A stretch of DNA of 64,000 nucleotides from Lachnospiraceae bacterium (lineage in GTDB: Bacteria > Bacillota > Clostridia > Lachnospirales > Lachnospiraceae), in assembly GCA_016284355.1 (NCBI GenBank), contig JAEEOQ010000004.1:1-64000 (forward strand), given 5' to 3'. The notes under the pieces are model-generated. The model was given only the letters and a program-made list of their open reading frames with translations. It had not been told where the DNA came from and did not search any database. This document shows positions 1-64,000 of this stretch, in pieces. Position numbers and translations under genes: made by a program. Each line of letters starts with the position of its first letter. The stretch's first letter is position 1.

Positions 1-129
1 GAATTTGAACATGCATGAAAAGAAAAGTTCTCGGGAAGAGATATACTTATCACCGCCATTATTATCGGGATCTTCATAATATTCAGGATTTTTAATATTT
101 CACAGATACTTGGCGGATTATTTGTTTGA
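1..129 (+). pseudogene. 3' end of probable ECF transporter membrane gene (EcfT/CbiQ-like), with in-frame TGA
   Basis: Only the last codons are in the window. The frame ending at TGA 127-129 encodes a hydrophobic C-terminus (GRDILITAIIIGIFIIFR, then ISQILGGLFV), the kind of tail seen in CbiQ/EcfT membrane subunits. It lies 8 nt upstream of the ATPase gene, the usual T-component/A-component order. In the same frame there is a TGA at 16-18. The five codons before it (EFEHA) would also suit this family, so the gene may be interrupted, or the frame may shift here. With so little sequence I cannot separate pseudogene, sequencing error or a different true frame. The family call rests on context and hydrophobicity. 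Confidence 0.4.
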
Positions 130-137
130 GGTTGTTT

Positions 138-866
138 ATGATCGAGTTTAAAAATGTTGACTTTGAATACGATAAAGAAAGAAAGGTTTTTGACCGTCTT
201 TCGTTTAAAATAGAAAAAGGCGAATCGGTCGGCCTTATAGGTGCAAACGGAGCCGGTAAATCCACTCTTATGAAACTGATGCTTGGGCTCCTTGATTTTA
301 AGGGTGAGATAATCATTGACGGGCTTCCAGTTAATAAGCAAAATCTTTCTCTTATCAGAAAGAAGATCGGTTATGTACTTCAAAATTCCGACAACCAGAT
401 GTTTATGCCAACAGTTCTTGATGATATCATGTTTGGACCTTTAAATTACGGACATTCAAGGGAAGAAGCTGAAAAAATAGCTGATGAGGCTCTTTTGCTT
501 CTTAACTTAAAAGATTTAAAGATGCGACATAACCATAAGCTTTCCGGCGGAGAAAAGAAGATGGCTGCAATTGCAACCATAATTGCAATGAAACCAAATA
601 TCGTTCTTATGGATGAACCTACATCCGCTCTTGATCCTTATAACCGAAGAAAAGTTATTGAAATTATAAACTCTTTGAATTATACTAAACTGATCGCATC
701 TCATGATCTTGATATGATACTTGATACATGCGATAAAGTAATACTTTTGGGAAAGGAAGGCATTGCAGCCCTGGGAAATGCTAAGGATATCCTTATGCAA
801 AAAGATCTTCTTGAGGCAAACCGTCTTGAACTTCCTTTAAGGTATTATTATAAAAGCAAATTATAA
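138..866 (+). CDS. ECF/cobalt-type ABC transporter ATP-binding protein (EcfA/CbiO family)
   Basis: This 242-aa ATPase would power an energy-coupling-factor importer for a vitamin or metal ion at the inner face of the membrane. It has a Walker A motif (GANGAGKST, about residues 34-43), a Q-loop (YVLQNSDNQMF), the ABC signature LSGGEKK near residue 134, Walker B with catalytic Glu (IVLMDEPTSALD, about 155-166) and the switch His in ASHDLDMI. The start is ATG 138, preceded by GAGG at 128-131. An upstream TTG at 126 overlaps the stop of the previous gene and has no ribosome site. The length fits a CbiO monomer. The substrate cannot be read from the sequence, because the substrate-binding component lies outside the window. 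Confidence 0.9.
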   Translation: MIEFKNVDFEYDKERKVFDRLSFKIEKGESVGLIGANGAGKSTLMKLMLGLLDFKGEIIIDGLPVNKQNLSLIRKKIGYVLQNSDNQMFMPTVLDDIMFGPLNYGHSREEAEKIADEALLLLNLKDLKMRHNHKLSGGEKKMAAIATIIAMKPNIVLMDEPTSALDPYNRRKVIEIINSLNYTKLIASHDLDMILDTCDKVILLGKEGIAALGNAKDILMQKDLLEANRLELPLRYYYKSKL

Positions 867-879
867 GGCGGAATCAGAT

Positions 880-1716
880 TTGGAAAGTAAATTATTGTTT
901 TTTGACGTTGACGGAACTCTTATAGACTGGCAAAGAAATATGCCAAAGAGCGCTTTAAATGCTCTGCTTAAGGCAAAAGAAAACGGTCATAAGATTTATT
1001 TAAATACAGGAAGAGCAAGAGCAAATATTAGGATTCCCGAGTTTAAAAAAGTGGGATTTGACGGCATTGTTGCTGCCTGCGGTTCGCATATCGAATCTGA
1101 CGGCAAAGTCATATATGAAAACCTTGTAAATGATGATGTACTTAAGCTTACCATCGATACTCTTATAAAGTACAAGATGCCGGCTGTTCTTGAAGGACCT
1201 GAAAAACACTATATTTCAGACTGGGGCTTTGTTGAAGACGAGTTTGTAGACTATCTTTTTGAGGTACTTGGTAATGATGCCCTTTATCTTGATTCTTATG
1301 AAAAAGGTATGAGGATCAACAAGTTTTCTGCAGATATCCTTGGTATGACCGATTATGAAAGCATAAAAAAAATACTTTCTCCTTATTTTGAATTTATCAT
1401 ACATGGCATCACCCCGGATATTAAGCTTACAGACGGAGATTACCCTGAAAAGATCCTTGCTACGGTGGAGGCTGTCTTAAAAGGTGATTCTAAAGGTCAC
1501 GGGATCAAAAAAGTCTGTGAATATACGGGAATAGATATAAAAGATTCCTTTGCCTTCGGTGACGGAATGAATGATGTTGAGATGCTTTCTGTTGCAGGCC
1601 ACAGTATAGCTATGGGCAATGGTAAGCAGGAGATAAAAGACATGTGCGAATATGTTACCACAGTCATTTCGGAAGACGGAATTAAAAATGCGCTGTTACA
1701 TTATGGACTTATATAA
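880..1716 (+). CDS. HAD-superfamily hydrolase, Cof type
   Basis: This 278-aa soluble protein is a haloacid-dehalogenase phosphatase of the Cof (type IIB cap) group, which dephosphorylates sugar phosphates, nucleotides or cofactors. Motif I is FFDVDGTLIDW with nucleophile D9 and acid/base D11. Motif II is the Thr in YLNTGRAR. Motif IV is FAFGDGMNDVEML near residues 225-237. The cap domain lies between motifs II and III. The start is TTG 880, preceded by AAGGCGG at 866-872; no ATG fits. It follows the ATPase by 13 nt and is probably cotranscribed with it. The substrate is unknown, and a link to the transported vitamin would be guesswork. Confidence 0.88.
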   Translation: MESKLLFFDVDGTLIDWQRNMPKSALNALLKAKENGHKIYLNTGRARANIRIPEFKKVGFDGIVAACGSHIESDGKVIYENLVNDDVLKLTIDTLIKYKMPAVLEGPEKHYISDWGFVEDEFVDYLFEVLGNDALYLDSYEKGMRINKFSADILGMTDYESIKKILSPYFEFIIHGITPDIKLTDGDYPEKILATVEAVLKGDSKGHGIKKVCEYTGIDIKDSFAFGDGMNDVEMLSVAGHSIAMGNGKQEIKDMCEYVTTVISEDGIKNALLHYGLI

Positions 1717-1726
1717 AATATTTTTC

Positions 1727-1755
1727 TTGCAGATGCAAAAAAAATATGTTATATT
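1727..1755 (+). promoter_or_regulatory. Promoter of rpsB-tsf
   Basis: A -35 TTGCAG (1727-1732) and a -10 TATATT (1750-1755) are separated by 17 bp. A TG one base upstream of the -10 (1747-1748) makes it an extended -10. The promoter lies just after the HAD gene and about 120 nt before the rpsB start, leaving room for a leader. Confidence 0.7.
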
Positions 1756-1764
1756 AATAAGGCT

Positions 1765-1876
1765 GTAAAAAAGCACGAGGGTCGATTTATGCCCCGGTGC
1801 CACTTGCTCGGTGGTAGGGTATGAAGATGAAACTCTCGGAAGTTATCAATTTATATTAACCAATGGAGGTATCAAA
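1765..1876 (+). promoter_or_regulatory. Structured 5' leader of rpsB (possible autoregulatory site)
   Basis: The untranslated leader is about 110 nt, long for this window. GCAC...GTGC with an inner GGG/CCC pairing can form one hairpin (about 1774-1801). An alternative CCAC/GTGG pairing uses part of the same bases slightly downstream. Mutually exclusive stems like these suit feedback control by a ribosomal protein. I do not recognise a catalogued leader family, so the regulatory role is inference. Confidence 0.35.
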
Positions 1877-2611
1877 ATGAGCGTTATTTCAATGAAACAG
1901 TTACTTGAAGCAGGTGTTCATTTCGGACATCAGACAAGAAGATGGAACCCTAAGATGGCTGAGTACATCTACACAGAGCGTAACGGTATCCACATCATCG
2001 ACTTACAGAAGTCTGTAGGTATGGTTGATTCTGCTTACTTCGCTATCAAAGATGTTGTAGCTGAGGGTGGAACAGTTCTTTTCGTAGGTACAAAGAAGCA
2101 GGCTCAGGACGCTGTTAAGACAGAGGCTGAGAGATGCGGTATGTTCTACGTAAATGAGAGATGGCTTGGTGGTATGCTTACCAACTTCAAGACAATCCAG
2201 AGCCGTGTTGCTCGTCTTAAGAAGATCGAGGCTATGAGCGAAGACGGTACATTCGATGTTCTTCCTAAGAAGGAAGTTATCGAGCTTAAGAAAGAATGGG
2301 AGAAGCTTGAGAAGAACCTTGGCGGTATCAAGGATATGAAGAAGCTCCCTGACATTATTTTCGTAGTAGATCCTAAGAAGGAAAGAATCTGCGTACAGGA
2401 GGCACATGCACTTGGTATTCCTCTTGTAGGTATTGCTGATACAAACTGTGATCCTGAAGAGCTTGATTTCGTTATCCCTGGTAACGACGACGCTATCCGT
2501 GCAGTTAAACTTATCGTTGCAAAGATGGCAGACGCTGTTATCGAGGCAAATCAGGGTGAGCAGTATACAGAGGCTCCTGCAGAAGATGCAGAAAGCGCTG
2601 ACGAGCAGTAA
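1877..2611 (+). CDS. rpsB: 30S ribosomal protein S2
   Basis: Ribosomal protein S2 (244 aa) is a late-assembling small-subunit protein on the solvent side between head and body. The sequence is a clean match: [20 protein letters not shown] near the N-terminus, [43 protein letters not shown] and [18 protein letters not shown], with an acidic C-terminal tail. The start is ATG 1877, behind GGAGG at 1865-1869. An open frame extends 22 codons further upstream, but it lies in the leader and has no homology. tsf follows 38 nt later, the near-universal rpsB-tsf pair. Codon use is that of a highly expressed gene. Confidence 0.98.
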
Positions 2612-2649
2612 TCATTGCTCGATCAAATAATATATTGGAGGAAAAATAA

Positions 2650-3585
2650 ATGGAAATCACCGCTAGTATGGTTAAAGAGTTACGTGAGATGACCGGTGCC
2701 GGAATGATGGATTGCAAGAAGGCTCTCGGCGCTACAGACGGTAATATGGACGAGGCTGTTGAGTGGCTTCGTAAGAACGGTATGGCTAAGGCAGAAAAGA
2801 AAGCCAGCCGTATCGCTGCAGAAGGTGTTGTTGCTTGCAACCTTTCAGCTGATGAGAAGAAAGGTTCTATCGTAGAGGTTAACTCTGAGACAGACTTCGT
2901 TGCTAAGAATGAGAAGTTCCAGACATACGTTGCAGCTGTTGCAGCTCAGGCTACAAACACTACAGCTGCTGATATCGACGAATTCCTTGCTGAGACATGG
3001 TCACTTGATTCTTCAAAGACAGTTAAAGAAGAGCTTTCAAGCCAGATCGCTGTTATCGGTGAGAACATGAACATCAGAAGATTTGAGCAGATCTGTGCTC
3101 CTGACGGTTTCGTTCAGTCATATATTCACGGTGGCGGAAGAATCGGTATCCTTCTTCAGGTTCAGTCTGATGTTGTTAACGATGCGATCAAAGAAGCTAC
3201 AAAGAACGTAGCTATGCAGGTTGCTGCCATGAATCCTAAGTATGTTACCAAGGAAGAGATCCCTGGTGATTTCGTAGAGCATGAGAAGGCTATCCTTCGT
3301 GAGCAGATCAACAACGATCCTAAGGAAGCTGCTAAGCCTGATAAGGTTAAGGAAGGCATGATCGCCGGACGTATCAGCAAAGAGCTTAAGGAAATCTGCC
3401 TTGTTGATCAGGTATATGTTAAGGCTGAAGACGGAAAGCAGACTGTAGGCCAGTACCTTGCACAGGTTGCTAAAGAGAACAGCGCAAACCTTTGCATCAA
3501 GAAGTTCGTTCGTTATGAGTGCGGCGAAGGTCTTGAGAAGAAGAATGAAGACTTTGCAGCTGAAGTTGCAGCTCAGATGAAGTAA
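2650..3585 (+). CDS. tsf: Translation elongation factor Ts
   Basis: EF-Ts (311 aa) is the nucleotide-exchange factor that regenerates EF-Tu-GTP. The N-terminal UBA-like region carries VKELREMTGAGMMDCKKAL, and the core begins with the signature VEVNSETDFVAKNEKF, whose TDFV segment contacts EF-Tu. The dimerisation-type core and C-terminal helical module follow. The start is ATG 2650 with GGAGG nine bases upstream. The gene ends just before a strong terminator, closing a two-gene operon. Length and motif order are normal for the family. Confidence 0.98.
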   Translation: MEITASMVKELREMTGAGMMDCKKALGATDGNMDEAVEWLRKNGMAKAEKKASRIAAEGVVACNLSADEKKGSIVEVNSETDFVAKNEKFQTYVAAVAAQATNTTAADIDEFLAETWSLDSSKTVKEELSSQIAVIGENMNIRRFEQICAPDGFVQSYIHGGGRIGILLQVQSDVVNDAIKEATKNVAMQVAAMNPKYVTKEEIPGDFVEHEKAILREQINNDPKEAAKPDKVKEGMIAGRISKELKEICLVDQVYVKAEDGKQTVGQYLAQVAKENSANLCIKKFVRYECGEGLEKKNEDFAAEVAAQMK

Positions 3586-3604
3586 TTTAATACTTTGATC
3601 TTTT

Positions 3605-3638
3605 AAAGCTCACATCCTTTGCGGTGTGAGCTTTTTTT
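3605..3638 (+). terminator. Rho-independent terminator of rpsB-tsf
   Basis: AAAGCTCACA (3605-3614) pairs with TGTGAGCTTT (3625-3634) across a 10-nt loop, and the T-run continues to 3638. It starts 20 nt after the tsf stop. Confidence 0.9.
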
Positions 3639-3701
3639 GACGTTATTCCTTTATTTTTCATTATTTGTTTATTATTTGATGTAGAAAAATCATAGCGGTT
3701 G

Positions 3702-3710
3702 TGTTACAAT
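3702..3710 (+). promoter_or_regulatory. Extended -10 promoter for the deacetylase-bactofilin-pyrH unit
   Basis: TGTTACAAT (TG at 3702-3703, TACAAT at 3705-3710) is a good extended -10. The -35 region at the right distance is poor. A TTGATG at 3676-3681 is too far away (23 bp). It is the only promoter-like element between the tsf terminator and the gene at 3744. Confidence 0.45.
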
Positions 3711-3743
3711 AAATCTGTTAGTGCGAAGAATGGATGAGATAAG

Positions 3744-4736
3744 ATGGATGAAAGAAGAAAGAAAAGAGTAAGAAGGCTTAAAGAGGTTATTATCGGCCTG
3801 TTTATATTCTTTCTCTTGGTTCCTGTTATATTTAATTCTATACTTTTAAGAGAGTTTAGAGATTTAAAAAAGCGATTTGATTATCTTGAAGATTCCTACC
3901 AGATCTTAAATGATGAGATCGCTCTTTATAAAGAAAAGATTAATTCAGACGCCAAAGTTTATATAGTAGATGAGACCGAAAGTAAGGCTTCAGACACTGC
4001 TTTATCAGATTCTGCTGATCAAGAAAAAGCAGAAGGTGCTTTATCTGCAGCAAACGATGTAATAAAGAGCAGCTCTGCCAAAGAAGAACCTGCTTCGGAC
4101 CCCGCGATCATAGGTCCTAAAGTTTATCTTACTTTTGATGACGGTCCTTCTGAAAATACAGACCGTATCCTTGATATCCTTGCAGAATATGATGTTAAAG
4201 CCACCTTCTTTACAGTTGGTCAGACGGATCCTGCAAGCGAGTCTCATTATAAAAGGATAGTAAGAGAAGGACATACCCTTGGTATGCATTCCTACTCTCA
4301 TAAATACTCTAAGCTTTATGAGTCTGAGGCTGCATTTAAAAAAGATTACAAAAAGATAAGTAAACTCCTTACAAAATATATCGGCAGTAAGCCTTTATAT
4401 TACAGGTTTCCGGGCGGAAGTTCAAACTCTGTCAGCAGCGTTTCTATTAAAGATCTTGCTGCGTTTCTTGATTCAGAGGGCGTTACTTATTTTGATTGGA
4501 ACGTTGCCAGCGGAGATGCGGAAAAAGACCCCCTTTCTGCTGAAGAAATATATAAAAACGTTATTGATGGTGTAAAGGGCAAAGATAATGCAGTTGTACT
4601 TATGCATGATCTTGCCACAAAAGGTACTACGGTGGAAGCGCTTCCGCGTATAATCAAAAAACTCAGATCAGAAGGTTATAATATCCTTCCTATCGATGAG
4701 AACACCGAGCCTGTACATCATACTATCAGAAAATAA
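3744..4736 (+). CDS. Membrane-anchored polysaccharide deacetylase (NodB/CE4 family)
   Basis: This 330-aa protein has a basic N-terminus and one membrane anchor (about residues 14-34). A predicted extracellular coiled-coil/linker follows (about 35-125), then a CE4 deacetylase domain. Domain motifs: VYLTFDDGPSENTDRI with the metal/catalytic Asp pair, the His-x3-His type GMHSYSHKYS, the RFPGGSSN arginine motif, FDWNVASGDA and the C-terminal VVLMHD. Family members remove N-acetyl groups from peptidoglycan or other surface polysaccharides, often changing lysozyme sensitivity. All catalytic motifs look intact. It sits ahead of a bactofilin and the pyrH-frr-uppS-cdsA cluster, which fits a role in wall building. 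The exact substrate is not visible. Confidence 0.9.
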   Translation: MDERRKKRVRRLKEVIIGLFIFFLLVPVIFNSILLREFRDLKKRFDYLEDSYQILNDEIALYKEKINSDAKVYIVDETESKASDTALSDSADQEKAEGALSAANDVIKSSSAKEEPASDPAIIGPKVYLTFDDGPSENTDRILDILAEYDVKATFFTVGQTDPASESHYKRIVREGHTLGMHSYSHKYSKLYESEAAFKKDYKKISKLLTKYIGSKPLYYRFPGGSSNSVSSVSIKDLAAFLDSEGVTYFDWNVASGDAEKDPLSAEEIYKNVIDGVKGKDNAVVLMHDLATKGTTVEALPRIIKKLRSEGYNILPIDENTEPVHHTIRK

Positions 4737-4760
4737 AATCTATAATGGGAGGTTGTAGTA

Positions 4761-5480
4761 ATGAGTTTTTTTAAAGAATTGAAGGAAGATCTTGCGCAGG
4801 CTGTAGATGAGCTTGTACCTGAAGAGGAAAACGAAACAGCAGGAGAAGAAGAATCTCTTGACGAATTCGATCTTGACGGTGAGACAAGCGGAAATGTTGA
4901 CGAGCAGATGCTTTCAGATCTTTCTGCTGAAGAAGAACTCGAAAAAGAGGAGAGCGTGCCTTCTGCTTCTGATGTATTTTCAGAGACTTCATCTACTTCT
5001 GCATTTGATTCTGATGCAGAAGCAAAGTCAGATGTTACCGTTATTACAAAAGGAACTACAATAAACGGTAGTATCACATCAGATGGTTCACTTGAAGTTA
5101 TGGGTACCATTGCCGGCGATATTGAGTGTCTTGGCAAGCTTACCATTATCGGTAATGTAAAAGGTAATTCTACAGCTTCTGAGGTTTATGTTAATACTTC
5201 AAGACTTGATGGAAGCATTATTTCAAAAGGTTCTGTTAAGATTGGTGTGGGTACTGTAGTTGTTGGTGATATCACAGCTTCATCCAGCGTTATCGCAGGT
5301 GCTGTTAAAGGTCAGATCGATGTTAACGGTCCTGTTATCGTTGATTCTACAGCAGTTATCAAGGGTAATATCAATGCCAAGGCTGTTCAGATCAACAACG
5401 GAGCTGTTCTTGAGGGATATTGCTCACTCAGCTACTCAACCGTCGATATAGATACATTCTTTGACGAGGAGAACAATTAA
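4761..5480 (+). CDS. Bactofilin-family cytoskeletal protein
   Basis: This 239-aa protein has an acidic, low-complexity N-terminus (about residues 10-90). A bactofilin domain follows (about 91-225), with the typical beta-helix pattern of short glycine-rich turns (TTINGSITSDGSLEVMG, IAGDIECLGKLTIIGNVKGN). Bactofilins polymerise without nucleotide into filaments that organise cell-wall enzymes. It has no membrane segment. The acidic N-terminal extension is longer than in minimal bactofilins and may recruit partners. It starts at ATG 4761 behind GGGAGG, 24 nt after the deacetylase gene and 2 nt before pyrH, so all three are probably cotranscribed. The link to the deacetylase is inferred from position. 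Confidence 0.85.
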   Translation: MSFFKELKEDLAQAVDELVPEEENETAGEEESLDEFDLDGETSGNVDEQMLSDLSAEEELEKEESVPSASDVFSETSSTSAFDSDAEAKSDVTVITKGTTINGSITSDGSLEVMGTIAGDIECLGKLTIIGNVKGNSTASEVYVNTSRLDGSIISKGSVKIGVGTVVVGDITASSSVIAGAVKGQIDVNGPVIVDSTAVIKGNINAKAVQINNGAVLEGYCSLSYSTVDIDTFFDEENN

Positions 5481-5482
5481 TT

Positions 5483-6184
5483 ATGAAATACAAAAGAGTC
5501 CTTTTAAAACTTTCGGGTGAAGCCCTTGCAGGTGACAAGAAAACCGGTTTTGATGAGGAGACCTGCCTTAAAGTAGCCCGTCAGGTAAAAGAACTTACGG
5601 ATAACGGTGTAGAAGTCGGGATAGTTATTGGCGGTGGTAATTTCTGGAGAGGAAGATCAAGTAACACAATCGACAGAACCAAAGCTGACCAGATTGGCAT
5701 GCTTGCTACCGTTATGAACTGCATTTATGTTTCTGAGATTTTCAGATTTGTTGGAATGAAGACAAACGTCCTTACTCCTTTTGAATGTGGCTCTATGACA
5801 AAGCTTTATTCAAAGGACAGAGCAAACAAGTACTTTAGTAAGGGTATGGTAGTCTTCTTTGCGGGCGGTACAGGTCATCCTTATTTTTCAACAGACACAG
5901 CAACTGTTTTAAGAGCTATCGAGATAGAAGCAGATATCATACTTCTTGCAAAATCCATAGACGGAGTTTATGATTCCGACCCTAAGGTTAACCCTTCCGC
6001 TAAAAAGTATGATGAAGTTTCCATACAGGAAGTTCTTGATAAAAAGCTTGGAGTAGTAGATCTTTCAGCTACCATTATGGCTCTTGAAAATAAGATGCCT
6101 ATGCTTGTATTCGGACTTAACGAAGAAAACAGCATCGTTAATACCATGAATGGCAAAAATACAGGGACTATAGTTACAGTTTAA
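5483..6184 (+). CDS. pyrH: UMP kinase
   Basis: PyrH (233 aa) phosphorylates UMP to UDP in pyrimidine nucleotide synthesis. It belongs to the amino-acid-kinase fold, not the NMP-kinase fold. Visible motifs: the N-terminal LLKLSGEALAGDKKTGFD, the glycine-rich VIGGGNFWRGR, the mid-domain TGHPYFSTDTATVLRAIE and AKSIDGVYDSDP. It starts at ATG 5483, two bases after the bactofilin stop, with its ribosome site (GAGGAG) inside that gene. frr follows 13 nt later, the standard pyrH-frr pair. Length is normal. Confidence 0.97.
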   Translation: MKYKRVLLKLSGEALAGDKKTGFDEETCLKVARQVKELTDNGVEVGIVIGGGNFWRGRSSNTIDRTKADQIGMLATVMNCIYVSEIFRFVGMKTNVLTPFECGSMTKLYSKDRANKYFSKGMVVFFAGGTGHPYFSTDTATVLRAIEIEADIILLAKSIDGVYDSDPKVNPSAKKYDEVSIQEVLDKKLGVVDLSATIMALENKMPMLVFGLNEENSIVNTMNGKNTGTIVTV

Positions 6185-6197
6185 GGAGGAGTTTATT

Positions 6198-6746
6198 ATG
6201 CCTACAAAACCATATGAGGAAAAGATGAATAAAACCATCGATAACTTAAGAGAAGAATATGCCAACATTCGTGCCGGCAGAGCCAATCCTCATCTTCTTG
6301 ATAAGATTACAGTTGATTATTACGGAACACCAAGTAAACTTCAGTCAGTTGCCAACGTTTCCGTTCCTGAAGCCAGAGTTATCCTTATCCAGCCTTGGGA
6401 ATCAAGTCTTATTAAGGCTATCGAAAAAGAGATAATTGCATCAGATCTTGGAATTACACCTTCAAACGACGGAAAAGCCATAAGGCTCGTTTTCCCTGAG
6501 CTTACAGAGGAAAGACGTAAGGAACTCGTTAAAGATGTTAAGAAAAAAGCTGAAAATGCAAAAGTAGCCGTTCGTAACATCAGACGTGATGCTATGGATA
6601 CTTTTAAAAAGCAGAATAAGGCCGGAGATCTTACAGAAGACGATCTTAAAGATGTTGAAGATAAGACTCAGAAGATCACAGACAAAGCTATTGCTGAGAT
6701 CGATAAGCTTACCGAAGACAAGTCAAAAGAGATCATGACTGTATAA
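6198..6746 (+). CDS. frr: Ribosome recycling factor
   Basis: RRF (182 aa) splits post-termination ribosomes together with EF-G. The sequence shows the three-helix-bundle hallmarks: NLREEYANIRAGRANPHLLD at the N-terminus, the IQPWESSLIKAIEKEI segment and the C-terminal VRNIRRDAMD followed by long charged helices. It starts at ATG 6198 behind AAGGAGG. A hairpin lies directly downstream, before uppS. Confidence 0.97.
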   Translation: MPTKPYEEKMNKTIDNLREEYANIRAGRANPHLLDKITVDYYGTPSKLQSVANVSVPEARVILIQPWESSLIKAIEKEIIASDLGITPSNDGKAIRLVFPELTEERRKELVKDVKKKAENAKVAVRNIRRDAMDTFKKQNKAGDLTEDDLKDVEDKTQKITDKAIAEIDKLTEDKSKEIMTV

Positions 6747-6760
6747 AAATGTAATATAGG

Positions 6761-6796
6761 GGTTGTTCGATTATCTTATATCGGACAACCTTTAAT
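6761..6796 (+). terminator. Hairpin between frr and uppS (weak terminator or attenuator)
   Basis: GGTTGTTCGAT (6761-6771) pairs with ATCGGACAACC (6780-6790) over 11 bp with one G-T pair and an 8-nt loop. Only a weak T-tract (TTTAAT) follows. It may partly terminate transcription, or it may be a processing or stability element, since the downstream genes have no other evident promoter. Confidence 0.5.
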
Positions 6797-6817
6797 ATTA
6801 GTCCGAAAGGAACAGAT

Positions 6818-7510
6818 ATGAACGAAGTACCTAAGCACATAGCCATAATCCTTGATGGAAACGGAAGATGGGCTAAAAAAAGAAATATGCCGCGTACATT
6901 TGGCCATGCAGAAGGCAGCAAAAATGTTGAGAGAATATGCAGGGCTGCAGATGAACTTGGGGTTAAATACCTTACTTTATATGCTTTTTCTACAGAAAAC
7001 TGGAAAAGATCTGCCGATGAAGTAAATGAGCTTATGAGGCTTTTAAAAAACTATCTTACTGATTCTAAGAAACGAGCTAAAGAAAACAATATGCGCGTTA
7101 AAGTAATCGGAGACAGAAAAGGTCTTACGCCTGATCTTGTAAGCGCCATAGAAGATCTTGAGGCAGATTCTGCAGCGTATACAGGGCTTACTCTTATTAT
7201 AGCTCTTAATTACGGCGGAAGAGACGAGATAATAAGATGCTATAAGAAACTTGCGTATGACGGGTATGATGCTGAGGAGATTACTGAAGAACTTATAAGC
7301 GGTAATCTTGATACAAAAGGTATCCCTGATCCGGACCTTCTTATACGTACAAGCGGTGAGCAGAGACTTTCGGGATTCCTCTTATGGCAGTTATCTTATG
7401 CAGAGCTTTATTTTACGGACGTTTTATGGCCTGACTTTACCAAAGAAGATTTAATTAAGGCTATAGATTACTACAAAAACAGAGACAGAAGGTTTGGCAA
7501 CGCCAAATAA
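6818..7510 (+). CDS. uppS: Undecaprenyl diphosphate synthase (cis-prenyltransferase)
   Basis: UppS (230 aa) elongates farnesyl diphosphate with isopentenyl units to make the C55 lipid carrier for peptidoglycan and other surface polymers. The catalytic Asp is D13 in IAIILDGNGRWAKKR. Other motifs are GHAEGSKNV, LTLYAFSTENWKR and the C-terminal PDLLIRTSGEQRLSGFLLW with YAELYF. It starts at ATG 6818 behind AAAGGA. It is followed by cdsA, dxr and rseP, the common Gram-positive order. Length is typical for a soluble homodimeric synthase. Confidence 0.96.
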   Translation: MNEVPKHIAIILDGNGRWAKKRNMPRTFGHAEGSKNVERICRAADELGVKYLTLYAFSTENWKRSADEVNELMRLLKNYLTDSKKRAKENNMRVKVIGDRKGLTPDLVSAIEDLEADSAAYTGLTLIIALNYGGRDEIIRCYKKLAYDGYDAEEITEELISGNLDTKGIPDPDLLIRTSGEQRLSGFLLWQLSYAELYFTDVLWPDFTKEDLIKAIDYYKNRDRRFGNAK

Positions 7511-7524
7511 AGGAGGCTTTTTTC

Positions 7525-8337
7525 ATGTTTTTAAAAAGACTTATAAGCGGCGTGGTTTTACTGCTTATTCTTTTGCTTTTTAATTATCTTGGTGGTACTG
7601 CGCTGTTTTTACTAATGGCAGCTCTTTCCCTTAAGGGTTTGTATGAATTTTATAATGCTACAGGTATAGCAAAAAAGAAGGCTCTTTTATTGACAGGCTT
7701 TATTTTCGGGCTTATATATTCCCTCTGTCTGTATTTTAGAAACTTTTTGTCCTATGATCCAAAACTACCTGTAATTATCTGCTTTTTGATAGTTGCAGGG
7801 GCTGTATTTGTTTTTGCTTTTCCAAAATATACGGCAACAGAGCTTTTTACCACTTTTTTTGGAATGGCCTATACGGTGGTAACGCTGCAGTTTGTTTATC
7901 TTACCAGAGAACTGTCCTTTGGAAGATGGGTTGTATGGCTTATCTATATTTCATCCTGGGGCTGTGATACCTGTGCTTATTGTGCGGGAAGGCTATTTGG
8001 CAAACACAAACTGGCGCCTGTACTTAGTCCTCATAAATCTGTTGAAGGTGCAATAGGCGGCGTTTTGGGCTCTTCTTTGATCGGTGCTTTATACGGTCTT
8101 GCCTGTGCTAATTTTACTGACCTTACCTTTGATCTTGTCTGGATCTTTGCCATTGTTTGCGGGGTTGGTGCAATTATTAGCCAGATCGGTGATCTTACTG
8201 CATCAGGTATTAAGAGAAACTTTAATATAAAAGACTATGGCAGGCTTATACCGGGGCACGGCGGCGTGCTTGACAGATTTGATTCTGTTATAATCACGGC
8301 ACCGATAATTTATTATCTTGCTTTGTTCATGCTTTGA
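7525..8337 (+). CDS. cdsA: Phosphatidate cytidylyltransferase (CDP-diglyceride synthase)
   Basis: CdsA (270 aa) is a polytopic membrane enzyme that converts phosphatidic acid and CTP to CDP-diacylglycerol, the branch point of phospholipid synthesis. About eight hydrophobic segments can be seen. The family signature is at the C-terminus: SGIKRNFNIKDYGRLIPGHG followed by GVLDRFDS (about residues 230-256), which carries the metal-binding Asp residues. A second conserved stretch is SWGCDTCAYCAGRLFGKHK. It starts at ATG 7525 with AGGAGG upstream, 14 nt after uppS. Confidence 0.95.
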   Translation: MFLKRLISGVVLLLILLLFNYLGGTALFLLMAALSLKGLYEFYNATGIAKKKALLLTGFIFGLIYSLCLYFRNFLSYDPKLPVIICFLIVAGAVFVFAFPKYTATELFTTFFGMAYTVVTLQFVYLTRELSFGRWVVWLIYISSWGCDTCAYCAGRLFGKHKLAPVLSPHKSVEGAIGGVLGSSLIGALYGLACANFTDLTFDLVWIFAIVCGVGAIISQIGDLTASGIKRNFNIKDYGRLIPGHGGVLDRFDSVIITAPIIYYLALFML

Positions 8338-8348
8338 GGTGAATTGAT

Positions 8349-9509
8349 TTGAAAAAGATTTCAATACTTGGGTCTACTGGTTCTATCGGAACCCAGACTC
8401 TTGATATAGTCAGAATTAATAAAGACATTAAAGTGGTAGGGCTTTCCGCAAATTCTAATGTCGACCTTCTTTTAAAACAGATAGAAGAGTTTGAGCCTGA
8501 GCTTGTGTGTGTCTTTAGAGAAGATAAGGCCTGCGAACTTAAAGAAAGGCTAGGCAGCCTTAAGATCGGCAAATATCCGGAAGTTGTTTCAGGCATGGAA
8601 GGTCTTATTTCATGCGCAGTTATACCTTCTGCAGAGATGGTCGTAACTGCTTTTGTGGGTATGATTGGCATCAGACCTACCATAGAAGCTATTAAAAGCG
8701 GTAAAGATATAGCTCTTGCAAATAAGGAAACCCTTGTTACAGCAGGCCATATTATCATGCCTCTTGCAAAAGAAAATAATGTTCGTATACTTCCTGTAGA
8801 CTCTGAGCATTCCGCTATTTTTCAGTGTCTTAACGGGGAGAGCGTAAATAAGATAGAAAAGATCCTTTTAACGGCTTCAGGCGGTCCTTTTAGAGGAAAG
8901 ACATTAGCAGATCTTAAAAATGTTACATTGGCAGATGCCTTAAAACATCCAAACTGGTCTATGGGCAAAAAAATCACCATAGATTCTTCTACAATGGTAA
9001 ATAAGGGCCTAGAAGTTATGGAAGCAGGATGGCTTTTTGGTGTAGAACTTGATGATATACAGGTTGTTATTCAGCCAAAGAGCATCATTCATTCCATGGT
9101 ACAGTTTAAAGACGGATGCGTTATGGCACAGCTCGGTCTTCCTGATATGAGAGCGCCTATTTCCTATGCTTTATATTACCCTGAGAGAAGATATATAGAC
9201 GGCAGGAGCCTTGATTTTTGGGATTTAAAAAGCATTGAATTTGACAGGCCTGATCCTGATACTTTTAAAGGTCTTTCTCTTGCCCTTCGCGCAGGAAAAG
9301 AAGGAGGAAGTATGCCTACTGTATTTAATGCGGCTAACGAAAAGGCAGTCAGCCTGTTTTTAAACGAAAAGATCGGGTATCTTACCATAACTGAAATAAT
9401 AGAAGAAATGATGGATAAGATCCCTGTTATAAAAAATCCTTCTCTTGATGAAATACTTGAGACGGAAAAAGAAGTATATGCAAAGATAGATGAAAGTAGA
9501 GGTTTTTGA
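8349..9509 (+). CDS. dxr: 1-deoxy-D-xylulose 5-phosphate reductoisomerase
   Basis: Dxr (386 aa) makes 2-C-methyl-D-erythritol 4-phosphate, the committed step of the MEP isoprenoid pathway, using NADPH and a divalent metal. The N-terminal nucleotide-binding motif is ISILGSTGSIGTQTLDIV. The metal/substrate region is PVDSEHSAIFQCL followed by LTASGGPFRGK. The C-terminal four-helix domain is complete. The start is TTG 8349 with GAGGTG upstream; no in-frame ATG lies near. It sits with uppS and ispG, so precursor supply and lipid-carrier synthesis share a transcript. Confidence 0.97.
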   Translation: MKKISILGSTGSIGTQTLDIVRINKDIKVVGLSANSNVDLLLKQIEEFEPELVCVFREDKACELKERLGSLKIGKYPEVVSGMEGLISCAVIPSAEMVVTAFVGMIGIRPTIEAIKSGKDIALANKETLVTAGHIIMPLAKENNVRILPVDSEHSAIFQCLNGESVNKIEKILLTASGGPFRGKTLADLKNVTLADALKHPNWSMGKKITIDSSTMVNKGLEVMEAGWLFGVELDDIQVVIQPKSIIHSMVQFKDGCVMAQLGLPDMRAPISYALYYPERRYIDGRSLDFWDLKSIEFDRPDPDTFKGLSLALRAGKEGGSMPTVFNAANEKAVSLFLNEKIGYLTITEIIEEMMDKIPVIKNPSLDEILETEKEVYAKIDESRGF

Positions 9510-9515
9510 TAAAAG

Positions 9516-10820
9516 ATGAGTATTGTTTGGGCACTTCTTGTATTTACACTTGTTGTTGTAATACATGAATTTGGTCATTATCTTTTGGCAGTCAGAGCGG
9601 GTATTACCGTTACTGAGTTTTCTATAGGTATGGGACCAAGACTTTTTAGCAGAGTAGGAAAAAAGAACGGAGTCAGATTTTCTATTAAGCTTTTTCCTAT
9701 CGGCGGCTCCTGTGCTATGGTTGGAGAAGATGAAAAAAGCGATGATGTAAATGCATTCGGCAATAAGCCTGTGCTTGACAGGATTTTTGTTGTTGTTGCA
9801 GGTCCTGCTTTTAATTTTATCCTTGCTTTTATTTTTTCTCTTGTGGTCATAGGTTTTGCAGGTTATGATCCTGCTGTAGTCACATCTGTTGAAAATGGCA
9901 GCGCTGCATACGAGGCAGGTCTTAAAGAAGGCGATGTTATTACAAAGATCGGAAAAGATAACATTACCATCGGAAGAGATATTTCCCTTCATTTGCAGTT
10001 AAATCCTTATGAAGAGGGTAAGCCTGTAAATGTGACATATAAGCGTGACGGAAAGAAAGAGACCGTAAGCCTTATGCCAAAAAGCAAAGATACTTACCTT
10101 CTCGGATTTACTTATATGTCAAGCGAGGTGGCCTGCACCGTTGAATCTGTCAGCGAAGGCGGTGTTTTTGAAAAAAGCGGCATTAAAGAAGGCGATGTTA
10201 TTACCGGCATTAACGGTGTAAAGATCAATACCGGAGCTGATCTTTTTCAGTATTTTGTAGAAAGTCCTTTAAACGGAGAGCCTGTAAATGTTGAGTTAAA
10301 CAGAAACGGTGAGACACTTTCCTTTACTGTTACACCTGAATATCATGGCAGTTCCCTTACGGCAGGCTTTTCTTACAATCTAATAAGACATAAAGGCGGA
10401 TTTTTTGATACCATCAGGTATTCTGCTTATGAAGTTGCATTTTGGATCAAGAATACTGTTAAATCTCTTGGCCTTATGATAAGCGGAAAAGTCAGCAGAA
10501 GAGATATATCAGGTCCTGTTGGCATAGTAAATATGATCGGAGACACTTATAACCAGAGCAAAAAAGAAGGAGCATTGATGATCCTTATAAACATGGCAAA
10601 TATCTGCATCCTTCTTTCAAGCAACCTTGGTGTTATGAATCTTTTGCCAATACCGGCTCTTGACGGAGGAAGACTTTTGTTCCTTATTGTTGAAGCTATA
10701 AGACGTAAGCCTATTCCTTCAGATAAAGAAGGTATCGTACACTTTGTAGGTTTTGCTCTGCTTATGGTTCTTATGGTATTTGTGTTCTTTAATGACATTT
10801 TAAAAATATTTGGAATATAA
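9516..10820 (+). CDS. rseP: Site-2 intramembrane zinc metalloprotease RseP/RasP
   Basis: This 434-aa membrane protease cleaves transmembrane segments of substrates such as anti-sigma factors and leftover signal peptides. The zinc motif HEFGH is at residues 17-21 in the first membrane helix, and the third ligand is in NLLPIPALDGGRLLF near residue 382. Two PDZ-like modules lie between (about 120-190 and 205-285), as judged from repeated glycine-rich EGDVIT segments. RasP of Bacillus usually has one PDZ domain, so two is on the larger side. It follows dxr by 6 nt. A possible client in the window is the zinc-finger anti-sigma-like protein at 47552, but nothing links them directly. Confidence 0.93.
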   Translation: MSIVWALLVFTLVVVIHEFGHYLLAVRAGITVTEFSIGMGPRLFSRVGKKNGVRFSIKLFPIGGSCAMVGEDEKSDDVNAFGNKPVLDRIFVVVAGPAFNFILAFIFSLVVIGFAGYDPAVVTSVENGSAAYEAGLKEGDVITKIGKDNITIGRDISLHLQLNPYEEGKPVNVTYKRDGKKETVSLMPKSKDTYLLGFTYMSSEVACTVESVSEGGVFEKSGIKEGDVITGINGVKINTGADLFQYFVESPLNGEPVNVELNRNGETLSFTVTPEYHGSSLTAGFSYNLIRHKGGFFDTIRYSAYEVAFWIKNTVKSLGLMISGKVSRRDISGPVGIVNMIGDTYNQSKKEGALMILINMANICILLSSNLGVMNLLPIPALDGGRLLFLIVEAIRRKPIPSDKEGIVHFVGFALLMVLMVFVFFNDILKIFGI

Positions 10821-10828
10821 GGTATAAT

Positions 10829-11872
10829 ATGAGTAAAGTAATCAAAATAGGTAATAAAGTTATAGGCGGGGGAAATCCTGTTCTTATACAGTCAATGACA
10901 AATACAAAAACAGAAGATGTTGACTCTACTGTGGCGCAGATACTTGCGCTTGAAGCAGCCGGATGTGATATTGTAAGAAGCACTGTTCCTACTCTGGAGG
11001 CTGCAAAAGCATTTGCAAAGATAAAAGAGCAGATCCATATCCCGCTTGTAGCAGATATTCACTTTGACCACAAAATGGCTATAGCAGCCATTGAAAACGG
11101 AGCAGATAAGATAAGGATAAACCCCGGAAATATCGGAGGTAAAGATGCACTTTTATCTGTTGTTTCCTGCGCCAAAGAAAGAAATATCCCTATAAGGGTG
11201 GGAGTTAACTCCGGTTCTCTTGAAAAAGACATCCTTGCAAAATATGGTCATGTTACGGCAGAGGGCCTTGTGGAAAGCGCTCTTGATAAAGTGAATATGA
11301 TAGAAGATGCGGGATATGACAATATCGTTATTTCCATTAAATCCACAGATGTACTTTTATCAATTGATGCTCACAGGCTTATAAGTAAAAAGACGGACTA
11401 TCCGCTTCACGTTGGTATTACAGAATCCGGAACCGTTATGACAGGCAGCATAAGAAGCGCTATCGGTCTTGGCGTTATATTAAATGAGGGCATTGGAGAT
11501 ACCATCAGAGTTTCGCTTACAGGAGACCCGGTATGTGAGGTTGAGACTGCAAAGGTTATACTTAAGACTCTTGGTCTTAGAAAAGGCGGTATAGAAGTTG
11601 TTTCCTGTCCTACCTGCGGCAGAACTCAGATAGACCTTATTTCTCTTGCAGGTAAAGTTGAGCAGATGTGTAAAAAATATGATCACCTTGATCTTAAGGT
11701 TGCTGTAATGGGGTGCGTTGTTAATGGCCCCGGTGAAGCAAAGGAAGCAGATCTTGGTATTGCGGGAGGTATCCACGAAGGCCTCCTTATAAAGAAGGGG
11801 GAGATAGTTAAGAAGCTTCCTGAAAGCGAGCTTCTTAACGCTCTTGAAGAAGAACTTAAATGTTGGAGATGA
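10829..11872 (+). CDS. ispG: 4-hydroxy-3-methylbut-2-enyl diphosphate synthase (IspG)
   Basis: IspG (347 aa) catalyses the penultimate step of the MEP pathway, a two-electron reductive ring opening that uses a [4Fe-4S] cluster. The TIM-barrel half carries GNPVLIQSMTNTKTEDVDST and LVADIHFDHKMA. The cluster ligands are in VSCPTCGRTQIDL (about residue 260) and AVMGCVVNGPGEAKEADLGI (about 293). This is the short bacterial form without the plant-type insert. It starts at ATG 10829, 8 nt after rseP. Its end lies 7 nt before the polC start. Confidence 0.96.
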   Translation: MSKVIKIGNKVIGGGNPVLIQSMTNTKTEDVDSTVAQILALEAAGCDIVRSTVPTLEAAKAFAKIKEQIHIPLVADIHFDHKMAIAAIENGADKIRINPGNIGGKDALLSVVSCAKERNIPIRVGVNSGSLEKDILAKYGHVTAEGLVESALDKVNMIEDAGYDNIVISIKSTDVLLSIDAHRLISKKTDYPLHVGITESGTVMTGSIRSAIGLGVILNEGIGDTIRVSLTGDPVCEVETAKVILKTLGLRKGGIEVVSCPTCGRTQIDLISLAGKVEQMCKKYDHLDLKVAVMGCVVNGPGEAKEADLGIAGGIHEGLLIKKGEIVKKLPESELLNALEEELKCWR

Positions 11873-11879
11873 TCTTGGT

Positions 11880-14800
11880 ATGGGGCTTAAATTTCTTGAA
11901 AGCTTTGAGGGAGTTGAATTCCCTCAAAATCTAATTGGAACGCTTGACTGTGTTACAGTTGAACGTGTTGTCATGAAAAAAGGCGAAAATAATCTTGCTA
12001 TTTTCATAGACAGTCCCAGACTTATTGAATACAGATCCTTAAAGAAGATCACCGAAGTTCTTGGCAAACAGCTTTTTGGCTACAACAAAGATGAGGCTAC
12101 CGTTACTTTGGTGCCTCATTTTTCTTTGTCTGCACAGTATACCAATGAGAACCTTTTTGATGCATATAAAGAAAGTCTTTTTGATGAGATCAGCGAAAAA
12201 AGCAGAGTACATGCGGGTGTTTTATATAAGTCTGAAGTTTATTTTAAAGATGGTGTTCTTGTATTAAAATGTGAGAATAATCCTTTCTTTAAGACTAATC
12301 TTGAAGAAATAGGTGCATGGCTTAAGAAAACCTATGATGAAAGGTTTGGCTTTGAACTTGAAGTAACTTATGAATACTATGAGGCTCAAAAGAAAGAAGA
12401 ACCGGAAGAAAAAGTAGTATTTAAAAACGTTAAAGCAACTGAGGCTCCAAAGAAAGAAGAGCAGGAAGTTAAAAAAGATAAATCTCCTGTAAAAGAGAGT
12501 GAAAAGAGCGAGAGCCCTAAAAAGACAGCTTTTGTTCCTAAAAATAATGCAAAATTTGTTAAGAAAAAACCTGTAGACGATCCTGATATCTTTTACGGAA
12601 AGCCATTTGACGGCGAGATAATAAATATTTCATCCATAGTTGACGGTATGAATTCTGAGGTTGTAATAAGAGGTCAGGTCTTAAATTACGATGAGACAAT
12701 TACTAAAAACGGGCTTTTTATGATCAAATTTGCCGTTACGGATTTTACAGACAGTATCGGATGTATGCTGTTTGTACGTAACGAAGATGATATGCCTGAT
12801 ATAAGGGATAATCTTGCGGTGGGCAAGTTTATAAGGCTTAAGGGTGTTCCAAATTACGACACTTTTAATAAAGAGACAAAGCTTGGATATCTTGTGGGTA
12901 TCAAAAAAGACTCAGATTTCAGAGTAAAGCGAATGGATACTTCAGAAGAAAAGCGTGTTGAACTGCATCTTCATACGGTAATGAGCGATATGGATGCGGT
13001 AGTTAAGGTTAAACCCCTTCTTAAAACTCTTAAAAGCTGGGGGCATAAGGCTGTTGCCATTACAGACCACGGCGTTGTTCAGTCCTTTACCGAAGCATAT
13101 CATTGCCTTGATAAGAATGACGATTTTAAAGTAATATACGGCTGCGAAGGCTATATTGTCGATGATGAAAACAATGTGGTCATTAATGATAAGAACAATC
13201 TGCTTACAGATGAAGCCGTTGTTTTTGATATTGAGACAACCGGTTTTTCTCCGCAGAAAAATGAGATAATCGAGATAGGTGCCTTAAAGGTAAAAGACGG
13301 ACAGATAATCGACAGGTTTTCAACCTTTATAAACCCAAGGGTTCCGATCCCTGCAAGGATCACTGAGCTTACAAGCATCACTGACGAAATGGTTATGGGA
13401 TCAAGAGGGATAGAAGAGATACTTCCTGAGTTTCTTGATTTTATCGGCAGTGCAATGGTTGTTGCACATAACGCAGGCTTTGATACAGGATTTATAAAAG
13501 AAAAGGCTAAAAAACTTGGTATTAATGTTGATCTTACAATTGTAGATACCATGGGAATGGGCCGTATAGCTCTTCCTACACTTAAAAATCACAAGCTTGA
13601 TACTCTTTGCGATGCACTTAATATGAGCCTTGAGAATCACCACAGAGCCGTAGATGATGCAGAAGCTACCGCGCATATTTATCTTAAGCTTACGGAAATG
13701 TTTGCTGAAAAAGGAGTAAAGAGCCTTAAAGAGCTTTTTGATATGAGAAAGCTTGCTCCTGAGATCATCAAAAAACTCAGGGCTCACCATATAATTTTGC
13801 TTGCTAAAAATGATATCGGAAGGATCAATCTTTATAAGCTTGTAAGTAAGTCACATATTGATTATTTTTCAAGATATCCAAGGATACCTAAGACTCTTCT
13901 TGCTGAAAACAGAGAGGGTATCATTGTCGGCTCTGCCTGCGAAGCCGGTGAACTATACCGTGCCATCTTAGAAGAGCGCGGTGATGATGAGATACACAGG
14001 ATCGCAAATTTTTATGATTATTTTGAGATTCAGCCTCTTGGAAACAACATGTTCATGGTGGAAAGCAATAAGCCGGATCATGAGAGAATAAATTCAGAGG
14101 ATGATCTTAAAGACATAAACAGAAGGATCGTGTCTCTTGGCGAAGAGATGGGAAGGCCTGTTGTTGCCACCTGTGACGTGCATTTTATGAATCCTGAAGA
14201 TGAAGTCTACAGGCGTATGATAATGACCTCAAAAGGCTTTGAAGATGCAGATAAACAGGCTCCTTTATATATGCGAACCACAGAAGAGATGCTTGAAGAA
14301 TTTAAGTATCTTGGGGATGCAAAGGCAAGAGAGGTTGTAATTACAAATACCAATCTTATTTGCGATATGATAGAGAAAATAGTACCTGTAAGACCTGACA
14401 AGTGTCCGCCTGTTATTGAAAATTCAGCTGATACACTTAGAAGGATATGTTATGACAAGGCTCATGACATGTACGGGGAAACTTTACCAAAACAGGTAGA
14501 AGAGCGCCTTGAACACGAGCTTAAATCCATTATCGGCAATGGTTTTGCGGTTATGTATATCATAGCCCAGAAGCTTGTTTGGAAGTCAAATGAAGACGGA
14601 TATCTGGTAGGTTCAAGAGGTTCTGTAGGTTCCTCCTTTGTTGCCGCTATGGCGGGTATCACTGAGGTTAACTCGCTTCCTGCCCATTATTATTGCAAAA
14701 AGTGCCATTTTCATGATTTTGACTCTGAGGAAGTTAAGGCATATTCGGGTAGATCCGGCTTTGACCTTCCTGACAGAAAGTGCCCGGTATGCGGTGAAGA

Positions 14801-16328
14801 ACTTGTTAAAGACGGACATGATATACCTTTTGAGACATTCCTCGGTTTTTACGGAGATAAGGAACCTGATATCGACCTTAACTTCTCCGGTGAATATCAG
14901 TCAAAAGCCCATGCCTATACAGAGGTTATATTTGGCGAAGGACAGACATTCAGAGCCGGTACCATTGGTACTGTAGCCGAAAAGACAGCAGTAGGTTTTG
15001 TGCTTAAATATAATGAACTTCACGGAATAAGCGGCATGCGAAGGGCTGAGATGGAGCGTATAGCGCAGGGCTGCGTTGATGTAAGGCGTACTACAGGGCA
15101 GCACCCCGGCGGTATCGTAGTTCTTCCTATCGGCGAGGAGATTTATACATTTACCCCTGTGCAGCGCCCTGCAAACGATATGACAACCTCAACCGTTACC
15201 ACGCACTTTGATTACCACTCAATTGACCACAACCTTTTAAAACTTGATATCCTCGGTCATGATGATCCGACCATGATCCGTATGCTTCAGGATATCACAG
15301 GGATCGATCCTTTAAAGATCCGTATGGATGACCCGGGAGTACTTGAGCTTTTCAGGAGCCTTAAATCACTTAACATATCTCCTGAAGATCTTGACGGATG
15401 CGATCTTGGATCTCTTGGTATACCTGAATTTGGTACTGACTTTGTTATGCAGATGCTTAGAGAGACAAAACCTTCAAGCTTTTCTGAGCTTGTTCGTATA
15501 TCCGGTCTTTCGCACGGTACCGATGTTTGGACAAATAATGCCCAGGACCTTGTAAATCAGGGCATATGTACACTTTCATCAGCTATCTGTACCCGTGATG
15601 ATATCATGACTTATCTTATCTACATGGGCGTTGAAGCTGGTAAAGCATTCAATATTATGGAAAATGTACGAAAAGGTAAAGTTGCTGCCGGTAAGTGTGA
15701 CAAATGGGAAGGCTGGAAGGAAGACATGAGAGCCTGCAACGTTCCTGAGTGGTACATGGATTCCTGTAATAAGATAAAGTACATGTTCCCGAAGGCCCAT
15801 GCGGTTGCGTACGTTATGATGGCTCTTCGTATAGCCTGGTTTAAGGTTTATCAGCCTCTTGCCTATTATGCAGCTTATTTTTCCATCAGAGCTTCAGCTT
15901 TTGATTATGAGGTTATGTGCCTTGGAAAGACGAAGCTTGAAGAAGAGATGCGAAAGATAAAGATGAAAGGGTATGATGCTTCGCAAAAAGAAGGGGATAT
16001 GCTTAAAGATATGAAAATAGTACAGGAAATGTACGCAAGAGGATATTCCTTTGTTCCTATTGATATAACTAAAGCAGAAGCAAAGCATTTTACTATTTAT
16101 GATGACAAGCATCTTATGCCTGCAATAAACAGTATAGACGGAATGGGAGATAAGGCTGCCATGGGTATTGTGGATGCTCTTAAAGACGGGCCGTTCTTTT
16201 CAAAAGACGATCTTAAGCAAAGAAGCAAAACTACTCAGACTACTATAGATACCATGACAAGACTTCATCTTCTTGACGGCCTTCCTGATTCAAACCAGAT
16301 AAGCCTTACCGATCTTTTTGCATTATAA
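11880..16328 (+). CDS. polC: DNA polymerase III alpha subunit, PolC type
   Basis: PolC (1482 aa) is the main replicative polymerase of Firmicutes with built-in proofreading. Visible order: N-terminal domain with a Lys/Glu-rich linker (about 180-235), OB fold (about 247-340), PHP domain beginning VELHLHTVMSDMD (about 360), inserted DEDD exonuclease from VVFDIETTGFSPQKNEIIEI (about 446-610), then the remaining PHP and polymerase core. Zinc-site cysteines are CKKC (about 939) and CPVCGEE (about 967), and the catalytic motif is PDIDLNFSGEYQ (about 996). I chose ATG 11880, 7 nt past ispG with GGAG at 11864-11867. An upstream TTG at 11844 lies inside ispG and is less likely. It ends the long unit that starts at 3744. 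Confidence 0.96.
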   Translation: MGLKFLESFEGVEFPQNLIGTLDCVTVERVVMKKGENNLAIFIDSPRLIEYRSLKKITEVLGKQLFGYNKDEATVTLVPHFSLSAQYTNENLFDAYKESLFDEISEKSRVHAGVLYKSEVYFKDGVLVLKCENNPFFKTNLEEIGAWLKKTYDERFGFELEVTYEYYEAQKKEEPEEKVVFKNVKATEAPKKEEQEVKKDKSPVKESEKSESPKKTAFVPKNNAKFVKKKPVDDPDIFYGKPFDGEIINISSIVDGMNSEVVIRGQVLNYDETITKNGLFMIKFAVTDFTDSIGCMLFVRNEDDMPDIRDNLAVGKFIRLKGVPNYDTFNKETKLGYLVGIKKDSDFRVKRMDTSEEKRVELHLHTVMSDMDAVVKVKPLLKTLKSWGHKAVAITDHGVVQSFTEAYHCLDKNDDFKVIYGCEGYIVDDENNVVINDKNNLLTDEAVVFDIETTGFSPQKNEIIEIGALKVKDGQIIDRFSTFINPRVPIPARITELTSITDEMVMGSRGIEEILPEFLDFIGSAMVVAHNAGFDTGFIKEKAKKLGINVDLTIVDTMGMGRIALPTLKNHKLDTLCDALNMSLENHHRAVDDAEATAHIYLKLTEMFAEKGVKSLKELFDMRKLAPEIIKKLRAHHIILLAKNDIGRINLYKLVSKSHIDYFSRYPRIPKTLLAENREGIIVGSACEAGELYRAILEERGDDEIHRIANFYDYFEIQPLGNNMFMVESNKPDHERINSEDDLKDINRRIVSLGEEMGRPVVATCDVHFMNPEDEVYRRMIMTSKGFEDADKQAPLYMRTTEEMLEEFKYLGDAKAREVVITNTNLICDMIEKIVPVRPDKCPPVIENSADTLRRICYDKAHDMYGETLPKQVEERLEHELKSIIGNGFAVMYIIAQKLVWKSNEDGYLVGSRGSVGSSFVAAMAGITEVNSLPAHYYCKKCHFHDFDSEEVKAYSGRSGFDLPDRKCPVCGEELVKDGHDIPFETFLGFYGDKEPDIDLNFSGEYQSKAHAYTEVIFGEGQTFRAGTIGTVAEKTAVGFVLKYNELHGISGMRRAEMERIAQGCVDVRRTTGQHPGGIVVLPIGEEIYTFTPVQRPANDMTTSTVTTHFDYHSIDHNLLKLDILGHDDPTMIRMLQDITGIDPLKIRMDDPGVLELFRSLKSLNISPEDLDGCDLGSLGIPEFGTDFVMQMLRETKPSSFSELVRISGLSHGTDVWTNNAQDLVNQGICTLSSAICTRDDIMTYLIYMGVEAGKAFNIMENVRKGKVAAGKCDKWEGWKEDMRACNVPEWYMDSCNKIKYMFPKAHAVAYVMMALRIAWFKVYQPLAYYAAYFSIRASAFDYEVMCLGKTKLEEEMRKIKMKGYDASQKEGDMLKDMKIVQEMYARGYSFVPIDITKAEAKHFTIYDDKHLMPAINSIDGMGDKAAMGIVDALKDGPFFSKDDLKQRSKTTQTTIDTMTRLHLLDGLPDSNQISLTDLFAL

Positions 16329-16358
16329 TTCGTTACAAAAAATTGGTACGTTTGTTTC

Positions 16359-16387
16359 TTGATTTTTTGACTTTACTATATTAAAAT
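16359..16387 (+). promoter_or_regulatory. Promoter of the ROK kinase gene
   Basis: A -35 TTGATT (16359-16364) and a -10 TAAAAT (16382-16387) are 17 bp apart, upstream of the start at 16432. No clear terminator for polC is visible in the 100 nt before this gene. Confidence 0.5.
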
Positions 16388-16431
16388 TTGTTTTGTTTGT
16401 GAAACACTATCAATTAAGGAGATTAGGATAT

Positions 16432-17424
16432 ATGAAAGTATTGGTATATGACTACGGCGGAACATTTGTTAAATATTCCGTTATGGACGAAAATAAAAAA
16501 AGATATGCAAGCGGTGAAGTTCCTGCCCCTACTAGAACAGCCGAAGAATTTGTGGCTGCCACAAAGGGTATCTACGATCAGTTTAAAGACGAGATAGAAG
16601 GCATTACTATCAGCTTTCCGGGCTTTGTAGATTCAGAGACAACTCTTTTATCAGGCGGCGGAGCTTACAGCGGTATTTATATCAATACCCTTCTTAAAGA
16701 TGCATTTGACCCTGTTTTTGAAGGTAAGCCTTGGCTTATTGAAAATGATGGAAAATGCGGTGCTCTTGCAGAAAGCTGGGGCGGTGCTCTTGATGGAGCA
16801 GATAACGGTATCGTTATTATTCTTGGAACCGGCGTAGCAGGCGGTCTTGTTCAAAAGAGCGCATTATACAAAGGCAAACACTATACAGCAGGAGAGCTTT
16901 CATTTACAACACTTGACTGGAACCTTGACTGGGCAAATTCTGCACAGTGCAAGATGACTGCATCTGCTCTTGTTGCAAGGATAGGTCTTTGCGTAGGTCA
17001 CGATGTAAGCAAGAAAGGCTTTTATCAGAGTCTTGTTGATGCAGGCGTATGGAAAAAGGGTCCTGTTCATCCTGATTATGAAGGCGTTGAGATCGACGGT
17101 CTTAAGGCTTTTGAGATCATCAAATCCGGCTATCCTGCTGCTGTTGAGATCTATAATGAGTTCTGCAAAAATGTTGCAGCTATGATCATCAACCTTGGCT
17201 CAGTTTATGACCCTGAAGTATTTGCTATCGGCGGCGGTATATCCAGACAGGATATGCTTATCCCTGATATAATAAAGGCTGTCGAAAAATTCAAAAAAGA
17301 CAGTATGCTATACGGCCTTCTTCCTACAGGCAGGATTGAAAGATGTGTATATCAGGGCGATGCCAATCAGTACGGTGCTATGTACAATTACCTTACTAAA
17401 TTTAATCCGGAACTGGTTAAATGA
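16432..17424 (+). CDS. ROK-family sugar kinase-like protein
   Basis: This 330-aa protein has the ASKHA fold of ROK kinases. The phosphate-1 motif is VLVYDYGGTFVKYSV at the N-terminus, the central catalytic region is WLIENDGKCGALAESWGG, and phosphate-2 is IVIILGTGVAGGLV. There is no N-terminal helix-turn-helix, so it is not a NagC/XylR-type repressor. The usual ROK zinc motif (HxCxxCxxxxC) is not visible; the corresponding stretch has a single Cys in NSAQCKMTASALV. Members phosphorylate glucose, fructose, ManNAc or similar sugars. The substrate here is unknown. I chose ATG 16432 behind AAGGAG over an upstream codon at 16393. It appears monocistronic. Confidence 0.85.
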   Translation: MKVLVYDYGGTFVKYSVMDENKKRYASGEVPAPTRTAEEFVAATKGIYDQFKDEIEGITISFPGFVDSETTLLSGGGAYSGIYINTLLKDAFDPVFEGKPWLIENDGKCGALAESWGGALDGADNGIVIILGTGVAGGLVQKSALYKGKHYTAGELSFTTLDWNLDWANSAQCKMTASALVARIGLCVGHDVSKKGFYQSLVDAGVWKKGPVHPDYEGVEIDGLKAFEIIKSGYPAAVEIYNEFCKNVAAMIINLGSVYDPEVFAIGGGISRQDMLIPDIIKAVEKFKKDSMLYGLLPTGRIERCVYQGDANQYGAMYNYLTKFNPELVK

Positions 17425-17460
17425 TCTTATTTTTTATACATTTAATAAAATAATCGACAT

Positions 17461-17492
17461 AAAAAAGCAGGCAGGTTTGCTTGCTTTTTTTT
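17461..17492 (+). terminator. Terminator of the ROK gene, overlapping the next promoter
   Basis: GCAGGCA pairs with TTGCTTGC-type bases across a GGTT loop, extended by A-runs at 17461-17466 and T-runs to 17492. The 3' arm and T-tract contain the TTGCTT -35 of the following promoter. Confidence 0.85.
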
Positions 17493-17509
17493 GCACCTAA
17501 AAATATAAT
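17481..17509 (+). promoter_or_regulatory. Promoter of the esterase-like gene
   Basis: A -35 TTGCTT (17481-17486) and a -10 TATAAT (17504-17509) are 17 bp apart, about 33 nt before the start at 17542. The -35 lies in the 3' arm of the upstream terminator. Confidence 0.65.
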
Positions 17510-17541
17510 ACGCCTATCAAATTGCAAAAGAGGTATTGTAT

Positions 17542-19191
17542 ATGAAAAAGATCAAAGTATTATTGGGCTTGTTTTTGATTGCTTTATGCCTATTAAATGT
17601 ATCAAAGGTCAAGGCTTCAAATGCTCCTGTATTTATTTCTGACTATGATGATGATCTTACAGAGGGAACATCTTTTGTTGCAGTCGTAAACGGTTATGAC
17701 TGGGGTCCTGCTGTAGACAAGATCATAATTTCGGGTGATGATCTTACTTCATCTGTATCACCTAAAGTATTTACAACATATACGGGGTTTGCAGGCAGGG
17801 CAACTGAAGAAAGAGTTATTACAGCAATATATTTTTCTGATGAAAACGGAAACAGAGATGACAACGGCAAATACGTGGCATTAGAACTTCAGGTTGGACC
17901 TGACATAGCTTCGTGTATGGCTTTTACTTATGACATGGCAACAGGGCTTAATAACTGGGCCTCTGATTACTCAATCCTTTTTACAAGAGGAGATGTTAAG
18001 ATAGGGCATTGCAGCAAAGTTATCTGCCCGGAGGCAGACAGCTTTGAGATGGGCTCTTACACTTCAAAAGATGAGGTTATCCTTAATGATGGCCTTGATA
18101 ACGATACTTTAACTTATGCCTTCTGGGCTCCAAATACCGACGATAATAAGAAACCTCTTATTATCTGGATACACGGCGCGGGAGAAGGCGGAACGGATCC
18201 ATATATTGCTATTCTTGGAAACAGAGTAGTTAACCTTATTTCAGATGAGGTGCAAAAAAACTTTGAAGAAGGTGCATATGTATTTGCTCCTCAGACTCCT
18301 ACAGTCTGGATGAACGTAAGCGGTCAGCCCTATAATATGACAAATACATCATTTACATCAATGTACACGGGCACTTTATATGAGATGATAATGGATTTTG
18401 CAAACTCTCACCCTGATATCGATAAAGACAGGATCTATATCGGCGGATGTTCAAATGGCGGATATATGACCATGAATATGATAGTAAACTATCCTGATAC
18501 CTTTGCAGCTGCATATCCGGTTTGTGAGGCCTACAGTAATTCATTCCTATCAGATGACGCAATTAATTATCTTAAAAATATTCCGATATGGTTTACTCAT
18601 GCCACAAACGATCCAACTGTTGGCATTGCTGATGTAAAGTTTAATTATATGACAGGCCAGTCGACATTTGGAAAAGACGCAGATGGAAACATAAAGCTTA
18701 AAGATGATTTTTCAAGAGCTGCATTTAGAAGACTTAAAGAAGCGGGCGCAACTGACGTGCACTTCTTTGAACCTTCTGACGTACATGATACCACAGGTTT
18801 ATATAATGATTATCAATATAACGGTCATTACAGCTGGATATACGTTCTTAAAAATGAAAGCATAGACGGTGAAGAGACTTTATTTCACTGGATCAGCAGT
18901 AAAAAGCTGTCTGACAGAGAAGCAGCCAATATAAAAGGTACTCCTTGGGAAGTCAGATACGAACAGCTTAAAGCTAAATCAGATGAAAAGAGCGAAGAAA
19001 TAAAGGAAGATAAGACTGAAAGTAACGACACTGTAAATGTCAATACTTCAGAAGAACAAGCTGCTTCAAAAGAGAAGGTAAATGAGAAAAAGAATAAGAG
19101 CAATACTACAATTGTAATTATTTTGGTAATAGTTGCATTTGCGGCATGTCTTTGCGGATATTTTGCATATAATTCTAAACGTAAGAAATAA
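17542..19191 (+). CDS. Secreted, membrane-anchored alpha/beta-hydrolase (prolyl-oligopeptidase/esterase-like)
   Basis: This 549-aa protein has a signal peptide (MKKIKVLLGLFLIALCLLN...), an extracellular N-terminal beta-rich part (about 30-190), an alpha/beta-hydrolase domain and a Ser/Lys/Glu-rich linker. It ends in one membrane helix (about 522-543) and a basic tail, so it is held at the outer face. The hydrolase shows IIWIHGAGEGG (oxyanion region), nucleophile motif GGCSNGGYM (Ser near residue 303) and a late His candidate in NGHYSWIYV. This arrangement resembles predicted peptidase or PHB-depolymerase-like esterases that act on polysaccharide esters. The substrate is not visible. It starts at ATG 17542 behind AGAGG. 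Confidence 0.75.
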   Translation: MKKIKVLLGLFLIALCLLNVSKVKASNAPVFISDYDDDLTEGTSFVAVVNGYDWGPAVDKIIISGDDLTSSVSPKVFTTYTGFAGRATEERVITAIYFSDENGNRDDNGKYVALELQVGPDIASCMAFTYDMATGLNNWASDYSILFTRGDVKIGHCSKVICPEADSFEMGSYTSKDEVILNDGLDNDTLTYAFWAPNTDDNKKPLIIWIHGAGEGGTDPYIAILGNRVVNLISDEVQKNFEEGAYVFAPQTPTVWMNVSGQPYNMTNTSFTSMYTGTLYEMIMDFANSHPDIDKDRIYIGGCSNGGYMTMNMIVNYPDTFAAAYPVCEAYSNSFLSDDAINYLKNIPIWFTHATNDPTVGIADVKFNYMTGQSTFGKDADGNIKLKDDFSRAAFRRLKEAGATDVHFFEPSDVHDTTGLYNDYQYNGHYSWIYVLKNESIDGEETLFHWISSKKLSDREAANIKGTPWEVRYEQLKAKSDEKSEEIKEDKTESNDTVNVNTSEEQAASKEKVNEKKNKSNTTIVIILVIVAFAACLCGYFAYNSKRKK

Positions 19192-19201
19192 TAACAGATT
19201 C

Positions 19202-19230
19202 TTGATTTTGAAGTATTAGTTTTGTATAAT
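19202..19230 (+). promoter_or_regulatory. Promoter of the comFB-like gene
   Basis: A -35 TTGATT (19202-19207) and a perfect -10 TATAAT (19225-19230) are 17 bp apart. The last two bases of the -10 begin the 5' arm of the terminator at 19229-19269. Confidence 0.75.
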
Positions 19231-19269
19231 GATAGTTAGTGTAAGAAGTTATGCTAACTATCATTTTTT
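19229..19269 (+). terminator. Terminator of the esterase-like gene, overlapping the comFB promoter
   Basis: ATGATAGTTAG (19229-19239) pairs perfectly with CTAACTATCAT (19254-19264), and T-runs follow to 19269. Transcripts begun at the overlapping promoter would start near 19237 and lack most of the 5' arm, so only read-through from upstream should terminate. Confidence 0.8.
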
Positions 19270-19284
19270 AATGGAGGCGTGGCT

Positions 19285-19593
19285 ATGGAGAGACAAGAAC
19301 TCACTAATATCATGGAACTCATGGTTAAGTTCAAATATAAAGAATTAAAAGATATACTTAATATATGTCAATGTGAAAAATGCACTCTGGATCTTTACAG
19401 CTACGCACTAAACAGACTTCCGAGCAAATATGTTGTTACCGAAAAGGGCGAAGCTTATTCAAAGATCAACGCAACTTCCGTGCAGTTTGAGTCTGATATT
19501 ACCTGTGCTCTTGTTGAAGGAGCAAAGGTGATCAAAGAACATCCAAGACACGGAGCGGACGAATTTGTTGAGAAATCCGACGTCGTCTGGTAG
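19285..19593 (+). CDS. ComFB-family protein
   Basis: This small cytosolic protein (102 aa) matches the late-competence ComFB family: a short N-terminal helix (NIMELMVKFKYKELKDIL), the cysteine pair CQCEKCTLD, then ALNRLPSKYVVTEKGEAYSK and a C-terminal helix ending in IKEHPRHGADEF. ComFB was named from the Bacillus comF operon. Homologues have more recently been reported as cyclic-dinucleotide receptors. Here it stands alone, without comFA or comFC, from its own promoter. I chose ATG 19285, 7 nt after GGAGG; a GTG at 19279 is too close to that site. The presence of an HD-GYP protein at 36848 makes c-di-GMP signalling in this organism plausible. Confidence 0.8.
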   Translation: MERQELTNIMELMVKFKYKELKDILNICQCEKCTLDLYSYALNRLPSKYVVTEKGEAYSKINATSVQFESDITCALVEGAKVIKEHPRHGADEFVEKSDVVW

Positions 19594-19595
19594 CA

Positions 19596-19631
19596 GCAAA
19601 GGGGATTATTGCGCCTTTTGTATGTTTTTTT
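19596..19631 (+). terminator. Probable terminator of the comFB-like gene
   Basis: AAAGG (19598-19602) pairs with CCTTT (19614-19618) with some inner pairing, followed by a broken T-run (TTTTGTATGTTTTTTT). It is moderate in strength and sits immediately after the stop codon. Confidence 0.45.
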
Positions 19632-19680
19632 AAAAAAATATAAAAAAACACTTGCAAAACAAAATCCCATGTGTTATACT
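19632..19680 (+). promoter_or_regulatory. Promoter of tRNA-Glu with UP-like A-tracts
   Basis: A -35 TTGCAA (19652-19657) and a -10 TATACT (19675-19680) are 17 bp apart, with a TG two bases before the -10. Two phased A-runs (19632-19638 and 19642-19648) lie directly upstream, resembling an UP element that boosts stable-RNA promoters. Confidence 0.75.
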
Positions 19681-19695
19681 TTGTCTTGTCCTTAA

Positions 19696-19767
19696 GGCTG
19701 GTTGGTCAAGGGGTTAAGACGTCGCCCTCTCACGGCGAAAACAGGGGTTCGATTCCCCTACCAGCTG
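19696..19767 (+). tRNA. tRNA-Glu (anticodon CTC)
   Basis: A complete 72-nt cloverleaf can be drawn. The acceptor stem GGCTGGT pairs with ACCAGCT (a G-U at the first pair). The D arm is closed by GTC/GAC, the anticodon stem is TCGCC/GGCGA with loop CTCTCAC, and the T arm is GGGG-TTCGATT-CCCC. The anticodon CTC reads GAG. The discriminator is G and the CCA tail is not encoded. It has its own promoter and terminator. The main Glu isoacceptor (TTC) is not in the window. Confidence 0.93.
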
Positions 19768-19785
19768 TTACTTAATCAAGTTGCA

Positions 19786-19815
19786 AAAGAGTGAACCGTA
19801 AAGGTTCACTTTTTT
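19786..19815 (+). terminator. Terminator of tRNA-Glu
   Basis: AGTGAACC (19790-19797) pairs with GGTTCACT (19803-19810) across a GTAAA loop, followed by six T. No strong separate promoter for rimP is visible after it, so some read-through may feed the rimP operon. Confidence 0.85.
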
Positions 19816-19845
19816 CATATATAAAATTAAAAAGGAGAAGGGACT

Positions 19846-20313
19846 ATGGCAAACAAAGAACAGATAGAGCAGCGTTTTGAAAAAATGCTTATGCCTATTG
19901 TCGAAGAAAACAACTTCGAGCTTGTTGATGTTGAGTATGTTAAAGAAGCCGGTACCTGGTATCTTAGAGCCTACATTGACAAAGAAGGCGGCTTTTCGGT
20001 AAACGACTGTGAGTTTGTTTCAAGAAAGGTAAGCGATCTTCTTGATAAGGAAGATTTCATAGAAGAAGCTTATATCTTGGAGATCAGCTCTCCGGGGCTT
20101 GGCAGAGCTTTAAAGAAGGAAAAGGACTTTGCAAGAAGTATCGGAAAAGAGGTTGATGTTAAGCTCTATAAGGCCATCAACAAGCAGAAAGACTTTACCG
20201 GTGTACTTGATTCCTACGACAGCGAGAAGGTCACCCTTAAGTTTTCGGATGATTCTGCCATGGATTTCCTTCGAAAAGATATTGCACAGATCAGATTATC
20301 AATTGACTTTTAA
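19846..20313 (+). CDS. rimP: Ribosome maturation factor RimP
   Basis: RimP (155 aa) assists 30S subunit assembly. The N-terminal domain has VDVEYVKEAGTWYLRAYIDK, the hinge has the conserved EISSPGLGRALKKEKDF, and a C-terminal SH3-like barrel follows. It starts at ATG 19846 behind AAGGAG. It is the first gene of the rimP-nusA-ylxR-ylxQ-infB-rbfA cluster, which couples transcription with ribosome assembly and initiation. Length is normal. Confidence 0.95.
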   Translation: MANKEQIEQRFEKMLMPIVEENNFELVDVEYVKEAGTWYLRAYIDKEGGFSVNDCEFVSRKVSDLLDKEDFIEEAYILEISSPGLGRALKKEKDFARSIGKEVDVKLYKAINKQKDFTGVLDSYDSEKVTLKFSDDSAMDFLRKDIAQIRLSIDF

Positions 20314-20342
20314 TAAATGAAAGAGAGGTTGTCAAAAGAAAA

Positions 20343-21482
20343 ATGGAAAAATACGATAGCGCAAAAGATCTTATAATAGCACTTGATGAGTTTGAAAATG
20401 AGAAGGGTATCAGCAAAGATGTTATTCTCGAAGCAGTTGAAAATTCACTTGTTGCTGCCTGCAAGAATCAGTTTGGCAAGGCAGACAACATAAAGGTAAA
20501 CATCAACAGACAGACAGGTGTTGTTGCAGTTACTGCAGAAAAGGTCGTAGTTGAAGAAGTTACAGATCCTGCACTTGAGATGAGCGTTACAGAAGCAAAG
20601 GTTAAATTCCCAAAGGCTTCAGTTGGCGATACAGTTTCTGAAGAGGTTACTCCAAAGGACTTTTGGAGAATCTCAGCTCAGAAGGCTAAGCAGGTAGTAG
20701 TTCAGAAGATCCGCGAGGAAGAGCGTAAAGTTCTTTACGGACAGTATGCAGAGAAAGAAAAAGAGATCGTTACAGGTATCGTTCAGAGATACAACGGTGC
20801 AAACATCGCTTTTAACATTAACAATATCGATGCTATGCTTATGGAAAATGAGCAGGTTAAGACAGAAAGATTCAGACCTACAGAAAGAGTTAAACTTTAC
20901 GTTGTAGAAGTTAAAGACACAGGAAGAGGACCAAGGATCACTATCTCAAGAACTCATCCTGAGCTTGTAAAGAGACTTTTTGAGGCTGAGGTTTCAGAGA
21001 TCCAGGACGGTACTGTTGAGATCAAGAGTATCGCAAGAGAAGCAGGTTCAAGAACAAAGATCGCTGTTTGGAGCAACGATCCTAACGTAGATCCTGTCGG
21101 TGCCTGCGTAGGTGTTAACGGCGCAAGAGTAAATGCCATTGTAGACGAGCTTCGCGGCGAGAAGATCGATATTGTAGTTTGGGATGAAGATCCTGCGGTA
21201 TTTATCGTAAATGCTCTTTCTCCTGCCAGAGCCATCAGCATTGACGTTAATCCTGAAGACAGAACAACAAAGGTTATTGTTCCTGATAATCAGCTTTCAC
21301 TTGCTATTGGTAAGGAAGGTCAGAATGCAAGACTTGCAGCAAGACTTACAGGCTACAAGATCGATATCAAGTCTGAGTCACAGGAGTATGATGACGACGA
21401 GTACGAGTATGAAGACGAGTACGAGGAAGATGAGTACTACGAAGATGAAGATGCTACCGAAGATGGAAATACCGAAGAATAA
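20343..21482 (+). CDS. nusA: Transcription termination/antitermination protein NusA
   Basis: NusA (379 aa) binds RNA polymerase and nascent RNA and modulates pausing, termination and antitermination. Domains in order: N-terminal RNAP-binding domain (about 1-130), S1 (about 131-200), KH1 and KH2 (about 205-345). KH1 shows VGACVGVNGARVNAIVDEL and KH2 shows AIGKEGQNARLAARLTGYKI. A very acidic tail of about 30 Asp/Glu/Tyr-rich residues follows. This is the shorter Firmicutes form without the E. coli acidic repeats. The acidic tail is notable and may regulate RNA binding. It starts at ATG 20343. Confidence 0.97.
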   Translation: MEKYDSAKDLIIALDEFENEKGISKDVILEAVENSLVAACKNQFGKADNIKVNINRQTGVVAVTAEKVVVEEVTDPALEMSVTEAKVKFPKASVGDTVSEEVTPKDFWRISAQKAKQVVVQKIREEERKVLYGQYAEKEKEIVTGIVQRYNGANIAFNINNIDAMLMENEQVKTERFRPTERVKLYVVEVKDTGRGPRITISRTHPELVKRLFEAEVSEIQDGTVEIKSIAREAGSRTKIAVWSNDPNVDPVGACVGVNGARVNAIVDELRGEKIDIVVWDEDPAVFIVNALSPARAISIDVNPEDRTTKVIVPDNQLSLAIGKEGQNARLAARLTGYKIDIKSESQEYDDDEYEYEDEYEEDEYYEDEDATEDGNTEE

Positions 21483-21493
21483 GAGGTATATTT

Positions 21494-21751
21494 ATGCTTC
21501 CTAAAAAGATACCCGAAAGAAAATGTCTCGGCTGTAATGAGATGAAACCTAAAAAAGAGCTTATACGTGTTATCAAGACTCCGGAAGGGCAGATCCTCAT
21601 TGACAAAACAGGCAGACAGAACGGACGCGGTGCATATATCTGCAATTCAATAGAATGCTATCAGGCCGCAAGGAAAAACAAAGGACTTGAAAGATCGCTT
21701 AAAGTTCCTATTCCTGAAGAGATATATGACTCGCTATTAAAGGAGTTTTGA
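21494..21751 (+). CDS. ylxR: YlxR/RnpM family RNA-binding protein (DUF448)
   Basis: A small basic protein (85 aa) with the family motif IPERKCLGCNEMKPKKELIR at its N-terminus and DKTGRQNGRGAYIC in the middle. The CxxC pair and GRGAY motif form the conserved RNA-binding surface. Family members have been linked to RNase P regulation and to metabolic gene control. It sits between nusA and ylxQ, its normal place. The start is ATG 21494 with AGAGG upstream. Confidence 0.92.
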   Translation: MLPKKIPERKCLGCNEMKPKKELIRVIKTPEGQILIDKTGRQNGRGAYICNSIECYQAARKNKGLERSLKVPIPEEIYDSLLKEF

Positions 21752-21755
21752 TAAT

Positions 21756-22079
21756 TTGAACGATAAGATTTTATCTTATGTCGGACTTGCAACAAGGTCG
21801 CGTAACTGCGTTGGCGGTGAGTTTTCTACCGAAAAGGCCATTAAAGAAAAGAAGGCCAGGCTCGTTATCGTAGCCACCGATGCATCCGATAATACAAAAA
21901 AGAATTTCAATGATTCCTGCACTTTCTATAAGGTTCCGATCATCATATACGGAACCAAGGAAGAACTTGGCAAAGCTACGGGGAATCAGATCAGAGCGTC
22001 GGTTGCCGTTCTTGATGAGGGCTTTGCTGACAGTATATTAAAAAATTATGATGGTAGAAAGGCGGAAAATAATGGCTAA
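21756..22079 (+). CDS. ylxQ: YlxQ, L7Ae-family RNA-binding protein
   Basis: This 107-aa protein has the L7Ae/L30e fold: [20 protein letters not shown] at the N-terminus, then [17 protein letters not shown] and a C-terminal helix. L7Ae proteins bind kink-turn RNAs. Bacterial YlxQ is a non-essential relative encoded beside infB. It begins with TTG 21756 (AGGAG upstream), four bases after ylxR, and its stop overlaps the infB start by 8 nt, suggesting coupled translation. Confidence 0.9.
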
Positions 22080-24885
22080 GTACCAGATAAAAGATTTTAC
22101 CGAAAAAATGAAAAAGAACGGCGTTGAAGTAGCCAATAAGGAAGTTGTTGATTTCCTTAAGGCTGAAAACGTTCAGGGTGTTGTTAATCATACCTCTGTC
22201 ATTGATGAAGCAGCACAGAAAATGATATTAAAGAAATATGCTCCGCATCTTCTTAAAAAGAGACCGGCCGCTTCTGAAGGCGATAAGAAGCAGCCTGTTT
22301 TAGATGCTAAGCAGCCTTCTGATAAGCCAAAGAAAAAGCCGCATGAAGAAGGCGGACATGTAGTTCATAAGCTTAAGCTTGACGAAGAGGGAAGACCTAT
22401 CAGAAAGGTTAAACCTTCTCCTGAAAATGAAAAAAGCCAGGAAGCTCCTCGCAAAGAAAAAGAAGAATCTTCTGAAAAACCTGTTGAGACAGTAAAAGAG
22501 CAGGCTATAAACGAACAGGCAAATAAAGAAGAAAAAACAGAAAAGCCGGTTAAGACCGAGAAAGTCGAAAGAAATGACAGGCCTGAAAGAAATGACAGAC
22601 CTGAAAGAAACGACAGATCAGAAAGACCGGCAAGACCTGCAGGAAATTCAGGAAGAAACGGCGACAGACCTGTTAGAGATAACAGAAACGGTGACAGAAA
22701 CGGCAGACCTGAGGGAAGAAATTTTGACAGACCACAGGGTAACCGTGACGGAAATCGAGGCGGAAGGCCCGGCTTTGATAACCGCGGCGGCGGATTTAAC
22801 AAAGATAAGGACGATGATAACGATCAGAGAAGAGGAGGAGCTAACGGACGAGGAAATGCCGGAAAGCGCAGAATTTCCATTCCTGATGCTCCAAAGGATG
22901 ATCGTATCCAAAAGACCACATCTACTCGCGACAAGAGCAAAGATAAAGAGCGTGAGCGCGAGAAAGACAGAGACAGAGGCGAGCGCAACGCAAACGGAAA
23001 GCGTTTTGACAAAAAGAATATAAATATGGGTATGGACGATGACGAGTTCAGACGTAAGAAGAAAGACCCTAACAGAAAGGGTGCTTTCATTAAGCCTGAA
23101 GTCGTTCAAAAGCCTGAAGAGCCTGATGACGGAATCAAGACCATTATCCTGCCTGAGTCTCTTACGATCAAAGAGCTTGCAGATAAGATGAAACTTGTTC
23201 CTGCTGCAGTAGTTAAGAAACTCTTTATGGAAGGCAAGATGTACTCCATTAATCAGGAGATCACTTTTGAAGAAGCAGAAGAGATAGCTCTTGAGTTTAA
23301 CTGTATTGCAGAGCCTGAAGAAAAGGTCGATGTTATTGCAGAGCTTCTTAAAGAGGACGAGGAAAACGAAGCAGATATGGTAAGACGTCCTCCTGTAGTC
23401 TGCGTTATGGGTCATGTTGACCACGGTAAAACATCACTTCTTGATGCCATCAGATCTACAAATGTTACATCAAAAGAGGCCGGCGGAATCACACAGGCTA
23501 TCGGTGCCTATACAGTAGACGTAAAAGGACAGAAGATCACATTCCTTGATACTCCTGGACATGAAGCGTTTACATCCATGCGTATGCGTGGTGCTCAGGC
23601 TACAGATATCGCTATCCTTGTTGTTGCAGCAGACGACGGCGTTATGCCACAGACTGTAGAGGCTATTTCCCATGCCAAAGCTGCAGGCGTTGAGATCATC
23701 GTAGCTATAAACAAGATCGATAAGCCGGGTGCAAATATAGACAGAGTTAAGCAGGAACTTACAGAGCATGAGCTTATTGCTGAAGACTGGGGCGGAAGCA
23801 CAACCTTCGTTCCTGTATCTGCACACACAAAAGAAGGTATCGATACTCTTCTTGAGATGATCCTTCTTACCGCAGAAGTTAATGATTATAAGGCTAATCC
23901 TAACAGAGCCGCAAGAGGCGTTGTTATCGAGGCACAGCTTGATAAGGGAAGAGGTCCTGTTGCTACAGTACTTGTACAAAAGGGTACTCTCCATGTAGGT
24001 GAGGCTATTTCAATAGGTTCTACCTTTGGTAAGGTAAGAGCCATGATCGATGACAAGGGAAGAAAGGTTAAAGAGGCTACACCTTCAACTCCTGTTGAGA
24101 TCCTTGGTCTTAACGATGTTCCTATGTCAGGTGACATCATGCTTACATTTAAGAATGAGAAGGAAGCAAGAGCCGCTGCAGATACATTTATCAGCCAGAG
24201 CCGTGTTAAACTTCTTGATGATACCAAGTCCAAGCTTAGTCTTGACGGACTCTTCTCACAGATCCAGGCAGGTAACATCAAAGAGCTTAACCTTATTATC
24301 AAGGCTGATGTACAGGGTTCTGTTGAGGCGGTTAAGCAGAGTCTCTTAAAGCTTTCAAACGACGAGGTTGCTATCCGCGTTATCCACGGTGCTGTTGGTG
24401 CCATTAATGAAAGTGATGTTTCTCTTGCCAGCGCATCAAACGCAATCATCATCGGATTTAACGTAAGAGCAGATGCTACAGCTAAAGATACAGCTGAAAG
24501 AGAAGCAGTAGATATCAGACTTTACAAGGTTATCTATAACGCTATCGAAGACATCGAAGCAGCCATGAAGGGTATGCTCGACCCTGTATATGAAGAGAAG
24601 GTTATCGCACACGCTGAGATCCGCCAGATCTTCAAAGCTTCAGGTATCGGTAATATCGCAGGTAGCTACGTTCTTGACGGTAAGATCACAAGAGGATGTA
24701 TGGCTCGTATTACAAGAGAAGGCGAGCAGATCTTCGAGGGTAACCTTGCATCTTTAAAGAGATTTAAAGATGATGTTAAAGAGGTTGCAACAGGTTACGA
24801 GTGCGGTCTCGTATTTGAAAAGTTTAATGACGTTAAGGAATTTGACCAGGTTGAGTTCTATGTTATGGAAGAGGTTCCAAGATAG
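22072..24885 (+). CDS. infB: Translation initiation factor IF-2
   Basis: IF2 (937 aa) is the GTPase that places fMet-tRNA on the ribosome and promotes subunit joining. It has an N-terminal domain (about 1-60), a long charged low-complexity linker (about 80-345), a second IF2_N-type helical module (about 360-430) and the G domain from [14 protein letters not shown] (about 446). The G domain has [11 protein letters not shown] (switch, with Ala where E. coli has His), DTPGHEAF and NKID, followed by domains II-IV. The linker is rich in Arg, Asp, Asn and Gly and includes an 18-nt triplet repeat. The start is ATG 22072 behind AAGGCGG, eight codons inside a longer open frame. Confidence 0.97.
22567..22620 (+). 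repeat. 18-nt tandem repeat x3 inside infB
   Basis: Three head-to-tail 18-nt units (22567-22584, 22585-22602, 22603-22620) encode [12 protein letters not shown] and ERNDRS. They differ by a few mainly silent bases. They lie in the disordered IF2 linker and stay in frame, so copy number could vary without harm. Confidence 0.85.
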
Positions 24886-24903
24886 TCATTTTAGGAGTTA
24901 TTT

Positions 24904-25272
24904 ATGCGTAAAAACAGTATAAAAAATACCAGAATAAATGAAGAGGTCTTAAGAGAGCTTGCAGACCTTATAAGAAATGAAGTCAAAGATCCTCGTATCG
25001 GTGTTATGACTTCTGTTACAAGAGTTGAAGTTGCTCCCGATCTTAAGACCTGTAAGGCTTATATAAGTGTACTTGGCGATGAAAAAGTCCAGGAAGACAC
25101 CATTGCAGGCCTTAAAAGCGCTGCTCCGTTTATCAGGAGCCAGCTTGCAAGATCTGTTAACCTTCGTAATACACCAGAGATAAGATTTATACTTGATCAG
25201 TCAATCGAATACGGAGTTAACATGAGCAAGCTTATTGATGACGTAAATTCAAAGGATCAGACCAATGATTAA
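24904..25272 (+). CDS. rbfA: Ribosome-binding factor A
   Basis: RbfA (122 aa) is a KH-fold factor needed for 16S rRNA 5'-end maturation and cold adaptation. The sequence carries RINEEVLRELADLIRNEVKD, then VTRVEVAPDLKTCKAYISVL and the C-terminal RNTPEIRFILDQSIEYG. It follows infB by 18 nt and overlaps nrnA by 8 nt. Length is normal. Confidence 0.95.
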   Translation: MRKNSIKNTRINEEVLRELADLIRNEVKDPRIGVMTSVTRVEVAPDLKTCKAYISVLGDEKVQEDTIAGLKSAAPFIRSQLARSVNLRNTPEIRFILDQSIEYGVNMSKLIDDVNSKDQTND

Positions 25273-26227
25273 TATCTTGAGTTTATTAAATGAGGATGTT
25301 CATACGGTTGCCATCGCAGGTCATGTAAGGCCTGATGGCGACTGTATGGGTTCAACTCTTGCGGTATACAATTACCTGATAAATAACACAGAAGGGATTG
25401 AGATTACCTTATTCTTAGAGAAGGCAGGTCCTGAGCTTCTTGTACTTAAGAATTCCGACAAGATAGTTAATGAGCCTACGCCTTCAGATTACGAGAAAAG
25501 GTTCGATCTTTTTATTTCTCTTGACAGCGCCGATTCCGACAGAATGGGATTTGCAGAAAAGATATTTAAAAGAGCAAAACACACGGTTTGCTTTGATCAT
25601 CACATCAGCAATCCTCATTTTGCGGATGAAAGTTATGTGTATCCTGATGCCAGCAGCACCTGCGAGGTTATTTTTGAAACATTTGACACTGATAAAATAG
25701 ATAAAGATATTGCAGAGTGCCTTTATACCGGCATCATTCACGATACAGGCGTTTTCCATCATTCCTGTACAAGCAAAAGAACTATGGAGATCGCAGGTAT
25801 CCTTATGAGTAAGGGCATTGATTTTGGAAAGATCATAGATAAAAGCTTTTATTCAAAAACCTATATACAAAATCAGGTCCTTGGAAGAGTTCTTACTGAC
25901 AGCAAGTTATGGCTCGACGGTAAGGTATGCGCATCTTTCCTTACCCATAAAACTATGGAGTTTTACGGCGTAAACAGCAACGACCTTGGCGGTATGGTAG
26001 ATCAGCTAAGACTTACAGAAGGAATAGAAGTAGCCATTTTTACCTACGAAACAGCCATTCCTTCCCAATATAAGGTTTCCCTTAGATCTACCGGAAAAGT
26101 AGATGTAAATAAAGTTGCGGGATACTTTGGGGGCGGCGGACATATAATGGCTGCCGGTTGCGTATTTTCAGGAAAGCCTGAAGAAGTGATAGGTAAACTT
26201 GTAGAAAAGATAAAGGAACAGCTTTAG
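25265..26227 (+). CDS. nrnA: DHH-family nanoRNase/pAp phosphatase
   Basis: This 320-aa phosphoesterase of the DHH/DHHA1 group degrades short oligoribonucleotides and 3'-phosphoadenosine 5'-phosphate, as Bacillus NrnA does; some members also cleave linear dinucleotides from c-di-AMP or c-di-GMP turnover. Motif I is AIAGHVRPDGDCMGST, motif II is the Asp in FISLDSADSDRM, motif III is CFDHHISNPHFAD, and the DHHA1 glycine motif is FGGGGHIMAAGC near the end. The start is ATG 25265 within the rbfA end. Its stop shares a base with the truB start. The position after rbfA matches other Clostridia. Confidence 0.92.
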   Translation: MINILSLLNEDVHTVAIAGHVRPDGDCMGSTLAVYNYLINNTEGIEITLFLEKAGPELLVLKNSDKIVNEPTPSDYEKRFDLFISLDSADSDRMGFAEKIFKRAKHTVCFDHHISNPHFADESYVYPDASSTCEVIFETFDTDKIDKDIAECLYTGIIHDTGVFHHSCTSKRTMEIAGILMSKGIDFGKIIDKSFYSKTYIQNQVLGRVLTDSKLWLDGKVCASFLTHKTMEFYGVNSNDLGGMVDQLRLTEGIEVAIFTYETAIPSQYKVSLRSTGKVDVNKVAGYFGGGGHIMAAGCVFSGKPEEVIGKLVEKIKEQL

Positions 26228-27105
26228 TGTATAACGGAATCATTAATGTATATAAAGAAGCGGGCTATACCAGCTTTGACGTGGTGGCAAAGCTTCGCGG
26301 AATACTTCATCAAAAAAAGATAGGCCATACAGGAACTCTTGATCCTGAAGCTACAGGCGTGCTTCCTGTATGTCTCGGAAACGCCACAAAGATATGCGAG
26401 CTTATGAATGATGAAACAAAGACCTACAGAGCTGTTCTAAAGCTTGGTATAAACACAGACACTGAAGACCTTACAGGGAAAGTACTTGAAACTTTTGACG
26501 TAAATGTCAGCAAAGAAGACATACTTAACGCGGTTTATTCTTTTAAAGGCGAGATAATGCAGATACCGCCTATGTATTCTGCGCTTAAGGTTAACGGTAA
26601 AAAGCTTTACGAACTTGCAAGAGAAGGAAAAACTGTTGAAAGAAAGCCAAGACCTGTTACTGTATTTGACCTTACTGTAGTTGATATTGATATGGAAAAT
26701 AATGAAGTGTGCTTTGATGTTACCTGTTCAAAGGGTACATATATAAGGACACTTTGTTTTGATATCGGAAAGAAGCTTTCCTGCGGCGGAGCAATGAAAA
26801 GCCTTGTAAGAACAAGGGTTGCATGCTTTGAAATTAAGGACGCATTAAAACTTTGCGAAATTGAAAAAGTCCGTGACGAAGGCAATCTTAATGAGATAAT
26901 AGTATCTGTTGACAGGTATTTTAATAAATATCCTGCTGTATTTGCAAAGGATGAGGAAGAAGACAGGCTTATTAAAAACGGAAATAAGATCAAACTTGAG
27001 GTCAGTCATGATATAATAAGAATGTATGATGTAAGGGGTAACTTTGTGGGTTTGTATGAGAAAACAGATGAGCTCTACAAACCGCTTAAAATGTTTATTT
27101 CTTAA
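26227..27105 (+). CDS. truB: tRNA pseudouridine-55 synthase TruB
   Basis: TruB (292 aa) converts U55 of the tRNA T-loop to pseudouridine. The catalytic Asp is D39 in KIGHTGTLDPEATGVLPVCL. Other conserved stretches are the KTYRA-type motif, MQIPPMYSALKVNGKKLYEL and CSKGTYIRTLCFDIG. A short C-terminal PUA-like part follows. The start codon is GTG 26227, overlapping the nrnA stop by one base, a sign of coupling. The order rbfA-nrnA-truB-ribF is conserved in Firmicutes. Confidence 0.96.
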   Translation: MYNGIINVYKEAGYTSFDVVAKLRGILHQKKIGHTGTLDPEATGVLPVCLGNATKICELMNDETKTYRAVLKLGINTDTEDLTGKVLETFDVNVSKEDILNAVYSFKGEIMQIPPMYSALKVNGKKLYELAREGKTVERKPRPVTVFDLTVVDIDMENNEVCFDVTCSKGTYIRTLCFDIGKKLSCGGAMKSLVRTRVACFEIKDALKLCEIEKVRDEGNLNEIIVSVDRYFNKYPAVFAKDEEEDRLIKNGNKIKLEVSHDIIRMYDVRGNFVGLYEKTDELYKPLKMFIS

Positions 27106-27116
27106 GGAAAATGATT

Positions 27117-28013
27117 ATGGAGATTATTAAAGGAGACAACTTTAAACTTAATAAAAGCGCTGTCTGCCTGGGCAAGTTTGACGGTGTCCATAAAGGACAC
27201 AGAATGCTTATAGATTATGTATCAAACATAGAGGGTATGCCGGGAGTCATGTTTACTTTTGACATGAACCCCAGAACTCTTTTTGATGCAGATTTTAAGA
27301 CGATTTATTCTGAAGAAGAGAAAATTTCCCTTCTAAAAAATACAGGTCTTGATATGCTTATTGAATATCCTTTTACAAAAGAGACTGCAGCATTATCTGC
27401 AGATGATTTTGTTAAAGACATTCTTGTAGGTAAGCTTTCTGCAGGCGTTATCTGTATCGGTAAAGACTTTAGATTCGGACATAACAGGCTTGGAGACCTT
27501 GAACTTCTTTTGAGTCTTTCCGAAAAATACGGCTTTAAGGTAAAAGCCTTTGATAAAGCAACCTTTGAAGGAAGCGAGATCAGCAGTACACGTATCAGAA
27601 ACCTTATAAAAGAAGGAAATGTTAAAAAGGCAGGAGAACTTCTTGGCTCTCCTTATTTTATCGAAGGCCCTGTGGTACATGGTCATGCCCTTGGAAGAAC
27701 CGTTGGTATGCCTACTGCAAATATCATTCCGGATGAATGCAAGATACTTCCAAAATTCGGCGTATACGCTTCTGATATCTTTATAGACGGAAGAAAATTC
27801 AGAGGCATAACAAATATCGGGGTTAAGCCAAGTGTGGGCGATAAGGAGATCCCGGGCGCTGAAACTCTTATTTTTGATTTTGACGAAGATATATATGATA
27901 AAATAATAAAAGTAGAACTTCTTGATTTTATAAGAGAAGAGAGAAAAATGGGATCTTTAAAAGAAGTCAGGGAACAGGTGGAGATTGATTCAAAGAGGGC
28001 AAGATGTCTTTAA
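27117..28013 (+). CDS. ribF: Bifunctional riboflavin kinase/FAD synthetase
   Basis: RibF (298 aa) phosphorylates riboflavin to FMN and adenylates FMN to FAD. The N-terminal nucleotidyltransferase has VCLGKFDGVHKGHRMLIDYV and a late EISSTRIRNLI motif. The C-terminal flavokinase has GHALGRTVGMPTANIIPDE (about residue 195 on) and TNIGVKPSVGD. I prefer the second ATG (27117), 8 nt after AAGGA; the ATG at 27111 is only 2 nt away from it. The end overlaps recG by 10 nt. Confidence 0.94.
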   Translation: MEIIKGDNFKLNKSAVCLGKFDGVHKGHRMLIDYVSNIEGMPGVMFTFDMNPRTLFDADFKTIYSEEEKISLLKNTGLDMLIEYPFTKETAALSADDFVKDILVGKLSAGVICIGKDFRFGHNRLGDLELLLSLSEKYGFKVKAFDKATFEGSEISSTRIRNLIKEGNVKKAGELLGSPYFIEGPVVHGHALGRTVGMPTANIIPDECKILPKFGVYASDIFIDGRKFRGITNIGVKPSVGDKEIPGAETLIFDFDEDIYDKIIKVELLDFIREERKMGSLKEVREQVEIDSKRARCL

Positions 28014-30046
28014 ATGAGAGCATTTCTAGTGTTAAGGGAATAGGGGAAAAGACTGAAAAACTCTTTAATAAGCTTGATATTTATACAAAGTCGGATCTTT
28101 TAAAATACTTTCCAAAGGGATACGAAAGATTTGACGAGATCAAGCATATAGATGAGGTGACCGAGGGGCAGGTCTGCGCAATTTACGCCCTTTTAAAAGG
28201 CGGTGTCGCAGTAAGAAGCGGCAGGAGACTTAAGATAACTGCCTGTGAGGTAACAGATGGCACCGGAGTTATGAGCCTTACCTGGTTTAATATGCCTTTT
28301 CTTCGTTCTTCCCTAAAACAAGGGGTTCACTATGTTTTTCGCGGAAATATAATTAAAAAGAACGGTTCTGTTAAGATGGAGCAGCCAAAGATTATGAGTA
28401 TTGAAGAATATACTCTTAAACAAAAGGTGCTTCAGCCAATCTATCCCCTTACTAAAGGCATAACAAGCCTTATGATCTCTAAAGCAGAAAAAAATGCTAT
28501 AAAAGAGCTTTATGCGGGGCTTGACTATCTTGAACCAAAATTCAGGAAAGAAAAAGACCTTATGGCATTAAAAGATGCCATAGAAGAAATACATTTTCCA
28601 AAAAGCGACGATGTTATGCTTGATGCAAGAAAGAGACTGGTTTTTGATGAGTTTTTCCTTTTTCTTCTTGCTGCAAAGGCCGAAAAAAGCGATATGGCCG
28701 ATAAAAAGAGCATTTATAAGATAGATACCGATATTAAAACAAAAAAACTTATCGCTGATCTTCCTTATAAGCTTACAGGAGCGCAGGAAAGAACTTTTTC
28801 AGAAATGGAATTTGACATGAAAGAAGGTTTTATCATGAACCGCCTTATACAAGGCGATGTTGGTTCGGGTAAAACAATTCTTGCAGCCCTTGCATTATGC
28901 CTTGTTGCTGAAAACGGCTATCAGGGAGCTCTTATGGCTCCAACTGAAGTCCTTGCAAGGCAGCATTATGACGAACTTACAGGTCTTTTTGATCCGCTTG
29001 GCATTAAGGTTACTTTAATAGTTGGATCAATGAGCGCAAAAGAAAAAAAGGCCGCTTATGAACTTATAGCATCGCATGAGACAGATATTGTAATCGGAAC
29101 CCATGCTCTTATCCAGGAAAAGGTCGTATACGATAAACTTGCTCTTGTAATTACCGACGAGCAGCACAGATTTGGAGTAAAGCAAAGAGAAAAACTGATG
29201 GCAAAGGGTGATAAGCCCCACGTTTGCGTTATGAGCGCAACTCCGATCCCTCGTACTCTTGCGGTAATACTTTACGGAGACCTTGATATCTCAATAGTAG
29301 ACGAACTTCCAAAGGGCAGAAAAGCAATTAAAAACTGCGTTGTTGGCAATTCATACAGAGAAAAGGCCTACAGTTTTATAAATAAAGAGATAATGGCAGG
29401 CCATCAGGTATATATAATCTGTCCAATGGTCAGTGAAAGCGAAAAAACCGATGCTGAAAACGTAGAAGATTATACGGAAAGCTTAAAGGAAGTTTTTGAT
29501 CCCCGGGTGCGTATTGCTTCGCTTTACGGTAAGATGAGCGCTGATGAAAAAAACAGGGTTATGGAGGATTTTTCAAACGGAAAGATTGATATCCTTGTTT
29601 CAACCACTGTTGTTGAAGTAGGGGTTAACGTTCCAAATGCCACTGTTATGCTTATTGAAAATGCCGAAAGATTCGGTCTTGCTCAGCTCCACCAGCTAAG
29701 AGGGCGCGTCGGCAGAGGCGATGCACAAAGCTATTGTATTTTTATGGCCGGAAATACAAGCCCTGAGGTAATGGAGCGATTAAATATATTGAATAATTCC
29801 AACGATGGATTTAAAATAGCAGAAGAGGATCTTCGCTTAAGGGGACCGGGTGATCTTTTTGGTATAAGACAAAGCGGAGATTTATCCTTTAACATCGGAG
29901 ATATTTATAATGATGCCTCTGTACTTAAAGAAGCCTCTGATGCGGCTTCATGTATTTCAACAAATGATGCAAAAACTATACTTGAAAAGGCGGAAGTTTT
30001 TTACAGCAATGCTTTTTGCTTCGGAAAGGAAGGGAATGTCTTATGA
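28004..30046 (+). CDS. recG: ATP-dependent DNA helicase RecG
   Basis: RecG (680 aa) remodels stalled forks and branched DNA. It has an N-terminal wedge/OB domain (about 50-150) and helicase domains with Walker A IQGDVGSGKTILAALAL (near residue 285), MAPTEVLARQHYDEL, the DEQH box ITDEQHRFGVKQRE, SATPIPRTLA and motif VI QLRGRVGRGD. The C-terminal TRG wedge-like module carries LRGPGDLFGIRQSG. It starts at ATG 28004 inside ribF and overlaps the next start by four bases (ATGA). Length is normal. Confidence 0.96.
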   Translation: MSLNESISSVKGIGEKTEKLFNKLDIYTKSDLLKYFPKGYERFDEIKHIDEVTEGQVCAIYALLKGGVAVRSGRRLKITACEVTDGTGVMSLTWFNMPFLRSSLKQGVHYVFRGNIIKKNGSVKMEQPKIMSIEEYTLKQKVLQPIYPLTKGITSLMISKAEKNAIKELYAGLDYLEPKFRKEKDLMALKDAIEEIHFPKSDDVMLDARKRLVFDEFFLFLLAAKAEKSDMADKKSIYKIDTDIKTKKLIADLPYKLTGAQERTFSEMEFDMKEGFIMNRLIQGDVGSGKTILAALALCLVAENGYQGALMAPTEVLARQHYDELTGLFDPLGIKVTLIVGSMSAKEKKAAYELIASHETDIVIGTHALIQEKVVYDKLALVITDEQHRFGVKQREKLMAKGDKPHVCVMSATPIPRTLAVILYGDLDISIVDELPKGRKAIKNCVVGNSYREKAYSFINKEIMAGHQVYIICPMVSESEKTDAENVEDYTESLKEVFDPRVRIASLYGKMSADEKNRVMEDFSNGKIDILVSTTVVEVGVNVPNATVMLIENAERFGLAQLHQLRGRVGRGDAQSYCIFMAGNTSPEVMERLNILNNSNDGFKIAEEDLRLRGPGDLFGIRQSGDLSFNIGDIYNDASVLKEASDAASCISTNDAKTILEKAEVFYSNAFCFGKEGNVL

Positions 30047-31551
30047 TACCCGTAAGAAACAATAAGGGACGTTTCTTTGAGATAGCTAAGGAAAATTACA
30101 ATACATTACTTTCTTATTGCGGAATATTAAATGATGAAGGATACTGGAAACAAGCTGAAAGCATTCTTCATATGAGCATATATGAGGTTCTGGACAGATA
30201 TATCCAGTCTATACTCATTTCTATGGCTGTAAGCGGCGGAGAAATGAATGAAAAAGAAAGGCAGTTTATAGTTGCGCTCCCTGAGAGCAAGCAGTTTGAA
30301 CTTGGCACCGGTGATAAGATCCCTGATGCCATAATAAGAGCTGCCGACATGTTTCTTAAGAGCCCGCCGGTTATCTTACAGCTTTGCTCTTTGCGTGATT
30401 ACGAAAAAAAGACAGAACTTACCAAATATTATTTTGATGCACTTCTTAATATAATGGCTTGTATGTCATATATGAATGAGAAGAGAGAAAAATATATAAT
30501 CAGTTATATAAAGAGTTTTTATGCCAAGGTTATTCCGTTCCTTATAGACAGCACAAACAAAGCAGTTGTTAATGAACGTTATGTTTTTAAAAAGATGACT
30601 CAGGATCCTGAGCTTCCTAAAGACCTTGATGCAAATAAACAGGTGCCACTTGCTGCAGTTCCTACATTTGCGGAAGATAACGAGATTGAGATAGATGCTA
30701 AGGACTACGAGAAGACTCCTGAAGAAGAGGAACTTATGAAAAAGTCTACTCTTGACTCTCTTCTTGAAGAACTTAACAGCCTTGTGGGTCTTGATGAGGT
30801 AAAAAAAGAGATAGGCTCTCTTATTAACCTTATTAAAGTTCGTAAGATCCGCGAAGAAAAAGGCCTTCCGCAGATGGATATGTCATACCACATGGTATTT
30901 ACGGGAAGCCCGGGTACCGGAAAGACTACCATCGCAAGACTTGTATCTGAGATATACAAAGAACTTGGCATCCTTTCAAAAGGAACCCTTGTAGAAACAG
31001 ACAGATCGGGCCTTGTAGCAGGTTATGTAGGCCAGACTGCGCTTAAAGTAAAAGAGGTAGTTAATAAGGCTCTTGGCGGTATTTTATTTATTGATGAGGC
31101 TTATTCACTTAGCAATTCAGATGCAAATGACTTTGGCAAAGAGGCTATAGATACACTTGTTAAGGCTATGGAAGACCACAGAGACGATCTTGTGGTTATC
31201 GTGGCCGGTTATACAAAAGAAATGAAAGATTTTCTTGCTGCAAATACAGGCCTTATCTCAAGATTTAACAAGTTTATAACCTTTGAAGATTATACTCCCG
31301 ATGAACTTTTGCAGATCATGATAAGTATGGCTGGAAAGGTTCAGATGAAGTTATCTGATGAGGCTATGAGATCGCTTTCAGATTATCTTACCAATATGCC
31401 TGAAGAAGGCAGAAGGATCTTTGGCAACGCCAGAGGCATAAGAAATGTATTTGAAAGTGCAGTGGTAAATCAGGCAAACAGGATAGTTTTGCTTGAAGAT
31501 CCATCTATTGAAGATCTGTCACTTATTACAGATAAAGACTTGAAATATTAG
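30043..31551 (+). CDS. AAA+ ATPase, SpoVK/CbbX type, with a novel-looking N-terminal domain
   Basis: This 502-aa protein has two parts. Residues about 1-215 are helical and of no family I recognise (vaguely TerB-like). After an acidic hinge, residues about 240-500 form a CbbX/SpoVK AAA+ module: LVGLDEVKKEIGSLINLIKV, Walker A GSPGTGKTT (about 288-296), GYVGQTALKVKEV, Walker B GGILFIDEAYSL (about 344-355), and the sensor/Arg-finger region NTGLISRFNKFITF. Such ATPases remodel protein complexes, such as Rubisco for CbbX, while SpoVK acts in sporulation. The start is ATG 30043, overlapping recG by ATGA, so translation is coupled. Its target is unknown. Confidence 0.82.
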   Translation: MIPVRNNKGRFFEIAKENYNTLLSYCGILNDEGYWKQAESILHMSIYEVLDRYIQSILISMAVSGGEMNEKERQFIVALPESKQFELGTGDKIPDAIIRAADMFLKSPPVILQLCSLRDYEKKTELTKYYFDALLNIMACMSYMNEKREKYIISYIKSFYAKVIPFLIDSTNKAVVNERYVFKKMTQDPELPKDLDANKQVPLAAVPTFAEDNEIEIDAKDYEKTPEEEELMKKSTLDSLLEELNSLVGLDEVKKEIGSLINLIKVRKIREEKGLPQMDMSYHMVFTGSPGTGKTTIARLVSEIYKELGILSKGTLVETDRSGLVAGYVGQTALKVKEVVNKALGGILFIDEAYSLSNSDANDFGKEAIDTLVKAMEDHRDDLVVIVAGYTKEMKDFLAANTGLISRFNKFITFEDYTPDELLQIMISMAGKVQMKLSDEAMRSLSDYLTNMPEEGRRIFGNARGIRNVFESAVVNQANRIVLLEDPSIEDLSLITDKDLKY

Positions 31552-31568
31552 ACCTACTGGTTTATACT
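31540..31568 (+). promoter_or_regulatory. Promoter of the rsmD-mltG unit
   Basis: A -35 TTGAAA (31540-31545), inside the last codons of the AAA+ gene, and a -10 TATACT (31563-31568) are 17 bp apart. Transcription would begin near 31575, within the palindrome described separately. Confidence 0.6.
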
Positions 31569-31590
31569 ACTAGTAGTTATTAAAACAGTA
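31555..31590. promoter_or_regulatory. Operator-like inverted repeat over the rsmD -10 and start site
   Basis: The core ACTACTAGTAGT (31566-31577) is a perfect 12-bp palindrome that covers part of the -10 and the likely +1. Outer arms TACTGGTTTA (31555-31564) and TAAAACAGTA (31581-31590) are also complementary with one bulge. There is no T-run after it, so it is not a terminator. A repressor dimer site is one reading; an mRNA hairpin is another. Confidence 0.4.
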
Positions 31591-31623
31591 AAAAACCACT
31601 ATATATTGTTTTTAAGGTGATAT

Positions 31624-32184
31624 ATGAGAGTTATTGCAGGCATAGCAAGACATATTACGCTTGATACGCTTCCGGGGTTTGATACCAGGCCTACTACAGA
31701 CAGGATCAAAGAAACTTTGTTTAATATGATTCATAACGATCTTCCCGGTTGTGATTTTCTTGATATTTTTGCAGGAAGCGGAGCTATAGGTATAGAGGCA
31801 CTTAGCCGAGGGGCGCAGAGCGCGGTATTTATAGAAAACAGCAAAGCTGCTGCAGATATTATAAAGGGGAACCTTGCAAAGACCAAACTTGAAGGAGGGC
31901 GTCTTCTTACCTGTGATTATCTTGCAGGATTGATGGCTCTTGAAAATGAGAACAAAGTCTTTGACATTATTTTTATGGATCCTCCTTATGATCACGAATT
32001 TGAAAAGAAAGTACTTGAATATCTTGCGTTTTCAAGACTAGTTTATTCTGATACCATGATCATTACAGAGGCTTCGTTAAATACAGATATGAGTTATCTG
32101 TCAGACCTTGGTTTTACTATGGTAAAAGAAAAGAGATATAAGACCAATAAACATTGTTTTATAAAAAAAGCGGATAGGAGTTAA
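31624..32184 (+). CDS. rsmD: 16S rRNA (guanine-966-N2)-methyltransferase RsmD
   Basis: RsmD (186 aa) methylates G966 of 16S rRNA with SAM. Motif I is FLDIFAGSGAIGIEALSRGA and the catalytic motif IV is FMDPPYDHEFE. The N-terminal RVIAGIARHITLDTL and TRPTTDRIKETLFNMI segments are characteristic. It starts at ATG 31624 behind AAGGTG. In many Firmicutes coaD follows rsmD; here a coiled-coil gene follows after 4 nt. Confidence 0.94.
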   Translation: MRVIAGIARHITLDTLPGFDTRPTTDRIKETLFNMIHNDLPGCDFLDIFAGSGAIGIEALSRGAQSAVFIENSKAAADIIKGNLAKTKLEGGRLLTCDYLAGLMALENENKVFDIIFMDPPYDHEFEKKVLEYLAFSRLVYSDTMIITEASLNTDMSYLSDLGFTMVKEKRYKTNKHCFIKKADRS

Positions 32185-32188
32185 CTAT

Positions 32189-32848
32189 ATGGGAGCAAGC
32201 AGGATTGAACAGATTATTGATGAGATATATGATTTTGTAGAAAGCTGCAAACCGCAGACATTTTCTCAGTCAAAGGTTATAGTGCCAAAGGATGAACTTT
32301 ACGATCTCCTTGACGAGCTTAAGCTTCGCACTCCCGATGAGATAAAGCGTTATCAGAAGATCATTGCCAATCGCGACAGTATAATAGCAGATGCAGAAGA
32401 AAAGGCAAAAGCACTTATAGAGGATGCAAAACGCGAAACAGACAGGATGATCAATGAAAGTGACATTATGCAGGAAGCATTTGCAAGAGCTCAAGAAGTA
32501 GTTAAAAAAGCTGATGAGCAGGCAAATCAGATCATTCTTGAAGCAAACGAAGATGCTGGTCAGATCCGTACAGGTGCTCTTTCTTATGCGGAAGAGATGC
32601 TTGGAGAGGTTGAAAAGGTTGTAAATCACGCTTACGAGAGTGCTAAAAATCGCTGCGAGAGTCTTGTTGAGACACTTCATGGTAATCTTGAAGTTCTTGC
32701 CAATAATCGAAACGAGATAACTGCAGAGCTCCGCGGTGGTAACATGGCCGAAGACGAAGCTAAAGATCTTGAAGGTGAACCTTCTCTTGATGATTTTAAC
32801 TTTGATGAAAATACATTTTTAGAGGATATCGATACTGATGAAGAGTAA
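32189..32848 (+). CDS. Coiled-coil protein of unknown function (ATPase subunit H-like/DivIVA-like)
   Basis: This 219-aa protein is soluble and almost wholly helical. Residues about 45-170 form a long, Ala/Glu/Lys-rich coiled coil with alternating IIADAEEKAKALIEDAKRET-type repeats, like the stalk subunits of ATP synthases or the tails of DivIVA proteins. The N-terminus (about 1-45) is a short conserved-looking helical cap, and the C-terminus is strongly acidic. It overlaps mltG by 11 nt, so the two products are probably made together. That suggests a scaffold near the division or wall-synthesis machinery, but this is inference; I do not recognise a defined family. The start is ATG 32189 behind AGGAG. 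Confidence 0.7.
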   Translation: MGASRIEQIIDEIYDFVESCKPQTFSQSKVIVPKDELYDLLDELKLRTPDEIKRYQKIIANRDSIIADAEEKAKALIEDAKRETDRMINESDIMQEAFARAQEVVKKADEQANQIILEANEDAGQIRTGALSYAEEMLGEVEKVVNHAYESAKNRCESLVETLHGNLEVLANNRNEITAELRGGNMAEDEAKDLEGEPSLDDFNFDENTFLEDIDTDEE

Positions 32849-33890
32849 TGTTAAGAGGATCATTCTTCTTGTTTTTGAATGGCTTATTATTGTCCTGCTT
32901 TGCTACGGAGCTTATGTAGGTTATTCATTTTTCAAAGAATATAAAAGAGCCACTGTAAACGGTGTCCTTGATTATGAAACTGTTGTTGTAAATGATGGTG
33001 ACGGTATCAGAGATATTGCCGAAACACTTAAAACCTCAGGTGTTATCAAATTTAAGACCACATTTCTTATTAAAGCATTTGAAGACGGTTATGCAGGCAA
33101 GTTTCAGCCGGGCAGTTATGAAGTCAGCAGAGAGATGAGCCTTAAAGATGTATGCGAGACTCTTACATACGTTGAGACAGATAATACACCTGTGAATGAG
33201 ACAACAAGGTTTACGATCCCTGAAGGTTATTCTGTTGAGATGATGGGAAAAAGGCTTGAAGAAAAGGGTCTTTGTAAGGCAGAAGATTTTTACGCTGCTG
33301 CCAATAAAACCGATTATGGCTATGACTTTCTTAAAGATATTCCTGATAAAGGTCAAAAATATAAACTTCAGGGCTTTTTGTTCCCTGATACCTACGAGAT
33401 TTACGTTGGCTCTTCAGCTGAAGAAATAGTTATGAAGATGCTTGACGGTTTTGCTTCGCATCTGAAAGAATTTGAAGGCTATGAAGGCGATTACTCCATG
33501 TATGACCTTGTTACCATAGCTTCTATAGTAGAAAGAGAAGCAAAGCTTGATGATGAAAGACCTCTTATAGCAGGGGTTGTTTATAACAGACTTGATATTA
33601 ACATGAAACTTCAGATGTGTCCGACTGTTTTATATGCCATTACAGACGGTATGTATGATGTTAACCAGGTGCTTTATTCAGATCTTGAAGTTGAAAACCC
33701 ATACAATACATATGTATACGAAGGTCTTCCTATAGGTCCTATATGCTGCCCGGGTCTTGCTTCTTTAAAGGCTGCTATAAATCCTGAGAAGAGCACATAT
33801 CTTTTCTACCATACAGATGATGAGACGGTTGGGAATCATATATTCTCTGAGACTTACGAAGAGCATCTTGATTCAAGGATCAAGAAATAA
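32838..33890 (+). CDS. mltG: Endolytic murein transglycosylase MltG (YceG family)
   Basis: MltG (350 aa) cuts nascent glycan strands near the membrane and so sets glycan length. It has one membrane segment (about residues 7-27), a LysM-like region (VNDGDGIRDIAETLKTSGVI), and the catalytic YceG domain with TIPEGYSVEMMGKRLEEKGL, QGFLFPDTYEI and the catalytic Glu in TIASIVEREAKLDDER (about 226-240). Near the end are PYNTYVYEGLPIGPICCPG and YLFYHTDD. It starts at ATG 32838 within the coiled-coil gene. A strong hairpin follows it. Confidence 0.94.
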   Translation: MKSNVKRIILLVFEWLIIVLLCYGAYVGYSFFKEYKRATVNGVLDYETVVVNDGDGIRDIAETLKTSGVIKFKTTFLIKAFEDGYAGKFQPGSYEVSREMSLKDVCETLTYVETDNTPVNETTRFTIPEGYSVEMMGKRLEEKGLCKAEDFYAAANKTDYGYDFLKDIPDKGQKYKLQGFLFPDTYEIYVGSSAEEIVMKMLDGFASHLKEFEGYEGDYSMYDLVTIASIVEREAKLDDERPLIAGVVYNRLDINMKLQMCPTVLYAITDGMYDVNQVLYSDLEVENPYNTYVYEGLPIGPICCPGLASLKAAINPEKSTYLFYHTDDETVGNHIFSETYEEHLDSRIKK

Positions 33891-33906
33891 AATATAAAAA
33901 TAAGAT

Positions 33907-33958
33907 GTACCGGGTATCTGTGTAAAAATTGTTACACATGTACCCGGTACTTTTATTA
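33907..33958. terminator. Long hairpin terminator between convergent mltG and tmcAL
   Basis: GTACCGGGTA (33907-33916) pairs perfectly with TACCCGGTAC (33941-33950). An inner stem TGTGTAA/TTACACA (33919-33925 with 33932-33938) lengthens it. TTTTATTA follows on the plus strand, and the minus-strand side is also T-rich further on, so it may serve both genes. Confidence 0.85.
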
Positions 33959-33959
33959 C

Positions 33960-35183
33960 TTAAATAACAATAGGAGATCTGTAATAATCACTTCTAAGCT
34001 TTTTGCCGCTTGCAAAGTAAAGGGCCTGATTATAGGTTTCGGTAGCTTTAATATCAAGATTTAAAGCTTTTTTCATACCGGCAGAAACAGTTCGTATCTG
34101 GTCTGCGGTTTTTGAAATAATAGGTACTTTCCCTGCATCCTGAAGATTTCTTAAGAGGAAAGTTGCTTCTTTTTTCATGGCTAGTGGCTTTACGTACATG
34201 TAAGAGTTAAAGTTGTATACTTTGGTTATATCAAGGATGATATGAAGAAGGCTCCTGTTTATACGGGTACGTGTGTAATTTTTGGTATCAAGGGCTTCTG
34301 CAAGTTCTCTGAAGGTAAAGGTATTGTGGGAAAACGCAAGGATCCTGTCTGCAAGATCTTCATCAATATCTAAATAATCGCAAAGCTCTTTTTTAGTTAT
34401 GCCGTTTAGCTTATACATCAAAATATCAGAAAAATTATCTTCAGAGATAGGGTAGAAGCTAGGCTGCATAACATGAGAATACATAAAATCCGAAAGGTCG
34501 TTTCTAAGTACTGAATTATCTTCACGTTTATATAAATGCTTTCTTAAAGCGGTAGCTGAAGAGTAGCTTTCCGGAGTAAGTTCATCAAGATTATAATCAC
34601 CTGTCCTTTTTACAAATACAGGAGCAATTTTGGAATTGATCTTTTTAAGTGATTTTAAATATTCAACAGCAAGTATGTTATTTGGGCTTGTAAGAAGCGT
34701 TGACATATCATTTTCTAGTACTTCTTTTATTGCAAATTCTCTTGCCTTAGGGAAAGTTAAGCCTTTTTTTAGGCCTGCCCTTAATGCGTCTTTATATTTT
34801 TCGGGCTCAGTTACAAGAATATCAGCTATAATATTAAGATTATCAAGCCTGTCTGTTTCTGCGCCAAAAGAAATATAATCCACAAAGCCAAGTTTATCAA
34901 GAATTGAAACTCCGCCAAAAGCAAAAAGCTCAGCAGAAGAAACGGAAAAACGAACAGGAAGCTCGATCACCATATCTGCGCCTGCTCGTACAGCAGCTTC
35001 GGCCCTTATGTATTTATCTGTAATGGCCGGAGTTCCTCTTTGAACATAATCGCCGCTCATAATAACAATTATATAGTTTGCACCTGTAAGCCTTCTGGTT
35101 TCTTCTATATGATAAGCATGTCCTGCATGAAAAGGGTTATATTCAGCTATTATTCCTGCAATGGTCTGCTTTGCTATTGACAT
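33960..35183 (-). CDS. tmcAL: tRNA(Met) cytidine acetate ligase TmcAL
   Basis: TmcAL (407 aa, formerly YlbM) makes N4-acetylcytidine at the wobble base C34 of elongator tRNA-Met, using acetate and ATP. The N-terminal nucleotidyltransferase domain carries AGIIAEYNPFHAGHAYHI (HxGH motif) and IIVIMSGDYVQRGTPAI, with VIELPVRFSVSSAELFAFGG next. The C-terminal half is helical. The start is ATG at 35183 with GGAGG 8 nt upstream on the minus strand. It is divergent from the MATE gene and has its own promoter. Confidence 0.93.
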   Translation of the reverse strand: MSIAKQTIAGIIAEYNPFHAGHAYHIEETRRLTGANYIIVIMSGDYVQRGTPAITDKYIRAEAAVRAGADMVIELPVRFSVSSAELFAFGGVSILDKLGFVDYISFGAETDRLDNLNIIADILVTEPEKYKDALRAGLKKGLTFPKAREFAIKEVLENDMSTLLTSPNNILAVEYLKSLKKINSKIAPVFVKRTGDYNLDELTPESYSSATALRKHLYKREDNSVLRNDLSDFMYSHVMQPSFYPISEDNFSDILMYKLNGITKKELCDYLDIDEDLADRILAFSHNTFTFRELAEALDTKNYTRTRINRSLLHIILDITKVYNFNSYMYVKPLAMKKEATFLLRNLQDAGKVPIISKTADQIRTVSAGMKKALNLDIKATETYNQALYFASGKKLRSDYYRSPIVI

Positions 35184-35211
35184 AACAAGCCTCCTTTTTA
35201 TTTATAATTTT

Positions 35212-35239
35212 AGTATAGCAAAATGGCACATAATTGCAA
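35212..35239 (-). promoter_or_regulatory. Promoter of tmcAL
   Basis: Reading the minus strand, TTGCAA (35239-35234) and TATACT (35217-35212) are 16 bp apart, about 30 nt upstream of the start. Confidence 0.65.
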
Positions 35240-35261
35240 TAAAATTGGTGCATTTACCGTC

Positions 35262-35289
35262 TTGATTATGAATATTAATATGTTATAAT
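35262..35289 (+). promoter_or_regulatory. Promoter of the MATE gene
   Basis: TTGATT (35262-35267) and TATAAT (35284-35289) are 16 bp apart, with a TG just before the -10. It is divergent from the tmcAL promoter, and the two -35 elements are 22 bp apart. Confidence 0.7.
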
Positions 35290-35336
35290 AGTCATACTGC
35301 TTAAGTTTAAAATGTTTTTTAGTTTAGGGGGTAAAT

Positions 35337-36731
35337 ATGTTAACAGCTATAAAAAACAGATATATAGGCGATAAAGAGTTTTATAGAAAGCTTATAGTGA
35401 TCGTTCTTCCAATCATTATACAAAATACCATTACAAACTTTGTAAACCTGCTTGATAATATTATGGTTGGCCAGGTCGGTACCGATCAGATGAGCGGCGT
35501 AGCCATTGCAAACCAGATCCTTATGATCTTTTTCCTTGCAATATTCGGTGCTATGAGCGGAGCGGGTATATTTACGGCTCAGTTTTACGGAAAAGGAGAT
35601 TATGATGGCGTAAGACACACCTTTATGATCAAGTTCCTTATCGGTATAGTTATACTTCTTATCGGAGCTTTGGTATACGGCGTATGGGGAAAAGACCTTA
35701 TGAGCCTTTACCTTACAGGAGAAGGAGATTCTGCAGACCCTGTAGCTACACTTGAATACGCAGATAAATACCTTAAAGTCATTATGATCAGTTTTATCCC
35801 TATTGTAATGACAAATGTTTATACAAGTACCATGAGAGAGTCCGGGGAGACTGTTATCCCTATGGCCTCAGGTATTGTAGCGGTTATTATAAACCTTGTA
35901 TTTAACTACTTCCTTATTTTCGGAAGATGCGGTTTCCCTAAGCTTGGAGTAGTTGGTGCAGCTATTGCCACAACCCTTTCAAGATATATAGAGATGTCAA
36001 TTGCCATGTTTGCGGGACACCTTGATAAAAAGAAGTACCCGTACTTTGTACATGCTTACAGAAGTATAAAGATCCCTGTTAATCTTCTTAAAAATGTCAT
36101 TATCAAAGGTACGCCGCTTCTTGTTAATGAGACACTCTGGTCCTTTGGTATAGCAACACTTACCCAGTGCTACTCTGTAAAGGGTATTAACGTTATCGCT
36201 TCACTTAATATCTCGCAGACTATATCACAGCTTTTTAACGTTGTGTTTATGTCTATGGGTAATGCAGTTGCTATTATTATAGGCCAGAAACTTGGAGCAA
36301 ATAAATTTGACGAAGCAAAGAAAGATGTCGTTAAGCTTATGTTTGCAGCAGTATTTTCTTGCTTTGTCATGGGAGCCCTTCTTTATGTAGCGGCACCAGT
36401 ATTCCCTGGTATTTACAATACCTCGGCTGATATAAAGAGCCTAGCAACAAAATTTATCAGGATATGCGCTTTTTGTATGCCACTCTTTGCGTTTATGCAC
36501 TGTTCGTATTTTACACTTAGAAGCGGCGGAAAAACCATTATAACGTTCCTTTTTGACAGCTGTTATGTATGGGTTATAAGCATACCTCTTGCTTTTGTAC
36601 TTACCAGATTTACAGGCCTTCCTATAGTACCTATATATTTTATCTGTAACTTTATAGATATTATGAAGTGTATTTTAGGATATGTATTACTTAAGAAAGG
36701 TGTATGGATTAACAACGTAGTTAACGAATAA
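35337..36731 (+). CDS. MATE-family efflux transporter
   Basis: This 464-aa integral membrane protein has about twelve hydrophobic helices in two pseudo-symmetric halves, the MATE pattern. Family members use Na+ or H+ gradients to export drugs, toxins or metabolites. Recognisable pieces: NTITNFVNLLDNIMVGQVGT in helix 1 (the family's D-N-x-M-V-G motif), the GAGIFTAQFYGKGD loop and the mirror segment NVVFMSMGNAVAIIIGQKLG in the second half. The substrate cannot be predicted. The start is ATG 35337 behind AGGGGG. It appears monocistronic, with a new promoter downstream. Confidence 0.93.
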   Translation: MLTAIKNRYIGDKEFYRKLIVIVLPIIIQNTITNFVNLLDNIMVGQVGTDQMSGVAIANQILMIFFLAIFGAMSGAGIFTAQFYGKGDYDGVRHTFMIKFLIGIVILLIGALVYGVWGKDLMSLYLTGEGDSADPVATLEYADKYLKVIMISFIPIVMTNVYTSTMRESGETVIPMASGIVAVIINLVFNYFLIFGRCGFPKLGVVGAAIATTLSRYIEMSIAMFAGHLDKKKYPYFVHAYRSIKIPVNLLKNVIIKGTPLLVNETLWSFGIATLTQCYSVKGINVIASLNISQTISQLFNVVFMSMGNAVAIIIGQKLGANKFDEAKKDVVKLMFAAVFSCFVMGALLYVAAPVFPGIYNTSADIKSLATKFIRICAFCMPLFAFMHCSYFTLRSGGKTIITFLFDSCYVWVISIPLAFVLTRFTGLPIVPIYFICNFIDIMKCILGYVLLKKGVWINNVVNE

Positions 36732-36771
36732 TGTAGCTTGTTTCACAAAAATAATATTTAACAACGCAACC

Positions 36772-36800
36772 TTGCTTTTTGTGTAATATTATAGTATAAT
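36772..36800 (+). promoter_or_regulatory. Promoter of the REC-HD-GYP gene
   Basis: TTGCTT (36772-36777) and TATAAT (36795-36800) are 17 bp apart, about 48 nt before the start at 36848. Confidence 0.7.
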
Positions 36801-36847
36801 AAATTTGGGATTATAATATTTAACACTTATAAAAGTGAGGAAAGCCC

Positions 36848-37903
36848 ATGAAGAAAACTATATTCGTAGTTGAAGATGTTGAGATAAACAGAGAGATCCT
36901 CTGTAACATCTTTAATGAAAAATACCGGATAATCCAGGCTTCAGACGGTAAAGAGGCTATTGATTTTCTAAAAGCCGGTTTAAAACCCAATATAATGCTT
37001 CTTGACATCATTATGCCAAGGATAGATGGGTTTGGCGTTCTTGAATATATGGCAAATAACGGCCTTAAAGATAAATTCCCTGTAGTTGTTCTTACAGGAG
37101 AAAACATCAATGACCACACAAAGAAAGCTTACGACATGGGGGTTAATGATGTTATCGAAAAGCCTTTTGATGCTTATATAATCAACAGGCGTATCGAAAA
37201 CCTGATGGATCTTTACGAGCATAAAAACAACCTCGAAAAGCTTGTAAATGCCCAGATCAGTAAGATCAAAAGACAGACAGATAAACTTAACGAGATAAAC
37301 TACAGGATAATCGATACTCTTGGAACCATAGTCGAGTTTAGGAACCTTGAGTCGGGAACCCATATCTTTAGAGTAAGAGAGTATACAAGGATCCTTTTAC
37401 AGGCCTTTGCAAAAGAAGATCCTTCCCTTGACCTTACAGAAGATAAGATCAATATGATAGCCTATGCATCAGCGCTTCATGACATAGGCAAGATAGCTAT
37501 CCCTGACAATATTCTTCTTAAGCCTGAAAAGCTTACTGATGAAGAATTTGAAGTAATGAAAAAACACACTGTTATGGGCGAGCAGATAGTCCGTAATATA
37601 TCAGGTATCGTTGATAAGCAGTATATAAAGTACAGCACAAGAATAGCAAGAAGCCATCATGAAAGATATGACGGTAACGGTTACCCTGACGGGCTTAAAG
37701 GCGACAAGATCCCATTTGAAGCTCAGGTGGTTTCTCTTGCCGATGTATATGACGCTCTTACAAATGAGAGAGTATATAAGATCGCTTTTACTAAAGACGA
37801 GGCTTATCGCATGATACTTAACGGTGAGTGCGGATGTTTTAATCCTAAAATCTTATCAATATTTGAGAAAGTACGCCATAAGCTTGATGATGTAGTTGGT
37901 TAA
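36848..37903 (+). CDS. Response regulator with HD-GYP domain (probable c-di-GMP phosphodiesterase)
   Basis: This 351-aa protein has a receiver domain (about 1-125) and an HD-GYP domain (about 150-345), the RpfG arrangement. Receiver motifs: acidic pair in FVVEDVEINREIL, phospho-acceptor Asp in IMLLDIIMPRIDGFG (about residue 52), Thr in VVLTGE and Lys in VIEKPFD. The HD-GYP has the HD pair in ALHDIGKIAIPDNILLKP and the full motif HHERYDGNGYPDGLKGDKIP. Intact motifs suggest active hydrolysis of c-di-GMP on phosphorylation. No histidine kinase lies beside it, so its partner is encoded elsewhere. Confidence 0.92.
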   Translation: MKKTIFVVEDVEINREILCNIFNEKYRIIQASDGKEAIDFLKAGLKPNIMLLDIIMPRIDGFGVLEYMANNGLKDKFPVVVLTGENINDHTKKAYDMGVNDVIEKPFDAYIINRRIENLMDLYEHKNNLEKLVNAQISKIKRQTDKLNEINYRIIDTLGTIVEFRNLESGTHIFRVREYTRILLQAFAKEDPSLDLTEDKINMIAYASALHDIGKIAIPDNILLKPEKLTDEEFEVMKKHTVMGEQIVRNISGIVDKQYIKYSTRIARSHHERYDGNGYPDGLKGDKIPFEAQVVSLADVYDALTNERVYKIAFTKDEAYRMILNGECGCFNPKILSIFEKVRHKLDDVVG

Positions 37904-37920
37904 AATTAACAAAAATACTC

Positions 37921-37960
37921 AAGGTGTAGACTTTTTAAGCGAAAGGTCTACACCTTTTTT
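37921..37960 (+). terminator. Terminator of the REC-HD-GYP gene
   Basis: AAGGTGTAGAC (37921-37931) pairs with GTCTACACCTT (37946-37956), followed by T-runs. The next gene's -10 lies only 12 nt beyond. Confidence 0.9.
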
Positions 37961-37968
37961 GTTTTTGG

Positions 37969-37977
37969 TGCTATAAT
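37969..37977 (+). promoter_or_regulatory. Extended -10 promoter of the SNF2 gene
   Basis: TGCTATAAT (TG at 37969-37970, TATAAT at 37972-37977) is a strong extended -10. The -35 position falls in the 3' arm of the terminator and is a poor match. Confidence 0.5.
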
Positions 37978-38032
37978 AGTTCTGTTACAGACGCGAAATG
38001 ATAAAATGGATTTTATTGAAAGGATTTAGTAA

Positions 38033-41000
38033 ATGCCTGAATTAAACAGATCTTATATCAAAAATCTGGCTACTGATGAAACCGTATACGGAAGAGGCCT
38101 TCGTTATTACAAGGAAAAAGCCATCAAAAGTATCAGCAAATCAAGTAAAAGTGAACATTATCATGCCATTATCCAGGGTAAATCAGAGTATCAGGTAGAT
38201 GTAGATCTTTCAGATGCTGAAAAGATCAAATACAGTTGTAACTGTCCCGGCAGCTTTAAATATGCAGGTGCCTGCAAGCATACTGTTGCCGTACTTTTAT
38301 TTATCTGCGATTATCAGGATAAAAACAAAGCTACGGGAGATCTTCCTCCTGCCAAAAGACATATAGCACAGGTACTTGATTACTTTGAAGGTATGGATAA
38401 TACCCCTACAAAGGGCGACCGCTTTAAAATGGAGGTCTGCGTTAATATACCTGAGCGTATAAAGGCTTCACTTGGCAGAAATGTTGAGATTAATTTCTTT
38501 GTGGGAAATACAAAGATGTATAAGCTTCAGAATATCCGCAAGTTTATCTGGGACTATGAAGATAAAAAGACAATTCAGCTTGGGAAAGAATTTAATTTTT
38601 ACCCTGGCGAAAGCCGTTTTGACAAGACATCAAGCCGTATCCTTGATTACCTTATGGATATTTACGATGTTCAGGAAACCTGCGGCAAGGGTAATTCCAC
38701 ACTTATTTTTAATAAATCGACGGTATTTTGCGATCTTCACATGCTCCTTCGTTTCCTTCGCCTTGCAGGCAAGGTTTCACTTACTCTATTTGGGAAAGAT
38801 TTAGGAGAAGTGGAGTTTAAAGATCAAAAGCCCGATCTTAACTTTTACCTTAATATGAACGACGATGACGATTCACTTGTCCTTACCTGGGATGCTGAAA
38901 GGATCGTTCCTGTTGATGAAAACGGACTTCTTTTTTACCACAAAGGAGCCCTTTATCACCCTGATAAGAACTTTATCAATCAGTTTTTACCGTTTTACAG
39001 CGGATTTGATTCTGCTGATAATTCTCTTACATTTGAAGGAGAAGCAAAGGAAAGGTTTATGTCTGCGGTGCTTCCGCGTATCCACGACACTTTTAACCTT
39101 ACCATACCAAAGTCATTGCAGCAATATTATATTGCTGATGATGCCACATTTAAGCTATATCTTGACCGCGATAAAAACGATATCAGGATTGAACTTCACA
39201 GTATATACGGCGAATACGAGTTTAACCCTTTTGGCAAGCTTCCTACAGGCAAGATGATTATAATCCGCCAGATGGAAAGAGAAGCTGAGGTTGTAGAAGA
39301 ACTTGAAAACTACGGCTTTATCAGAGAAGACAGATATTTTTACATGAGAGATGAGGAAGATATCTACAACTTCTTTACAGAAAAACTTAAAGAGCTTTCA
39401 AGTAAGTACGATATGTTCTATTCAGATGACTTTAAGAGCATCAAGGTTAATGCGCCTAAACTTAACAAGACATCTGTCCATATTGCAAGCGATAACAAGC
39501 TTCTTGAAGTGGATTTTGACTTTGAAGACGTACCAAAAGAAGAGCTTGCAAGCCTTATAGAGTCTTTAAGACTTCGAAAGAAATTCTTCAGGCTTTCAGA
39601 CGGAAGCTTTATCGATCTTCAGACAGAAGATACAGACAAGATAAACGGCCTTTTAGCAAAGATAAATGCCGACAAAGCGCCGATTGAAGAGGGCGGAAGC
39701 CTTAAGACTTCTCTTGATTATGCATTTTTCCTTGAATCAGAGCTTAAAGACGATTACTATAACTCAGAGCTTGACGATGCTTTTGAAAAGCTTATAGATG
39801 AGGTTGAAAACCCTAAGAGCCTTGATCTTAAGGTGCCTGCAAACATTAATGCAGAGCTTCGCGATTATCAGAAGGTGGGCTTTGAATGGCTTACATCTCT
39901 TAAAGCGCACAAGCTTGGCGGTATCCTTGCAGATGATATGGGTCTTGGTAAAACGCTTCAGGCTATTGTCTATATGACAAATAACAGAAATACAGACGGC
40001 AAAAAGACAAACCTTGTTGTTTGTCCTTCCTCCCTTGTATATAACTGGGCAGACGAGATTGAAAACTTCTCGCCTGAGCTTAAGAGCGTTATGATAATCG
40101 GCCAGCCGGAAGTTCGAAAAGAGCTTCTCTTAAAGTATGAAGATTACGATGTGGTTCTTTGCTCGTATCCGATCTTAAGGCGAGACATAGAGATACTTAA
40201 GAACATACACTTTGACTCCGTATTTCTTGATGAGGCGCAGTTTATTAAAAATGCCAACAGCCAGAACAGCAAAGCGGCAAGGCTTCTTAATGCAGATCAC
40301 AGATTTGCACTTACCGGTACACCTATAGAGAATAACCTTTCAGAACTTTGGTCGATCTTTGACTTTATTATGCCGGGTTACCTTTATAACCACGCAAAGT
40401 TTGTAAATATATACGAAAAGCCTATTATGCGACTTGACGATGATCAGGCCTTAAGGCAGCTTAATTTCCATATTAAGCCTTTTATCATGCGTCGTATGAA
40501 AAAAGACGTGCTTACTGAACTTCCTGATAAGATCGAAAAGAAGATGGTATCTGATATGACAGAAGAGCAAAAGAAGGTTTATATGGCTTATCTTTCAGAT
40601 ATCAAAAACGATATCAACCACGAGATCGAAGTTAACGGCTTTGAAAAGAGCAGGATGATGATCCTTGCCTCCCTTACCCGCTTACGACAGGTGTGTTGCC
40701 ATCCGTCTACATTCGTAGAAAACTATGAAGGCGGCAGCGGAAAGTTAAATCTTCTTCTTGACCTTCTTCGACAGTCCATAGAAGGAGGCCACAGGATACT
40801 GGTATTCTCGCAGTTTACTTCTATGCTTAAGATAATAGAAGATGAACTTAAAGAAGAGGGCATAGAGTACTTTTATCTTGACGGTGCTACGCCTCTTGAA
40901 GAAAGAAGAAATACTGTAAAGAGATTTAACGACGGCGAAGCAAAAGTATACCTTATTTCACTTAAAGCCGGTGGTACCGGTCTTAACCTTACGGGAGCCG

Positions 41001-41248
41001 ATATGGTAATCCATTACGACCCTTGGTGGAACCCTGCTGTAGAAGATCAGGCCACAGACCGAGTTTACCGAATCGGTCAGAAAAATGTGGTTAACGTTAT
41101 GAAGCTTATAACAAAAGGAACTATAGAAGAAAAGATATATAAACTTCAGGAACGAAAGAAAGACCTTTCAGATTCCGTAATCCAGTCCGGTGAAGTATTT
41201 ATAAATAAGCTTACAAGAGAAGAGATAGAGTCGCTTTTTGATTATTAA
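38033..41248 (+). CDS. SWIM zinc-finger SNF2-family DEAD/DEAH-type helicase
   Basis: This 1071-aa ATPase has an N-terminal SWIM finger (CNCPGSFKYAGACKH, about residues 71-85), a long middle region typical of bacterial SNF2 proteins, and a Swi2/Snf2 motor. Motor motifs: DYQKVGFEWLTSLK, Walker A ADDMGLGKTLQAIVYM (about 631-646), DEAQ box FLDEAQFIKNANSQNSKAAR (about 731), ALTGTPIENNLSELWSIFDF, and C-terminal FSQFTSMLKIIEDEL, AGGTGLNLTGADMVIHYDPW and ATDRVYRIGQ. Such proteins translocate on DNA and may clear proteins or aid repair. The start is ATG 38033. It is a single gene, ending in a hairpin shared with the convergent gene. Confidence 0.93.
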   Translation: MPELNRSYIKNLATDETVYGRGLRYYKEKAIKSISKSSKSEHYHAIIQGKSEYQVDVDLSDAEKIKYSCNCPGSFKYAGACKHTVAVLLFICDYQDKNKATGDLPPAKRHIAQVLDYFEGMDNTPTKGDRFKMEVCVNIPERIKASLGRNVEINFFVGNTKMYKLQNIRKFIWDYEDKKTIQLGKEFNFYPGESRFDKTSSRILDYLMDIYDVQETCGKGNSTLIFNKSTVFCDLHMLLRFLRLAGKVSLTLFGKDLGEVEFKDQKPDLNFYLNMNDDDDSLVLTWDAERIVPVDENGLLFYHKGALYHPDKNFINQFLPFYSGFDSADNSLTFEGEAKERFMSAVLPRIHDTFNLTIPKSLQQYYIADDATFKLYLDRDKNDIRIELHSIYGEYEFNPFGKLPTGKMIIIRQMEREAEVVEELENYGFIREDRYFYMRDEEDIYNFFTEKLKELSSKYDMFYSDDFKSIKVNAPKLNKTSVHIASDNKLLEVDFDFEDVPKEELASLIESLRLRKKFFRLSDGSFIDLQTEDTDKINGLLAKINADKAPIEEGGSLKTSLDYAFFLESELKDDYYNSELDDAFEKLIDEVENPKSLDLKVPANINAELRDYQKVGFEWLTSLKAHKLGGILADDMGLGKTLQAIVYMTNNRNTDGKKTNLVVCPSSLVYNWADEIENFSPELKSVMIIGQPEVRKELLLKYEDYDVVLCSYPILRRDIEILKNIHFDSVFLDEAQFIKNANSQNSKAARLLNADHRFALTGTPIENNLSELWSIFDFIMPGYLYNHAKFVNIYEKPIMRLDDDQALRQLNFHIKPFIMRRMKKDVLTELPDKIEKKMVSDMTEEQKKVYMAYLSDIKNDINHEIEVNGFEKSRMMILASLTRLRQVCCHPSTFVENYEGGSGKLNLLLDLLRQSIEGGHRILVFSQFTSMLKIIEDELKEEGIEYFYLDGATPLEERRNTVKRFNDGEAKVYLISLKAGGTGLNLTGADMVIHYDPWWNPAVEDQATDRVYRIGQKNVVNVMKLITKGTIEEKIYKLQERKKDLSDSVIQSGEVFINKLTREEIESLFDY

Positions 41249-41254
41249 AAGAAA

Positions 41255-41300
41255 TCCCCTTAGTTTGAATCCTTAAGATTCAGACTTAGGGGGTTCTTTT
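41255..41300. terminator. Bidirectional terminator between the SNF2 gene and the zinc-ribbon gene
   Basis: CCCCTTAGTTTGAATC (41257-41272) pairs with GATTCAGACTTAGGGG (41277-41292) with one mismatch and one wobble. It is flanked by AAAAGAAAT on the left and TTCTTTT on the right, so a T-rich tail exists on both strands. Confidence 0.85.
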
Positions 41301-41990
41301 CTAAGAAAAAGTCTTTTCGTCTAAGAAATCCGAAACGATATGGTCTGCAAATTCAGGTGTGTAATCAGGAAAGTGTTCGGTAATGAATTCTACTAGGCCG
41401 TCATATATGGCAAGGTCATTTTCTTCTTCGGAATTTTCCTCTGACTTAAAAGAGTTTATAACTTCTTCTGTGGCATTTTTCCTTATCCATTCCCTTGCCT
41501 GACGCTCGTCTGCTTCTTCACCTTCTATGGTTTCCTTTATGGCTTTGGCATTGGTATAAGATATTATGCCAATAAAGATAAAAACAAGGAACAAAAGCAG
41601 GTAGATAAGGTACTGGAAAAATCCGCCTATAAAGTTAAGTACGTTAAGAGCGTTTAAAGCTATAAAACCAAGGCCCATAATTCCCACTACGATAAAGATC
41701 CTTGCGGTAGAAAGATTATCGTTATACTTAGCGGAAGCCTTAACAAACTTCTTTGGGGGCTGCTGCTTTTTTACAAGATCTTCAAGCTCTTCGGGGCTCA
41801 TTTCTTTAAGCTTATCGACCATAAGGTTAAGTGCGCCTGCCTTCTCATCTTTTTCCTCTGAAAATTCCTCATTTTCAAGTACTTCATCGCTTATATCATT
41901 AACAGGAAGCTCGCTTACAAGCTCGCTGCCACAGTCTGCACAAACCTTTACCCCGTCTACATATTCTGTCTTACATTTTGGACACCACAT
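41301..41990 (-). CDS. Zinc-ribbon membrane protein of unknown function
   Basis: This 229-aa protein starts with a zinc ribbon [20 protein letters not shown] (CxxC...CxxC). An acidic linker follows, then two hydrophobic segments (about residues 98-118 and 124-150) and a charged C-terminal domain (about 155-229) ending in a helical [11 protein letters not shown] motif. The topology suggests a cytosolic zinc finger and tail with a membrane hairpin. I know no specific function. I chose ATG 41990 because GGAGG lies 8 nt upstream. A further ATG at 42017 in the same frame has no ribosome site. It is convergent with the SNF2 gene and divergent from the radical SAM gene. Confidence 0.75.
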
Positions 41991-42024
41991 AAAATTTTCC
42001 TCCGTGATATTTTTCATTGCTTTA

Positions 42025-42053
42025 AGTTTAGCAAATGACGGCTTTTAAATCAA
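42025..42053 (-). promoter_or_regulatory. Probable promoter of the zinc-ribbon gene
   Basis: On the minus strand, TTGATT (42053-42048) and TAAACT (42030-42025) are 17 bp apart. The -10 is a 4/6 match. It is back-to-back with the plus-strand promoter at 42063-42071. Confidence 0.45.
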
Positions 42054-42062
42054 TACATTATC

Positions 42063-42071
42063 TGTTATAAT
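42063..42071 (+). promoter_or_regulatory. Extended -10 promoter of the radical SAM operon
   Basis: TGTTATAAT (TG at 42063-42064, TATAAT at 42066-42071) lies 35 nt before the TTG start at 42106. The -35 region (TTTTAA) is weak. Confidence 0.55.
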
Positions 42072-42105
42072 ACCAACGAATGAAGACTAAAGAGGTGATA
42101 GAAAT

Positions 42106-43992
42106 TTGGAAGAAAACATAAGAAAATTAGCATTATCTGATGAAATACTTCTAAAATGTGATAAACCCGCAAGATACATAGGCGGTGAATACAATTCTGT
42201 CATGAAAGACAAAGATAAGATCGATATAAGGTTTTGTATGTGCTTTCCTGACTGTTATGAGATCGGTATGAGCCATCTTGGTATACAGATCCTTTATGAT
42301 ATGTTTAACAAGAGAGAAGATACCTGGTGCGAGAGGGTATATTCTCCTTGGGTTGATATGGATAAAGTTATGAGGGAAAATCATATCCCTCTTTTTGCGC
42401 TTGAATCACAAGAGCCTATTAGGAACTTTGATTTCCTTGGTATAACGCTTCAGTATGAGATGTGTTATACAAATATTTTGCAGATTTTTGACCTTGCAGG
42501 TATTCCTATATTTTCAAAAGACAGAGGCGAAGATGACCCTATAGTTATAGGCGGAGGCCCTTGCTCTTATAACCCTGAGCCTATAGCGGACTTTTTTGAT
42601 TTCTTTTATATTGGCGAAGGAGAAACAGCTTATAACGAGCTTTTAGACCTTTATAAAGAAAATAAGAAAAACGGCGGCACCAGAGCCGATTACCTTCGCA
42701 TGGTAAGTCATGTAAGCGGTATGTATGTGCCTTCTTTATATGAGGTTACCTATAATGAGGACGGTACAATTAAGAGCTTTGCCCCAAAATATGAAGATGT
42801 TCCGGCAAGGATAAGAAAAGAGGTAGTTACAGACCTTTCAAATACCTATTATCCTGAAAAGCCGATCGTTCCTTTTACAAGAGTTACACAGGAAAAAGTT
42901 ACACTTGAGATCCAGCGAGGATGCATAAGAGGCTGCAGATTCTGTCAGGCGGGTATGATATACAGGCCTTTACGTGAGCGTTCTTTAGAGTGGAACAAAA
43001 AGTACGCAAAAGATATGCTGCTTTCCACAGGTCAGGAAGAAATAACACTTAGTTCTCTTTCTTCAAGTGACTATTCCTGCCTTCACGACCTTGTATATTA
43101 CCTTATAGATGACTGCGAGAAGATGGGAGTTAATATTTCCCTTCCTTCTTTGCGAGTTGATGCCTTTTCTCTTGATGTTATGAGTAAGGTTCAGGATATT
43201 AAGAAAAGCTCGCTTACATTTGCGCCTGAGGGCGGTACGCAGCGAATTAGAAACGTAATAAATAAAGGCCTTACAGATGAGGACATACTTGGCGGTTCTA
43301 TGCAGGCTTTTAAAGGCGGCTGGAATAAGGTTAAGCTTTACTTTATGCTTGGGCATCCTACAGAGACTTACGAGGATGTTGAGGGTATCGCGATCCTTTC
43401 AGACAAGATAGCAAGAGAGTATTATACCATTCCAAAAGAAGAAAGACACGGAAAGTGCGAGATCACCACAAGTACATCTTTCTTTGTGCCAAAGCCTTTT
43501 ACTCCTTTCCAGTGGATGGCTATGAACACGGCAGAAGAGTTTTTGGCAAAGGCTAAGTTCCTTTCAGGAAAGATTAAAGAGCAGCTTAACGCCAAAAGTA
43601 TCAAATATAACTGGCACGACGCTGATACTACAATGATAGAAGGTCTTCTTGCAAGAGGCGACCGTAAGCTTTCAAAGGTTATATATGAGGTATATAAAGC
43701 CGGCAATATTTATGATGCCTGGAATGAATATTTTAACTATCAGGTATGGCTTGATAAGCTTTCTGAAAATGGTCTTTCTCTTGAGTTCTACGCTTGTAGA
43801 GAAAGAGAAAAGGACGAGATCCTTCCTTGGGACTTTATAGATGTAGGCGTTACAAGAGCCTTCCTTTACAGAGAATACGAAAAGAGTAAGCGTGCTGAAA
43901 TTACACCTAACTGCAAGATGCAATGTTCAGGCTGCGGCGCTTCGATTTTTGGAGGAGGAATATGCAATGAACATAAGAATGCGGTTCGCTAA
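42106..43992 (+). CDS. Radical SAM protein, TIGR03960 type
   Basis: This 628-aa protein has an N-terminal Rossmann-like domain resembling B12-binding domains (MSHLGIQILYD, then VIGGGPCSYNPEPIADFFDF) and a radical SAM core with C273-x3-C277-x2-C280 in EIQRGCIRGCRFCQAGMIYR. A C-terminal cysteine cluster follows (C-x3-C-x2-C-x9-C in NCKMQCSGCGASIFGGGICN), which may bind zinc or another cluster. It belongs to a conserved uncharacterised family usually encoded with a DUF2344 protein and RNase G, as here. An RNA-modification role is suggested by that company but is not shown. The start is TTG 42106 behind AGAGGTG; no ATG fits. Confidence 0.9.
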   Translation: MEENIRKLALSDEILLKCDKPARYIGGEYNSVMKDKDKIDIRFCMCFPDCYEIGMSHLGIQILYDMFNKREDTWCERVYSPWVDMDKVMRENHIPLFALESQEPIRNFDFLGITLQYEMCYTNILQIFDLAGIPIFSKDRGEDDPIVIGGGPCSYNPEPIADFFDFFYIGEGETAYNELLDLYKENKKNGGTRADYLRMVSHVSGMYVPSLYEVTYNEDGTIKSFAPKYEDVPARIRKEVVTDLSNTYYPEKPIVPFTRVTQEKVTLEIQRGCIRGCRFCQAGMIYRPLRERSLEWNKKYAKDMLLSTGQEEITLSSLSSSDYSCLHDLVYYLIDDCEKMGVNISLPSLRVDAFSLDVMSKVQDIKKSSLTFAPEGGTQRIRNVINKGLTDEDILGGSMQAFKGGWNKVKLYFMLGHPTETYEDVEGIAILSDKIAREYYTIPKEERHGKCEITTSTSFFVPKPFTPFQWMAMNTAEEFLAKAKFLSGKIKEQLNAKSIKYNWHDADTTMIEGLLARGDRKLSKVIYEVYKAGNIYDAWNEYFNYQVWLDKLSENGLSLEFYACREREKDEILPWDFIDVGVTRAFLYREYEKSKRAEITPNCKMQCSGCGASIFGGGICNEHKNAVR

Positions 43993-44665
43993 GACCGGTA
44001 ATGTTAAATTCATAGGCCATCTTGATATTATGCGTTATTTTCAGAAGGCCTTTAGAAGAGCCGGTGTTGATATGACATATTCTAAGGGCTACAGCCCTCA
44101 TCCTTTGCTTTCCTTTGCTGCCCCTCTTGGAGTCGGCATTACAAGCGAGGGAGAATATCTTGACCTTAGAGTTAATACCACTGAAAGCTCTAAAGTGATG
44201 ATAGAAAAGATAAACTCTGTTATGAGCAGCGGCCTTCGCATTGTTTCTTATAAGCTTATGCCTGATGATGCAAAGACAGCCATGTCTCTTATATCAGGCG
44301 CAGATTATCTGGTATTTGATAAAGAAGACGCTGAAAATAAGATTTTTACAAAAAACGCTGAAAAGTTTAAAGAATACCTAAAGCAAGATGAGATAATCAT
44401 AACAAAAGATTCCAAATCAGGTCCAAAAGATATTGATATAAAGCCTTATATTTATAAAACTGATATCAGTAAAGACGGGCTTCGCATGATTGTAAGCCAG
44501 GGAAGTGAAGTTAACATAAGACCTGAATTTGTACTTGAAAGTTTTTTTAAGTTTTTGGGTATAGATTACAACGAATACAGGTATCAGATCCACAGATTTG
44601 ATCTGTTTACCGGTGATAAAGATAATTTTGTTTCACTTGACACTATGGGAGAAGACATAAATTGA
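43967..44665 (+). CDS. DUF2344 (TIGR03936) protein, radical SAM partner
   Basis: This 232-aa protein begins MNIRMRFAKTGNVKFIGHLD, then IMRYFQKAFRRAGVDMTYSK with GYSPHPLLSFAAPLGVGITS, the hallmark of DUF2344. It often occurs as a fusion to, or neighbour of, the TIGR03960 radical SAM protein. The exact role is unknown; tRNA or rRNA binding has been proposed from context. I chose ATG 43967, 8 nt after GGAGGAGG, inside the end of the upstream gene (26-nt overlap). A longer open frame exists but has no such site. The next gene starts at TTGA over its stop. Confidence 0.88.
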   Translation: MNIRMRFAKTGNVKFIGHLDIMRYFQKAFRRAGVDMTYSKGYSPHPLLSFAAPLGVGITSEGEYLDLRVNTTESSKVMIEKINSVMSSGLRIVSYKLMPDDAKTAMSLISGADYLVFDKEDAENKIFTKNAEKFKEYLKQDEIIITKDSKSGPKDIDIKPYIYKTDISKDGLRMIVSQGSEVNIRPEFVLESFFKFLGIDYNEYRYQIHRFDLFTGDKDNFVSLDTMGEDIN

Positions 44666-45666
44666 AAAGATTAGTAATATTTGCAGCATTTTTTATTGCC
44701 TGCGGCCTTCTTACGGCTAGAGTAAAGGCTGAAGATATCGTTAGCGGTAGCGCTATAGATGTTCAGATAAATGAAGTTACAGGCCCCGCTATAACATCAG
44801 GACCTGCCGTAACTACCGGTTCTTCTATTACTACAGGTGGATCTATCGCTTACGGTAATCTTATTTTAAAGTATACTGACGATAGCAAAACTGCTCTTGT
44901 AATAAGCGATATAACAGCTTTTGATGATGGCATTTTGTATGTACCCGGAAAAGCAGGAGAGCTTGATGTAATAGGTTTTGATCCTTTAAGCCTTGCCGAA
45001 AATGAAGTTTACCAAAACTTATCTGAAGTAGTTTTTGATGAAGATTTTACGAGTCTTTCAGATTATTCTTTTTCAGGGCTTTCTAATCTTGCAAGAGTAA
45101 CTTTTAACGGAAAACTGGTTAAGATTGGAAATGGTGCTTTTGCAGGCTGTAACAGATTAAAGGAAGTAAAATTTAATGGAAGGGTCTCTTCTATAGGCGA
45201 TGACGCATTTCTTTCCTGTACTTCCCTTAAAAGTATAGATTTAAAGTACGGTCTTACAAAGATCGGTTCTTACGCTTTTTCAGAAAGCGGCCTTACGAGG
45301 GTAAAACTTCCAAGCTCGGTGCTTTCTATTGGAAACAACGCTTTTTCAGGCTGCAAGGGACTTACCGTTGCTTACACAGGAGCCTCTGTTACATATATAA
45401 GACCCGGCCTTTTTTATGGCTGCACCTCCTTACAAAAAGTAACTTTTGGCGTTGATACTGAAAAAATAACAAATAATGCTCTTTACGGATGCAAAAAACT
45501 TACAAAGCTTGTATTTAACTGCGATCCCGCCATTGTAAGAAAAAATATGTATCTGCCTTCTAAGGCTAAGATATATGTAGACAGTGAGTACTATAAGAAT
45601 TTTAAGAAAGTAATAAAAAATAACACATATTATAAAACAAATAAGAATAAAATAGTTAAAAAATGA
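44662..45666 (+). CDS. Secreted BspA-like leucine-rich-repeat protein
   Basis: This 334-aa protein has a signal peptide (MKRLVIFAAFFIACGLLTAR, cleavage near VKA). A Ser/Thr/Gly-rich stretch (about 28-65) carries short repeats of the form GPAIT, SGPAVTTGSSITTGGS. About six LRR_5 repeats of BspA type follow, such as VKFNGRVSSIGDDAFLSCTS and LTKIGSYAFSESGLTRVKLP. It ends in a Lys-rich tail without an LPxTG motif or membrane anchor. Such proteins are surface or secreted binding proteins. It starts with TTG 44662, overlapping the upstream stop (TTGA), and lies 1 nt before rng, so it is embedded in an RNA-processing operon. Confidence 0.85.
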   Translation: MKRLVIFAAFFIACGLLTARVKAEDIVSGSAIDVQINEVTGPAITSGPAVTTGSSITTGGSIAYGNLILKYTDDSKTALVISDITAFDDGILYVPGKAGELDVIGFDPLSLAENEVYQNLSEVVFDEDFTSLSDYSFSGLSNLARVTFNGKLVKIGNGAFAGCNRLKEVKFNGRVSSIGDDAFLSCTSLKSIDLKYGLTKIGSYAFSESGLTRVKLPSSVLSIGNNAFSGCKGLTVAYTGASVTYIRPGLFYGCTSLQKVTFGVDTEKITNNALYGCKKLTKLVFNCDPAIVRKNMYLPSKAKIYVDSEYYKNFKKVIKNNTYYKTNKNKIVKK

Positions 45667-45667
45667 T

Positions 45668-46852
45668 ATGGGCAAAATACTTATTACCAGGATAAAAGAC
45701 AAGATAATAACGGCATTTCATGACGGAAATACCATACTTGACCTTAAGGTATCAGATAACGAAGATTCTGTAAGAAACGGCGATATCTATGTGGGCTATG
45801 TTGAAAACATAGTAAAGAATCTTAATGCGGCTTTTGTAGAGATCCGGCCGAAAGTTAAAGGATATCTTGATCTTAATGATAATACAGAATATATTTTTAT
45901 TAATCCAAAGAAAAATGACAGACTTTGTATAGGCGATAAGATCCTTGTACAGGTCATAAGAGAACCTATAAAAAGCAAGCCTGTCACCCTTTCTTCAGAG
46001 ATAAATCTTTCCGGGAAAAAATGCGTTCTTCTTGGCAAAGATGCAGGTAAGATCACTATCTCTTCAAAGATCAAAGATGAAGATGAGAGGAACCGCCTTT
46101 TGGCTTTAGGCGAAGATCTTTATAAAGATCATAAAAGGTCAGCCATACTTCGCACAAATTGTATCGGAACTTCGGCTGAGTCAATTAAAGAAGAGTACAA
46201 AGAACTTTCAGAAAGGTTTGATTCTTTAATTAAAAGAGCAACAGTCGGGATAAAAGATGAGTGCCTTGTTAAAGGAATTCCCGCTTACCTTTCTCTTATA
46301 AGAGATTTTCCTGAAACGCAGGTTGACAGCATAATAACAGATATAGCGGAACTTTACGAAGAGATAAAGGAATACCTTGAAGTTTTTCAGAAAGAAGACC
46401 TTGATAAACTTGCTTTTTACAGCGACGACAACCTGTCTCTTTCTGCTCTTTACTGCATAGAAAGCGCTTTAAAGAAGGCAACAGATAAATATGTATGGCT
46501 AAAAAGCGGTGCTTACCTTGTTGTTGAATATACCGAAGCTATGACTGTAGTAGATGTAAACAGCGGTAAGGCGGTTAAAGGCAAAGGTGATTTTGAAGAA
46601 ACAGCCCTTAAACTTAATATGGAAGCTGCAGACGAACTTTTATATCAGCTTAGACTTCGTAATCTTTCAGGTATGATAATCGTTGATTTTATAAGCATGA
46701 AAAGCGAAGAAAACAAGGAAAAGCTTTTTTTTTACATTAAAGAAAAATGTAAGGGTGAAAGCGTTAAAACCGATGTGCTTGACATAACAAGGCTTGGACT
46801 TATGGAAATAACAAGAAAAAGACAGAGCAGGCCTGTACATGAATGTATCTGA
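45668..46852 (+). CDS. rng: Ribonuclease G/E family protein, short form
   Basis: This 394-aa endoribonuclease belongs to the RNase E/G family, which matures rRNA and tRNA and degrades mRNA. The N-terminus has the S1-containing part (SVRNGDIYVGYVENIVKNLN, then AAFVEIRPKVKGYLDL), then the RNase H-like and 5'-sensor regions. The catalytic Asp residues are in TVVDVNSGKAVKGKGDF and MIIVDFISMKSEENKE. It ends just after LGLMEITRKRQSRP, so the CPxC zinc-link region of E. coli RNase E/G is missing. The start is ATG 45668, 1 nt after the LRR gene stop. The rplU-rpmA genes often found next to rng are absent. Confidence 0.9.
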   Translation: MGKILITRIKDKIITAFHDGNTILDLKVSDNEDSVRNGDIYVGYVENIVKNLNAAFVEIRPKVKGYLDLNDNTEYIFINPKKNDRLCIGDKILVQVIREPIKSKPVTLSSEINLSGKKCVLLGKDAGKITISSKIKDEDERNRLLALGEDLYKDHKRSAILRTNCIGTSAESIKEEYKELSERFDSLIKRATVGIKDECLVKGIPAYLSLIRDFPETQVDSIITDIAELYEEIKEYLEVFQKEDLDKLAFYSDDNLSLSALYCIESALKKATDKYVWLKSGAYLVVEYTEAMTVVDVNSGKAVKGKGDFEETALKLNMEAADELLYQLRLRNLSGMIIVDFISMKSEENKEKLFFYIKEKCKGESVKTDVLDITRLGLMEITRKRQSRPVHECI

Positions 46853-46895
46853 TCCTTGCAAAAGGAAAATATAAAAACAAAAAGGGAGAAAAACT

Positions 46896-47417
46896 ATGGC
46901 ACAAAATCCAATAGCTACAATAGTAATGAACGGGGGCAAGGAGATAAAGGTAGAGCTTTACCCTGAGGTTGCTCCAAATACGGTAAACAACTTTATTTCA
47001 CTTGCTAATAAGGGTTTTTATGACGGACTTATTTTCCACAGAGTTATTGAAACCTTTATGATCCAGGGCGGAGACCCTACAGGAACAGGTATGGGAGACC
47101 CGGGTTACTCCATTAAAGGCGAGTTTTCAAAGAACGGCTTTAAGAACGATCTTAAGCACACAGCAGGTGTTATCAGCATGGCAAGAGCCATGGACCCAAA
47201 CTCAGCCGGAAGTCAGTTTTTTATCATGCATATGGACAGCCCTCATCTTGACGGTTCTTATGCAGCTTTTGGTAAAGTTACGGAAGGCATGGATGTGGTT
47301 AATGAGATAGCAACCACACCTGTTTCTTACGATGACAGACCTCTTACCGATCAGGTTATGAGCAAAGTAACTGTAGAAACCTTCGGAGTAGAGTACCCTG
47401 AACCTGAAAAATGCTAA
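46896..47417 (+). CDS. Cyclophilin-type peptidyl-prolyl cis-trans isomerase
   Basis: This 173-aa cytosolic protein has the cyclophilin fold: VELYPEVAPNTVNNFISLAN, FYDGLIFHRVIETFMIQGGD (catalytic Arg in FHRV), AGVISMARAMDPNSAGSQFF and the C-terminal HLDGSYAAFGKVTEGMDVV. There is no signal peptide, so it acts on proteins in the cytosol. It starts at ATG 46896 behind AGGGAG and ends the operon at a terminator. Confidence 0.95.
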   Translation: MAQNPIATIVMNGGKEIKVELYPEVAPNTVNNFISLANKGFYDGLIFHRVIETFMIQGGDPTGTGMGDPGYSIKGEFSKNGFKNDLKHTAGVISMARAMDPNSAGSQFFIMHMDSPHLDGSYAAFGKVTEGMDVVNEIATTPVSYDDRPLTDQVMSKVTVETFGVEYPEPEKC

Positions 47418-47438
47418 TTAAAAAGTACTAAAAACAAA

Positions 47439-47472
47439 GCAAAAAGGTCACATGTAATTGTGGCCTTTTTGC
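47439..47472 (+). terminator. Terminator after the cyclophilin gene
   Basis: GCAAAAAGGTCACA (47439-47452) pairs with TGTGGCCTTTTTGC (47459-47472) around a 6-nt loop. The T-run lies in the 3' arm. Confidence 0.85.
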
Positions 47473-47494
47473 TGTATTTAAAGGTCAGATTTAT

Positions 47495-47523
47495 TTGCAA
47501 TTAGCCCCTCGATTTATTATAAT
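47495..47523 (+). promoter_or_regulatory. Promoter of the anti-sigma-like/polA unit
   Basis: TTGCAA (47495-47500) and a perfect TATAAT (47518-47523) are 17 bp apart, 28 nt before the start at 47552. Confidence 0.75.
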
Positions 47524-47551
47524 AGAATAGATTAAGTAGGAGGTTTTGCGT

Positions 47552-48040
47552 ATGAACTGTCTTGATTTTCAAAGCGAGATAACAAGATATATAAATAATG
47601 AGCTAAGCTTTAAAGAAAAAGAAAGTTTTATAGCGCATCTTAAAACCTGTGATAACTGCAGAGATGAGCTTGAGATCTACTATATCGTTATGACCTCATT
47701 AAAACAGATGGATGAAAACAAAGACGTTACATCTGACTATAAAAGCTCCTTTGAAAAAAAGATAAGGTCCTCTGAAAGAGAACTTGTCAAAAGAAGATAT
47801 GAAAGGCTTCGCAGAAGGATCACATTTCCTGCGGTTCTTTCTATCGTTATGCTTCTAACCGGCCTGTCCGTAACAGATGAAAATGAAGAAGCAAAAGATG
47901 ATGCTGCCGATAAGGCCAAAAGCATCTATGAGATGAAATTCAGATTTGCAGAAGACCCTTCACACATTACCTTCGAAAAATCTGTAGACCTTGATAAAAT
48001 ATTACTTGAACTGGAGAAACAAAGGGATGGATCAAAATGA
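47552..48040 (+). CDS. Small zinc-finger (zf-HC2) protein, anti-sigma-factor-like
   Basis: This 162-aa protein has an N-terminal zf-HC2 motif (FIAHLKTCDNCRDELEIYY, H-x3-C-x2-C), a charged middle, one likely membrane segment (ITFPAVLSIVMLLTGLSV, about residues 92-109) and a short extracytoplasmic tail. That is the layout of membrane-bound anti-sigma factors of ECF type. No sigma-factor gene lies next to it, so it may act on a distant sigma factor or have another role. The start is ATG 47552, 8 nt after AGGAGG. It overlaps polA by 14 nt, an unusual partner. Confidence 0.7.
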   Translation: MNCLDFQSEITRYINNELSFKEKESFIAHLKTCDNCRDELEIYYIVMTSLKQMDENKDVTSDYKSSFEKKIRSSERELVKRRYERLRRRITFPAVLSIVMLLTGLSVTDENEEAKDDAADKAKSIYEMKFRFAEDPSHITFEKSVDLDKILLELEKQRDGSK

Positions 48041-50891
48041 TTTCCTGCTTATAATAGACGGATCGAGCCTTCTTACAACCAACTTTTTCGGGAATCTTCC
48101 CCGTCAGATCATGTTTGCAAAGACTCTCGAAGAAAAAGAACGCTATTTTGACAAGATAATGCAGACAAGCGACGGCATTTATACAAATGCGGTCTATGGT
48201 TTTATGCGCTTTCTTATAAAGGTGCTTGAAGAACAAAAGCCTAAATATCTGGCTGTTTCATGGGATCTTAGCAGAAATACCTTTAGAAAAGAAATGTATG
48301 CTGATTACAAAGCAAACAGAACTGAGACTCTTTCCCCTTTAAAAGACCAGTTTATGATATGCCAGTATGTACTTGATAAATGCGGTATAGCCCAGTTCCT
48401 TGACCTTAGGTACGAGGCAGATGATTTTTGCGGTTCTCTTGCCGCAAAGTTTGAAAGTAAGCTGCCTGTTTATATCCTTACAAAAGATAATGATTACCTG
48501 CAGCTTATAAATGACAAAACAAAATTATGGCTTATGCACAGCAGCCAGGATAAAACAGACGAACTGTATAAAAAATACGGTATTGACAAAAAGAAAGTAA
48601 ATGCCCCGGACAGATGCTTTGTTTATGATACAAAGCTTGTAAAAGAAGAATTTGGTATAGAAGCTGAAAATGTAAATTCCTATAAAGGCATAGCGGGAGA
48701 TACTTCAGACAACATAAAAGGCGTCACAGGAGTGGGTGAAAAGACCGCAACTGCGCTTATTGCATATTACCATACTGTAGATAAAGTATACGAAGATATT
48801 GATTCAAAAAGCGAAGCAGAGCTTAAGTCTTTTTATAAGGAGTCCCTTGGGCTTTCAAGGTCTCCCTACAAATATCTTCTTGAAGGAAGAGACGATGCAT
48901 TTCTTTCCGAAAAGCTTGCCACTATTAAAAAAGATATAGATCTTGATATAAGCCTTAACGACCTTTCTTCAGCCATAAATGCAGATAACCTAAAAAAGGT
49001 GCTTGCAGCCCTGGAATTCAACTCTGTAAATGCAGATACTGATAAATTTGAGACAGATAACAGCAAGCAGCTTCCTGACTATAAGTATGGCTATAATTAC
49101 GCATTTACAAGCGGCGTATTTACAGAAGGAAGCATAGCTCTTGCAGATTCCATAGAATCAAGACTTCCTGCAAAAGCAGAAGACACAAGCCTTAAGCTTA
49201 AATCTTATGAGCTTAAAGAGATCTCTGATTTTGGAGAAGCAGATGAGTTATTTGATCGTCTTCTTAAAGAAAAACATGAAAAGATTGGGTTTTTCTTTGA
49301 AGAAGAAGCAGGTGATATAAGCGCTTTAAACATTTGCGTAAGTGAAGAACTCATTTACCGTTTCCCTGTATTTATGTTTCTTAGCGGCGACTATCTTGCA
49401 GGTAAGGTTAAGCAGCTTATTGAAAATAAGAAAAACTGTAATTTTGTTACCTTTGAGCTAAAGAAGGCATACAGATACATTGGATGCGACACGAAAAATA
49501 ACCTTAACTCGGTTACTCTTGCGGCATATCTTTGCGACCCTGCAGATAAAGAATATGATATAGCATCGATAGCTAAGACTTATCTGCCTGTTAATGAGGT
49601 TTCAGAAGATAAAGCCGGATACTTTGCATTCCTTCTTTGGGATATTTTATCTGAAAAGCTAAAAGAATCAGAGATGATGTCTTTATATAAAGATATCGAG
49701 CTTCCTTTGATACAGGTTCTTTTTGAGATGGAAAAAAGAGGAATAGCGGCAGACAGAGAGCATATCGCAGAATACGGAAGCAAGCTCCTTATCCGTATAA
49801 ACGAGCTTACAAAAGAGATTTATGATCTGGCAGGAGAAGAGTTTAACATTAATTCTCCAAAGCAGCTTGGAGTTATCTTATTTGAAAAAATGGGGCTTCC
49901 ATCCGGCAAAAAGACCAAATCAGGCTACAGCACATCTGCTGATGTTCTTGAAAAGCTTTCTGAAGACTACGATATAGTTAAAAAGATACTTGAATACAGA
50001 CAGTATTCAAAGCTAAAGAGCACCTATGCCGACGGTCTTTACGATTTTATAAAAGAAGACGGCAGGATACACTGCAGTTTTAATCAGACGGTTACGGCTA
50101 CAGGTAGGCTTTCCTGTACTGACCCGAACTTACAGAATATACCTATCCGTACAGAGCTCGGCAGACTTATAAGAAAGAACTTTGTTCCTAAAGAAGGCTG
50201 CGTATTCCTTGATGCGGATTATTCCCAGATCGAGCTTCGAGTACTAGCGCATTTATCAAAAGATAAAACACTTATAGACGCCTTCCTTAGCGGAGCGGAT
50301 ATACACCAGACTACCGCTTCAAAGGTATTTAATGTGCCTTTTGATGAAGTTACAAAAGACCAGAGAAGGAGTGCAAAAGCCGTTAACTTTGGTATTGTGT
50401 ACGGGATAAGTGCTTTTGGGCTTTCTGAAGATATCGGTATTTCAAGAAGTGAGGCTTCAAAATTTATCGATAAATATTTTGAAACTTATAAAGATGTTAA
50501 GAAATATGTAGATTCCTTAGTTGAAGGCGCTAAAGACAAGGGCTATGTAAGTACCCTTTACGGAAGAAGAAGATATATTAAAGAGCTTGACAGCCCGAAC
50601 TTTAATATCCGCCAGTTTGGGGAACGTGTAGCTATGAATACCCCGGTGCAGGGAACGGCTGCGGATATCATAAAGATCTCCATGATAAATGTAAATAACA
50701 GGCTTAAGGCTGAAACAAAGGGTTCAAGGCTTCTTTTACAGATACACGATGAACTTCTTATAGAGGCGCCTGAATATGAAAAAGAACTTGCCGCAAAGAT
50801 ACTTAAAGAAGAAATGGAAAATGCCGCGCACCTTGCGGTTCCTCTTCTTGTAGAAGTAAATGAAGGCAAAGACTGGTACGAGGCAAAATAA
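48027..50891 (+). CDS. polA: DNA polymerase I with degenerate 3'-5' exonuclease
   Basis: PolA (954 aa) fills gaps and removes RNA primers. The 5'-nuclease domain (about 1-330) has FLLIIDGSSLLTTNFFGNLP, YADYKANR, EADDFCGSLA, ILTKDNDYLQLI and GDTSDNIKGVTGVGEKTA, with an insert of about 30 residues after the first strand. The proofreading domain (about 400-580) lacks the catalytic D-x-E (IGFFFEEEAGD) and the second-motif Asp, so it is probably inactive. The polymerase has TGRLSCTDPNLQNIPIRT, motif A FLDADYSQIELRVLAHLS (about 727), RRSAKAVNFGIVYGIS and IHDELLIEAP. The start is ATG 48027, twelve codons inside a longer frame. Confidence 0.95.
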   Translation: MDQNDFLLIIDGSSLLTTNFFGNLPRQIMFAKTLEEKERYFDKIMQTSDGIYTNAVYGFMRFLIKVLEEQKPKYLAVSWDLSRNTFRKEMYADYKANRTETLSPLKDQFMICQYVLDKCGIAQFLDLRYEADDFCGSLAAKFESKLPVYILTKDNDYLQLINDKTKLWLMHSSQDKTDELYKKYGIDKKKVNAPDRCFVYDTKLVKEEFGIEAENVNSYKGIAGDTSDNIKGVTGVGEKTATALIAYYHTVDKVYEDIDSKSEAELKSFYKESLGLSRSPYKYLLEGRDDAFLSEKLATIKKDIDLDISLNDLSSAINADNLKKVLAALEFNSVNADTDKFETDNSKQLPDYKYGYNYAFTSGVFTEGSIALADSIESRLPAKAEDTSLKLKSYELKEISDFGEADELFDRLLKEKHEKIGFFFEEEAGDISALNICVSEELIYRFPVFMFLSGDYLAGKVKQLIENKKNCNFVTFELKKAYRYIGCDTKNNLNSVTLAAYLCDPADKEYDIASIAKTYLPVNEVSEDKAGYFAFLLWDILSEKLKESEMMSLYKDIELPLIQVLFEMEKRGIAADREHIAEYGSKLLIRINELTKEIYDLAGEEFNINSPKQLGVILFEKMGLPSGKKTKSGYSTSADVLEKLSEDYDIVKKILEYRQYSKLKSTYADGLYDFIKEDGRIHCSFNQTVTATGRLSCTDPNLQNIPIRTELGRLIRKNFVPKEGCVFLDADYSQIELRVLAHLSKDKTLIDAFLSGADIHQTTASKVFNVPFDEVTKDQRRSAKAVNFGIVYGISAFGLSEDIGISRSEASKFIDKYFETYKDVKKYVDSLVEGAKDKGYVSTLYGRRRYIKELDSPNFNIRQFGERVAMNTPVQGTAADIIKISMINVNNRLKAETKGSRLLLQIHDELLIEAPEYEKELAAKILKEEMENAAHLAVPLLVEVNEGKDWYEAK

Positions 50892-50893
50892 TT

Positions 50894-51490
50894 ATGGTCA
50901 TTGGATTAACCGGCGGCATCGGCGCAGGAAAATCATTAATAAGAGATTTTTTTGAAAATAAGTTTGGTGCCTACTGTATTGATATGGATACTCTGGCAAA
51001 AGATATCCTTCTTTATGAAAATGCTAAAACCCAGATAATAAAGGCTTTTGGAAAAGAAAGCTATTTGCCTGACGGCTTACCTGACAGGGCATATCTTGCA
51101 AAGGAAGTATTTTCTGATATAGATAAAAGGGATAAGATAAACAGCATAATCCATCCTCTTGTGCTTAGCAAAGTAAAAGAACTTATAGCTGCTTATGAAA
51201 AGGATCATGAATACGTTGTTTGTGAAAGTGCCCTTCCTGTTGAAGCAAAGCTTAAAGAATACTGCGATCTTATAATTTTTGTTAACGCCGATAAAGAAGT
51301 TCGAAGAAAAAGGCTAAAAGACAGCAGAGGATACTCAGACGAAAAGATCGACAGTATTTTCAGATCTCAAAAAGATACTGCATTTTATAAAAACTATGCC
51401 GATTATACTTTAGATAACAGTAAAGAGCCTGATGATGCTCTTATAAACCTTAGAAAAATTCTTGAAAAAGGAGTAAAAAGCAATGGTTAA
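50894..51490 (+). CDS. coaE: Dephospho-CoA kinase
   Basis: CoaE (198 aa) performs the last step of coenzyme A synthesis. It has the P-loop VIGLTGGIGAGKSLIRDFF at the N-terminus, the DMDTLAKDILL substrate motif, IIHPLVLSKVKELI and the lid region FVNADKEVRRKRLKDSRGYS. It starts at ATG 50894, two bases after polA, and overlaps the FtsA-like gene by 8 nt. The polA-coaE order is common in Firmicutes. Confidence 0.95.
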   Translation: MVIGLTGGIGAGKSLIRDFFENKFGAYCIDMDTLAKDILLYENAKTQIIKAFGKESYLPDGLPDRAYLAKEVFSDIDKRDKINSIIHPLVLSKVKELIAAYEKDHEYVVCESALPVEAKLKEYCDLIIFVNADKEVRRKRLKDSRGYSDEKIDSIFRSQKDTAFYKNYADYTLDNSKEPDDALINLRKILEKGVKSNG

Positions 51491-53585
51491 ACGTCCTGAA
51501 CATCTTGTTTTTGGTCTTGATATAGGTACCAGAAATCTTGTGGGAACAGTAGGTTTCAGAGAAAATGAGCATCTTTTCAGAGTTGTGGCCATAAGCGTTA
51601 AAGAGCACGAAACAAGAGCCATGCTTGACGGACAGATACATGATATTGCAAAGGTTGCGGAATCTATCGGCAAGATGAAAAAAGATCTTGAAGAACAGGT
51701 AGGAAGTCCGCTTGAATCTGTTTGTATTGCTGCTGCAGGCCGTGTTCTTAAGACTGTTAATGTAACTGCAAGAGTTGAATTTACGGAAGAAACTCATGTA
51801 AAGAACGAACATATCCATGCTCTTGATATGCTTGGCGTTGAGCAGGCCTACGAAAAGATAAGAGAAAACAAAAGCAATGAAAAAATAAATTATTATTGCG
51901 TGGGATATTCTGTAGTGCATTATTATCTTAACGATTATCCTATGACAAAGCTTGAAGACCATAAAGCTAACAATATAGGCGCAGAGCTTATTGCCACCTT
52001 TTTACCTGAAGAAGTAATAGACGGCCTTTATTCTTCAGTCGAATCTGCAGGTCTTCAGGTAGAAAACCTTACCTTAGAGCCAATTGCTGCTATGGAAGTT
52101 GCTATTCCTGAAAAATACAGGCTTCTTAACATCGCTCTTGTGGATGTGGGGGCGGGTACATCAGATATCTGTATTACAAAGGACGGAAGCGTTATTGCAT
52201 ATGGCATGATTCCACACGCCGGCGACGAACTTACAGAAGAACTTGCAAGAAAATACCTTGTTGAATTTAACGTGGCTGAAAAGATAAAGCAGGACGCCAT
52301 GAAGAAAAAGACCGTATCTTTTAAAGATATAATGGGACTTAAGCAAAAAGTTGCTTCTTCTGAAATTCTTGAGACTGTAGATTCTGTTATTAAGATGATA
52401 GCAGGCGAGGTTTCAGATAAGATAAAGGAGCTTAACGGCGGCAAATCTGTAAGCGCCGTATTTGTAGTAGGTGGCGGCGGCAAGATCAAAGGCTTTACAG
52501 AGCAGCTTGCAGAAAGCCTCGGCCTTGCAAAAGAAAGAGTAGCGCTTAGAGGAGAAGAAGTTCTTAACGAAGTTGAATTTTTACAGGAAGGCGTCAAAAA
52601 AGACCCTCTTCTTGTTACCCCCATAGGTATCTGCTACAGCTATTATGAAGCAAGAAACAACTTTATCTTCGTTAATGTAAACGGTGAGAGGGTTAAGCTT
52701 TATGATAACAACAAGCTTACCGTAGTAGATGCTGCTATGCAGATGGGCTTTCCAAATGAAGATCTTTTCCCGAAAAGAGGCGCTTCCTTGCATTACAAGT
52801 TTAACGGAGAGACGAGAGTCCTTCGAGGCGAATCAGGAGAAGCTGCTGTTATTAAAAAGAACGGCAAGAACGCGTCAATAAGCTCACCTATAGAAAAGAA
52901 CGACCAAATCGAGATCATAAAGTCTACCGCAGGAAATCCTGCCGAGGCAACCATCGGAATGCTTCCTGAGACCCATGAGAATTTCTCGTTTACATTTGAC
53001 GGCAAGACTGTTGAGTGTCCGAAATTCCCTATGGTAAACGGCGAGACAGTAACAGACGCATACAAGATAAAAGACGGCGACGAGATCACTCTTACAGATT
53101 ATTATACCTTAGAGCAGGTTCTTTCATTTATGGACCTTCCATACAAGACCGGTATAGAAGTAAACCATCTTCCGGCGCCTAAAGATGAGAAGATCTATGC
53201 CAACTTTACGGTTTATTACGATCTTTCTCTTGATAAAGAAAGAAAAGCCGCAGATGAAAATGCAGATGAAACTCCGGATGAAAGCATTGAAGATGCGGGT
53301 AGCGAAAACTCTGAAAGTGGCGCTGATGAAGCAAAGGAGTCTGCGGCAAAGACAAAAAGTAAAGAAAAACCTGCAGACATCTTTATTACCGTAAACGGTG
53401 ACGCCGTAAAGATGAGCGGCAAGAGCAGCTATATACTTGTTGATGTCCTTGATTTTTACCCCTTTGATATGAGTAAGATGGGCGGAGACGAGCTTGAGAT
53501 AAGAGTAAATGACATTAAACAAAGCGGTTTTACCGCAGGAGTTAAAGATGGTGACAAAGTTACTCTTACCTGGATCAACAGATAA
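51483..53585 (+). CDS. FtsA-like actin-fold ATPase with long C-terminal beta-grasp-like extension
   Basis: This 700-aa protein has an FtsA/PilM-type actin fold (about 1-385): phosphate-1 LVFGLDIGTRNLVGTVGF, phosphate-2 IALVDVGAGTSDICITKDGS and adenosine motif AVFVVGGGGKIKGFTEQLAE. The remaining 300 residues are unlike FtsA. I see three VNG-type beta modules (FVNVNGERVKLYDNN, FSFTFDGKTVECP, ITVNGDAVKMSGKSS), separated by an acidic, Ala/Ser/Glu/Lys-rich linker (about 580-625). No membrane helix and no FtsA amphipathic tail are evident. It follows coaE with an 8-nt overlap and lies outside any division cluster, so its filament partner and role are unknown. Calling it FtsA would over-reach. Confidence 0.8.
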   Translation: MVKRPEHLVFGLDIGTRNLVGTVGFRENEHLFRVVAISVKEHETRAMLDGQIHDIAKVAESIGKMKKDLEEQVGSPLESVCIAAAGRVLKTVNVTARVEFTEETHVKNEHIHALDMLGVEQAYEKIRENKSNEKINYYCVGYSVVHYYLNDYPMTKLEDHKANNIGAELIATFLPEEVIDGLYSSVESAGLQVENLTLEPIAAMEVAIPEKYRLLNIALVDVGAGTSDICITKDGSVIAYGMIPHAGDELTEELARKYLVEFNVAEKIKQDAMKKKTVSFKDIMGLKQKVASSEILETVDSVIKMIAGEVSDKIKELNGGKSVSAVFVVGGGGKIKGFTEQLAESLGLAKERVALRGEEVLNEVEFLQEGVKKDPLLVTPIGICYSYYEARNNFIFVNVNGERVKLYDNNKLTVVDAAMQMGFPNEDLFPKRGASLHYKFNGETRVLRGESGEAAVIKKNGKNASISSPIEKNDQIEIIKSTAGNPAEATIGMLPETHENFSFTFDGKTVECPKFPMVNGETVTDAYKIKDGDEITLTDYYTLEQVLSFMDLPYKTGIEVNHLPAPKDEKIYANFTVYYDLSLDKERKAADENADETPDESIEDAGSENSESGADEAKESAAKTKSKEKPADIFITVNGDAVKMSGKSSYILVDVLDFYPFDMSKMGGDELEIRVNDIKQSGFTAGVKDGDKVTLTWINR

Positions 53586-53596
53586 AATCCTTATGG

Positions 53597-53625
53597 TTGC
53601 AAAATGACATTTTAAGTGATATACT
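53597..53625 (+). promoter_or_regulatory. Promoter of the MBL-fold gene and downstream unit
   Basis: TTGCAA (53597-53602) and TATACT (53620-53625) are 17 bp apart, 12 nt after the FtsA-like stop and 32 nt before the start at 53658. Confidence 0.7.
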
Positions 53626-53657
53626 TTAGCGGACTTTGTTTTAGGACGGAATAGTTT

Positions 53658-54452
53658 ATGAGATTATGTAGTATCGCCAGTGGAAGCAGCGGAAATTGTA
53701 TATTTGTGGGCTCAGATGAGGCAAATATCCTTATTGATGTGGGTATCAGTAAAAAGAGGATAGAAGAAGGACTTAACGATATAGACGTATCGCCTGAAAG
53801 TATCGATGCCATCTTTATTACCCATGAGCACTCAGATCATATACAGGGGCTTGGAACCTGGCTAAGAAAGTATCCCTGCAGGGTTTTCTCCACAATAGAG
53901 ACCTTAAATGCCATTTTACATGTAAAAAGTCTTGGTAAATTCGACCAGGATCTGTTTTGTGACATTCTGCCGGGTGATGACATAGAAATTGCCGATATGA
54001 AGGTAAAGGCTTTTTCCATTCCTCATGATGCTGCAAATCCTGTCAGTTATTCTGTTGTGTCGGAAGGCAAGAAGATCTGCGTGGCCACAGATATTGGTAT
54101 ATTTACGCCGGATATCGAAAAGGAACTGCTTAGCTGTAACGCAATGCTTCTTGAAGCAAATCATGATGTCCATATGCTTGAAGCAGGTCCTTATCCTTAT
54201 GTACTTAAGCGAAGGATACTTGGCGACAACGGCCATCTTTCAAATGAAAATTCCGGCAAACTTTTAGCAAAGGTCTGGAATGAGGGGCTTTCTAATGTTT
54301 TTCTTGGGCACCTGTCTAAAGAAAACAATTATCCCGACCTTGCATACGAGACAGTAAAGGAAGAACTTCAATCGGTTCACCCCGGATGTCTTGAAATAAC
54401 AAAGCTTTCGGTAGCCTTTAGAGACAAACCTTCAGAGCTTGTTATCGTTTAA
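53658..54452 (+). CDS. MBL-fold metallohydrolase (YycJ/WalJ-like)
   Basis: This 264-aa soluble protein has the metallo-beta-lactamase fold with SIASGSSGNCIFVGSDEANI at the start, the metal motif THEHSDHIQGLG (about residues 54-65), AFSIPHDAANP, CVATDIGIFTP, EANHDVHML and the late VFLGHLSKENN. This set matches the YycJ/WalJ group, which has been linked to cell-wall metabolism and mismatch repair. The walKR two-component genes that often accompany yycJ are not here. The start is ATG 53658 behind AGGACGG. ACT-domain and UPF0210 genes follow. Confidence 0.88.
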   Translation: MRLCSIASGSSGNCIFVGSDEANILIDVGISKKRIEEGLNDIDVSPESIDAIFITHEHSDHIQGLGTWLRKYPCRVFSTIETLNAILHVKSLGKFDQDLFCDILPGDDIEIADMKVKAFSIPHDAANPVSYSVVSEGKKICVATDIGIFTPDIEKELLSCNAMLLEANHDVHMLEAGPYPYVLKRRILGDNGHLSNENSGKLLAKVWNEGLSNVFLGHLSKENNYPDLAYETVKEELQSVHPGCLEITKLSVAFRDKPSELVIV

Positions 54453-54492
54453 GAAAAAAAGCCTTATTGGCAAATAATAAGAGGTGTTATAT

Positions 54493-54768
54493 ATGAAAAA
54501 AGCGATCATTACAGTAGTAGGCAAGGATTCAGTAGGCATAATCGCGGGAGTATGTACCTTCCTTGCAAAGAATAATATCAATATCCTTGATATTTCTCAG
54601 ACCATAGTTAACGGCTATTTTAATATGATGATGGTTGTTGACGTAAGCGGTATTGATGACAGATTCCTTGAGGTTTCAGAAAGCCTTGCAAAAATGGGCG
54701 AAGAAACACTTGGAGTTGTTGCAAAGATCCAGAGAGAAGAGATCTTTGATAAGATGCACAGGATTTAA
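54493..54768 (+). CDS. ACT-domain protein, UPF0237 family
   Basis: A 91-aa single ACT domain: [20 protein letters not shown], then [20 protein letters not shown] and [11 protein letters not shown] domains sense small molecules, often amino acids. UPF0237 proteins are commonly encoded next to UPF0210 proteins, as here (17 nt apart). The function is unknown. The start is ATG 54493 behind AAGAGGTG; a longer frame from 54484 would start too close to that site. Confidence 0.92.
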
Positions 54769-54785
54769 GAAAGAGGTATAAAGTC

Positions 54786-56150
54786 ATGATAAGTATCAAT
54801 GAAGTACTTGAGACAAATGACATGATATCTCACGAAAATCTTGATGTACGTACCATTACTCTTGGTATAAGTCTTCTTGATTGTATTGATGCAGATATCG
54901 ATGCAACTTGTGAAAAGATATATAAAAAGATCACTACAACAGCAAAAGATCTTGTAAGTGTGGGAGCTTCTATTGAGAAAGAGTTCGGGATCCCTATTGT
55001 AAATAAGAGAATCTCAGTTACTCCTATAGCCCTTGTAGGCGGCGCTTCCTGCAAAACAAGCGATGATTTTGTTAAGATAGCTAAAACTCTTGATAAATGC
55101 GCATTAGAGGTCGGAGTTAACTTTATAGGAGGTTACAGCGCCCTTGTTTCTAAAGGTATGACAAAGGCTGACAGACTTCTTATAGATTCAATTCCAAAAG
55201 CCCTTAAAGAGACGGAAAGAGTATGTTCGTCCGTTAATCTTGGCTCTACTAAGACAGGTATCAATATGGATGCTGTAAGGCTTATGGGAGACATAGTTAA
55301 AGAGACTGCTAATCTTACTGCAGATAACGATTCCCTTGGATGTGCCAAACTTGTTGTTTTTTGCAATGCTCCTGATGATAATCCTTTTATGGCAGGTGCA
55401 TTCCACGGTGTTACTGAAAGCGACTGCATTATAAATGTAGGCGTAAGCGGCCCCGGCGTTGTCAAAAAAGCTCTTGAAAGTGTTAGAGATGCTGATTTTG
55501 GCGAGCTTTGCGAAACAGTTAAAAAGACAGCATTTAAGATAACAAGAGTAGGACAGCTTGTAGCACTTGAAGCAAGTAAACGACTTAACATTCCTTTTGG
55601 TATTGTAGATCTTTCACTTGCACCGACGCCTGCTATAGGCGATTCTATCGCAGAAATCTTTGAAGAGATGGGTCTTGAAAGAGCGGGAGCCCCCGGTACT
55701 ACAGCAGCCCTTGCTCTTCTTAACGACCAGGTTAAAAAGGGCGGAGTTATGGCTTCTTCGTATGTTGGCGGCCTTTCAGGCGCATTTATTCCTGTAAGCG
55801 AAGACCATGGAATGATCGAAGCCGTTACAGAAGGCGCGCTTACACTTGAAAAGCTTGAAGCAATGACCTGCGTATGTTCTGTAGGTCTTGATATGATCGC
55901 TATCCCCGGTGATACTCCAAATACAACTATTGCCGGTATTATAGCAGATGAAATGGCTATCGGTATGGTTAACCAAAAGACCACAGCCGTTAGACTTATT
56001 CCTGTAATAGGAAAAACAGTGGGAGAAACTGCGCAGTTTGGAGGGCTGCTTGGTTATGCTCCTATTATCCCTGTAAATAAGTATTCATGTGAAAGGTTTG
56101 TAGACAGAGGCGGTAGAATACCTGCTCCTATACATAGCTTTAAGAACTGA
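54786..56150 (+). CDS. UPF0210/DUF711 (PFL-fold) family protein
   Basis: This 454-aa protein is UPF0210: [20 protein letters not shown] at the N-terminus, [35 protein letters not shown] and [20 protein letters not shown]. The family has a pyruvate-formate-lyase-like barrel but no known activity, and I see no PFL-type glycyl-radical motif at the C-terminus. It probably works with the ACT protein upstream. The start is ATG 54786 behind AGAGG, and its stop overlaps capA by one base (TGATG). Confidence 0.92.
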
Positions 56151-57421
56151 TGAAAAAATTTTTGATAGGGCTTTACATCGGAGTTGCTGCGCTGCTTCTT
56201 ATAGCAGGAGTGTTACTCGTGATCCTTGTATTAAATTATAAGGTTAATACAACATCGTATGCAGTACCAAGTGTTACATATACGCCCCCGCAGACAAATG
56301 AAAATGAAAATGAGCCGGAAGTTTCAGTAGTTTCAGATAAGGATCAATCAATTGATCCCAGCTTAAACGAAAAGGAACCTGATGGCAAAGAGCCTGTTAA
56401 CGATGAAAATGACAACGCAAATTCTGACAATGCAGAATCTGACAGCAATGAGATTGTTAGCGAAGAGCCCGTTAAAGAAGAGGTTAAACCAATAGATATT
56501 ATACTTATCGGCGATACTTACTTTAACGAAAGGCGTCAGGCAAACTACGACAAAGAAGGTATTAGCGGTGTTTTAAGCGATTCTTTGATAGAAAAAACTC
56601 AAAATGCCGATATTGCCATGCTTGATTTTGAATGTGCTTTTACGGAAAGAGGCGAATTTGATCCTGATAAAGAATATTCTTACAGGATGAAGCCTGATAG
56701 CGCAAAGGCTTTTAAAGATATGGGCTTTGACGTTGCCTCTCTTGCAAATAATCATTCTCTTGATTTTGGAACCATCGGCCTTACGGACACTTTTGATACA
56801 TTAGTTGGACTTGGCATCGAGTATGTAGGCGCGGGAGATTCCATTGAAAGAGCAGCCAAACCTGCTGTTTTTGAAGTGGGCGGAAGAACAGTTGCTTTTC
56901 TTGCTGCATCAAGGGTTATTCCTGTAGTTGAATGGAACGTGTTTAACAGACAGCCCGGTATGCTTTGTACTTATGATGATACCGCGCTTTGCGAGGCTAT
57001 TAAAAAGGCAAAGTCCGAGTATGATTATGTTATAGTTTATGCTCACTGGGGCGTTATGGAAACCGACGTCCTTGAAAAATATCAGGTAACCATGGCTCAT
57101 GATTATATAGACTGCGGAGCAGATCTTGTCTTTGGCTCTCATCCGCATGTTATACAGGGCACAGAAATATATAAAGGGAAACCTGTATTTTACAGTTTGG
57201 GAAATTTTTTATACGGCAGCAATATTGCAAGAACATTTATGCTAAATGCCGTAATCGATGAAGAAGGTGTACTTTCCGCTAAAGTATTGCCATGCTATGC
57301 TTCAAACGGAAAAACTATGGAGATGGATAAAGAAAATGGGGAAAAGTTGTTTGATTATTTGAATACCATCGCTGTTAATTGTTTTATTGATGATGACGGC
57401 TTTTTAAGGGAGGCTAATTAA
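56150..57421 (+). CDS. CapA-family metallophosphatase-fold protein
   Basis: This 423-aa protein has one N-terminal membrane helix (about residues 4-27) and a Glu/Asp/Asn/Ser-rich extracellular linker (about 45-112). A calcineurin-like CapA domain follows: IILIGDTYFNER (about 117), LANNHSLDFGTIG (about 199), VYAHWGVMETD (about 298) and FGSHPHVIQGTEIYKGKPVF (about 328) with YSLGNFLYG. CapA proteins function in capsule or poly-gamma-glutamate formation. Neither capB nor capC is in view, so polyglutamate synthesis should not be assumed. The start is ATG 56150, overlapping UPF0210 by one base. An LCP protein gene follows. Confidence 0.88.
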   Translation: MKKFLIGLYIGVAALLLIAGVLLVILVLNYKVNTTSYAVPSVTYTPPQTNENENEPEVSVVSDKDQSIDPSLNEKEPDGKEPVNDENDNANSDNAESDSNEIVSEEPVKEEVKPIDIILIGDTYFNERRQANYDKEGISGVLSDSLIEKTQNADIAMLDFECAFTERGEFDPDKEYSYRMKPDSAKAFKDMGFDVASLANNHSLDFGTIGLTDTFDTLVGLGIEYVGAGDSIERAAKPAVFEVGGRTVAFLAASRVIPVVEWNVFNRQPGMLCTYDDTALCEAIKKAKSEYDYVIVYAHWGVMETDVLEKYQVTMAHDYIDCGADLVFGSHPHVIQGTEIYKGKPVFYSLGNFLYGSNIARTFMLNAVIDEEGVLSAKVLPCYASNGKTMEMDKENGEKLFDYLNTIAVNCFIDDDGFLREAN

Positions 57422-57427
57422 GTACCA

Positions 57428-58678
57428 ATGGAAGAAGATTTTAACGTAGATATGTCCAAACTGCCCGATGAGACTTCGGTTTTAGAAAAGTCCCTTGCAG
57501 GTCAGGTTGGTGAGTTTTTAGATGAAAAGCAGCAAAAAGAAGAGTACAGAAAGAAAAACTGGTTTCAAAAGATCCCTCTTTGGATAAGAATTACCGTTAT
57601 CACATTATTAAGTCTTATTCTTGTTCTTGTGATAGGACTTTCAATCTGGCTTCGTCATACTCTTGTTAAGTTTGACGATACAAAGGGCGAGGAAACTTTT
57701 GAAGAAGATGAAAACAGTGAGGGCCTTACAGAGATAGACCCAAATGAAGTTGTATGGGATGAAAATCTTCTTGGTGTAAAGAAAGAAAAAGGAATAGTAA
57801 ACGTACTTCTTGTAGGAGAGGAAGCTATCGGAGCAGGCGGCGGAAGAGGTAGAACAGACTCTATCATGGTTGCCACAGCAAATTTTGATACAGGTGACGT
57901 TAAGCTTACATCTTTTATGCGAGATATGTATGTTCAGATCCCGGGTTATCAGGATAATAAGCTTAACTCAGCGTACACACTTGGCGGAATCCCTCTTATA
58001 AAAGAAACACTTGAACTTAACTTTGGAATAAAGCTTGACGGGGCCGTACTTGTTAATTTTGACGGATTCCAGGCTGTAGTAGATGCACTTGGCGGTGTTG
58101 AGATCGATGTAAGCGCCGATGAGGCAGCTTATCTTAACAGAACAAATTATATTTCAAACCCTGCTTACAGAACCTTAAAAGCAGGTAAGCAGACACTTAA
58201 CGGTAATCAGGCCCTTGGTTACATGCGTATAAGACACGTATCAACCGCAGACCATACAAGCGATGACTTTGGTCGTACCCAAAGACAGAGAACTCTTATC
58301 AATGCTATTTTTGATAAGTATAAGGATGCTTCGGTAACTGAACTTGTAGCTCTTGCCAACAGCCTTGTTCAGTATATACAGACAGATATTCCTATTGCAG
58401 ATCTTATCGGCTATGTATCAAGTATGGGGTCATTACATCCGGGAAAATTACAGACTATGCGTATTCCTTGTGATGGAATGTATGATGCGGTTTTTGTAAG
58501 AAAAATGGCAGTTCTTGTTCCGCACCTTCAGGAAAACCAGAAAGAGCTTCACGACTTTATCTTTGGACCTGAAGAAACGGAAAATAAGGATAATACAGAA
58601 GGCAGCACGGATGGCAATACCTTGCCAAATGAGGAGGTAAGCTTAGATGGAGATCAAGCTGTGGAGGGAAATTCTTAA
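57428..58678 (+). CDS. LytR-CpsA-Psr (LCP) family protein
   Basis: This 416-aa protein has a cytosolic N-terminus, one membrane helix (about residues 49-75), an acidic spacer and an LCP domain (about 120-330) with VLLVGEEAIGAGGGRGRTDS, LTSFMRDMYVQIPGYQDNKL, NSAYTLGG, VLVNFDGFQAVVDALGGVEI and LGYMRIRHVSTADH with a downstream GRTQRQR. LCP enzymes attach teichoic acids, capsules or other polymers to peptidoglycan from undecaprenyl diphosphate carriers, matching uppS in the same window. The C-terminus is a Glu/Asn/Gly-rich tail. The last 32 nt overlap the next gene. Confidence 0.93.
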   Translation: MEEDFNVDMSKLPDETSVLEKSLAGQVGEFLDEKQQKEEYRKKNWFQKIPLWIRITVITLLSLILVLVIGLSIWLRHTLVKFDDTKGEETFEEDENSEGLTEIDPNEVVWDENLLGVKKEKGIVNVLLVGEEAIGAGGGRGRTDSIMVATANFDTGDVKLTSFMRDMYVQIPGYQDNKLNSAYTLGGIPLIKETLELNFGIKLDGAVLVNFDGFQAVVDALGGVEIDVSADEAAYLNRTNYISNPAYRTLKAGKQTLNGNQALGYMRIRHVSTADHTSDDFGRTQRQRTLINAIFDKYKDASVTELVALANSLVQYIQTDIPIADLIGYVSSMGSLHPGKLQTMRIPCDGMYDAVFVRKMAVLVPHLQENQKELHDFIFGPEETENKDNTEGSTDGNTLPNEEVSLDGDQAVEGNS

Positions 58679-59447
58679 TCCTTATACTCTTGCGGTTAAT
58701 GAGATCATAGTCAAATTTAACCACGTTATCAAAGAATACAAGGATAGGGGAGAATATTCTCCTATCGAACAGGTAACGGGAAGAGTAAAGAAGATTTCTT
58801 CTATTCTTGAAAAAGCAAAAAAGAAAAATGTAGATCTTGACGACATTGAAGACAAGATCGAAGATATTGCGGGTATACGAATTATATGTCAGTTTGTTGA
58901 AGACATTGATAAAGTGGTAGAGCTTATCAAGGGCAGATCTGACATGGAGATCAAATCCTGTAAGGATTACATCAAAAACAAAAAGCCTTCGGGCTACCGT
59001 AGTTTTCACATTATAGTTTATTATAACGTTGAGACTATATCAGGCACAAAGAGGATCAAGGTGGAGATACAGATAAGGACTATGTCTATGAACTTCTGGG
59101 CCACCATCGAGCATTCCCTTCAGTATAAGTATAAGGGTAATATTCCTCCTCATATCAGCGAAAGACTGAAAAGCGCATCAGATGCCATTATTCAGCTTGA
59201 TGCGGAAATGAGTGCCATTAGAGACGATATCATGGATGCTCAGATATCAAATAACATTATGGGCAGCCTTATTGCCGATATTCTTACCAATATCCAGCAG
59301 CTTTACAGCCTTGCAAATAAACGTGAGGTTATGAAGATTCAGGATGAATTTTATAAGATCTATGAGACAGGCGATATCGAAAAACTTGAAAAGTTCCATA
59401 AAGAACTTGATATAATCGCAGAAAGTTACAGAGCACAAAAGCTTTAG
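58647..59447 (+). CDS. Small alarmone synthetase (RelA/SpoT-type GTP pyrophosphokinase, YjbM/RelQ-like)
   Basis: This 266-aa protein has a (p)ppGpp synthetase domain but no HD hydrolase and no TGS or ACT domains, so it is a small alarmone synthetase. Motifs: SPIEQVTGRVKKISSILEKA, IEDIAGIRIICQFVEDIDKV, KNKKPSGYRSFHIIVYYNV and VEIQIRTMSMNFWATIEHSL (about residues 139-158). A helical C-terminal region suits oligomer formation. It starts at ATG 58647 behind GAGGAGG, 32 nt inside the LCP gene, so its translation may depend on that gene. It probably answers envelope stress or growth state; this is inference. Confidence 0.92.
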   Translation: MEIKLWREILNPYTLAVNEIIVKFNHVIKEYKDRGEYSPIEQVTGRVKKISSILEKAKKKNVDLDDIEDKIEDIAGIRIICQFVEDIDKVVELIKGRSDMEIKSCKDYIKNKKPSGYRSFHIIVYYNVETISGTKRIKVEIQIRTMSMNFWATIEHSLQYKYKGNIPPHISERLKSASDAIIQLDAEMSAIRDDIMDAQISNNIMGSLIADILTNIQQLYSLANKREVMKIQDEFYKIYETGDIEKLEKFHKELDIIAESYRAQKL

Positions 59448-59462
59448 TATTAGGAGATATTT

Positions 59463-60845
59463 ATGAGGCTTCCGGCTTCTTTTGAACTTAGAATGAAAGA
59501 AATGCTTAAAGATGAATACGAGGCATTTCTTTTAGGGTACGATAAAGAACATTTTTCAGGCTTAAGACTTAACAGATTAAAGATAACACCTGATAAATGG
59601 GCTAAGATCAATCCCGGCGAAACTAAACCAATCCCTTGGATAGATAACGGTTTTTATATAAAGACAAATTCGGGTGAATATACACATCACCCTTATTACT
59701 ATGCCGGTCTTTATTATATTCAGGAGCCATCTGCCATGACCCCTGCAAATATACTTGGCGTAACCCCGGGTGACAGGGTGCTTGATGTTTGCGCTGCTCC
59801 CGGCGGTAAAAGTACGGAGCTTGCAAGTAAACTTGAGGGAAAGGGCGTTCTTGTATCAAATGATATCAGCAATACAAGAGCCAAGGCCCTTGTAAAGAAT
59901 CTTGGTGTATTTGGAGTAACAAATTCGACTATAATCAGCGAAGATCCTCATAACCTTGTTAAGGTTTTTGAAGGTTATTTTGATAAGATACTTGTAGATG
60001 CGCCTTGCTCCGGTGAAGGCATGTTCAGAAAAGATCCTGCCATCATGAAAAACTGGGAACAGTACGGAACCGGCTACTATGCGGATCTTCAAAAGAAAAT
60101 ACTTACAGATGTATGTAAGATGCTTCGACCGGGCGGTGATCTTCTTTATTCTACATGTACCTTTTCTCCTGAGGAAGATGAAGGGGCTATAGAATTTATT
60201 CTTGATACCTACCCTGAGTTTGAAGTTATAGATATTACAGAAAAGTACGAAGGTTTTGCAAAAGGCGAGCCTTCTTACATTAATTCTGATAAAGAAGAAA
60301 TAAAAGGTACCGTAAGGATCTGGCCTCACAGATGTGAAGGCGAAGGTCATTATGTAGCTCTTTTACACAAAAAGGGTGTAGACTTTAAAAAGTCTTACGG
60401 TATAACCTATAAAAAAGCAAAGCTTACGGAAGAAGAGGAACGCTTCTTAAAAAAGCTTGGATATACAAAAGACGAACTTGAAAGAGTCGAGATACACGGA
60501 GAAAAACTGTATCTTATTCCTGAAGGTATGCCTGATATAACAGGTCTTCGTATCCTTAGAAATGGTCTTTACCTTGGCGACAGGAAAAAGAACAGATTTG
60601 AACCAAGTCAGCCTCTTGCCATGAGCCTTAATACAGAGAATATGAAGGCAATAGTGTCTTTTAAGGCAGATGATGAAAGAGTCATCAAATACCTTAAGTG
60701 TGAAACTATTGATGCCGACACGGAGATTAAAGATACAATAGACGGATATGTTCTTGTATGTATAGAAGGTTATCCGTTAGGATGGGGCAAGGCTTCAGGC
60801 AAGACCATTAAAAACAAGTATTTTCCGGGATGGAGAATGATGTGA
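59463..60845 (+). CDS. rRNA (cytosine-C5) methyltransferase, RsmB/NOP family (RsmF-like)
   Basis: This 460-aa SAM-dependent enzyme has the NOP2/Sun fold: an N-terminal helical part with FSGLRLNRLK, motif I VLDVCAAPGGKSTELASKL (about 106), NDISNTRAKALVKNLGVFGV, the PC motif VDAPCSGEGMFRKDPAIMKN (about 178) and the catalytic Cys in LYSTCTFSPEEDEGAIEFI. The C-terminal ~150 residues match the extra domain of RsmF-type enzymes. The target base (C1407 in E. coli RsmF) cannot be inferred here with confidence. It starts at ATG 59463 behind AGGAG; the next gene follows with a 1-nt gap. Confidence 0.92.
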   Translation: MRLPASFELRMKEMLKDEYEAFLLGYDKEHFSGLRLNRLKITPDKWAKINPGETKPIPWIDNGFYIKTNSGEYTHHPYYYAGLYYIQEPSAMTPANILGVTPGDRVLDVCAAPGGKSTELASKLEGKGVLVSNDISNTRAKALVKNLGVFGVTNSTIISEDPHNLVKVFEGYFDKILVDAPCSGEGMFRKDPAIMKNWEQYGTGYYADLQKKILTDVCKMLRPGGDLLYSTCTFSPEEDEGAIEFILDTYPEFEVIDITEKYEGFAKGEPSYINSDKEEIKGTVRIWPHRCEGEGHYVALLHKKGVDFKKSYGITYKKAKLTEEEERFLKKLGYTKDELERVEIHGEKLYLIPEGMPDITGLRILRNGLYLGDRKKNRFEPSQPLAMSLNTENMKAIVSFKADDERVIKYLKCETIDADTEIKDTIDGYVLVCIEGYPLGWGKASGKTIKNKYFPGWRMM

Positions 60846-60846
60846 C

Positions 60847-61575
60847 ATGAGGCTTGATAAATATTTAGCCGATATGGGTGTTGGCACAAGAAGTGAAGTA
60901 AAAAAGCTTATCGGATGGGGCAGAGTGACTGTAGACTCAAAAGTTATAAGAGATCCCGGCTTTAAGGTAAGCGAAGAAAGCCTTGTGTTTGCAGATAAAA
61001 AAGAGATAAAATACGTTAAATACTGTTATTATATGCTAAATAAGCCAAGGGGATGTGTTAGCGCAACTTCCGATAAGGAAGATAAAACGGTTATGGATGT
61101 GCTTAAAAATGCAGGTCTTAAAACTCCCGTATTTGATGAGCTTGCACCTGTTGGAAGACTTGATAAAGATACGGAAGGGCTTCTTCTTATAACCAATGAC
61201 GGCGAGATGGCTCATTTCCTTATTTCTCCAAAAAATCACGTAGATAAGCTGTACTACGCTGAAACCGAAGGGATAATGACTGAAGAAGATATTTCATTAT
61301 TTAAAAAAGGCATGGAGTTTAACGACTTTACGGCTGCCCCTGCAGATTTACGTATTCTTTCTTCAAATGATGCCGGTTCAAAAGTACATATAACAATACA
61401 TGAAGGAAAGTTCCACCAGGTTAAAAGGATGGTGGCAAAATGTGGCAAGACTGTAACTTATCTTAAGAGGCTTGAATTTGGGCCTCTTAAGCTTGACAGC
61501 AAATTAAAGCCCGGTAATTACAGAGAACTTACTATTGATGAGGTGAACAGTTTAAGATGTCTTCAGGAAAAGTAA
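60847..61575 (+). CDS. RsuA-family 16S rRNA pseudouridine synthase
   Basis: This 242-aa protein has an N-terminal S4 domain (MRLDKYLADMGVGTRSEVKK) and an RsuA-type catalytic domain with YYMLNKPRGCVSATSD and catalytic Asp in PVGRLDKDTEGLLLITNDG (about residues 100-118). HQVKRMVAKCGKTVTYLKRL near the C-terminus is diagnostic. The family modifies a small-subunit rRNA uridine such as U516. It starts at ATG 60847, one base after the methyltransferase stop, and overlaps the next gene by 19 nt. Confidence 0.93.
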   Translation: MRLDKYLADMGVGTRSEVKKLIGWGRVTVDSKVIRDPGFKVSEESLVFADKKEIKYVKYCYYMLNKPRGCVSATSDKEDKTVMDVLKNAGLKTPVFDELAPVGRLDKDTEGLLLITNDGEMAHFLISPKNHVDKLYYAETEGIMTEEDISLFKKGMEFNDFTAAPADLRILSSNDAGSKVHITIHEGKFHQVKRMVAKCGKTVTYLKRLEFGPLKLDSKLKPGNYRELTIDEVNSLRCLQEK

Positions 61576-62150
61576 AAATTCAAAAATTTGATCATGGTTA
61601 TATAACAAAAAGAAAAAGACAGCTTCTTTTAACAACGCTTCTTATTATTTTTTGTGGAGCCGCTGTCTTTGTAACAGGGCTTCTCTTAAATAAGATGCAG
61701 ACCAGCAACATTTTCACCATAGTTGCGGTTCTTTTTTCGTTGCCTATGGCAAGATATTTAACTGTATTTATTGTTGTCTTTCCTTACAGATCCACTTCTT
61801 TAGAGGATTATAACAAGGTATGCGAAAAAGTAGGTAATAACGGTCTTGTTCTTTCTGACCTTATTTTTACATCCAAAGAAACACCTATGCATCTTGATCT
61901 GGTTGTTTTATCAGGAAGCCATGCTTATATGTATGCTAAAGAGCCTTCGGGCGCGAAAGAAAAAGAACGTCTTTCTAAAACAGAAAGTTTTCTTAACGAA
62001 CATTTTAAAGCAGAGAAATTTGACGTTAAAGCAAAACTTTATACAGATATAAAGACATTTTTAAATGTCTTAAATCTTAAAGAAATAACCGAAGAAGAAA
62101 TGGAAATCCTTAAAAAAGAAAGGGAGTCAATGGAGTATTTCATTGTCTAG
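61557..62150 (+). CDS. Membrane protein of unknown function
   Basis: This 197-aa protein has a basic N-terminus, two membrane helices (about residues 23-45 and 51-76), and a cytosolic C-terminal domain (about 77-197) of mixed alpha/beta composition with long charged helices at the end. I recognise no family. It is wedged between two pseudouridine-synthase genes, overlapping the first by 19 nt and 12 nt ahead of the second, so it is cotranscribed. Base composition matches its neighbours, with no sign of transfer. The start ATG 61557 has a weak ribosome site inside rsuA. Confidence 0.7.
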   Translation: MSSGKVKIQKFDHGYITKRKRQLLLTTLLIIFCGAAVFVTGLLLNKMQTSNIFTIVAVLFSLPMARYLTVFIVVFPYRSTSLEDYNKVCEKVGNNGLVLSDLIFTSKETPMHLDLVVLSGSHAYMYAKEPSGAKEKERLSKTESFLNEHFKAEKFDVKAKLYTDIKTFLNVLNLKEITEEEMEILKKERESMEYFIV

Positions 62151-62162
62151 TAAAACTTTTGT

Positions 62163-63140
62163 ATGAAAGAATTCACTGTTTCAAAAAAGGAGGCCGGTAC
62201 CAGATTTGACAAATATCTTTTAAAGATACTTAAGAATTGCGGTAGCGGCCTTATTTATAAGAGTCTTAGAAAAAAGAACATAACTTTAAACGATAAAAAA
62301 GCTGACGGCAAAGAAAGTCTGTCTGAAGGAGATATAATAAAGATCTTCTTTTCAGATGAGACCTTTGAAAAATTCAGCAATGGTAACGATTTAAATTCGG
62401 ATAGATCAGACGAAAGCCTAAAAATGCCAAATGACTTTAAGGCCCCTGATACCATATACGAAGATAACGATGTGCTTATTTTAAACAAGCCTGTAGGTGT
62501 TCTTTCTCAAAAAGCAAAGGCTGATGATTATACCATTACCGAGTGGCTTTATGAGCGGGTTGGTATGTCCGGTACATTTAAGCCTGCTGTATGTAACAGG
62601 CTTGACCGTAATACTAGCGGTATTATATTTGCAGGCAAATCCATAGCAGGCCTTCAGATGCTTTCAGACTGCCTTAAAAGCAGAAAAGTACACAAATACT
62701 ACATAACTGTTGTCTGCGGCAAAGTAACAAAAAAAGAGTGTATAGAAGGCTATCTTCTAAAAAAAGAAGCACATAACACGGTAGAGATATATAAAGAAAA
62801 TGTGCCGGGTTCCTCTTTTATTAAGACCGAATACGAACCGCTTTGTACAAATGACGAATATACCTTGCTTAAAGTAAATCTTATCACAGGAAAATCGCAT
62901 CAGATAAGAGCCCACCTTGCAAGTATAGGTCACCCTATAATCGGTGACGGCAAGTACGGACTACGCTCTGTTAATGAAAAATTCAGAAAAAAAGGGCTTA
63001 CCTCTCAGCTTTTACATGCGTATGAAACTGTATTTGATAAAGATGATGATTTAATCGAGTTATCCGGAAAAAACTTTAAGGCGCCGCTTCCTGCCTTGTT
63101 TAACGATATTATAAAGAATTTATTTAACTATAATCTGTAA
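62163..63140 (+). CDS. RluA-family pseudouridine synthase
   Basis: This 325-aa enzyme has an S4-like N-terminal domain (about 1-60) and a RluA/RluD catalytic domain: DVLILNKPVGVLSQKAKADD, catalytic Asp in PAVCNRLDRNTSGIIFAGKS (about residue 147), and LLKVNLITGKSHQIRAHLAS with GHPIIGDGKYG. The family targets large-subunit rRNA or tRNA uridines. It starts at ATG 62163. recU follows 10 nt later. Confidence 0.93.
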   Translation: MKEFTVSKKEAGTRFDKYLLKILKNCGSGLIYKSLRKKNITLNDKKADGKESLSEGDIIKIFFSDETFEKFSNGNDLNSDRSDESLKMPNDFKAPDTIYEDNDVLILNKPVGVLSQKAKADDYTITEWLYERVGMSGTFKPAVCNRLDRNTSGIIFAGKSIAGLQMLSDCLKSRKVHKYYITVVCGKVTKKECIEGYLLKKEAHNTVEIYKENVPGSSFIKTEYEPLCTNDEYTLLKVNLITGKSHQIRAHLASIGHPIIGDGKYGLRSVNEKFRKKGLTSQLLHAYETVFDKDDDLIELSGKNFKAPLPALFNDIIKNLFNYNL

Positions 63141-63150
63141 GGGTGATAAT

Positions 63151-63681
63151 ATGCCATCTTGGAATTCAAGAGGTCTTCGGGGTTCGGCCCTTGAAGAGCT
63201 TATTAACAGGTCAAATGAAAAATATCTTGAAAAGGGTCTTGCTTGTATACAAAAGATCCCTACTCCCATTACGCCAATTAAGATAAATCCATCAAACAAA
63301 CAGATCACCCTTGCATATTTTGATAAAAAATCAACCGTTGATTATATAGGTGTTGTGCAGGGGGTTCCTGTATGTTTTGATGCAAAGGAATGCGTACCCG
63401 ATACCTTTGCCCTTGCCAACATTCATGAGCACCAGATTGAATTTATGAAAACATTTGAAAAACAGGATGGCATCGCTTTTTTACTTATCCATTTTGTTAA
63501 CCGTGATAAGCTCTATTTTATGCCTTTTTCAGAGGTAAATAAATTCTGGGAAAGAGCCAAAGAGGGCGGCAGAAAAAGCTTCAGATACGATGAACTTGAC
63601 GAAGGCTTTGAGGTGCTTTCATCTGAAGGCGTGCCTGTTCATTACCTTGAAGCATTGCGAATGTATCTTGAGCGCCAATAA
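63151..63681 (+). CDS. recU: Holliday junction resolvase RecU
   Basis: RecU (176 aa) cleaves Holliday junctions in Firmicutes, replacing RuvC. The N-terminus MPSWNSRGLRGSALEELINR is characteristic, and the metal-binding core is STVDYIGVVQGVPVCFDAKE (Asp and Glu-x-Lys-type residues), followed by HEHQIEFMKTFEKQDGIAF. It starts at ATG 63151 behind AAGGGTG. It is the last gene of the unit begun at 53658. Often it adjoins a penicillin-binding-protein gene, but not here. Confidence 0.94.
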   Translation: MPSWNSRGLRGSALEELINRSNEKYLEKGLACIQKIPTPITPIKINPSNKQITLAYFDKKSTVDYIGVVQGVPVCFDAKECVPDTFALANIHEHQIEFMKTFEKQDGIAFLLIHFVNRDKLYFMPFSEVNKFWERAKEGGRKSFRYDELDEGFEVLSSEGVPVHYLEALRMYLERQ

Positions 63682-63707
63682 TTTTCGATTGATTTTGTAA
63701 TTTTTTC

Positions 63708-63734
63708 TTGACATTCTGTCTGATATTATATAAT
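63708..63734 (+). promoter_or_regulatory. Promoter of hisZ
   Basis: TTGACA (63708-63713) is a perfect -35. A TATAAT (63729-63734) lies 15 bp away, slightly short. Other AT-rich options overlap it. The leader to the hisZ ATG is about 75 nt, with no T-box or riboswitch I can recognise. Confidence 0.55.
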
Positions 63735-63817
63735 ATAAATCCATTCAATTTATCTTAGTAGCATGATAGCATATTAGCAGAGTAAAGTGCTAAAGTGGCC
63801 GGAAGGGAGAATTAAAT

Positions 63818-64000
63818 ATGGGAAAATCATTACTTCATACTCCTGAAGGAGTAAGAGATATATACGGTTCCGAGTGCAAGGCTAAACAGTTTGTAACCGA
63901 TAAGATACTGCGTCGTATGCAGCTTAGCGGTTATGAACTTATTGAGACCCCGGGCTTTGAATATTTTGATATTTTCAGAAAAGAGCGAGGTACTGTAGAT
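63818..64000 (+). CDS. hisZ: ATP phosphoribosyltransferase regulatory subunit HisZ (5' part)
   Basis: The first 61 codons are in the window, running off the right edge. The translation begins MGKSLLHTPEGVRDIYGSEC, and the later GYELIETPGFEYFDIFRKE resembles the class II HisRS-like fold. HTPEGVRDIY is typical of HisZ, the HisRS paralogue that activates short-form HisG at the first step of histidine synthesis. True HisRS usually starts with a KGT/PRGT motif, not seen here. The start is ATG 63818 behind AAGGGAG. Whether hisG follows is outside the window. Confidence 0.8.
   Translation, partial: MGKSLLHTPEGVRDIYGSECKAKQFVTDKILRRMQLSGYELIETPGFEYFDIFRKERGTVD

Follow-up and report, generated by a model that had tools for sequence, protein, structure and literature searches.

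Here, we describe a family of FtsA-like proteins in Clostridia in which an actin-like ATPase core is predicted to continue into three beta-grasp domains, and we show statistically that its gene is retained together with flagella and tends to disappear with them. The best reading of our results is that this protein is an ancient FtsA paralog in the class Clostridia, forming a separate family beside FtsA and PilM. The gene was found in the window, i.e., the whole 64,000-nucleotide stretch of DNA analysed here, in which a sequence-only reading had reported a long open reading frame encoded after coaE. That observation was confirmed, with the coordinates of the frame exact and the upstream gene identified as coaE by Pfam, while the interpretation attached to it was partly supported, as detailed below.

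Homologs are present in 45 of the 98 genomes of the window's order (counting the window's own genome, an assembly that is ~80% complete) and in 91 of 391 Clostridia genomes, which indicates that the frame is a real gene; some of the matches in relatives are partial or split. The class-level count is based on 98 matching genomes, from which seven (G134, G161, G189, G190, G284, G323 and G404) were dropped because their sole match was a short frame of FtsA size. We noticed that fliF is present in five of these seven dropped genomes. The features discussed in the text, all on the forward strand, are as follows.

47991..50891, + strand: polA (Pfam DNA_pol_A), upstream of coaE
50894..51490, + strand: coaE (Pfam CoaE), overlapping the FtsA-like gene by 8 bases
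51483..53585, + strand: FtsA-like protein with beta-grasp tail, open reading frame of 700 aa, the main finding
51495..52652, + strand: predicted actin-like ATPase core with complete FtsA fold, residues 5-390
52653..52931, + strand: predicted beta-grasp domain 1, TGS-like, ~residues 391-483
52977..53222, + strand: predicted beta-grasp domain 2, ThiS/ferredoxin-like, ~residues 499-580
53229..53363, + strand: predicted disordered acidic linker, residues 583-627, pLDDT <50
53376..53576, + strand: predicted beta-grasp domain 3, ThiS-like, ~residues 632-698, with Trp697 near the C-terminus
53658..54452, + strand: MBL-fold hydrolase (Pfam Lactamase_B), downstream of the FtsA-like gene

Predicted architecture of the FtsA-like protein

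The core of the protein is modelled as an FtsA-type actin fold. Pfam FtsA and PilM_2 both match its first half above their cut-offs, and FtsA ranks best when solved proteins are ordered by sequence score against it. In an AlphaFold2 model based on 64 sequences (mean pLDDT 87.5), the core matched E. coli FtsA (7q6d) with Z = 41.5, 363 residues being aligned at 2.3 Å, followed by PilM (Z = 34), EutJ (Z = 26.9) and the kin of MreB (Z ~26). Residues D13, T16, D221, G223-T226, D228, G331 and G332, which we take to be the ATP-site motifs of the actin family, are invariant in 64 of 64 aligned sequences, as in the conserved nucleotide site of FtsA; because of this invariance, the core should bind ATP. 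The Pfam matches, the invariant residues and the structural match to FtsA are all in line with the earlier statement that the actin-fold core is intact. Below their respective cut-offs were the NCBI FtsA model TIGR01174 (90.2 bits, cut-off 175.85 bits), the PilM model TIGR01175 (57.4 bits, cut-off 133), the EutJ model against the ATPase half (71 bits, cut-off 182) and Pfam MreB_Mbl PF06723 (23.2 bits, cut-off 27). EutJ thus shares sequence similarity with the ATPase half, but it is shorter and lacks such a tail. Altogether, all that the scanned family libraries offered for this protein was an FtsA equivalog match below threshold and matches to the broad FtsA/PilM domains.

The second half of the protein had been read from the sequence as three VNG-containing beta segments and a low-complexity linker replacing the FtsA membrane tail, a description on which AlphaFold2, Pfam and the sequence agree. 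According to the models, the tail is made of three beta-grasp domains, is partly flexible, and lacks an amphipathic membrane helix. Structure prediction of residues 390-700 gave these three domains, each of which contains a VNG segment, together with a low-confidence linker (583-627) whose length differs among homologs; when modelled separately, the tail reached a pLDDT of 88.9. The model of domain 1 resembles the TGS domain of SpoT/RelA (Z ~7-8), that of domain 2 shows a middling match to the ferredoxin-type N-terminal domain of [FeFe]-hydrogenase (Z = 6.9), and that of domain 3 matches ThiS (3cwi, Z = 7.9) and haptocorrin (Z = 8.8). In a Pfam scan of the tail alone, ThiS scored 24.8 (cut-off 22.5), its best stretch being tail residues 131-150 within domain 2, and TGS scored 22.2 (cut-off 22.2); with the whole protein as query, TGS fell to 20.3, below its cut-off, and ThiS was unlisted. 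Homolog tails matched TGS in 47 of 61 cases and ThiS in 35 of 61 (E ≤ 0.05), and W697 near the C-terminus is identical in all 64 sequences (64/64).

The tail domains are therefore akin to TGS and ThiS domains in both sequence and predicted fold, but here they are arranged three in tandem and fused to an actin-like ATPase. The best Foldseek matches of the tail were tandem ubiquitin-like proteins, on which it superposed poorly; our claim is thus limited to the beta-grasp fold of single domains. In the model of the full protein, the last element is a beta strand belonging to domain 3, and no C-terminal amphipathic membrane helix is present, whereas the 12 FtsA tails of the class that were printed all end in such a helix when judged by eye. 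Where FtsA carries its amphipathic helix, the FtsA-like protein would thus carry three beta-grasp domains.

Relation to FtsA, PilM and their machineries

To place the family, a FastTree phylogeny was built from 26 long FtsA-like homologs, 29 FtsA proteins (all extracted by BLAST), 7 PilM-like proteins and one MreB-like protein. The FtsA-like proteins (support 0.76, moderate), FtsA (0.94) and the PilM-like proteins (1.0) each form a monophyletic clade, and nine genomes contributed both an FtsA-like protein and an FtsA to the tree. The sequence-only reading had suggested a new actin-like protein that binds a partner through its beta-grasp modules, possibly in division, pili or wall growth. The first part of this suggestion stands as far as an FtsA-type fold, a distinct clade and modules suited to partner binding are concerned; the roles in division and pili fared worse, and wall growth is considered further below.

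One explanation holds that, in this order, the protein acts as the FtsA of cell division after relocation and remodelling, and that it anchors FtsZ via its tail or together with SepF. Its core is indeed nearest to FtsA in sequence and structure, and no second true ftsA above the cut-off was found in the window's genome at its ~80% completeness; the FtsA search there gave 3 matches and, among the matches listed, are the FtsA-like gene itself and an MreB-like gene (L002). However, the FtsA-like gene is missing from 53 of the 98 order genomes, while FtsA above the family cut-off was found in 0 of the 98, 78 near-complete genomes included, and SepF in 95 of them, so that much of the order must divide with neither FtsA nor the FtsA-like gene. 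At the class level, canonical FtsA occurs in 97 of 391 genomes (E ≤ 1e-36; 81 of them above the curated cut-off), and 33 of the 91 carriers of the FtsA-like gene have both. Such coexistence argues against the FtsA-like gene substituting as FtsA, as do the separate clades of the two families and the lack of the C-terminal helix. The FtsA-like gene also differs from FtsA in scoring below the family cut-off, in tracking flagella (see below), and in not lying beside ftsZ in the window; a passage of PMC6958937 describes the canonical pilT-ftsA-ftsZ operon. We therefore consider a division role for this protein improbable. An order in which none of 98 genomes holds an FtsA above the family cut-off deserves attention in its own right.

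It could also be envisaged that the protein works in type IV pili in the manner of PilM, given that Pfam PilM_2 matches above its cut-off and that PilM, which has the same class of fold, is the second-best structural family. Yet the PilM model scored below its own cut-off, the 7 PilM-like proteins included from the order group in a clade of their own, and PilM does not share the beta-grasp tail. Furthermore, pilB shows no clear association with the FtsA-like gene, occurring in 31 of 45 carriers and 27 of 53 non-carriers in the order (P = 0.10) and in 14/27 versus 16/33 in the window's own family (f1). For pilB, a threshold of our own (E ≤ 1e-119, 58 genomes) was used, since every genome, including the controls, fell short of the curated cut-off. 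A role in pili accordingly appears very unlikely.

Retention of the FtsA-like gene with flagella

With fliF scored as present at E ≤ 1e-15, carriers of the FtsA-like gene are nearly always flagellated. In the order, fliF was found in 42 of the 45 carriers, compared with 20 of the 53 non-carriers, a difference that persisted among near-complete genomes (33/35 versus 14/43) and within family f1 (25/27 versus 6/33). Outside f1, the link within the order is weak (17/18 carriers versus 14/20 non-carriers, P = 0.09). Across the 391 genomes of the class, fliF is present in 88 of 91 carriers and 58 of 300 non-carriers; canonical FtsA showed 59 of 97 genomes with fliF against 87 of 294 genomes without FtsA. 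The FtsA-like family is thus largely confined to genomes with flagella, the carriers lacking a fliF match numbering three in the class (one of them 99% complete) and three in the order. Conversely, 58 flagellated genomes in the class and 20 in the order have no FtsA-like gene, meaning that flagella do not require it. This link to flagella was absent from the sequence-only reading.

Because these counts ignore kinship, we built a species tree for a test of gene losses. The tree was inferred with FastTree from proteins encoded near sepF and covers 93 of the 98 order genomes (three lacked a SepF match and two had too little alignment); it rests on a small set of genes, and the branching order at depth is uncertain. 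On this tree, 12 of 20 losses of the FtsA-like gene share a branch with a loss of fliF, where 3.4 were expected, and 0 of 5000 simulations reached that number. Other costs and another root gave 10-12 shared losses against 2.7-3.4 expected. The same test showed no excess for the controls, spoIVA (4 shared, 4.3 expected) and pilB (4 shared, 3.7 expected).

The co-occurrence may nevertheless reflect features that accompany motility (cell shape or lifestyle, for instance), from which the present data cannot separate a direct link; this is the main rival to our reading. In its most concrete form, the FtsA-like gene would track a motility-associated trait (a rod or curved shape, or the envelope of a free-living cell) and work in side-wall growth, with only an indirect link to flagella. 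FtsA and the kin of MreB act in wall growth. A VanW/PG_binding_4 protein is encoded directly downstream of the FtsA-like gene in 5 of 20 distant loci (two checked by profile), and GGDEF gene counts co-vary with the FtsA-like gene as well, at least 8 such genes being found in 34 of 45 carriers and 16 of 53 non-carriers in the order. On the other hand, spoIVA, another marker of lifestyle, is unlinked to the gene (31/45 carriers versus 42/53 non-carriers in the order), matches of MreB-like length occur in carriers and non-carriers alike among the matches listed (L002 was read), and losses of the gene match those of fliF branch by branch. On balance, we find the side-wall explanation rather unlikely, and retention with flagella is better accounted for by a role in motility.

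Position relative to flagellar genes lends little support. According to coordinate tables examined by eye, fliF lies within 15 kb of the FtsA-like gene in just 2 of 127 fliF-positive carriers, which may be near chance level. In one of the two (G075, locus L215), the FtsA-like gene adjoins an MCP gene and a cluster of flagellar genes that includes those for FliF and FliG; in the other (G358), fliF is ~10 kb away.

Gene neighbourhood, paired diguanylate cyclase and proposed role

The ATG start of the FtsA-like gene overlaps the final 8 bases of coaE, which immediately precedes the gene in 63 of 80 named loci; the two genes likely form an operon. In the same 80 loci, of which 6 lack an upstream gene and 2 a downstream gene owing to contig edges, polA lies at most three genes upstream in 66 and an MBL-fold gene immediately downstream in 67. 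Among the 20 distant loci, six of which were inspected gene by gene, endonuclease III is encoded directly upstream in 9 (three checked by profile). Such company (polA and nth, and in one genome also dnaG, seen upstream by eye) could hint that the protein serves DNA repair or replication. These neighbours, however, are housekeeping genes, whereas the FtsA-like gene is patchy and tracks flagella, and they change from family to family. It is hence hard to credit a repair or replication role.

Another neighbour bears on motility. Directly downstream of the FtsA-like gene, a membrane GGDEF protein of 515-606 residues is encoded in 10 of the 80 named and 5 of the 20 distant loci. Among these 15 proteins, profiles confirmed GGDEF in five and GAF in three: Pfam found GAF plus GGDEF in three distant cyclases, and GGDEF alone in the two Lachnospiraceae cyclases scanned. 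Hydropathy estimates give mostly 3-5 membrane segments. We searched for this cyclase family with a model of its N-terminal part, GGDEF excluded, which was derived from adjacent genes and is therefore biased toward adjacent finds. With strong matches defined at E ≤ 1e-25, the cyclase is present in 20 of the 98 order genomes, 19 of which carry the FtsA-like gene. In 18 of them, it follows the FtsA-like gene on the same strand, at a distance of 14-461 bases from the matched part of that gene. The nineteenth (G086) has its FtsA-like gene near a contig end and a partial cyclase match on another contig, and the remaining strong match belongs to G040, a genome that lacks both the FtsA-like gene and fliF. 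In total, 23 genomes match the cyclase, the three excluded from the 20 being G047 (nearby but partial, E = 2.8e-15) and G064 and G084 (weak and partial). Across the 98 order genomes searched, no cyclase match was found in most carriers, nor in the window's genome at 80% completeness. In the window, the slot held by the diguanylate cyclase in other genomes is occupied by the MBL-fold hydrolase.

Considering its near-confinement to flagellated bacteria and the frequent presence of an adjoining membrane signalling enzyme, the FtsA-like protein probably helps to run motility rather than division. In our judgement, there is an even chance that it is an actin-like scaffold of flagellated Clostridia that binds its partners via the beta-grasp tail. 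The core would then form a scaffold or short filament that depends on ATP, the tail would dock partners, and one of these, for example the cyclase, might provide the contact with the membrane. Likely partners would be components of the motility apparatus and, in many genomes, the adjoining membrane diguanylate cyclase, and the most likely job of the protein would be positioning or adjusting the flagellar or chemosensory machinery, in part via local c-di-GMP. More speculatively, and with a probability that we put well short of even, the family might represent a third branch of the FtsA/PilM group that is dedicated to the flagellum, in which an ATP-dependent scaffold of Clostridia positions or regulates flagella or chemoreceptors, the ubiquitin-like tail acts as an adaptor and the scaffold of many species recruits or controls a membrane diguanylate cyclase dedicated to it, which would couple the synthesis of c-di-GMP to an actin-like structure.

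With FtsA working in division and PilM in pili, a relative linked to flagella would, if the proposal is true, give the fold a third surface machine, and its being paired with a diguanylate cyclase of the membrane would tie an actin-like protein to c-di-GMP signalling. The family's database name, which we take to be 'cell division FtsA domain-containing protein', would in that case mislead. To our knowledge, it is an open question what, besides FlhF/FlhG, lets Gram-positive bacteria control how many flagella they have and where, and the FtsA-like gene is a concrete and deletable candidate here. The Bacillus bactofilins BacE and BacF belong to the cytoskeleton and play a part in flagella; their fold is unrelated to that of the FtsA-like protein.

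No published function for the family was found in the freely accessible journal papers searched, and the portions of PMC4945068 and PMC6912079 considered here contain no comment on a link between FtsA and flagella. Both nonetheless list the relevant groups together. In PMC4945068, 'Cell division protein FtsA' is rarer in gut bacteria, and the same table has flagellar, chemotaxis and diguanylate cyclase groups. In PMC6912079, FtsA, flagellum biosynthesis and GGDEF are among the families unique to Pseudobutyrivibrio genomes.

Genes immediately downstream of the FtsA-like gene

At loci L127, L129, L137, L139, L141, L144, L155, L172, L173, L185, L200, L204, L206, L209 and L217, the gene immediately 3' of the FtsA-like gene codes for a GGDEF membrane protein. 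These proteins make up one family, apparently a dedicated diguanylate cyclase. In genomes without the FtsA-like gene, the sole strong member of this cyclase family (E up to 1e-25 with a model of the N-terminal part) is found at G040:C24:6694-7854 (genome:contig:positions), and genome G040 also lacks fliF, the flagella marker gene. The G040 cyclase is possibly a relic, or it may have a second function.

In distant families, the position immediately 3' is occupied by a VanW/PG_binding_4 protein (L201, L203, L208, L210 and L213), a neighbour pointing to the cell envelope. At L215 (6385-14811), the FtsA-like gene is followed by an MCP gene and a flagellar cluster including fliF and fliG.

FtsA and SepF in the order and the class

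None of the 98 genomes sampled from the order, that of the window (G000) included, encodes an FtsA over the family cut-off, and SepF is present in 95 of the 98; division in the order seems to proceed without a recognisable FtsA.

Across the class Clostridia sample, we noticed canonical FtsA ~13-20 kb from fliF on one contig in genomes G156, G387, G422, G458, G440 and G275.

Further genes in the window and its genome

Also within the window lies:

4761-5480, forward strand, bactofilin gene (Pfam, 1.7e-23)

In Bacillus, bactofilins matter for flagella. Elsewhere in G000, on contig C68 (locus L002), an MreB-like gene adjoins a flagellar basal-body rod gene, both identified by eye.

Set amid housekeeping genes, the window also carries:

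44662-45666, forward strand, BspA-type leucine-rich-repeat protein (LRR_5, 8.5e-42)
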